Below are positions 1 to 32,262 of a DNA stretch of 32,262 nt, piece after piece. The DNA is taken from contig CALCCU010000260.1 of NCBI GenBank assembly GCA_937900515.1, positions 1-32,262 of the forward strand, read 5' to 3'. How positions within the stretch are numbered: position 1 is the stretch's first letter; each line of letters opens with the position of its first letter. Source of the stretch: an uncultured Gammaproteobacteria bacterium. Its GTDB lineage: Bacteria; Pseudomonadota; Gammaproteobacteria; Nitrosococcales; Methylophagaceae. A program made the translations under genes and the position numbers. The notes under the pieces are model-generated. The model saw only the letters and a list, made by a program, of their open reading frames with translations. It ran no database searches and had not been told where the DNA came from.

Positions 1-3000
1 AGATAATCATTCAAAATACTATATTTAAAGTTTATGATGGCTCAACCCAAGTTATTCTTACAGCCATAATTAATGGTCTTATTTTATTACCCTTTGTACT
101 TTTATTTACCCCTTCTGGCTATCTAGCCGATCGTTTCAACAAACCCAAAATAATGCGTTGGTCAGCACTCCTTGCCGTCGGATTAACACTCTTAATAACA
201 CTTTCATATTATCTAGGCTGGTTCGAGTTCGCATTTGCAATGACATTTATGTTGGCTGTACAAAGCGCTTTTTATTCGCCTGCAAAATATGGCTATATTC
301 GTGAAATTGCAGGAAAAAACAATTTAACATCTGCAAATGGCTTCGTTCAATCGGTCACAATTATCGCAATATTATTAGGCATGTTTATATTTTCGATATT
401 GTTTGAAACAATACTTGCAGATCAAAACTATCAATCTGAAATAGACATTATCAAGCTGATTGCCCCACTAGGTTGGGTATTAGTAGCAGGGTCACTGGTA
501 GAGCTGTATTTTTCTAGTCGCCTACCTTCATTAATCACTCCAGTCCTCAAGGATGCATTCGATTGGAAGCAATACCGAACAGGTCGAGCACTTTCATCTA
601 ACCTAAAACTACTACGTGCTGATGCCGTTATTTGGTTATCAATTGTCGGGTTATCGGTATTCTGGGGAGTATCTCAAGTAGTACTTGCAGCCTTCCCAGC
701 TTTTGCCAAAGAAACTTTATTTATCGACAGCACCATTGTTATTCAAGGTTTACTTGCTTGCTCAGGCATAGGCATAGTTGCAGGATCATTGCTTGCAGGA
801 AAAATTTCTAACCACTACATTGAGTCAGGTCTAATCCCTCTGGGTGCAGTCGGCATGGTGGGGGCACTCTTTCTACTTCCTCAAATTTCATCCGCGCTAT
901 GGCTATCTCTTGATATTCTTGCTTTTGGATTTTTTGGTGGCCTGTTTATTGTTCCACTCAACTCACTTATCCAATTTCATGCCCGTGCCCCACAATTAGG
1001 TACTGTTTTAGCTGGTAATAACTGGGTTCAAAATGTTGTCATGCTGAGCTTTTTGGCAATAACAGTCGCTTTTTCGCTCGCAGACTTTTCAAGCAAACTA
1101 CTACTTGAACTACTGACGATTGTAACTGCTGTAGGTGCTTTCTACACTGTTTGGAAACTACCTCAGTCCTTAGTTCGCTATGCATTAAGGCTACTCTTCT
1201 CAGGTAAATATCGCATTAGTGTACAAGGGTTCGAACATATCCCATCACAAGGTGCGGTGTTGATGTTGGGCAATCATATAAGTTGGTTGGATTGGGCGAT
1301 GATTCAAATAGCTAGCCCCCGCCCAGTTCACTTTGTTATGGATAAAACCATTTATCAAAAGTGGTACCTAAAATGGATTTTAGACTTATTTGGTGTCATC
1401 CCTATCGCTAATAGCAGTAGTAAAGGTGCATTGCAGACTATTAATAAGCATTTACTACAAGGAGAAGTTGTTTGTCTTTTCCCTGAAGGATCAATTAGCC
1501 GTAACGGTCAATTAGATGAGTTCAAAAAAGGCTTTGAGCGTTGTGTAGATAATGTCGATGGCATCATTCTTCCCTTTTATTTACGAGGCCTATGGGGAAG
1601 TCGTTTCTCACGTTCAAGCAGCAAGCTGCAGTCACTACGCCAAAGTAGATTACGTAGAGATGTTATCGTTGCATTTGGTGAAGTAATGCCGATAACTAAG
1701 AAAGCAAACGATGTAAAAAGCGCAATTTTCGAGCTATCAATTAGTACTTGGCAAAGTCATACACAAGAGTTACCAACATTAGGTCATGCATGGATAAGCC
1801 GCGCTAAAGAAAATAGCAATACAACTTGTTTGACTGATATTCAAAGCAATATAAGTCTATCTCGACGTAAAACATTGGTAGCTACCTTACTATTTTCACG
1901 CCGCTTTAAAAAGATATCCCCAGAACAAAATATTGGCTTACTGCTACCTACTAGCAGTGCAGGTATTATCGCCAATATGGCGGCTTTTATTAGTGGTAAA
2001 ACGGTTATAAACCTAAACTTTACCTCTAATGTGAACGCCTTATTGTCTGCGATTGATAAGTCTGAAATACAGACCATTTATACGTCTAAACAGTTCATCA
2101 CCAAATTAAAAGCAAAAGGTGTCGATCTTGCCAGCCTATTCGACAAGACTAAACCTGTGTATCTGGAAGATCTCAAGCAAGAGATATCAAAATCAGAACA
2201 AATATTAACCCTAATTATGAGTTATTTATTACCTGCATCTTGGTTAATTTCACTATTCGGTCATTGTGTAAAAATCACCGATCCCGCAGCTATTCTATTT
2301 TCAAGTGGTAGCGAAGGTGAACCTAAAGGCGTAGTGCTTTCCCATCAGAATATAATGGGTAATATTAAGCAAGTTTCTGACGTGCTAGATAGCGAAGAAC
2401 AAGATGTTATCGTTTCGAGTCTACCTTTATTCCATGCATTTGGATTAACAGTAACAGCTTTAATGCCCTTAATTGAAGGCGTGCCCGCTATTTGCCACCC
2501 TGATCCTACTGATGTACTTAATATCGCTAAAGGGATCCACCAGCATAATGGAACACTATTTTTTGGCACATCCACCTTTCTGAGACTATTTAATAAAAAT
2601 CGTCGCGTTCACCCACTGATGCTGCAATCTTTAAGAATAGTCGTTGCGGGTGCTGAACGTTTAAACCCTGAGATTCGCGATAGCTTTAACCTTAAATTCG
2701 GCAAAACCATCTACGAAGGCTACGGCACAACAGAAACAACCCCTGTCGCGAGCGTTAACTTAATGGACCGAATGGCTAGTGATGACTGGCATATTCAGGT
2801 AGGAAATAAGCCTGGGACAGTAGGACTCCCTTTACCTGGTAGCAGTGTCCGAATCATCGATCCAGAAACACTAGAAACCTTAAAGACAGGAGAAAATGGA
2901 TTAATATTGATCGGTGGAACCCAAGTAATGCAAGGTTATCTAAATGATCCAGTTAAAACAGCCGAAGTTATCTGCGAGCTGGATGGTCATCGTTGGTATA

Positions 3001-3374
3001 AAACGGGTGATAAAGGTCACGTTGATAAAGATGGTTTCTTAGTGATTGTTGACCGCTATTCTCGGTTTGCAAAAATTGGCGGAGAAATGATCAGCCTTGG
3101 CGCCATTGAAGCAAGCATCAATAAAAACTTGCCAGATGATGTTGAAATATTAACAACCACTATTGATGATGATAAAAAAGGTGAAAAAGTAGTATTGCTT
3201 TACACTAATACTATTGATGAATCGACACTAAAATCCTGCATAGATACAGCGCAACTGAACGCCTTAATGGTCCCTAGCCTGCTTATAGCCGTCGAAGCAG
3301 TTCCAAAGCTAGGTAGTGGCAAAAGTGACTTCAGCACAGCCAAGTCTATCGCTGCAAATTACCGCCAAGCTTAA
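1..3374 (+). CDS. LplT-PlsC-Aas fusion: lysophospholipid transporter / acyltransferase / acyl-ACP synthetase (5' end missing)
   Basis: Inner-membrane lysophospholipid repair protein. The frame is open from the first bases of the window, and residues before the Met at 153 read as transporter sequence (SGYLADRF), so the true start lies upstream. Counting from the Met at 153, residues 1-340 form an MFS domain like LplT, which flips lysophospholipids inward. Residues about 350-545 form a PlsC-type acyltransferase with the H375-x4-D380 motif (NHISWLD) and a FPEGSISR block at 443-450. From about 570 to the end lies an AMP-forming acyl-ACP synthetase with the phosphate loop SSGSEGEPKG near 715, YGTTETTP near 856 and YKTGD near 949. 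In E. coli these activities sit in two proteins, LplT and Aas; fused forms are known. The family assignment is secure. Acyl-chain and lipid preference cannot be read from the sequence. Confidence 0.93.
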   Translation, partial: IIIQNTIFKVYDGSTQVILTAIINGLILLPFVLLFTPSGYLADRFNKPKIMRWSALLAVGLTLLITLSYYLGWFEFAFAMTFMLAVQSAFYSPAKYGYIREIAGKNNLTSANGFVQSVTIIAILLGMFIFSILFETILADQNYQSEIDIIKLIAPLGWVLVAGSLVELYFSSRLPSLITPVLKDAFDWKQYRTGRALSSNLKLLRADAVIWLSIVGLSVFWGVSQVVLAAFPAFAKETLFIDSTIVIQGLLACSGIGIVAGSLLAGKISNHYIESGLIPLGAVGMVGALFLLPQISSALWLSLDILAFGFFGGLFIVPLNSLIQFHARAPQLGTVLAGNNWVQNVVMLSFLAITVAFSLADFSSKLLLELLTIVTAVGAFYTVWKLPQSLVRYALRLLFSGKYRISVQGFEHIPSQGAVLMLGNHISWLDWAMIQIASPRPVHFVMDKTIYQKWYLKWILDLFGVIPIANSSSKGALQTINKHLLQGEVVCLFPEGSISRNGQLDEFKKGFERCVDNVDGIILPFYLRGLWGSRFSRSSSKLQSLRQSRLRRDVIVAFGEVMPITKKANDVKSAIFELSISTWQSHTQELPTLGHAWISRAKENSNTTCLTDIQSNISLSRRKTLVATLLFSRRFKKISPEQNIGLLLPTSSAGIIANMAAFISGKTVINLNFTSNVNALLSAIDKSEIQTIYTSKQFITKLKAKGVDLASLFDKTKPVYLEDLKQEISKSEQILTLIMSYLLPASWLISLFGHCVKITDPAAILFSSGSEGEPKGVVLSHQNIMGNIKQVSDVLDSEEQDVIVSSLPLFHAFGLTVTALMPLIEGVPAICHPDPTDVLNIAKGIHQHNGTLFFGTSTFLRLFNKNRRVHPLMLQSLRIVVAGAERLNPEIRDSFNLKFGKTIYEGYGTTETTPVASVNLMDRMASDDWHIQVGNKPGTVGLPLPGSSVRIIDPETLETLKTGENGLILIGGTQVMQGYLNDPVKTAEVICELDGHRWYKTGDKGHVDKDGFLVIVDRYSRFAKIGGEMISLGAIEASINKNLPDDVEILTTTIDDDKKGEKVVLLYTNTIDESTLKSCIDTAQLNALMVPSLLIAVEAVPKLGSGKSDFSTAKSIAANYRQA

Positions 3375-3382
3375 GCACTAAT

Positions 3383-4054
3383 ATGACTAGTAACCGCTGT
3401 GTTATCGCTAAGGAATATGTGATTCTTCTTCATGGTTTAGCAAGAAGTCGTATTTCCATGTTATTAGTGGAACGTACCTTAAAAAAGGCCGGCTATACTA
3501 CGATTAATATCAGCTACCCTTCAACAAAATACCCTATTGCCAAGCTAGCACTTGAAACGATTACAAATACATTAGCGAGGTGTACTGACGCAACCAAAAT
3601 TCACTTTGTAACTCATTCTATGGGAGGCATTTTGCTTCGCTATTACCTCACTCAATATATAATTCCCAATTTAGGACGCACTGTGATGCTCGGACCGCCA
3701 AATAATGGCTCTGAACTAGTTGATAACTTAAATTCATTGCCAGGCTTTAAATTAATTAATGGTCCCGCAAGTTTAGAATTAAGTACTGACAAAGGCAGCA
3801 CCGTCAATCAACTTGGCCCCGTGAAATTTGAACTTGGTGTGATAGCCGGTACTCACAGCTTAAATCCTATTTATTCCCTGTTTATGCCTCACCCTCACGA
3901 CGGAAAAGTATCGGTAGAGAGTACTAAAGTAACGGGGATGTCAGCACATATATCACTCCCCGTAAGCCATAGCTTTATGATGAATAATAAAGACGTGAGA
4001 CAGCAGATTATTCACTTTTTAGATAAGGGTTCATTCAGCGAGCAATCCACATAA
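3383..4054 (+). CDS. alpha/beta hydrolase (lipase/esterase-like)
   Basis: A 223-residue alpha/beta hydrolase, probably acting on an ester or lipid. It has an oxyanion-type HG motif (VILLHGLA, residues 13-20). The nucleophile elbow is THSMGG with Ser79, where Thr replaces the first Gly of GxSxG. Asp173 (PHDGKV) and His196 (VSHSF) are plausible remaining triad members. No signal peptide or membrane segment is seen, so it looks cytoplasmic. It begins 8 bases after the stop of the phospholipid-repair fusion, so the two are probably co-transcribed. A role in phospholipid or acyl-chain turnover is an inference from that neighbour. The family call is firm; the substrate is unknown. Confidence 0.85.
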   Translation: MTSNRCVIAKEYVILLHGLARSRISMLLVERTLKKAGYTTINISYPSTKYPIAKLALETITNTLARCTDATKIHFVTHSMGGILLRYYLTQYIIPNLGRTVMLGPPNNGSELVDNLNSLPGFKLINGPASLELSTDKGSTVNQLGPVKFELGVIAGTHSLNPIYSLFMPHPHDGKVSVESTKVTGMSAHISLPVSHSFMMNNKDVRQQIIHFLDKGSFSEQST

Positions 4055-4165
4055 AAAATTAACTCGCACTAAGCTGTACTAATAAGAATTTACTCTTTTG
4101 TTCGTAAGGCGTACATTATCGACAATAACGTTAAAATGACACTATGAATTATAAGGGTTTACTCC

Positions 4166-5200
4166 ATGGCTAAACATTCATCATTCCCTCCTGTCTATGA
4201 TGATCCAGCTGAACAAGCTACTGAAAAGTTAAGGCTTACTCTTCCTCTAATAAATAAGCACAAAGCAGCTGCAACCCCCGTGAACTATGCTGTTTGGTAT
4301 GAATACGTTTCAGGTGAAAACCTAGCGCTTACCAATGCAATAGATAACCTACTCGGTAAAAATCAACCAATAACGGCAGCAATATCTCAGGCCTTATATG
4401 AGAAATATGTGCTAATGGAAATGCCTAAACGACTAGAAACAACCAACACGGGTCTAAAACTTGTCGTTGATAACACTCTAGATAATATTACTGAAGTTGA
4501 GTCAACTACCAATCAATGCCTTTCGGGGTTTAGTAATTCGCAAATAGCACTAGAAGAATGCGAAGATATTAATGATTTAAAAGGCCTACTTAGCGGAATT
4601 CTTGATGATACCAACAAAATGTCTCAAACGAGCTCAGCACTAAAAAATAACCTCAAAGAGTATGCTCAAGAAATAAGCAGACTAAAACAAGAGCTCAGCG
4701 CCGTAAAAGAATTTGCAAAATCAGATGCACTAACCGGCTTACTCAATCGCGGCGCTTTTAATGATGAATTACTTAATGCATGTAATAGTGATAACACAGA
4801 AACAGCATTACTATTATTTGACATTGATCACTTCAAAAACATTAACGATAGCTTCGGCCACCTGCTTGGTGACAAAGTTATACAGTACTTCGCTGGACTA
4901 TTGAAAACGAATACGCCAGAAGGCTGTATTGCAGCACGTTATGGTGGCGAAGAAATGGCGATGATTCTTATTCAACAATCTGAGTCCGAGGCCTTTAAGC
5001 TAGCCGAAAAAATTCGTCTCAGCTTTGCGAGTAGTCGCTTAAAAAGAAGGGGCCGTGATGACACAATTGGTCAAATTACCGTATCTGTAGGCATTAGTAT
5101 GATCAAACCAAATGACGCGCCAGCAGACATTATTGAACGAGCTGATAATGCACTTTATCAAGCAAAAGAAAGCGGCCGGAACCAAGTCATTATTAACTAA
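4166..5200 (+). CDS. soluble diguanylate cyclase (GGEE), DgcP-like N-terminal region
   Basis: Predicted to make cyclic-di-GMP from two GTP. The 344-residue protein has no membrane segment. The N-terminal half (1-180) is helical and contains TPVNYAVWYEYVSG at 37-50, which resembles the N-terminal region of Pseudomonas DgcP-type cyclases. A GGDEF domain follows: DALTGLLNR at 187-195, FDIDHFKNIND at 218-228, and RYGGEEM with the signature GGEE at 260-263. The RxxD inhibitory I-site expected just upstream is absent (PEGC occupies its place), so product inhibition there is unlikely. AAGGG about 8 bases before the ATG supports this start. A 111-base gap separates it from the hydrolase. It converges on the M48 protease gene. 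Confidence 0.92.
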   Translation: MAKHSSFPPVYDDPAEQATEKLRLTLPLINKHKAAATPVNYAVWYEYVSGENLALTNAIDNLLGKNQPITAAISQALYEKYVLMEMPKRLETTNTGLKLVVDNTLDNITEVESTTNQCLSGFSNSQIALEECEDINDLKGLLSGILDDTNKMSQTSSALKNNLKEYAQEISRLKQELSAVKEFAKSDALTGLLNRGAFNDELLNACNSDNTETALLLFDIDHFKNINDSFGHLLGDKVIQYFAGLLKTNTPEGCIAARYGGEEMAMILIQQSESEAFKLAEKIRLSFASSRLKRRGRDDTIGQITVSVGISMIKPNDAPADIIERADNALYQAKESGRNQVIIN

Positions 5201-5208
5201 ATTTATAC

Positions 5209-5244
5209 ACCACACTGAGCAAAACGCGTTTAACTCAGTGTGGT
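5209..5244. terminator. perfect 11-bp inverted repeat between convergent genes, likely bidirectional terminator
   Basis: ACCACACTGAG (5209-5219) is exactly complemented by CTCAGTGTGGT (5234-5244), with a 14-base loop. It sits in the 56-base gap between the ends of the diguanylate cyclase and the M48 protease. Neither side has a long T-run, so termination would rest on the strong stem and an AT-rich flank. Confidence 0.7.
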
Positions 5245-5256
5245 TCTAAATACATT

Positions 5257-6501
5257 CTATTGTTGACCAGCTTGCAGGTTTGCAACTCGTAGCGTTGCAG
5301 GTGGGTGAGAATCATAAATAGCTGATACGAGAGGATCTGGGGTCAGCGTGCTCGCATTTTCCTGATACAAAGCAACTAAAGCAGAGATCAAATCCTCACT
5401 ATTTGAAACTGAAGCGGCATAAGCATCAGCTTCAAATTCATATTTACGCGATAATGATGTCATTACAGGGTGTAAAAAGAAGCCAAATACAGGAATAACC
5501 AACATAAACAACACGAGAGCCATCGCGCTACTTTCTGTACTTACACCTAGCCCAGTATAAAACCATGATTGTGCTGAGGCCCAGCCCAATAAAGCCAAAC
5601 TCACTAGGCTGAGTCCCGCCATCACCACCATATTTTTTACAACATGTTTACGTCTGAAATGACCTAGCTCATGTGCAAGAACAGCTTCAATTTGATCTTC
5701 GTTCAAGGTGTCCAATAAAGTGTCAAAAAACACAATACGCTTATTATTACCAAGCCCCGTAAAGTAAGCATTACCATGGCCTGAACGACGTGAGCCATCC
5801 ATCACATAAATACCCTGACTTTTAAAACCACAACGAGCTAATAAACCTTCTACACGAGCTTTTAATTGCTCATCTTCCAGTGGTGTGAATTTATTGAATA
5901 ACGGCGCAATAAAAGCTGGATAGGCCCACATCATCACCAAGGTGAATGCCATCCATGCAAACCAAAGATAAAGCCACCAATGTTCTCCTGTTCCATTCAT
6001 TAGCGCTAATGCAGCCCAAATCAAAGGTGCGCCTATCACAATCATCAGTAATGCTTGCTTAGCAATATCACTAAAGAAAAGTGCTGGAGTATTTTTGTTA
6101 AAACCAAACTTGTCTTCTAAAACAAATGTTTTATACCAGGAAAAAGGAATGTCGATGATAGTGCCAATAACAAAAAAACTTAGAATAAAAATAATGCCTG
6201 TTACCGTTTCAGATAAACCTAAGGAGTCCAAACTTCCTGACAATAAGGCCAAACCTCCGCCGATAGTCCACAGCAGCAAAACAACTGCTCCGGCCACATT
6301 ATCAAGACGGTTTAACTTACCTTTTGCAATACTGTAGGAAGCGGCTTTTTGATGAGCAGATAACTCAACTTGTTCTTTAAAGGCTTCTGGAACCGCATCT
6401 CGATGCGTATCAACATAACGACTTTGACGTAGTGACAACCAAAGCTCAATGCCGGTCATCAGTACGAGAGCAGCTAAGAACAGCCAAGTAAATTCATTCA
6501 T
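5257..6501 (-). CDS. M48 family (Ste24-like) membrane zinc metalloprotease
   Basis: A polytopic inner-membrane zinc endopeptidase of about 414 residues. The catalytic motif VLAHELGHFRRKH carries HEXXH, and a downstream glutamate lies in the YEFEADAYAAS segment, as in Ste24/HtpX-type enzymes. Hydrophobic segments include one at the very N-terminus, several around residues 65-210, and two between the HEXXH motif and the EADAYA segment. The open frame extends to a TTG at 6513, but the ATG at 6501 has GGA seven bases upstream and begins MNEFTWLFLAALV, so I prefer it. It diverges from orn with about 100 bases between starts. Related proteases act in envelope quality control; the substrate here is unknown. 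Confidence 0.9.
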   Translation of the reverse strand: MNEFTWLFLAALVLMTGIELWLSLRQSRYVDTHRDAVPEAFKEQVELSAHQKAASYSIAKGKLNRLDNVAGAVVLLLWTIGGGLALLSGSLDSLGLSETVTGIIFILSFFVIGTIIDIPFSWYKTFVLEDKFGFNKNTPALFFSDIAKQALLMIVIGAPLIWAALALMNGTGEHWWLYLWFAWMAFTLVMMWAYPAFIAPLFNKFTPLEDEQLKARVEGLLARCGFKSQGIYVMDGSRRSGHGNAYFTGLGNNKRIVFFDTLLDTLNEDQIEAVLAHELGHFRRKHVVKNMVVMAGLSLVSLALLGWASAQSWFYTGLGVSTESSAMALVLFMLVIPVFGFFLHPVMTSLSRKYEFEADAYAASVSNSEDLISALVALYQENASTLTPDPLVSAIYDSHPPATLRVANLQAGQQ

Positions 6502-6525
6502 ATTTTTATCCAAGCAAAATCAACA

Positions 6526-6554
6526 ATGTCATGTAGGTTAGCCTTTGATACAAT
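6526..6554 (+). promoter_or_regulatory. candidate sigma-70 promoter for orn
   Basis: ATGTCA (6526-6531, 4/6 to consensus) and TACAAT (6549-6554, 5/6) are separated by 17 bases and lie about 50 bases upstream of the orn ATG, in the divergent gap with the protease gene. Assigned by motif match only. Confidence 0.4.
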
Positions 6555-6602
6555 CAGAGGCAAGAAAGTTCAAACTAAAACTTAAAATAAAAGACGACAA
6601 CT

Positions 6603-7151
6603 ATGGCTAAAAGTAAAAAAAACTTAATCTGGATCGACTTAGAAATGACAGGGCTTGATACCAATAATGACTACATTATTGAAATCGCCACCATTGTTAC
6701 CGACGGCGACTTAAATATTCTTGCCGAAGGCCCAATGATTGCCATACATCAATCTGATGAAACCTTAGAAGCAATGGATGAATGGAATACTCGCCAGCAT
6801 GGTAGCTCAGGTTTAACTGAGCGGGTTCGTACGACTCGTGTTACCGAAGCTGAAGCCGAACAACAAACTTTAGACTTTCTAAAAGAATATGTACCTGCAG
6901 GCGTATCACCAATGTGTGGTAACAGTATTTGTCAGGATCGTCGTTTTATGGCTCGTATCATGCCTGAACTAGAAGCTTACTTCCATTACCGCAACCTTGA
7001 TGTTAGCTCATTAAAAGAACTAGCTCGCCGTTGGGCACCTAAAGTTGAAAAAAGCTTTAAGAAAAAATCATCTCATTTAGCAATGGATGATGTGAAAGAT
7101 TCAATCCGTGAGCTACAACATTATCGAGAACTATTTATTAAGCTGCCTTAA
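6603..7151 (+). CDS. orn: oligoribonuclease
   Basis: A 3'-5' exoribonuclease that degrades di- to short oligoribonucleotides to mononucleotides, including pGpG, the product of c-di-GMP hydrolysis. At 182 residues it matches the family length. All DEDDh motifs are present: [10 protein letters not shown] near the N-terminus with Asp and Glu metal ligands, [10 protein letters not shown] in the middle, and [11 protein letters not shown] near the C-terminus with catalytic His and Asp. In Pseudomonas, orn neighbours queG and rsgA. Here a protease gene takes the rsgA side, and two extra genes separate orn from queG. The ribosome binding site is weak. Its location among several GGDEF genes fits its role in signal clearance, though orn is a general housekeeping gene. 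Confidence 0.97.
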
Positions 7152-7211
7152 ATTTTCTTAATACCCCTAAAGTTAATGGAGTTCAGTAAGGCCTGAAAGG
7201 AGAAGGAAAAA

Positions 7212-9059
7212 ATGATACAAGCTCAATCATTGCTCACCTTATCTAAACTACTTTGTATACTTCTTATAAGTAGCCTTTCAGGTCTTGTTCTTGCTAAGCC
7301 TATTATCCTCAGCGAGCACGAAACAAAGCCAGTAGAACTCGGACCACATTATCAGTTATTAGTCGATCATAATGACTCCCTAACAATTGATGATATTTTA
7401 AAGCCAACAAATCAGGTTCTTTTTGCAAAGCTGAATAACCCCTCTGCAAACCTCGGTTTTCGTAAACAAACTCATTGGTTCAAAGTCGATGTCAGTAACA
7501 AAAGCCCTCTTCCACTCAAACAGCTATTAGAATTTAACTTTCCACTTCTTGACCATATTGGCATCTACGTTACTAATACAGCCAGTAAGCGTATTATTGC
7601 TCGCTACGATGCAGGGGACAGTAGAGCATTTACACAACGCTTAGTGAATAATGCTAATTTCATATTTCCTCTAACATTACCTGCTCACAGCGATCTCAGC
7701 CTCTATTTCAAGATAAAATCAACCGGCAGCCTATCGGCAAATGCCCATTTATGGCAAGCAGAACTGTTCCCTGAGCAAAACCAGCGGCACTACATTCTAT
7801 TTTTACTTTACGCTGGCTTATTAATCGGCCTAATGGCCTATCACTCACAGCTCTTTTTATTGTTCAAACAAAGTAGTTATATCTATTTCAACTTATTCGC
7901 GGCTTCACTTCTATTATCAATCGGAGCAGCAAATGGGATCTGGTACCAATATCTCTGGCCGATGAAGCCTGAATGGCATCAACTATCACTTCCAGTAGGT
8001 CTCGCCCTATCTGGTCTATTTGCAAACTTATTGACCAAATCCATTTTCAACACGGCGAATAATGACCCATCGCTAAATCGCATGCTCAATTTTTTGGCAG
8101 TGCCATTTATACTAATACTGATATTGATGCCATTTGTTTCCACCCTGTATACATTGCCGATACTTTATGTGCTTATTAGTTTATTTGTATTAATGACAAT
8201 TCTTGCTAGCGTGCTTCTAGCAATATCAGGACAACGTGCAGCCATCACTTATCTGCTTGGCTGGTTAGTATTAATGGCAACCGGCATAGTGCTAATCGCA
8301 AACTATTTAAATTACTTATCACAGCCTACTTGGTTATTTGAATTTATCATTATTGCGGCCATGATTCAGGCAGTTGTACATGCTGCAGCTCTAGCACAAC
8401 AGTTAATTACTCTCAGCTTGAGTCATCAGGAAAAACAACAAAATGCGGCCTTATCTGACAGCCAAATGTTTTACGCTCTTAAAGAAAGTGAACGCCAATT
8501 ACTGAATCGTTTAAAAGATCACTCTGATTCTTTGGCAGAAGCAGAACAAACCGTACAAGCTCAGCAAGAAGCCTTAAAACAACAAGCAACGCATGACCTG
8601 ATTACAGGCCTGCCAAATCAGACTTTAATTAAAGAACAAATTAAGGTCTTATTGACGCGCTGTACTCGTGAAAAACAAAAATTGGCGATACTGGTCTTTG
8701 AGATAGAAAATCTCGCCGAAGTAACAGAAGAATACTCGCCACAAATTTGCGATCATTTACTCATAAACATGACCAAAACCCTACATGAGAAACTACGCCA
8801 TGGCGATCTTCTTGGCCGCTTAAATGAAAATGAATTCATACTTGTCGTTGAATCTGAAAACGACAGACTTGAACATGAAAAAGTGGCTAATAGAATCAGA
8901 AAATCTTTTTCTCATCGCTTATTTGTCGATGGTTACTCGATTCAAGCAATCGTAAATATCGGCAGCGCCCTATTTCCAGACAATGGTGAAAGCCTAGAGA
9001 CTTTAGTCTCGGTAGCAAATAAATCAATGGGAACTAATACTAACTCTAAAGATAGTTAA
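7212..9059 (+). CDS. 7TMR-DISM membrane receptor with degenerate GGDEF domain
   Basis: A 615-residue sensor protein. A signal peptide (cleavage likely after Ala28, LVLA) is followed by a periplasmic 7TMR-DISM extracellular domain (about 40-180) that in relatives resembles carbohydrate-binding folds. Seven membrane helices follow (about 190-400), then a coiled coil (about 410-465) and a cytoplasmic GGDEF-family domain (about 470-610). The signature reads LNENEF (NENEF at 538-542) instead of GGDEF. The metal-binding segment near FEIENL has also lost the usual D-x-D-x-FK pattern, so the domain is almost certainly not a cyclase and may bind ligand or partners. A strong AAGGAGAAGG ribosome site precedes the ATG. 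Its stop abuts the PhoX stop with no gap. Confidence 0.88.
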   Translation: MIQAQSLLTLSKLLCILLISSLSGLVLAKPIILSEHETKPVELGPHYQLLVDHNDSLTIDDILKPTNQVLFAKLNNPSANLGFRKQTHWFKVDVSNKSPLPLKQLLEFNFPLLDHIGIYVTNTASKRIIARYDAGDSRAFTQRLVNNANFIFPLTLPAHSDLSLYFKIKSTGSLSANAHLWQAELFPEQNQRHYILFLLYAGLLIGLMAYHSQLFLLFKQSSYIYFNLFAASLLLSIGAANGIWYQYLWPMKPEWHQLSLPVGLALSGLFANLLTKSIFNTANNDPSLNRMLNFLAVPFILILILMPFVSTLYTLPILYVLISLFVLMTILASVLLAISGQRAAITYLLGWLVLMATGIVLIANYLNYLSQPTWLFEFIIIAAMIQAVVHAAALAQQLITLSLSHQEKQQNAALSDSQMFYALKESERQLLNRLKDHSDSLAEAEQTVQAQQEALKQQATHDLITGLPNQTLIKEQIKVLLTRCTREKQKLAILVFEIENLAEVTEEYSPQICDHLLINMTKTLHEKLRHGDLLGRLNENEFILVVESENDRLEHEKVANRIRKSFSHRLFVDGYSIQAIVNIGSALFPDNGESLETLVSVANKSMGTNTNSKDS

Positions 9060-10973
9060 TTAACTGCCAATAATTCCAGCATCATCTTTTGTGATAACAA
9101 TCGTCGCTGAACGAGGCCGCCCATTTGGTTGAAAATCAGGCCAGTTACTGGTTGCATTGGGTAACTGAGCAGATTTTTTCTTAGCACCTTTGATCGGTAA
9201 TTCAGACATTTCCCCAGGATGTTGAATATTAACCCACATCGTTTTTAAATCAGGCGTGATCACCACTCCAGTCACTTCACAGCCAATTGGGCCAGTAAGG
9301 AACCGTCGAGTTTCTCCACTATTAGGATCAACCGCTAGCATTTGATTATTACCAAACTGGCTAAATTCTCCTGCATTAAGTTTGCTACTACTCACATCCG
9401 TTTGCAGCCATAACACTCCCCTAGAATCAATCATCAAGCCATCTGGATTTGCATAGCTATCTCCAATTATTGTGCTGCCATGCTGCTCGTCACCTGCTAG
9501 AGCAAAGACATCCCAATCAAATACGGTACTGGTCGCATCTTGTTCTTTTATCGTTATCGTGTGACCGAATTTATTATTATCACGAGGGTTGGCAGTATTA
9601 CTACTTGGTTTATCATTATTACCCCGCTGAGTGTTATTGGTCATCGAAATATAGACCTCACCACTGTCGGGATGAACAGTAACCCACTCAGGACGATCCA
9701 TCGGTGTAGCTCCTACCTGATCAGCCGCTTTACGGGCATGCACTAATACATCAGCTTGATCATCAAAGCCATTATCAACGGTTAAGCCATTGTGACCAAA
9801 TACGAGTGGCAGCCACTGCCCTGTTCCATCCTCAAAGAAACGAGCAACATGCAAAATACCCTCATCTAATAGCTGACCATTATGCATGCCTTGGCTACCA
9901 TCCCAGGCTTGTTTACTTATAAACTTATATACATATTCAAACTTAGAATCATCAGCTGAATAAAATGCTAATCGGCCATCATTACCTACCTTATGAGCAA
10001 CATTCTCATGTGAGAAGCGACCTAAGGCAGTACGTTTTATTGGTGTACTGTCAGGGTTAAATGGGTCAAATTCAACTATCCAGCCAAAACGGTTAGGTTC
10101 ATTAGGGTGTTTACTCGCATCAAAACGCTCATCATTGTGGTGCCAGCCATAATAACTATGTTCAATATCGTAGCGTTTAAAAGACGATTGTTGCTTGGCC
10201 GTTAAATGTTCGGTGTAAGAAACGTCAAAATAGTCATTAAAATTTTCTTCACAGGCCAAGTAAGTGCCCCAGGGCGTGATGCCATTCGAGCAATTATTAA
10301 ATGTGCCTAGAATTTCTGTTCCGAAAGGATCGGCTTCAGTTTGAATGTAAGCTGTTCCCGCTACAGGACCAGATACTTGCATCGAAGTAACGGCTGTCAA
10401 TCTACGCGCATAGTTTGAAGGTCGCACTATCTGCCAACCATCACCTATTTTTCTTACCTCAATAACGGATACACCATGAGCATATTGCTCTTTTAATGTT
10501 TTTTCCTTGCTGTAATTATCAGGCGAATCAAATATTCCACCATCGGCATGTAGAATTTGAGCATCAATATACTCATGGTTCATCACTAATAAACCGTGTT
10601 CAGACTGACTGCCTTCTTTGGCTAATGGATAAAATTGAATCGCATCGTGGTGCATTCCTGCTTGTTGCAACTGTTCTTCCGCGGTATTGGATGCATTCAT
10701 TTTAAAATCAGGCCCAGAAGAAACGGGATCGCCCCACCGATAAAACACCTCAGCACGGTATCCTTCTGGGACCACCACATCATCAATTAGATGAGCAATA
10801 GGAATAGGCTTAAAGCCCAGCAAGGGTGTGATAGTTTGTTTGAGCTGCTGACTAATAGTAGTCTCTGCAAAAACAGTAGGTAGCCCAGCGGCTAAAAGCG
10901 TGCTGGCGCTATATTGCAATACTTGACGACGCGATAAGCGCCTTTCAATTAATGAATCAATATCCTTTTCCAC
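9060..10973 (-). CDS. PhoX family phosphatase (DUF839), Tat-exported
   Basis: A 637-residue probable periplasmic phosphatase that releases phosphate from organic esters; the family uses an iron-calcium cofactor. The N-terminus carries a twin-arginine signal, SRRQVL at 14-19, followed by a hydrophobic stretch to about Ala36, consistent with export of a folded metalloenzyme. Family motifs visible are MNHEY (131-135) and NNCSNGITPWGTYLACEE (226-243), with Cys228 and paired Glu242/243 as likely metal ligands. The start is a GTG with AGGGA upstream. It lies 24 bases after queG on the same strand, so the two are probably co-transcribed. No Pho-box was evident. Some family members have no proven phosphatase activity, so the substrate is open. 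Confidence 0.88.
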   Translation of the reverse strand: MEKDIDSLIERRLSRRQVLQYSASTLLAAGLPTVFAETTISQQLKQTITPLLGFKPIPIAHLIDDVVVPEGYRAEVFYRWGDPVSSGPDFKMNASNTAEEQLQQAGMHHDAIQFYPLAKEGSQSEHGLLVMNHEYIDAQILHADGGIFDSPDNYSKEKTLKEQYAHGVSVIEVRKIGDGWQIVRPSNYARRLTAVTSMQVSGPVAGTAYIQTEADPFGTEILGTFNNCSNGITPWGTYLACEENFNDYFDVSYTEHLTAKQQSSFKRYDIEHSYYGWHHNDERFDASKHPNEPNRFGWIVEFDPFNPDSTPIKRTALGRFSHENVAHKVGNDGRLAFYSADDSKFEYVYKFISKQAWDGSQGMHNGQLLDEGILHVARFFEDGTGQWLPLVFGHNGLTVDNGFDDQADVLVHARKAADQVGATPMDRPEWVTVHPDSGEVYISMTNNTQRGNNDKPSSNTANPRDNNKFGHTITIKEQDATSTVFDWDVFALAGDEQHGSTIIGDSYANPDGLMIDSRGVLWLQTDVSSSKLNAGEFSQFGNNQMLAVDPNSGETRRFLTGPIGCEVTGVVITPDLKTMWVNIQHPGEMSELPIKGAKKKSAQLPNATSNWPDFQPNGRPRSATIVITKDDAGIIGS

Positions 10974-10997
10974 TTTTAAATCCCTAAATTCTTAGCA

Positions 10998-12059
10998 TTA
11001 ATGTTGTGATAAAGCCCATTGCACATGTTCTCTTACTATATCCGAATCATCGGTTAGCCTCGCTTTTAACGCCGAAACAACCTCATCGTTTGTATTCGCA
11101 TTACCCAATGCAACCGCAATATTTCGTAACCATGATTCATAACCAATTCTACGAATAGGACTGCCTTCTAATTTTTTCAAGAAATCCTGTTCTGTCCACG
11201 CAAATAAGTCGACAAGCTCTGGTGCATCTAGACCTTGTCGCGGTAAATAATCTGACTCAACCGTAGCTTGAGAAAATTTATTCCAAGGACAGACTAATTG
11301 GCAATCATCGCAACCATAAATACGATTACCCAACAGAGGTCTAAATTCAATTGGAATTGAGCCTCGTAATTCAATTGTTAAGTAAGAGATACAGCGTCTT
11401 GCATCTACTTGATAAGGAGCCACAATTGCTTGAGTTGGACAGATATCAATACATGCTGTGCAAGAGCCGCAATGGTCACTAATAGGTTCCGATACTGGTA
11501 ATGGTAAATCGGTATAAATTTCCCCTAAAAAAAAGTAGGACCCATGTTCACGATTAAGAATATTACTGTGTTTGCCCACCCAGCCTATGCCAGATTTCTC
11601 AGCCAACGCTTTTTCCATCACTGGAGCGCTATCACAAAAAACACGATAGCCCATATCACCCACTTCTTCTTTAATCTTGTCAGCCAATAACTGTAATCGT
11701 TTTCGCATTAGCTTGTGATAATCTCGTCCTAAAGCATAACGAGAAATAAATCCTTTCTGATCATCGTTGATTACCGACCAAGGCTCCGCCGCTGACTCAG
11801 GCCAGTAGTCCATTCTAACGGTAATAACTCGAATGGTTCCATCGACCAATGCTTCTGGTCGAGTACGCAAACTTCCATGGCGCACCATATAATCCATTTC
11901 ACCGTGAAAGCCCTCGGCAAGCCATGAGCTTAAACGCTCTTCTGTTGTGGACAAGTCAACATCACTAACCCCAAGCCTTTGAAATCCATAGGATTGTGAC
12001 CAGTCTTGCATTTTTTGATACAAATTATTCATTGCCAAAGCTGTATTTGTTTTACTCAT
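10998..12059 (-). CDS. queG: epoxyqueuosine reductase
   Basis: Catalyses the final step of queuosine synthesis, reducing epoxyqueuosine in tRNA with cobalamin and two [4Fe-4S] clusters. The protein has 353 residues. The N-terminal region binds cobalamin (ISRYALGRDYHKLMRKRL near 105-122; FCDSAPVMEK at 141-150 with Asp143 as the probable general acid). A ferredoxin-like module carries CGSCTACIDICP (197-208) plus CISYL and CDDCQLVCPWN (250-260). A HEAT-like tail ends the protein. The start is uncertain: the ATG at 12059 falls only 7 bases after a TATAAT, which implies a leaderless message, whereas Met10 (12032) begins closer to where family members start. It diverges from nnr and probably leads the phoX gene. 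Confidence 0.96.
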   Translation of the reverse strand: MSKTNTALAMNNLYQKMQDWSQSYGFQRLGVSDVDLSTTEERLSSWLAEGFHGEMDYMVRHGSLRTRPEALVDGTIRVITVRMDYWPESAAEPWSVINDDQKGFISRYALGRDYHKLMRKRLQLLADKIKEEVGDMGYRVFCDSAPVMEKALAEKSGIGWVGKHSNILNREHGSYFFLGEIYTDLPLPVSEPISDHCGSCTACIDICPTQAIVAPYQVDARRCISYLTIELRGSIPIEFRPLLGNRIYGCDDCQLVCPWNKFSQATVESDYLPRQGLDAPELVDLFAWTEQDFLKKLEGSPIRRIGYESWLRNIAVALGNANTNDEVVSALKARLTDDSDIVREHVQWALSQH

Positions 12060-12080
12060 GCACGCTATTATAGTCGTGCA
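12059..12080 (-). promoter_or_regulatory. queG -10 element inside an inverted repeat
   Basis: TGCACG (12059-12064) and CGTGCA (12075-12080) form a perfect 6-bp inverted repeat. Its centre on the minus strand reads TATAAT (12067-12072), a consensus -10 facing queG. No good -35 lies at the right distance. The repeat could be an operator. This is the only intergenic space (46 bases) between queG and nnr. Confidence 0.45.
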
Positions 12081-12105
12081 ATAATAATTTTCGTTGGAAA
12101 AAAAT

Positions 12106-13590
12106 ATGCTTAATTTGCCTCACGATCTTTACACAGCAAAACAAACTCGAGAATTAGATCTCCTCGTTACAGAACAACATAATGTTTCAACTGCAAAACT
12201 AATGTCTCGCGCTGGCTCTGCCGCACTCTCATCAATCAAAAATCATTGGCCTCAAGCAGAAAGGCTGCTTATCGTTTGTGGTACAGGTAATAATGGTGGT
12301 GATGGCTTTGAACTCGCAAGACAAGCTTTAGATGAAAACTACCGTGTTGTCATATTTCAAGTCGGCAATGATGAAATGAGCAATGAAACCAGTGCTGCAC
12401 GCGAAGCATTATTGGCTACTGGTGCTGAAATCCAACAATTCGAAGACACTCTCCCTTCCACAGACGTAATGGTTGATGCCTTATTAGGCACGGGTCTAAA
12501 TCGTCCTGTTGAAGGCAGCTATAGAGCTGCAATCGCAGCAATCAATGAAAACAAACGTGCCCCCGTCCTATCTTTAGATATTCCATCAGGGCTGCAAGCT
12601 GACACTGGTTCAGCAATGGATATCGCTGTTAAGGCTACTATTTGTTTAAGCTTTATTGGTTTAAATAAAGGTTTATTTATTGGCGAAGGCCCAAATTATA
12701 GTGGCATCGTTTGTTTTGATTCATTACAAATTCCTTCTGCGCTTTACAATAAATTTTCACCTGCCGCACGTCGAGTCAGTTTAGAAAATGATGGTGCTTT
12801 GCTTGCTCCAAGAGAACGTACTGGACATAAAGGCTTATATGGTCACTTATTAATTATTGGGGGTGACCATGGTATGCCAGGTGCTGCACGTATGGCTGCT
12901 GAAGCTGGTGCGCGCGTAGGGGCTGGGTTACTAAGCATTGCTACACGAGAAGTTCACAGTCCAATCCTAAACCAAGCGCGCCCATGTTTGATGTGTTACG
13001 GCGTTGAGGGTCCAGATGAAATTGAACCTCTCATTGAACGTGCAAATTCACTAACGGTAGGCCCTGGACTTGGTCAATGTGAATGGAGCGAAGCGTTATT
13101 CCAAAAAGCCATTGATAGCAATCTACCGATGGTCGTTGATGCTGATGCCTTAAATCTTTTGAGCCACAATCCTCGCCGTTATGATAATTGGATTCTAACC
13201 CCTCATCCAGGTGAAGCAGCTCGTCTTTTAGATTGCACCTCAGAAGAAATTCAAGCAGATCGTTTCAAAGCTGTCAGGGAACTACAAAAACGTTATGGTG
13301 GTATTGCCGTATTAAAAGGTTCAGGCACTCTGATCTACAACGGTAGTGAACCTACACGTCTATCTACTTGGGGTAACCCTGGTATGGGTAGTGGCGGTAT
13401 GGGTGATGTCCTAGCGGGTGCTATTGGTGGCTTATTAGCCCAAGGTTTCCCACTCATGGACGCTGCTTGCGTTGGTGTTACCCTACACGGCATGGCTGGT
13501 GATAAAGCGGCAGAACAAGATGGTGAACGAGGCATGTTAGCCATGGACTTGATCCCGCACTTAAGACGCTTAGCTAACCTTATTTATTAA
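12106..13590 (+). CDS. nnr: bifunctional NAD(P)HX repair enzyme (epimerase/dehydratase)
   Basis: Repairs hydrated NADH and NADPH. The N-terminal YjeF-N domain is the NAD(P)HX epimerase (CGTGNNGGDGFELA, then LLGTGL and LDIPSGL). The C-terminal ribokinase-like domain is the ADP-dependent dehydratase (LTPHPGEAARLL, VLKGSGT, NPGMGSGGMGDVLAG). The length of about 494 residues is normal for the fused bacterial protein. The open frame begins at a TTG (12094), but the ATG at 12106, with GGA upstream, gives MLNLPHDLYTAKQTRELD, where related proteins start. It heads the conserved nnr-tsaE-amiB-mutL run, with 5 bases to tsaE. Confidence 0.96.
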   Translation: MLNLPHDLYTAKQTRELDLLVTEQHNVSTAKLMSRAGSAALSSIKNHWPQAERLLIVCGTGNNGGDGFELARQALDENYRVVIFQVGNDEMSNETSAAREALLATGAEIQQFEDTLPSTDVMVDALLGTGLNRPVEGSYRAAIAAINENKRAPVLSLDIPSGLQADTGSAMDIAVKATICLSFIGLNKGLFIGEGPNYSGIVCFDSLQIPSALYNKFSPAARRVSLENDGALLAPRERTGHKGLYGHLLIIGGDHGMPGAARMAAEAGARVGAGLLSIATREVHSPILNQARPCLMCYGVEGPDEIEPLIERANSLTVGPGLGQCEWSEALFQKAIDSNLPMVVDADALNLLSHNPRRYDNWILTPHPGEAARLLDCTSEEIQADRFKAVRELQKRYGGIAVLKGSGTLIYNGSEPTRLSTWGNPGMGSGGMGDVLAGAIGGLLAQGFPLMDAACVGVTLHGMAGDKAAEQDGERGMLAMDLIPHLRRLANLIY

Positions 13591-13595
13591 CTTAG

Positions 13596-14066
13596 ATGAG
13601 AGTCTATCTAGCTGATGAAGCTGCCACCCTTGAATTAGGAAGGCAGCTTGCTCAACATTGTCCACCTGAACAATTCACCATTCACCTTGAAGGTGATCTT
13701 GGTGCAGGAAAGACAACCTTGACCCGAGGCCTTCTAAAGGCTCTCGGGCATCAAGGTAATGTAAAAAGCCCAACATACACCTTGGTCGAACATTACAGCT
13801 TATCAACACGACCTGTATTTCACTTTGATCTATATCGTTTAACCGATCCAGAAGAGCTCGATTATTTAGGGCTTGATGATTACCTAAGTAATAATGCTTT
13901 ATGTATCCTTGAATGGGCCAGTCAGGGTGGTGACTACTTACCTAGCCCAGATATGACCATCACTCTGAGTTATCATAAACAGGCGCGCTATGCAGAAATA
14001 AAGACCTTCAGTGGTCAAGGTGAGCAATTAAGCAAACAAATAAATGTCTCTTCAATAGAGTCTTAA
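13596..14066 (+). CDS. tsaE: tRNA t6A biosynthesis ATPase TsaE
   Basis: The ATPase component of the TsaB-TsaD-TsaE complex, which makes threonylcarbamoyl-A37 on ANN-decoding tRNAs. The 156-residue protein has a Walker A loop (GDLGAGKTTL, about residues 34-43), the family motifs SPTYTLVEHY and HFDLYRL, and a Walker B-like LEWASQG. It starts 5 bases after the nnr stop with little Shine-Dalgarno signal, so translation is probably coupled to nnr. Order and spacing match the standard gammaproteobacterial arrangement. Confidence 0.96.
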   Translation: MRVYLADEAATLELGRQLAQHCPPEQFTIHLEGDLGAGKTTLTRGLLKALGHQGNVKSPTYTLVEHYSLSTRPVFHFDLYRLTDPEELDYLGLDDYLSNNALCILEWASQGGDYLPSPDMTITLSYHKQARYAEIKTFSGQGEQLSKQINVSSIES

Positions 14067-14131
14067 CCGGGCTTGATTTTTATGAGTGACAATTTCACAA
14101 TATCCATACAATGGATTTTAGGATAGCAATT

Positions 14132-15532
14132 ATGCTCCGTATATTACTGAGCTTATTATTATTAATTTCAAGTTTCAGCCTCTGGGCCAATAGCCTAGAA
14201 GGACTTCGTTTATCTCAATCAGGTTCTGACACGCGTCTTGTTTTCGATTTTAAAAGTGATGTTGCCTACAAAACATTCACACTGACAAACCCTGATCGGC
14301 TTGTCATTGATATAAAGAGTACTCCTCAACCTAACAAACTAAGTATTCCTGACCTTAGTGCAACGCCTATTCAAGCTATTCGCCATGCCACTTGGGATAA
14401 AAACTCCCTTCGTGTCGTTATCGATCTAAAACAAGCTTTACAGTATGAGAGTCAGACCCTAAAACCTGCCAATGGATTCCCTCATCGCTTAGTACTGGAT
14501 CTACATACTCAAAAGACCATTACACCTAAAGCCTCGGCACAAACAACAAAAGTAGCTACTGGAGCGCCTAAAATCAACCCACCAGCAACGGTTGATAAAA
14601 AAACTAATACAGCTAGCACAACAAAGCCAATAACCTCACCTGAACCATCACCAGCATTAACGGTTACCAAGTCCACTAAAACAATGAAAAAGCGGGATAT
14701 TATCATCGCTATTGATGCGGGTCATGGTGGCCAAGATTCTGGCGCCTTGGGTAAGCATGGCACTAAAGAGAAAGACGTTGTACTTGCTATTTCAAAGCGG
14801 TTAGCCGCACTGGTCGATAAAGAACCGGGTATGCGTGCTTATCTCACTCGTGATCGGGATGTATTTATTCCACTTCGTCACCGCATCAAACGAGCACGTG
14901 ATAATAATGCCGATATGTTTATTTCTATCCATGCTGATGCCTTTATAAACACTAAGGCTAAAGGTGCATCGGTATTTGTTTTATCTGAGCGAGGCGCCAG
15001 TAGTGAAGCGGCACAATTATTAGCTGATAAAGAAAACGCTGCCGATCTTGCAGGTGGAATCAGTCTAGAAGATAAAGATGATTTACTAGCATCAGTATTA
15101 TTAGATATGTCTCAAGACGCTAGCCTGCAGGGTAGCTTAGAAGTTGCAAATACCGTTTTAGCAGGTTTGAAACGAGTCGGAAATGTCCATAAGAAACACG
15201 TCGAATCAGCAGCATTCGTTGTACTCAAATCTCCAGATATCCCTTCGCTTTTAGTAGAAACAGCTTTTATCTCAAATCCTGATGAAGAGCGAAAACTAAA
15301 AAGTGGCAGCCATCAAAATAAACTGGCTCGTGCCATAATGTCTGGCATTCGAAGCTATTTCCAACGTAATCCATTGCCTAATAGCAATATACCTCAACAG
15401 CATATTGTCAGCCGAGGTGATACCTTAAGCACCATTGCACAGCGCTATCAAGTGTCCGTCGCAAATCTAAAGTTAAGTAATAATTTATCTAGCTCTAAAC
15501 TAAGAGTGGGCAAGATATTACTTATCCCCTAA
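14132..15532 (+). CDS. amiB: N-acetylmuramoyl-L-alanine amidase, AmiB type, with AMIN and LysM domains
   Basis: A periplasmic zinc amidase that cuts the stem peptide from MurNAc, used for daughter-cell separation. From the preferred start the protein has 466 residues: a signal peptide (MLRILLSLLLLISSFSLWA), an AMIN domain (about 20-115) for septal targeting, a Thr/Pro-rich linker (about 125-185), an Amidase_3 catalytic domain and a C-terminal LysM. Catalytic motifs are IDAGHGGQDSGA, an early Glu in TKEKDVVLA, SIHADAF and LLVETAFIS. An insert of the kind that occludes the active site until an EnvC-like activator binds is visible (DLAGGISLEDKDDLLASVLL). The ATG at 14132 has AGGA 8 bases upstream; the in-frame ATG at 14111 does not. 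Confidence 0.95.
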   Translation: MLRILLSLLLLISSFSLWANSLEGLRLSQSGSDTRLVFDFKSDVAYKTFTLTNPDRLVIDIKSTPQPNKLSIPDLSATPIQAIRHATWDKNSLRVVIDLKQALQYESQTLKPANGFPHRLVLDLHTQKTITPKASAQTTKVATGAPKINPPATVDKKTNTASTTKPITSPEPSPALTVTKSTKTMKKRDIIIAIDAGHGGQDSGALGKHGTKEKDVVLAISKRLAALVDKEPGMRAYLTRDRDVFIPLRHRIKRARDNNADMFISIHADAFINTKAKGASVFVLSERGASSEAAQLLADKENAADLAGGISLEDKDDLLASVLLDMSQDASLQGSLEVANTVLAGLKRVGNVHKKHVESAAFVVLKSPDIPSLLVETAFISNPDEERKLKSGSHQNKLARAIMSGIRSYFQRNPLPNSNIPQQHIVSRGDTLSTIAQRYQVSVANLKLSNNLSSSKLRVGKILLIP

Positions 15533-15561
15533 AGAAGCCTGCGACTGTTAAAATGTAGCCT

Positions 15562-17208
15562 ATGTCTGCTACGAATCGAATTAATCCGCTCCCTCTCCAC
15601 CTCGCCAATCAAATTGCGGCTGGTGAAGTTATTGAACGTCCAGCATCCGTAGTCAAAGAGCTCGTAGAAAATAGTATTGATGCTGGCGCCAATGAGATTT
15701 ACATTGATATTGAAGGTGCAGGCAGTCAGTTAATTCGGGTGCGTGATAATGGTATTGGCATTCATCCCGATGATCTTGCCTTAGCACTGAGCCGTCATGC
15801 CACCAGCAAACTCTATACCAGCGAACAATTAAGCCAGATAGCAAGTCTAGGCTTTCGAGGCGAGGCATTACCGAGTATCACCTCAATCTCTCGACTCACC
15901 ATTAGCTCTCTAAGAAAAGAGCATGACACAGCTTGGAAAATTAAAGGCCAAGACAATAGCATTAGTCCTGCGGCACACCCTCAAGGTACGACGATTGAAG
16001 TACGTGAATTATTTTTTAACCTGCCTGCTAGGCGGCATTTTTTAAGAAGTAATAAAACCGAACAACACCATATTTTAACGACGATTCAACGCTTGGCCCT
16101 GAGTCAGTTTGAAATAGGTTTCCATTGTAAGATTTCAGAGAATCAACAACTCAAACTGCCAGCAGCTCATACTAAATCACAACAGCAACAACGCTTAGCT
16201 AAAATCTGTGGCAAAAGCTTTGTAGAAAACAGTGTGTATCTGCAGCAAGACTACAACGATATAAGTTTGTTTGGCTGGTTAGCGAAGGCAGAAGCTCACC
16301 GCCCTCAAACTGATGTGCAGCATTTTTTCATCAATGGTCGAGTCATCCGTGATCGCGTTATTAGCCATGCTATTCGACAAGCTTTTGGGGATAGTATTCC
16401 AGCAGGACGTCAACCTGCTTACGTACTTTATTTGACCATGCCATTAGAAAGCTTAGATATTAATGTTCACCCCACCAAACATGAAGTACGCTTTCGTGAG
16501 GCTCGTTTAATTCATGGCTTAATCACATCCGCTCTAACAGAAGCACTGTCTGATTCATCAGAAATACAGCAAGCCTCCGAGCCTGTTTTGGAACAACCGA
16601 CACTCATTGCATCTACTATCGCCGAAAACACCATCGACTATAACAAACAAGTAAAAACTACGCATTTGAGTGCCAACTCATCGCCTTTATTTGACAAAAT
16701 AGATGTCCTTTTACATCAGAAATATGCCATAGCTCAATCCTCACAAGGACCTGTTCTCTTAGATTTAATTGCAGCAGAACAACAGCTTCGCCAACAACAA
16801 TTACATGAAGCGATAACGAATCAATCGCTTAGTTCTAGACCGATATTAGTTCCGATAAAGCTAGAACTCTCTTCGCAATTACTCTCCGTCGCTGAAAATA
16901 GGGCTGACATACTTAATAACTATGGTATTGAATTACAACAACAAAATGAACACCTACTAATTAAACGTATTCCCTCATTACTCGCTCAGTCAGATTTAAA
17001 ACAACTGCTCATTGAAATTCTACAATTTTTAAATACATCAACAAATGCTGACCTAAGCGCACTGTTAACTCGGCATATAAAAGCGACATCAATCATTTCG
17101 TTCGATCAAGCTAAGCAGCTGTTATCAGAACTAAATGAATTTAACCTCGACCCTAAATGGTGTGTAAAACTTGATCAACAAAGCTTGGATAGCTTATTCT
17201 CAAGATAA
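15562..17208 (+). CDS. mutL: DNA mismatch repair protein MutL
   Basis: Couples MutS mismatch recognition to downstream strand incision. The N-terminal GHKL ATPase motifs are complete: LVENSIDAGA with the catalytic Glu and magnesium-binding Asn, RDNGIGI, SRHATSKL and LGFRGEALPSI, followed by the transducer domain ending in NVHPTKHEVRFRE. The C-terminal dimerisation domain (about 370-548) has LLDLIAAEQQLRQQQL where endonuclease-type MutL proteins carry DQHAxxE. It therefore appears non-nucleolytic, as in MutH-dependent enterobacterial MutL. At 548 residues it is shorter than the roughly 615 of E. coli, mainly in the linker. It begins 29 bases after amiB. Confidence 0.96.
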   Translation: MSATNRINPLPLHLANQIAAGEVIERPASVVKELVENSIDAGANEIYIDIEGAGSQLIRVRDNGIGIHPDDLALALSRHATSKLYTSEQLSQIASLGFRGEALPSITSISRLTISSLRKEHDTAWKIKGQDNSISPAAHPQGTTIEVRELFFNLPARRHFLRSNKTEQHHILTTIQRLALSQFEIGFHCKISENQQLKLPAAHTKSQQQQRLAKICGKSFVENSVYLQQDYNDISLFGWLAKAEAHRPQTDVQHFFINGRVIRDRVISHAIRQAFGDSIPAGRQPAYVLYLTMPLESLDINVHPTKHEVRFREARLIHGLITSALTEALSDSSEIQQASEPVLEQPTLIASTIAENTIDYNKQVKTTHLSANSSPLFDKIDVLLHQKYAIAQSSQGPVLLDLIAAEQQLRQQQLHEAITNQSLSSRPILVPIKLELSSQLLSVAENRADILNNYGIELQQQNEHLLIKRIPSLLAQSDLKQLLIEILQFLNTSTNADLSALLTRHIKATSIISFDQAKQLLSELNEFNLDPKWCVKLDQQSLDSLFSR

Positions 17209-17230
17209 ACACACTAACGGATTAAGTTTT

Positions 17231-18346
17231 ATGGCTAAGTCAGCATCAGCTCCATCGCTCATACCGGCATTCCTCGCCTTACTCATAATTATCTTATTTG
17301 GTTATTTAATTTACAGCGATCTAGAAGCTTCACGCACCGAGCATATGCTGCCACCAATTGAAATACTTGATCCTCCTGATGATTTACCATTAACGATAAT
17401 TGAAGAACAATCAGAAGTTAGTAGCAGTGATGAAGTCATCCAGCAAGAAGCTGAACTATTTGTTGAGCAATTAAGCCCTGTAATCGAATCAACCATTGCC
17501 ATTAAAGAAGGCAGAGATCAATTTGTACGCTACAGTAATATGCTAAATTTACCGAAAATTGAGCAGCGAAAAACAACGATCGCTGAACTACTTGCCGATC
17601 CTAACCTGACTGCTGAGATGCCTATTACTCTGGACTTCGACACCGAGAAGCATACCAGTACCACACTGGCCGAACTTCAAAACAGCCTTGAAGACCACAC
17701 AGCAACTATCACCATCATTTCAATAGATGGTCAAACGATCAGTCAGCCACTTATAGATATTATTAATCAATATCCATTGGGCCTAAATGATGAGATCACA
17801 CTCGTAGAAACACAGCATCATCATATTGAAACGACCGTTGCTGAGCTCAATGAACTCAACATTGATCCCCAACAAACATTGCTAGCAAGTATCACCCTAG
17901 GCGTTCGTAATTTTGCTGTAAGCGATCTGATTAGTGACAATGAAAACAATGGAGGGCTCTATTATGTTCACCGTGTTACCGAGCAAGATCAACAGGGACT
18001 GTGGGGAATTATCCAAACAGGGTTAATCGACAAGTTCAGGCATGGCTTACGTATCGATGGTGTCCTTCATAATAAAGAACTCGCTCAAGCAGTTATTCCT
18101 GCTGATGCCGATGAGAAACTCGCTTCTGGTATGAGCTCCTTTCTAGGTAAAATTCTCGATAGTAAAGTCGATCACAGCTACATATATAACTTTCATACAA
18201 AAAGCATGGGGCGTAATGCCAATCTTATCCACCCGGGCCAGCAGGTCATCTTAATTGAATTTTCTGCAGCTGAACTGGCTGATATTTATCAATTCTTTTC
18301 AGATAATCGTAATCAAGGCATTGAAAGCTTTGCTATCACAGACTAA
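17231..18346 (+). CDS. unrecognised membrane-anchored protein with three internal repeats and a LysM-like C-terminus
   Basis: I do not recognise a named family. The 371-residue product starts at the ATG 22 bases after mutL; a longer frame from 17171 would overlap mutL and is disfavoured. One membrane helix lies at residues 8-28, with Lys4 as its only preceding charge, then an acidic linker (40-80). A motif T-T-[ILV]-A-E-L recurs at 115-120, 144-149 and 201-206, each followed by a beta-like hydrophobic stretch, which suggests three copies of one small module. The C-terminus has GLWGI at 256-260 and NLIHPGQQVIL at 331-341. These echo the start and end of LysM domains but are about 75 residues apart, so any LysM would carry a large insert. 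The downstream small reading frame overlaps its stop. Location after amiB/mutL makes an envelope role possible but unproven. Confidence 0.8.
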   Translation: MAKSASAPSLIPAFLALLIIILFGYLIYSDLEASRTEHMLPPIEILDPPDDLPLTIIEEQSEVSSSDEVIQQEAELFVEQLSPVIESTIAIKEGRDQFVRYSNMLNLPKIEQRKTTIAELLADPNLTAEMPITLDFDTEKHTSTTLAELQNSLEDHTATITIISIDGQTISQPLIDIINQYPLGLNDEITLVETQHHHIETTVAELNELNIDPQQTLLASITLGVRNFAVSDLISDNENNGGLYYVHRVTEQDQQGLWGIIQTGLIDKFRHGLRIDGVLHNKELAQAVIPADADEKLASGMSSFLGKILDSKVDHSYIYNFHTKSMGRNANLIHPGQQVILIEFSAAELADIYQFFSDNRNQGIESFAITD

Positions 18347-18429
18347 TGCTTGATTTACTCTTACTTGTTTTCGTCTTAGTCATTATTGCTGCGGCATTTA
18401 TTGTCGCAAACCAGAGTGACGACAAATAA
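18346..18429 (+). CDS. 27-residue membrane miniprotein, translationally coupled
   Basis: The ATG overlaps the TAA of the preceding gene (TAATG), the classic arrangement for translation re-initiation. The product is 27 residues: a single hydrophobic helix (residues 2-21, Leu/Val/Ile/Ala-rich) followed by a polar tail ANQSDDK. It ends 6 bases before the RND pump stop on the other strand. Short length makes chance possible, but the overlap, helix and polar tail all fit a real small membrane protein. No function can be assigned. Confidence 0.5.
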   Translation: MLDLLLLVFVLVIIAAAFIVANQSDDK

Positions 18430-18435
18430 CGCCTT

Positions 18436-21400
18436 TTATTTAGAAAACCGACCGTAACGCAGCATAATACTAGGTAACACGAGCAAATTCAGAACAGTTG
18501 ATGATATTAAGCCCCCGATGATAATACTCGCCATGGGCCCCATCACTTCTCGGCCTGGACTATCAGAATTCATTGCAATCGGTAACATCGCTAACGCCGT
18601 CACCAAGGCAGTAATCAATATAGATGGTAACCGTTCTTTAGCACCACGGATCGCTGTTTCAGCATTCCACGGTAAGCCCTCTTCAACCACCAAATATTGG
18701 AAATGAGACACCAACATAATAGAGTTTCTTAACGTAATACCAAACAAAGTAATAAACCCCACTAAAGAACCAATCGACAACACACCGTTAGTTAATAGCA
18801 CTGCAATCACCCCTCCCACTAGTGAGAATGGTAAGTTGACTAAAACTAAAGCCATATTACGTACGCTGTTCAACGCGATATAAAGCAATAACAATACAGC
18901 TACACCGGCTAAGCTCGAATGCACAATTAAGTCTTCACGAGACTGCGCCTGTGCCACTGCCGCACCTGTAAATTCTGGATAGATATCAGCAGTAAATGAC
19001 ACCTCATCATGTACACGCTCTTTTAACTCGGCAAAGAATGACGTTAAATCTCGGCCCGTTACATTACAAGTCACCGTCTGCAATCGTTGTGCACCTGCAT
19101 GCAAAATCATATAACGACCAGAGATTTGCTGGATATCAGCAATATCTTGCAACCTTAGCAAAACGCCCGAGGGTGTTTTAATCGGTAAATTACGGACATC
19201 GGCAGGCTGTTGTCTTTGATCTTCTGGCAAGACCACCACCACATCAAACACACGGTTAGCCTCTTGCACTTGACCAACCACAGTGCCTTCAAAGCCTGTT
19301 TGCACCGTTTCCATAACTTGAACAGGTGTCAGTCCCCAATAAGCGAGTTGATCAAGCTTTAGCCGTATTTCTAATTGAGGCTCACCGGGAGGTGCGCGAA
19401 GCTGCACATCTGTTGCCCCTTCTATATCACGCATGACATTAGCAACTTCTTGTGCTTTTTGATCAAGTTCTAATAAATTTTTACCATAAATATTGACTAC
19501 CACTGGCGAGGTATAACCTGAAATGGTCTCGTCAATACGTTCTGTCAGAAAGGTATTAACCTCTGAATTAATCCCTGGGAATGACTCTAAAACTTCACGG
19601 ATTTCATCCAGAATTGCTTGCTGTTCAGGGCCATCCATCGGCTCTAAATCAACTTCATACTCACTGTAGTGCGTACCAAAGGTATCTGCACCCCGTTCTG
19701 CTCGCCCTGCCCATTGAGAAGTCGAACGCACCCCTTCTATTTCGGCAACCCGCTTTTCAAGCTGACCACCTATGCGTAACGACTCGGCAATTGAAGTACC
19801 GGGCACGCTAGCCGTGTGAATAATATAATGCCCCTCTCGTAGCTCAGGTAAAAAACTGCCACCTAATAATGGCAAAATAGCGAGTCCTGCTAAACAGAAA
19901 ACGACTACGCCAGAAAATGTAATTTTCGGAAAACGACTAACTAAGCCGAGGAGCCATTCATAAATAGGATTTAATAATCGTACTAGTGGCGGCTCTTTAT
20001 CGCTTAATTTCCCCCAGCGAGTTAGTAAGATGTGGCATAGAGCAGGCGTAACAGTCAATGCCACGGCCAATGAGGCGAAAATAGCCAAAATATAAGCCTC
20101 ACCTAAGGGTTGGAACATTCGTCCAGCCACACCGCTCAGAGTCAGTAAGGGTACAAATACCAGCATGACGATAAAACTCGCATACACCACTGAACTCCGC
20201 ACTTCCATAGAAGCATCAAAAACAACTGACATCGTCGTTTTTGGTGTCGCTAATGCAGCATTTTCTCGCAACCGCCTGAATATATTCTCAGTATCAATAA
20301 TCGCATCATCAATTACCTCTCCCAGAGCAATGGCTAAGCCACCTAGCACCATAATGTTGATATTCACGCCCATTTCTAGCAATACGATTAAGGCTGCAAA
20401 TAGTGATAAAGGAATGGCTGTAATCGAAATCAGGGCTGTGCGAAGGTTAAATAAAAATAAAACCAACACCAACATAACAAGGCCACCGCCGACCAATAAA
20501 TGTTCACGAATATTATGTAAAGAAGACTCGATATAGTTGGCTGGTCGAAATAAGTCGTCATGTAAGGTAATACCATCAGCTTCAAAACCAGATTTAAACT
20601 CATCAAGCGCCTCTTCAATACCATGTGTTACCGCCAAAGTATTCGCTTTATATTGACCAATCACCATCAAAACCACACCCGGCTTACCTGCGATTGCAGC
20701 CCCCCCTATTGCAGGTGCCGCCCCATCGACAATTGTCGCGACATCACCCAGCAATAAAGTTGCAGCATCTGTTCTTAGCAGCACGACTTTAGCTAACTGC
20801 TCAGCGGTCATTGGTTGCCCAGATACCTGCAACATCATGCGCTGATTACTATTTTCAATATAACCTGTCCCCATCACGCCCGTTGCTTGCTTAGCGGCAT
20901 TAGAGACATCTTCAATCGATAATTTATAACGTGCTAATTTTTCGGTATCGACCTGAATTTGTAACTGCTTTTCTTGTCCACCAAAGACATTAATATCAGC
21001 CACACCTTCTACACTTAATAAGCGTGGCGATAATGTCCAATCAACCAAAGCCCGTAAGGCCATCAAATCATGCTTATCAGAACTCAAACCAATGGTCATA
21101 ATCGTGCCCGATGAAGATTCTAAGGGAACCATTAAAGGTGGGCCGATGTTATTCGGTAAGGCGTTCGATAAACCTAATAGCCGTTCAGACACTAACTGGC
21201 GATCTAAATAAATGTCAGTGCTGTCATAAAAGGTCAAAATAACCACTGACAAACCTGGGATTGATTGGGAACGAATCGACTCGGTTCCTACCAGTCCACC
21301 CAATGCATTTTCAAGTGGCTGAGTGACCAGCACCTCAACCTGTTCGGCAGTTAAACCTTGAGCTTCGGTCTGAATGATGACCTGCTTAGGTGCGAACTCA

Positions 21401-21519
21401 GGGAAAATATCTAAACTAGAACTAGATAACTTATAAATTCCGTAGCCTAAAAGTAATATCGCCAAGGCAACGACAACACCTCGAAACCGAACCGAGAAAG
21501 CAACAACATGAGATAACAT
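18436..21519 (-). CDS. RND efflux pump permease, heavy-metal (CusA/CzcA-like) family
   Basis: A 1027-residue inner-membrane proton-driven exporter with the standard RND layout: helix 1 (about 10-28), a large periplasmic loop, helices 2-6 (about 340-490), a second loop and helices 7-12. The N-terminus (DIFPEFAPKQVIIQTEAQGL, 37-56) and VTQPLENALGGL are typical of the heavy-metal RND branch. The helix-4 proton relay reads ALGEVIDDAIIDTEN, with Asp404/Asp405, a variant of the DFG-x-x-VD motif of CzcA-like pumps. The adaptor gene ends 2 bases upstream, so the two form one operon. No outer-membrane factor or metal regulator lies alongside. The substrate is unknown; a divalent cation is an inference from family and from the acidic adaptor. 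Confidence 0.9.
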   Translation of the reverse strand: MLSHVVAFSVRFRGVVVALAILLLGYGIYKLSSSSLDIFPEFAPKQVIIQTEAQGLTAEQVEVLVTQPLENALGGLVGTESIRSQSIPGLSVVILTFYDSTDIYLDRQLVSERLLGLSNALPNNIGPPLMVPLESSSGTIMTIGLSSDKHDLMALRALVDWTLSPRLLSVEGVADINVFGGQEKQLQIQVDTEKLARYKLSIEDVSNAAKQATGVMGTGYIENSNQRMMLQVSGQPMTAEQLAKVVLLRTDAATLLLGDVATIVDGAAPAIGGAAIAGKPGVVLMVIGQYKANTLAVTHGIEEALDEFKSGFEADGITLHDDLFRPANYIESSLHNIREHLLVGGGLVMLVLVLFLFNLRTALISITAIPLSLFAALIVLLEMGVNINIMVLGGLAIALGEVIDDAIIDTENIFRRLRENAALATPKTTMSVVFDASMEVRSSVVYASFIVMLVFVPLLTLSGVAGRMFQPLGEAYILAIFASLAVALTVTPALCHILLTRWGKLSDKEPPLVRLLNPIYEWLLGLVSRFPKITFSGVVVFCLAGLAILPLLGGSFLPELREGHYIIHTASVPGTSIAESLRIGGQLEKRVAEIEGVRSTSQWAGRAERGADTFGTHYSEYEVDLEPMDGPEQQAILDEIREVLESFPGINSEVNTFLTERIDETISGYTSPVVVNIYGKNLLELDQKAQEVANVMRDIEGATDVQLRAPPGEPQLEIRLKLDQLAYWGLTPVQVMETVQTGFEGTVVGQVQEANRVFDVVVVLPEDQRQQPADVRNLPIKTPSGVLLRLQDIADIQQISGRYMILHAGAQRLQTVTCNVTGRDLTSFFAELKERVHDEVSFTADIYPEFTGAAVAQAQSREDLIVHSSLAGVAVLLLLYIALNSVRNMALVLVNLPFSLVGGVIAVLLTNGVLSIGSLVGFITLFGITLRNSIMLVSHFQYLVVEEGLPWNAETAIRGAKERLPSILITALVTALAMLPIAMNSDSPGREVMGPMASIIIGGLISSTVLNLLVLPSIMLRYGRFSK

Positions 21520-21521
21520 AA

Positions 21522-22622
21522 TTAATCGTCATCCTCATCAGCAATCTGCCATTTAAACTCTTCCGATAACAACATCTGTGCACCATCGATGACCAACGCA
21601 TCGCCCACCACCAGCTCTTGCTGCATAAACACGCCTCCAGCAGTTACTAAGCTGTTTTTCACAGGTTTACGTTGATATAAATTTTCGTCAATTTCAATAT
21701 AGACCCAAGCTTGCCCTTGATGCCAAACAATCGCTTGCTCTGGAATAAAAACACCTTGTAATGGCTCATCACCTTCGGCGATCCAAGCATCTAAACGCAT
21801 ACCCGTACGCAATTTACCTGTTGCGGTTTTGAAGAAATACGTTTCACCTTGAAATAACTTATCCGTCGTTAATGCAGATGAAACATAATAAGATTTACGA
21901 GCGTGATCGCGTTGGCCATCACGAGAGACCCGAATAAAGCTGGTTTCACTGGGCAAGGAATTATCAGCAGCTAAAGTTACCAATAACAAACTATCTTTGT
22001 TTTTCAGCAATCGCTGCCATTCTGTCGAATCATTCTTCAATAGCCAACCAGTAATGGTTTCACCCCATGATTGAACTGCCTCATCATTAATAGCCTGCAA
22101 CTCAATCTGTAAGCCCGCAAGTTTAGCTCTCGCCTCATTCTGGGCGGCTTGAGCATAAACCACTTTTTTACTTGCAATGCTTCCCGTGCTTTTAGCGAGT
22201 AAATTTAATCGACTCAGCTCTTGCTTGGCAGACTGTAAGGCTACGTTTGCAACCCGAACAGCTGAAGCTGTTTGTTGATAGCGTGAACGTAAATTCAACA
22301 TAGGACGTAAATCAACCACTTCAGCATAAGCTTTAAATTCAGGAAAGAAAGTGATCGTCGTCAGCTCATGAAGGGCAATACCAGCATATTCGCTAATCTC
22401 GTCATCAATACGAACCTGCATAAGCGCTACCGCATCAGTACTGTCAGCATCGTCATCATCATCGTCATCCTGCGCATTTTCGATAGCCTGTTCGTATTCC
22501 GTTAGCCATTCCTCAGCAAAATCAAATAACGATGATTTTGACGCAACGGGTATAACAAAAAATAGCGCTAAAGCTAATAAAAAAGCCATTATCCACAAAC
22601 TATATTTTCCACGTAGCGACAT
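21522..22622 (-). CDS. RND efflux periplasmic adaptor with Asp-rich segments
   Basis: The membrane-fusion (adaptor) partner of the pump encoded immediately downstream. It has about 366 residues with an N-terminal membrane anchor or signal (about 8-28). A hairpin-type helical region (about 100-175, rich in Ala, Gln, Leu) and a beta domain follow, ending with a membrane-proximal domain (EQAIVWHQGQAWVYIEI). Two features are unusual: seven consecutive aspartates near residues 52-58, in a stretch rich in Asp/Glu, and an acidic C-terminus, DEDDD. Acidic runs could bind cations, which is inference. The ATG at 22622 has GGA 7 bases upstream and is preferred to the GTG one codon earlier. Confidence 0.87.
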   Translation of the reverse strand: MSLRGKYSLWIMAFLLALALFFVIPVASKSSLFDFAEEWLTEYEQAIENAQDDDDDDDADSTDAVALMQVRIDDEISEYAGIALHELTTITFFPEFKAYAEVVDLRPMLNLRSRYQQTASAVRVANVALQSAKQELSRLNLLAKSTGSIASKKVVYAQAAQNEARAKLAGLQIELQAINDEAVQSWGETITGWLLKNDSTEWQRLLKNKDSLLLVTLAADNSLPSETSFIRVSRDGQRDHARKSYYVSSALTTDKLFQGETYFFKTATGKLRTGMRLDAWIAEGDEPLQGVFIPEQAIVWHQGQAWVYIEIDENLYQRKPVKNSLVTAGGVFMQQELVVGDALVIDGAQMLLSEEFKWQIADEDDD

Positions 22623-22658
22623 CACTGTTCCATATATTAAAGCTAAAATCAGACCGTC

Positions 22659-22687
22659 ATTAGAGCATGCCTCTGCAACTCGGACAA
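22659..22687 (-). promoter_or_regulatory. candidate promoter for the RND operon
   Basis: On the minus strand TTGTCC (22682-22687) and TCTAAT (22659-22664) are separated by 17 bases, about 37 bases upstream of the adaptor start. A TAATGAC[AG]G motif occurs twice nearby. No MerR-type 19-20 bp spacer or clear metal operator was seen. Confidence 0.35.
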
Positions 22688-22704
22688 GTATCTGTCATTA
22701 ATGC

Positions 22705-22733
22705 TTGACATAGCGTCCTCTAGAAGGTTTAAT
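22705..22733 (+). promoter_or_regulatory. sigma-70 promoter of tRNA-Phe
   Basis: A perfect -35 TTGACA (22705-22710), exact 17-base spacer and TTTAAT -10 (22728-22733, 4/6) lie 13 bases before the tRNA. The following ACGCAGCC is a GC-rich discriminator of the kind found at stringently controlled stable-RNA promoters. Confidence 0.8.
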
Positions 22734-22746
22734 ACGCAGCCTTGAT

Positions 22747-22822
22747 GGCTCGATAGCTCAGTCGGTAGAGCAAGGGATTGAAAATCCCTGTGTCCCTGGT
22801 TCGATTCCAGGTCGAGCCACCA
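22747..22822 (+). tRNA. tRNA-Phe(GAA)
   Basis: A 76-base tRNA with encoded CCA. The acceptor stem GGCTCGA pairs perfectly with TCGAGCC. The D arm is GCTC-AGTCGGTA-GAGC. The anticodon arm is AGGGA-TTGAAAA-TCCCT, giving anticodon GAA. The variable loop is GTGTC and the T arm is CCTGG-TTCGATT-CCAGG. It is a single gene with its own promoter and terminator. No repeated 3' end suggesting an integration site was seen nearby. Confidence 0.98.
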
Positions 22823-22830
22823 TCAAATTC

Positions 22831-22860
22831 AAAAGGTTACGTTTTACGTAACCTTTTTTT
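22831..22860 (+). terminator. Rho-independent terminator of tRNA-Phe
   Basis: AAAAGGTTACGT and ACGTAACCTTTT form a 12-bp stem with a TTT loop, running directly into a T-tract. It begins 8 bases after the tRNA CCA end. Confidence 0.92.
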
Positions 22861-23317
22861 GTTTCTGATGTGTCAGTTTTCTTCTCAGTAGCACAATTCT
22901 CATAGCCGACTAAATGCTCTGGTACTATAAAATAGCCTAGCATTGCAGCATTCCTCCGAGCACCTAAATATTCCAAAACATGTAATGCCGCCCAACTTTA
23001 CACATGCCTGTATGCTCGTGTGGAGTACATCATGCTCATCACTTTAGATGACAAGGTAGTCTTTTATCAAACTGTTAGCTTTACTTGGCTTTATCCGTCG
23101 AAGTGACCCAGCTAGCTCCCCAAACATATCCATTAGGTACACGGCTTATCCTAGTCCATCTTCCCCATTACAGGGCTAATTACAGCAAAATAAGGGGTAA
23201 TAAATGAACGCCACTAAACAAGTGATATGTAAACTAATATTATTGAATTTTATCCAGATATAAAAATCTGATCTCAATAGTCTAGCCAAAACTATATTTG
23301 CTGGTATCCTATGCGCT
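22861..23317. other. gene-free interval after tRNA-Phe
   Basis: About 455 bases without a supported gene. The minus-strand reading from about 22990 to 22860 has a protein-like stretch (GARRNAAMLGYFIVPEHLVGYEN) but stops upstream, has no start context and runs into the tRNA, so it may be a decayed fragment. The last 150 bases are AT-rich and must contain the promoter for the cyclase at 23318; I could not assign clear boxes. Confidence 0.5.
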
Positions 23318-25423
23318 ATGCACCTCAATAAAACCGCCCGTAAGCTCCTCATTTATGCTTTAGCAGCTACTGGTTATTTCTTATTGGGTATAGCAGGTCT
23401 CCAGCTCGCAATCCCTCCAGGTTATTCATCCGTTATATTCCCCGCAGCAGGCTTGGGATTCATTTTTGTTCTTATCGGTGGTACTCGTTTGTTACCTTCG
23501 ATATGGCTTGGCTCATTTGCTCTTAATCTATGGCTCGCTTATAACTCATCCTCTCTTGTGGCAGCTACGCTATTTGTAGCAGCTCTGTTAGGTATAGGGG
23601 CCAGTCTTCAAGCATGGGGGGCATCGTATTTAGTCAAAACGTTTGGCAGAATCAATTGGCGAGAGCTTACCTCTCCTAAAGATATTGTTCTGTTTCTCGC
23701 TTTTTCAGGGCCGATCGCATCACTCATTTCCACCACATGGGGAAACATCAGTTTATATACGCTTGATATTATTAGTCATGAGCAACTATTCGCAAGCTGG
23801 GCTTACTGGTGGTTAGGCGATAGCACTGGCGTTATTACTATTGCTCCGCTATTACTCACCTTTCTCTTTTTGCGTGACAAAGCGTGGGCCCAAAGAAAAA
23901 TACACGTATTGCTACCCATAACGATTGCTCTGATCTCAGCTATTTTCTTATTTTTCTATATGTCAGAAAAAGAAAGTAACGAAGCCACCATGAAGCTAGA
24001 TGATGTTGGTGAAAATATAGCAGATACGCTTATTGCTAAGTTAATCATTTACCGAGAGGCAACGGCTTCAATTAAGACATTAAAACAAATGCGTCCTGAC
24101 CTTTCTTATGACGAATTTCAAGCATTTACTGCACCTCTCCTAGACAGGCACAAAGATCTGCAAGCACTCGGATTTAATAAATACGTTACTTCACAAGAAC
24201 GAGAACAGTTTGAAGCAACACTGGCTCAGCAGTTCAAACAAGCTGGCATAACAATAACTGAGCGTAATTCTGCTGGCAAAATGGTTAAAGCCCAAAATCG
24301 TGATTGGTATACCCCTGTTAATTTTATTGCGCCTTTAGCTGGTAATGAGCAAGCACTTGCTTATGACATAGCTTCAGACGATTCCCGCTTAGAAGCTCTC
24401 AACAAGGCAATTCGCACCCACGAAGAAGTGATAACCGCCCCCATTAGACTTGTTCAAGAGTCAGGGTCTAGTAATGGCTTACTCCTCATTAACCCAGTCA
24501 TAGACCAAGATAATGAAAACCTCGATGGATTCAGCGTTGCTGTTATCCGTATTGAAAATATCATGCACTCTTTATTAGCTAGCCAAGTTGCACAAGGCCT
24601 AAAGATTACAATTCGAGATATTGATGAAAAGCTAGGGAATGGCTTGCTTTATACGTCTGATACACAACAATCCTCACGCTATAGTGATCTTATCTGGCAA
24701 AAAGAACTCGAAATTGCTCAACGAGATTGGTTATTAACAGTTACTCCGTCGAAGCAATACCTAAGTCAGTTCACATCGTATCTTCCTTGGAAGGTTCTTT
24801 TGGTTGCTCTATGGTTAATAGCACTTCTACAAACATTATTATTGAGTATTACCGGGCAACATTATCATGACTCTCAAAAAATTAAAGAACAAAATAAGAC
24901 CTTGGAATTACTGGCCCACCATGACTCTTTAACAGGTTTACCCAACCGAGCATTATTTTCAGATCGTTTTCAACAAGCCATTGCTCTGAATAAACGTAAT
25001 AAATCTTTACTTGCCATTGGCTTTTTAGATCTAGATAAATTCAAACCCGTTAATGATACCTACGGTCATGACATCGGCGATCAACTGTTAATCAATGTGG
25101 CAAAACGTATCCAATTGGTTCTGAGAGAGAATGATACAGTCTGTAGACTTGGAGGGGATGAGTTTACCTTATTAATTGGCAGCCTTAATTCTGTTGGAGA
25201 GTGTGAAGACATACTGAACCGGCTAATTGATGTACTCGCAGAACCTTTTTCAATTGAGACTCATACTATAGAAATTAGCGGTTCTTGTGGTGTTACCTTA
25301 TACCCAAATGATGAGGCAGATTTAGAGACGCTATTACAGCATGCTGACCAAGCTATGTACCATGCAAAATCATCAGGTAGAAATCATTTCGAAATTTTTA
25401 AATTCGGAGCTGGAGCCTCTTAA
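23318..25423 (+). CDS. membrane diguanylate cyclase with MASE1 and CHASE sensory domains
   Basis: Predicted inner-membrane sensor that makes c-di-GMP. The 701-residue protein begins with about eight hydrophobic helices (8-215) with the MASE1 pattern. A periplasmic CHASE domain follows (about 220-465; note the RDWYTPVNFIAPLAGNEQAL segment and the TAPIRL ending). One more helix (about 488-510) and a complete GGDEF domain come next: HDSLTGLPNRALFSDR, FLDLDKFKPVND and RLGGDEF (GGDEF at 612-616). The inhibitory I-site R-x-x-D (RENDT, 603-606) is present, so product feedback is expected. CHASE domains bind small extracellular ligands; the ligand here is unknown. No strong Shine-Dalgarno was found. 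It is monocistronic, facing another cyclase across about 280 bases. Confidence 0.93.
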   Translation: MHLNKTARKLLIYALAATGYFLLGIAGLQLAIPPGYSSVIFPAAGLGFIFVLIGGTRLLPSIWLGSFALNLWLAYNSSSLVAATLFVAALLGIGASLQAWGASYLVKTFGRINWRELTSPKDIVLFLAFSGPIASLISTTWGNISLYTLDIISHEQLFASWAYWWLGDSTGVITIAPLLLTFLFLRDKAWAQRKIHVLLPITIALISAIFLFFYMSEKESNEATMKLDDVGENIADTLIAKLIIYREATASIKTLKQMRPDLSYDEFQAFTAPLLDRHKDLQALGFNKYVTSQEREQFEATLAQQFKQAGITITERNSAGKMVKAQNRDWYTPVNFIAPLAGNEQALAYDIASDDSRLEALNKAIRTHEEVITAPIRLVQESGSSNGLLLINPVIDQDNENLDGFSVAVIRIENIMHSLLASQVAQGLKITIRDIDEKLGNGLLYTSDTQQSSRYSDLIWQKELEIAQRDWLLTVTPSKQYLSQFTSYLPWKVLLVALWLIALLQTLLLSITGQHYHDSQKIKEQNKTLELLAHHDSLTGLPNRALFSDRFQQAIALNKRNKSLLAIGFLDLDKFKPVNDTYGHDIGDQLLINVAKRIQLVLRENDTVCRLGGDEFTLLIGSLNSVGECEDILNRLIDVLAEPFSIETHTIEISGSCGVTLYPNDEADLETLLQHADQAMYHAKSSGRNHFEIFKFGAGAS

Positions 25424-25426
25424 GCA

Positions 25427-25627
25427 GTGAGTTTCGTTATAAAGAAAAATCACTCCATTTTGTACCACCTACATCACCGCCGCTATCCATCAATCAGCGT
25501 GGGTATTAATAGCGGTCAGTTTGTATTAGGTGATTATTACAACGCTTTTAAACGCTTACGTAGTGGCATCGACAACTTTCTGTTTCATCACGCCCACGGC
25601 GTAAGCATCAGCTCATCAACAAGCTAG
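25427..25627 (+). CDS. doubtful 66-codon reading frame after the MASE1 cyclase
   Basis: A GTG-initiated frame starts 3 bases after the cyclase stop and encodes 66 residues rich in His, Ser, Tyr and Arg. I recognise no family, signal peptide or membrane segment. The tail (GINSGQFVLGDYYNAFKRLR) looks protein-like and could be a remnant of a longer gene, or the whole frame could be fortuitous. No ribosome binding site is evident beyond possible coupling. Confidence 0.2.
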   Translation: MSFVIKKNHSILYHLHHRRYPSISVGINSGQFVLGDYYNAFKRLRSGIDNFLFHHAHGVSISSSTS

Positions 25628-25704
25628 GCTATAGCTGCAAATTTAAAATATAAATGGCACGCTAAATTGCTTGGTCTGAGCTAGAGGTAAGTGCTAACAG
25701 GTCC

Positions 25705-26841
25705 TTAATCGTATGTCTCGGTGTATAGTTGGACATTATTTTTACCCAGCTCCTTCGCTCTATACATAGCAATATCAGCATTTTTTAATATCTCCCTGCC
25801 ATCTTTGCCATGCTCCGGATAAATTGCCACGCCGATACTCGCTGAAATATCTAAAACAGCATCATCTAGCTGAAATGGCTTATCAATAATAAGAGCTATC
25901 TTTTTCGCCACATCAATAACTGCTGCTGTCGATACAACTTCAGGCAATAAGACCAGAAACTCATCGCCCCCTATACGGGAAAGCGTATCCGACTGCCTCA
26001 ATGCCAACCTCACTTTCTCGGCGACCATCTTGAGTAACTCATCTCCAGCATCATGACCATACGTATCATTAACTCCTTTAAACCCATCTAAATCAATAAA
26101 CATAACGCCAAGAATTCTGGAGTTTCTTTTTGCTGTTATAAGCGACTGTTTCAAACGGTCATTAAAAAGTAAACGATTGGGTAAGTCAGTGAGCGAATCA
26201 TGATAAGCAAAATGTTTCACTGCTTTTTCACTCTCCACTGCCTGTAACCTTAACTGATAATTCTCAAATAAGTTTATCCCATGAACTCTGGCGGTGAATA
26301 ACATAAAAGCAGTGAATACTATCAACGCAATAGCCATGCCTATTGACGTTTCATTGCCTATCAGAAAGTAATACGTTATGTGAGGCACGAGCACCGCAGC
26401 AATAAAAATTACAACAGAGTACTTATCCGCGGATAATGAAGAGCTTGCTCCGGCAACCACGCCAGCTAGGATGAATGAAATATAGATCTGGTAAACAACA
26501 TCGGCTTGTTCAATAACAATGTAGCCACTCCAGCCCCAAAGTAATCCTGATAACAAGACGCCTAGACGAAATCCCCATAGATAGTATCTAGAATGTTCTT
26601 GCTGTAGATATCGAAAGCAGTAGTAAGCTACGAATCTTAGTAATGAGACAGCAATAAGAAGTATAAACCACACAAATAAAGAGGTTCGTGGAATTTGTTC
26701 TGAGAGTATCATCACTAAGGTGAACCCCAAAACAACGCTTATCAATGTCGTCACTGGCAATGATGCGTAAAGTAATCTAAGTGCCTCCTTCTCAAGTCCA
26801 TCTTGTTCATCGGAACTTAGATTATTTAATTGTTTTTCCAT
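25705..26841 (-). CDS. membrane diguanylate cyclase (six-helix N-terminus, GGDEF)
   Basis: A 378-residue predicted c-di-GMP synthase. About six membrane helices (25-205) form a sensory region that I cannot place in a named MASE class. A short linker leads to a complete GGDEF domain: HDSLTDLPNRLLFNDRL, MFIDLDGFKGVND and SRIGGDEF (GGDEF at 291-295). The I-site R-x-x-D is present (RQSD, 282-285). The start is an ATG. It lies convergent to the MASE1-CHASE cyclase. Its GGDEF domain resembles that protein's closely in the visible motifs, so the pair may be related by duplication of the output domain; that is an inference. Confidence 0.92.
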   Translation of the reverse strand: MEKQLNNLSSDEQDGLEKEALRLLYASLPVTTLISVVLGFTLVMILSEQIPRTSLFVWFILLIAVSLLRFVAYYCFRYLQQEHSRYYLWGFRLGVLLSGLLWGWSGYIVIEQADVVYQIYISFILAGVVAGASSSLSADKYSVVIFIAAVLVPHITYYFLIGNETSIGMAIALIVFTAFMLFTARVHGINLFENYQLRLQAVESEKAVKHFAYHDSLTDLPNRLLFNDRLKQSLITAKRNSRILGVMFIDLDGFKGVNDTYGHDAGDELLKMVAEKVRLALRQSDTLSRIGGDEFLVLLPEVVSTAAVIDVAKKIALIIDKPFQLDDAVLDISASIGVAIYPEHGKDGREILKNADIAMYRAKELGKNNVQLYTETYD

Positions 26842-26961
26842 CTACTTTTTGCCCCTCGTCTATATCGTTGAACAAATAGTTAACTAATATATCACCGAGC
26901 TACTTAGTCCAATAGTTAAAATACCAATATTGGTTTTAAACCATTGTGCAGATATGTCAAT

Positions 26962-27129
26962 TTACTGGTCCCTCTTAAATGACACTAAGATGACCAGTGA
27001 AAGGGTTGCTATACCTAAAAATAGACCCAACCCGAGTAGTATAATGTAAAGCATGCTCACCGAAAAGAATTGCACCATGTTTTGAGTAAGTAGTATCAAG
27101 GCTTCAGGCCATGTTAGACCATGCGTCAT
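26962..27129 (-). CDS. possible 55-residue membrane protein
   Basis: An ATG-initiated frame of 55 residues in the 450-base gap between a cyclase and the MFS gene. It starts MTHGLTWPEALILL, has a long hydrophobic helix (about 25-49, LYIILLGLGLFLGIATLSLV) and ends in a charged tail, FKRDQ. This positive-after-helix pattern is typical of a genuine small membrane protein. AGG about 11 bases upstream is a weak ribosome site; AGGA directly abutting the ATG is too close. No family recognised. The rest of the gap (26842-26961 and 27130-27292) shows nothing I can assign. Confidence 0.45.
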   Translation of the reverse strand: MTHGLTWPEALILLTQNMVQFFSVSMLYIILLGLGLFLGIATLSLVILVSFKRDQ

Positions 27130-27292
27130 TCCTATAAAAACCTAAATAGAAGTAGGCTTGACATAATTAATCGCTCAACAAATCAAAGTAACTGTTCATC
27201 AATATATCGATAATACGCCTACCACCAAAACCAGTATTAAAAATAACTTTTCCTTTTGCGAGTCTACAATTTTAATAAAAATTACAACAACC

Positions 27293-28933
27293 TTAGGCCG
27301 ATTTTAACGGTGAGATCCTCACAATAAATATCGCTAGAAAAGGTAGTGTTAGACCTATCACTAATGACAGCATGATCAATGTGCCTAAGTGGCTATAATC
27401 AGCGGCCGTTTTTACGACATCGGTCATCGGGTCACGCACTTCACGGCTCACTGTATATAACTGATTGAGATATTTTGTACCTAGTTGCGATAATGATAAG
27501 GCAAGGTTGGTAAACGAGGCCATGACTGCAAAAAACGTGGCTTTAAGATGGGCGGGTGCTGAGTTGGCTATCCAGGCTAGCATTGGGATCATTGCAATTT
27601 GTCCCAATGGCGATTCAATAGCTGTGTCGATTAAAGCTATAAACCTCGCATCGACCACGCCACCTGTGAGTGATGCAGTCCATTCGTGCAGACCATAAAA
27701 CATGCCAAGGAATGGCAGCGATAGTAACGATGAGGCTATAGTTAACATACCAACAATATAGGCAAGAGAATGCCCAGCCATAAATCGGCGAAAGATAAAC
27801 ATGCCCGTCAATGTCAGCATACTACCTATTAACGATAGGACTGAGAAAAATTGCTGATCAAATTCCAGCTGGTCAATCATCCACCATGTCATTCCTGGCC
27901 CCGGTGAAGGTATGGCTCGGTATACGAAGATAATAATCGCAGTACCAATTAATGTTGCTCGTGCTTCTGGTTTTAACTCACGAGTCAACCTATATATAAG
28001 GAAACTAATGATACTCATTGAGCCAAGGAAAATAACTTCCTGACTATACTCGTAATCACTGAGGCCCATACTGAGTGTAAACGCAACAAACACAAGGCTA
28101 CCCCCTAATATCCACCAGTTTGGGGATATAGCATCAATTGCATCTAAGCGTAATGCATGAACTTCTTGCTGACTCATGCCACTGGCAATCAGTTGCTTGG
28201 TTTCTTTATATTGAAATAAGGCCGCTAAGCCCACCCCTAATACTGATATAACTGGAATCAGTAAAGACATACGATAAATATCACCGTAGGCGGCTACTTT
28301 TTCTAGCTCAGATAAACTACTTATGTCTCTGAATATATATAAATTCACCACCGCCACTAACAAACTACCACCAATAATCGCTACACGGCCAAGCGTTTGC
28401 ATAGTGATATGCATCAATTTAAGGTCAGCTTCTGGAATATCTTCTCCGTTCACATCATGATGCGGTACGGCATCAACCGTCATACCATCTGCCACGACAT
28501 CTTGAATTACATAGCCAACAGGCGCGAGTAAAACGCTCCATACATACCATTTCTCAGCCGACATTATTGCCGACATAGCCGCAAGATCAGTCAGTAATCC
28601 CACCATGATCAGTAAACTAGTTGCGATTAACGATGCCCCCAAAACCACTAGCCAACCTTTATATCGCCAAATTAAATCGACGAGGTGGCCAACAGGAATC
28701 TTTAAAGCCCAAGGAATCATTGCCCAAAAGCCTAATGCGGCTAGAAATTCAGCTGAAAGGCCGAGATAGTCTTTCACGAAGAAGGTGCCGACAATTGCTG
28801 ATAAACCAGAAATTCCTGCCGCCATATAAACCATGAGAGGAGGCAGATAAGAAAACCGCATTTCATTGCCAAGGGATAAGATGTTTTGACTAAACCAGCG
28901 TGCTATTGAAGTGACGATGTTGCTATTTTTCAT
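27293..28933 (-). CDS. MFS transporter, BT1/folate-biopterin-like
   Basis: A polytopic membrane transporter of about 546 residues with 12 or more hydrophobic segments. The first half carries FFVKDYLGLSAEFLAALGFWAMIPWALKIPVGHLVDL and VGYVIQDVVADGM, a pattern I associate with the BT1-like branch of the major facilitator superfamily; that subfamily label is tentative. A hydrophilic loop (near 255-285) separates the two halves. The open frame starts at a GTG (28981). ATGs at 28939 and 28933 follow GGTGAG by 3 and 9 bases respectively, so 28933 has the best spacing. It diverges from the porin. The substrate is unknown. Confidence 0.8.
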   Translation of the reverse strand: MKNSNIVTSIARWFSQNILSLGNEMRFSYLPPLMVYMAAGISGLSAIVGTFFVKDYLGLSAEFLAALGFWAMIPWALKIPVGHLVDLIWRYKGWLVVLGASLIATSLLIMVGLLTDLAAMSAIMSAEKWYVWSVLLAPVGYVIQDVVADGMTVDAVPHHDVNGEDIPEADLKLMHITMQTLGRVAIIGGSLLVAVVNLYIFRDISSLSELEKVAAYGDIYRMSLLIPVISVLGVGLAALFQYKETKQLIASGMSQQEVHALRLDAIDAISPNWWILGGSLVFVAFTLSMGLSDYEYSQEVIFLGSMSIISFLIYRLTRELKPEARATLIGTAIIIFVYRAIPSPGPGMTWWMIDQLEFDQQFFSVLSLIGSMLTLTGMFIFRRFMAGHSLAYIVGMLTIASSLLSLPFLGMFYGLHEWTASLTGGVVDARFIALIDTAIESPLGQIAMIPMLAWIANSAPAHLKATFFAVMASFTNLALSLSQLGTKYLNQLYTVSREVRDPMTDVVKTAADYSHLGTLIMLSLVIGLTLPFLAIFIVRISPLKSA

Positions 28934-29377
28934 AAACATACTCTCACCGAAACCACTCCTAATACTGAATACAATGTTCACTAAAATAATTTTGATAATA
29001 GCTCAAGCTTCTAACCTAAACAAATTAACAATAACTATATAGCCTGCTTTGATAATTAGTACGTCTTCGAATAAAAAACTACAGTAAGAATTGACTAGAA
29101 ACGCTTTGATGACCTTAATTACTAAGTTAAATTACAGCCACGGTACATATATATTAGGTTTAAGTATTAGCAAAACATTTAGAGAACGAATGCTTTCTCT
29201 AAATTTGTTGTAAAAAGAACACAAAAAATCTTGTTTTTAGTATTTACGGTTTTTTTTGTTGTAAAAGTGTTGCAAACATCGTCAAAACATGGAGAATACG
29301 TAGTCAACCGAGATTAACTCCGGTTACGAGAGAAACTTAAAGTAATCTGTTAACAAATACTAAAAAGGTATACAGAA
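28934..29377 (+). promoter_or_regulatory. porin upstream regulatory region
   Basis: A 444-base AT-rich divergent interval. It holds a perfect 10-bp inverted repeat, ATTTAGAGAA / TTCTCTAAAT (29177-29186 and 29195-29204), and a 12-bp direct repeat TTTGTTGTAAAA (29204-29215 and 29255-29266) whose copies start 51 bases apart. A candidate promoter is TTGCAA-16-GAGAAT, ending about 29296. A small leader hairpin (AACCG 29306-29310 / CGGTT 29321-29325) follows. The porin ribosome site is AAGG, 9 bases before the ATG. The repeats look like regulator binding sites; which regulator is unknown. Confidence 0.5.
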
Positions 29378-30448
29378 ATGACATTTAACAAAAAATTATT
29401 AGCTGGTCTAGTTGCATTTGCAGCTGCATCAACTTCAGCTCAAGCAGTAACTGTTTCAGCTAACGACGGTTGGGAATTAGGCGTAAGCGGTTCAGTTAAC
29501 CAATTCATCACTTTCACTGATGATAAAAATGCTAACGACAATGTAAATGAAGTTCGTGATGGTCTATTACCTTCATTCTTAAGCTTTGACATGAAAGCGC
29601 CAACAATGAATGGTCTTGATATCGCTGCTCACATTTCATTTAGCCCTTCTACAAACGTAGATAGCTACGGCGGTATTGAGCAACGTGAAGTTTACTTCAC
29701 TGTTGACGGTTCATTCGGTCAAATCTTAGCTGGTAAAGCATTAGGTCTTTACGGTTCACACAACATCTTAACTGACCAAACTCTATTCGGTGTAGGTTAC
29801 GGTACAGAAGGTAACGGTACAACTACATTAGGTGGTATCGGTCTTGGTTACGATTACGCTTCATGGCGTTCACAAGTTAAATGGACTTCTAACGACATGA
29901 ACGGTTTCAAAATTGCTTTAGCAGTTGTTGATCCTTCAAACGGTTCTTTATCTTTGAACACTAAACCTACTGGCTCAATCAAATCAGGTCAAGTAGATCA
30001 AGAAGATTTACGTTACGAAGCTGACTTAAGCTATGCTGGCGCATTTGACGGTGGTTCATACACTGCATGGTTAAGTGGTATGACACAAGATAGCGATGTA
30101 GATGCTAACGATACTGATGCAGTAACTGTTGGTGCTACATTAGCAGTAGCTGGTTTTGAAGCAATGGCTCAATACTCTGATTCAGAAGCTGGTACAACTG
30201 AATGGTCTCAATACCTAGTTCAAGCTGGTTACCGTTTTGCTGGAACAACTTTAGTTTCTGCACAATATGCTGAACTTGAAGATGACAATGCAGCAGCTGA
30301 CGATACAATCGACAAATGGACTGTTGGTGTATACCACGATGTAAATGCTAACCTTAAATTGGTTGCTGAGTACACAGCTGTAGAAGACGATGATAAATCA
30401 GCGTACGACACAGAGATCTTCTCTTTAGGTGGTTTCGTATTCTTCTAA
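29378..30448 (+). CDS. outer-membrane porin (general Gram-negative porin family)
   Basis: A trimeric beta-barrel porin by family, allowing passive entry of small solutes. The 356-residue precursor has a signal peptide (MTFNKKLLAGLVAFAAASTSAQA, cleavage after AQA). Alternating amphipathic strands, many Asp/Gly/Asn turn residues and a terminal Phe (GGFVFF), the signal for BAM-dependent insertion, follow. No cysteine is present. Codon choice is strikingly uniform (GGT, GCT, TTA, TCA, AAC, CGT dominate) compared with neighbours, as expected for a very highly expressed gene. It stands alone between a long leader and a strong terminator. Ion or solute selectivity cannot be read directly, although the barrel is strongly acidic. 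Confidence 0.92.
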   Translation: MTFNKKLLAGLVAFAAASTSAQAVTVSANDGWELGVSGSVNQFITFTDDKNANDNVNEVRDGLLPSFLSFDMKAPTMNGLDIAAHISFSPSTNVDSYGGIEQREVYFTVDGSFGQILAGKALGLYGSHNILTDQTLFGVGYGTEGNGTTTLGGIGLGYDYASWRSQVKWTSNDMNGFKIALAVVDPSNGSLSLNTKPTGSIKSGQVDQEDLRYEADLSYAGAFDGGSYTAWLSGMTQDSDVDANDTDAVTVGATLAVAGFEAMAQYSDSEAGTTEWSQYLVQAGYRFAGTTLVSAQYAELEDDNAAADDTIDKWTVGVYHDVNANLKLVAEYTAVEDDDKSAYDTEIFSLGGFVFF

Positions 30449-30506
30449 AGATTACGTAATGACTTAAAGTCTCAAATCTTATGGTTTGATGCTTGAAGAA
30501 ATTAAG

Positions 30507-30537
30507 AAAGCCTCAACTTCGGTTGGGGCTTTTTTTT
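30507..30537 (+). terminator. Rho-independent terminator of the porin gene
   Basis: AAAGCC-T-CAAC and GTTG-G-GGCTTT pair around a stable TTCG tetraloop with one T-G wobble, followed by eight T residues. It lies 58 bases after the porin stop. Confidence 0.93.
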
Positions 30538-30612
30538 GCCTATAGAAAATTGCTCTTAGTGCAATAGTCAGGCTACACTTTTATTTTGCACTGATTTTTT
30601 AAAGGATCCCTT

Positions 30613-31244
30613 ATGCCAAACCAAGCTGAATTACTGTCAGTGTTCATTGATGCAATTCAAGAAACAATAACGGCTCACGCAGATGAAGTCGCTGAATGGA
30701 TCGTGCTATTGGTGACGGTGATCATGTAGTTAATTTACAACGCGGCTTAGAAGCGCTCAAACAACTTGAAGTTGAGTTAATTTCACTAGAATGGTCAGCT
30801 GCTTTCATGAAAATCGGTATGACTTTAATGTCGACCATGGGCGGTGCATCGGGTTCTTTATTTGGCACCTTATTTGTCAGCATGGCAAAAGCAAGTAAAG
30901 ACACGGATTTGAACTTGGCTAACTTTGCAACGATATTTTCTCAAGGTGTGGAGTCAGTCAAACAGCGCGGAAAGTCAGATATCGGTGAGAAAACCATGTT
31001 GGACACACTTATTCCAGTAGCTAATAGTTTGAATACTGATGCAGAAAATAATCTTAAACTGAGTCAAGCATTAGAAAATGCCAAGCAGCACGCAGTTACA
31101 GGAATGGAATCTACCAAAGATTTATTGGCTACCAAAGGCCGCGCATCGTTTTTGGGAGAGCGTGCAATCGGACATATAGATGCTGGCGCTCGCACAAGCC
31201 AACTAATGATTTGTGCGATTGCCGATAGCTTACTAAAAGCTTAG
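30613..31244 (+). pseudogene. dhaL: dihydroxyacetone kinase subunit DhaL, single-base frameshift
   Basis: DhaL is the nucleotide-binding subunit of dihydroxyacetone kinase. The ATG at 30613 has AAAGGA 7 bases upstream and encodes a DhaL-like start through HADEVAE (to 30696), then runs out of frame to a stop at 30729. The downstream frame, from 30696, continues DRAIGDGDHVVNLQRG, GGASGSLFGTLF and GRASFLGERAIGHIDAGARTS to 31244. Restoring one T at 30696/30697 (GAATGG to GAATTGG) yields AELDRAIGDGDH and a full-length family protein of about 210 residues. The magnesium-binding GDGDH and nucleotide-binding GGASG motifs are intact. The gene is therefore either inactivated recently or carries a sequencing error. 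Re-initiation at 30696 would lose about 28 N-terminal residues. Confidence 0.88.
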
Positions 31245-32230
31245 CAGCCCCAACGTAAATTAGCGGTGTGCACGGGTGAATCCCAGAGTGTTATTAGCTC
31301 TTCATCAAGTAAAGTTAAGGTGATAGATGCGCCCGCCATATCAAGCGATGTGGTGTAGTTACCCACTAATGACCGTGATATAACCACACCCTTCTCTTGC
31401 CAAAACTCTGAAGCCAATTCATACATTAGATAAAGCTCCATTAAAGGCGTCGCTCCAAATCCATTAATATGTAATAACACTTGTTGCCCTGCTTGCGGTT
31501 TAAGCTCCTCATCAATCGCTTTAGTTAAATGGCTGACCATCTCACTCGCACTTGATAAGTCCATAGGTTCACGTCCTCGCTCACCATGGATCCCCACTCC
31601 CATCTCAATTTCATTGTCACCAATATCAAATGTCGGCTGACCCAATGCAGGAACCGTACAGCTGCTTAATGCAACGCCCATCGATGCTGTTGCAGCATTC
31701 ACTCTATCGCCCAAGGCTTTGCATTCAAGTAAACTTGCACCTGCTTCCGCTGCTGCCCCCACTATTTTTTCAACAATAAGTGTTCCCGCTACACCGCGAC
31801 GACCTGTACTATGATCTTTTGGTAGCGACACATCATCATCAATCAATACCGTAGCATGCTCACAGTCAAGCATTTCGGCCGCGATCTCAAAGTTCATCAC
31901 GTCACCAGCATAGTTCTTAACAATAAATAACACGCCCTCACCCTGATTCACTTTGTCGGCCGCAGCCATCATTTGGTCAGGTGTTGGTGATGTAAAGATT
32001 TGCCCTGGGCAAGCGGCATCCAGCATACCTTGTCCCACTAAGCCAGTATGTAAAGGCTCATGTCCTGAACCACCGCCAGAGACTAATGCTACTTTTGCAG
32101 AATTAGATTCTTTGATTCTATATATAAAATGAGGCTGTCGATTAAAAGCAACAATATCACCATGCGCTTTTGAAAAACCAGTAAGACTTTCTTCTAATAG
32201 ACTTTCAACACTATTAATTATTTTCTTCAT
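31241..32230 (-). CDS. dhaK: dihydroxyacetone kinase subunit DhaK
   Basis: Binds dihydroxyacetone covalently through a histidine hemiaminal for phosphorylation to DHAP. The 329-residue protein matches the family: VSGGGSGHEPLH near 50-61, KNYAGDVMNFE near 105-115 and GVGIHGERG near 215-223, containing the substrate-binding His. GGAG 8 bases before the ATG supports the start. It ends on the strand opposite dhaL, and the two stop codons overlap by 3-4 bases, so the subunits cannot share an operon. No DhaM (phosphotransferase) gene is visible, so the phosphoryl donor cannot be told from this window. The gene appears intact; only its partner is broken. Confidence 0.95.
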   Translation of the reverse strand: MKKIINSVESLLEESLTGFSKAHGDIVAFNRQPHFIYRIKESNSAKVALVSGGGSGHEPLHTGLVGQGMLDAACPGQIFTSPTPDQMMAAADKVNQGEGVLFIVKNYAGDVMNFEIAAEMLDCEHATVLIDDDVSLPKDHSTGRRGVAGTLIVEKIVGAAAEAGASLLECKALGDRVNAATASMGVALSSCTVPALGQPTFDIGDNEIEMGVGIHGERGREPMDLSSASEMVSHLTKAIDEELKPQAGQQVLLHINGFGATPLMELYLMYELASEFWQEKGVVISRSLVGNYTTSLDMAGASITLTLLDEELITLWDSPVHTANLRWGC

Positions 32231-32262
32231 TTCATATTCTCCATACTATTTAAAGCATCAAT

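Follow-up and report, generated by a model that had tools for sequence, protein, structure and literature searches.

Genes as small as the one described here are usually skipped by gene finders. Among known membrane proteins of comparable size, KdpF, of about 29 aa, is a hydrophobic component of a larger assembly, and AcrZ is about 49 aa long. CydX (YbgT/YccB), the small subunit of cytochrome bd, is tied to one form of its partner (PMC4325964) and has 37 aa in E. coli. YohP of E. coli has 27 aa and one helix, which lies mostly with its N terminus out and its C terminus in (PMC7549839). Subunits of the same complex are overrepresented among gene pairs that overlap or are separated by short gaps, and termination-reinitiation is possible at short overlaps but almost abolished by gaps of ~20 nt (PMC10666635).

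We examined a candidate of this kind on a 32,262-nt contig (CALCCU010000260.1, here called the window) from an uncultured gammaproteobacterium of the family Methylophagaceae that is related to marine methylotrophs and whose source assembly (GCA_937900515.1) comprises 2.75 Mb and is 96.8% complete and 3.5% contaminated. The ATG of the miniprotein gene reuses the last A of the TAA closing a 371-codon frame, the product of which is hereafter called the partner (Table 1). No clear Shine–Dalgarno sequence was read by eye in the 20 nt 5′ of the TAATG. The predicted product has a single very hydrophobic segment (best 17-residue Kyte–Doolittle mean, KD17, 3.55) followed by the tail NQSDDK. In a chance model of first-order Markov sequence with window composition (40,000 trials), an overlapping ATG opened an ORF of 20–45 aa in 25% of trials, and one with KD17 ≥ 2.0 in 0.43%.

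Table 1 Features of the gene pair and its neighbors in the window.
Feature	Position	Strand	Details
mutL, fixed upstream neighbor	15562..17208	+	Pfam
Partner gene, 371-aa uncharacterized protein	17231..18346	+	
Partner C-terminal domain, part common to other families of the class	17900..18346	+	
TAATG, 1-nt overlap of partner stop with miniprotein start	18344..18348	+	
27-aa predicted single-helix membrane miniprotein gene	18346..18429	+	product MLDLLLLVFVLVIIAAAFIVANQSDDK, stop TAA
RND pump gene (ACR_tran), convergent; downstream neighbor in most loci but not in all	18436..21519	−	Pfam

Elsewhere in the window, a 1073-aa frame (153–3374, +) combines, by eye, the look of a transporter, an acyltransferase and an AMP-ligase in one protein. 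Two frames that are DhaL-like and DhaK-like by eye (30696–31244, + and 31241–32230, −, respectively) converge with overlapping ends and do not form one operon.

The partner is present in 43 of the 57 family genomes, and 42 of these loci are readable, that of G025 being cut inside the partner gene. Behind the partner stop, a hydrophobic one-helix frame of 23–27 aa is found in all 42. It begins with ATG in 39 loci and with GTG (L005), TTG (L041) and CTG (L010, genome G016) in one each. The CTG stands where the sister locus L013 has ATG, and gives a peptide of 25 aa, or of 22 aa from a later in-frame TTG. The earlier note had named loss of the frame or start codon in close relatives retaining the upstream gene as what would refute its reading; the frame is intact throughout, and 41 of the 42 loci have a standard start, G016 with its CTG being the one departure. 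None of these genomes is a close relative, since full-length homologues of the window partner reach 55% identity at best; a homologue was also found from Methylophaga sp. 41_12_T18.

The junction itself is more variable. Counting from the T of the partner stop codon, the miniprotein start lies at 2 nt (TAATG or TGATG, a −1 overlap) in 25 loci, at 5 nt in eight, at 8 nt in three and at 4 nt in one, while offsets of 17, 18, 35, 36, and 41 nt occur in one locus each. Expressed as distance past the stop, the start is at most 5 nt away in 37 of 42 loci (25 with the −1 overlap, the others at +1 to +5 nt), and a gap of 14–38 nt separates the two genes in the remaining five. Frame and protein are thus kept more strictly than the exact overlap, given 42 of 42 loci for the former and 25 of 42 for the latter. 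The overlap of start and stop and the polar acidic tail had both been offered as hallmarks of a real small membrane protein. The overlap holds for the window and those 25 loci but is not family-wide, and the tail holds for the window and some lineages but not for the whole family, many members ending in PLD, PFD/E or AKKD/ANKD-like motifs.

Codon-based estimates for the miniprotein gave an omega of 0.107 under the MG model (lnL −1862.5 vs −2032.4 at omega 1, ~170 lower) and 0.126 under MGK+F1X4 (lnL −1876.0 vs −2029.1, ~153 lower), on a tree fixed beforehand from the 146 C-terminal codons of the partner and with synonymous sites near saturation (tree length 46.5). Omega for the partner C-terminal domain was 0.074–0.082, and in eleven closer pairs pN/pS was 0.177 for the miniprotein vs 0.107 for the partner domain. 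By these estimates, the miniprotein is under purifying selection at the protein level. The ORF is confirmed as real, and the matter is settled by conservation, because all 42 homologous loci keep the frame with an omega of 0.107–0.126. Together with the single hydrophobic helix predicted from sequence, this supports the view that the gene encodes a real small membrane protein.

Hydrophobic columns 4–20 across 36 distinct peptides suggest, by sequence only, one membrane-spanning helix per miniprotein. All of these peptides share V10 and A17 and have I or V at positions 13 and 14, and D or E occupies position 3 except in two sequences with His (L014 and L020); no glycine is conserved. Conservation follows a helix-like period that is modest (p 0.02 at 100 degrees, and 0.24 with the best angle freely chosen). 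Basic residues occur at the C end only, with none at the N end, a placement that favors an N-out/C-in orientation, although weakly for the group with a proline motif: the 15 peptides without this motif carry 23 C-end basic residues, whereas the 21 with it carry two.

A profile built from 31 miniproteins matched 43 of the 57 family genomes at E ≤ 0.01, namely the 42 described above, 31 of which supplied the profile peptides, and G003 (E 0.001), and it had no matches in the 13 family genomes without the partner or its remains. Among 63 genomes of the order, the 43 matched by the partner profile belong without exception to the family, and none of the six outside it was matched. Among the 13 pair-less genomes, seven have mutL with its 3′ end (L078–L084), followed by tRNA-Phe in every case; in the other six mutL is absent or cut, making them uninformative. 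A MutL tree of the C-terminal part only (35 of the 42 partner-bearing loci, the seven pair-less loci, and three outgroups) places the pair-less loci in one clade (support 0.89) nested among the others, and therefore a single joint loss suffices to account for them.

The neighborhood of the pair is similarly stable. In every locus but L041, which is cut, mutL lies upstream (41 of 42), 12–94 nt before the partner gene in 40 of them, the overlap in L034 reflecting a start called too far upstream. Downstream, a convergent RND gene is present in 36 of the 42 fetched stretches. The other six have tRNA-Phe ~145–835 nt past the partner stop and no RND gene within the fetched stretch; these stretches end 372–1750 nt past the partner stop, and a pump gene may lie in another part of these genomes. 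The miniprotein is kept beside either downstream neighbor. Co-occurrence, shared absence, and a fixed neighborhood all support the earlier suggestion that it may be a partner of the upstream protein.

Two further observations concern these flanking genes. Next to the RND gene of the window, at the place expected of a membrane-fusion subunit, is a frame with an aspartate run (21522–22625, −; best Pfam E 0.79). Just behind mutL in a genome from another family of the order (L087, G062) is a CRISPR-array-like repeat array, in translation a recurring ETPPRAWGR / NTPTGVGKT.

Outside the family the domain and the miniprotein part ways. Of 369 genomes sampled from the class, 16 gave a match to the partner C-terminal domain. 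Two of these are family members that carry the pair, one has a marginal match in an ABC-transporter-like protein (G378, L107), and the remaining 13 are represented by L094–L106. A search with the miniprotein profile, in three frames over up to 400 nt past the true stop, found no miniprotein in these 13 loci (best E 5), 12 of 12 readable ones included; L106 is cut only 2 bases after the stop and was excluded from the readable set. All six positive controls of this search matched (E 8e-6 to 7e-14), five of them being in or like the profile's own sequences. mutL was absent from the fetched stretches of all 13 outside loci, several of which have CBS-domain-, pgi-, and kinase-like neighbors by eye. 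Since the 12 readable outside loci all lack a miniprotein, the partner domain can apparently do without one.

In the same class sample, the miniprotein profile matched two of the 369 genomes at E ≤ 0.001 (G000 and G049, both in the family) and had no match in the pair-less family members G022 and G028; this cut-off would just miss a miniprotein as diverged as that of G003. Within the class sample and the sensitivity of the search, the miniprotein is family-specific; it may have been born there, or it may elsewhere have diverged past recognition.

The partner consists of an N-terminal helix (residues 11–29 in the structure model), an acidic linker, strand-rich repeats, and a conserved C-terminal domain in which 47 of 150 columns are invariant among 13 sequences. 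Five loci (L040, L042, L043, L044, and L045) encode partners of 256–261 aa without the strand-rich middle, with both ends and the miniprotein kept. The structure model, built from three sequences, is poor (mean pLDDT 64.9) and had no PDB match at E ≤ 0.001 with Foldseek. A sequence search of solved structures gave a best E of 0.08 for the partner domain and no match for the miniprotein. The description of the upstream protein as unrecognized agrees with our searches of Pfam, NCBIfam, PHROGs, and PADLOC, which returned no convincing match for it. Weak matches to PhnH (one of 22 members, E 0.0004) and Peptidase_M17 (one of 22, E 0.0052) were set aside as hydrophobic or chance. A LysM assignment of the C-terminal domain, based on a pattern seen by eye (Y.V...D..GLWGI ... 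PGQQL), was also rejected: hhalign against the LysM piece of the window's AmiB gave 0.4% probability, and no LysM was among the Pfam matches of the partner. A SafA/ExsA spore-coat model matched five of 22 members (best E 0.0097) and is a lead only. Guessing from its architecture, with an N-terminal anchor and putatively extracytoplasmic repeats and domain, we consider that the partner probably serves in cell-envelope upkeep.

G003, a reduced family member of 1.1 Mb rated 100% complete, has a broken partner gene and represents a natural experiment (L074:1–2304, L086). Its mutL contains two in-frame stops and a frame change, and behind it ~1,045 nt align with the partner gene (z 5.2 and 8.4 above single-base shuffles against two genus mates) but are broken in all frames. 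The miniprotein frame MIDLILFVLVIIIIAIALLIPLN is whole, behind a TAATG that ends the partner remnant. Its differences from the two genus mates fall at codon positions 1/2/3 as 10/1/15 and 9/2/16, and when the changes were placed at random an equally high identity without a stop arose in 0.38% and 0.43% of cases. Nucleotide identity of the miniprotein gene is 42/69 without gaps, and thus no higher than the 44–46/69 obtained for the final 72 nt of the pseudogene in a gapped alignment; the ungapped identity of the pseudogene end (0.46–0.50) is lower than that of the miniprotein. This conservative pattern may predate the decay of the partner. A fuller scenario, in which the miniprotein was born in or just before this one family, became the fixed companion of an older envelope protein that elsewhere manages alone, and then outlived it in G003, would imply a second, independent role, and we regard it as unlikely.

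Because of the short overlaps and gaps and the strict co-inheritance, a subunit or regulator of the partner is the best reading of the miniprotein. We propose that it is probably a genuine, family-specific accessory single-helix subunit of the upstream envelope protein; its translation, membrane location, contact, and function are what we infer. In most lineages, ribosomes ending the partner gene would reinitiate at the overlapping ATG, such that the miniprotein would be made beside the partner and in proportion to it. It would insert N-out/C-in in the membrane, where its V10/A17 face may pack against the N-terminal helix of the partner, or against another miniprotein, and it could then stabilize or tune the partner as CydX does for cytochrome bd. 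Coupling by reinitiation fits 37 of the 42 loci, on the distances read from sequence, and the five with gaps of 14–38 nt must rely on something else. We count several observations against the subunit reading: the long gaps in five of 42 loci, where weak coupling is expected; the non-standard start in one of 42; the shattered partner and intact miniprotein of G003, an ill fit unless the decay is recent; partner domains outside the family without a miniprotein; and the modest helix periodicity.

Some of these same observations would suit a genuine small membrane protein that acts independently, in lipid or stress processes or as part of a different membrane complex, and has only its operon in common with the partner. 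The intact G003 miniprotein behind a shattered partner, with changes that avoid second codon positions, points this way, as do the five loci with 14–38 nt gaps. However, every miniprotein detected in the 57 family genomes accompanies the partner or what is left of it, and the G003 pattern may be older than the partner decay, the identity of its miniprotein not exceeding that of the gapped pseudogene end. We give an independent role a minority share of our confidence, as the next most likely explanation. Modulation of the neighboring RND pump in the manner of AcrZ, a small single-helix protein that binds such a pump (PMC7267776), is suggested by the convergent RND gene in 36 of 42 loci. Yet this gene is on the opposite strand, and the miniprotein is joined to the partner gene instead; in six of 42 loci tRNA-Phe is present and the fetched sequence contains no RND gene, and the AcrZ model was not among the families matched at E ≤ 1. 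We consider such a modulator improbable.

The size and hydrophobicity of the product are compatible with the toxin component of a type I toxin-antitoxin pair, or with a translated element that leaves no lasting product, and one weak promoter-like match lies on the opposite strand inside the miniprotein gene (18409–18382). Against this, the gene is inherited at one locus where it overlaps another gene, and its amino acids are conserved beyond the mere frame. Promoter-like sites are near chance (six found vs 4.4 expected), the RNA fold is not notable (z 0.46 and −1.35), and there was no Rfam match in 17000–18800, where undescribed RNAs would escape; the toxin explanation is very improbable. RNA-level readings (a structured overlap, an antisense RNA, or a terminator) were rejected on similar results, with folds at about shuffle level, no Rfam match, and promoter and terminator counts near chance. 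A chance ORF draws on the ease with which an overlapping ATG alone yields a 20–45-aa ORF (25% of random cases), but has to contend with conservation in 42 of 42 loci at an omega of ~0.11. Extension of the partner by frameshift or readthrough fares no better: start offsets vary (2, 4, 5, 8, 17, 18, 35, 36, and 41 nt, counted from the T of the stop), so no single frameshift joins the two genes in all loci, and a frameshift fusion was rejected. We accord chance or extension next to no probability.

The miniprotein adds to the very short membrane proteins a sharply delimited family, from a methylotroph group, for which the candidate partner is clear. The partner domain occurs with the miniprotein here and without it in other sampled families, so that nature itself offers a comparison for judging the contribution of a 23-residue helix.

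Searches of known families gave no convincing match for the miniprotein in Pfam, NCBIfam, PHROGs or PADLOC. Family-model cut-offs are given for the first alignment member only, and weak matches to the Ecr small membrane protein (three of 31, best E 0.0041) and CDP-OH_P_tran_2 (E 0.15) were set aside as hydrophobic or chance. The window miniprotein has no match in NCBIfam at E ≤ 10, KdpF (TIGR02115) included; a weak KdpF match is to the partner's own helix, at 11.3 bits far short of the cut-off of 26.85. At E ≤ 1 the 31 miniproteins match 16 Pfam families, none of them CydX/YbgT_YccB, and one of the 31 matches CbdX (E 0.6). The miniprotein thus belongs to no modeled family tested, as far as sequence models reach, and is set apart from YohP by description only. 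None of the open-licence papers listed by topic describes it, none was found under Methylophaga, and the GMSC catalog of small proteins (PMC11364881) may hold the peptide unnamed.

Comparison with the described systems places the miniprotein among familiar company. KdpF resembles it as a small hydrophobic subunit of a larger complex. AcrZ, too, is a short protein with a helix that partners a larger membrane protein, and an RND gene adjoins the miniprotein here; that gene, however, is encoded on the opposite strand and is not adjacent in every locus. YohP matches the length of the window miniprotein and its predicted orientation, but its helix is flanked by two lysines and dimerizes via Gly15 (PMC7549839), whereas the miniprotein has D/E3, V10, and A17 and no conserved glycine. 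CydX is likewise a tiny one-helix protein encoded behind the genes of its partner (PMC4325964). It differs in having a family model and a known enzyme, and no cydAB lies beside the miniprotein, which has the partner gene and mutL upstream. By analogy, CydX is the nearest counterpart in manner and YohP the nearest in size and topology. Within the scope of these searches, the miniprotein represents a new family of an ordinary kind, in the company of CydX and YohP.
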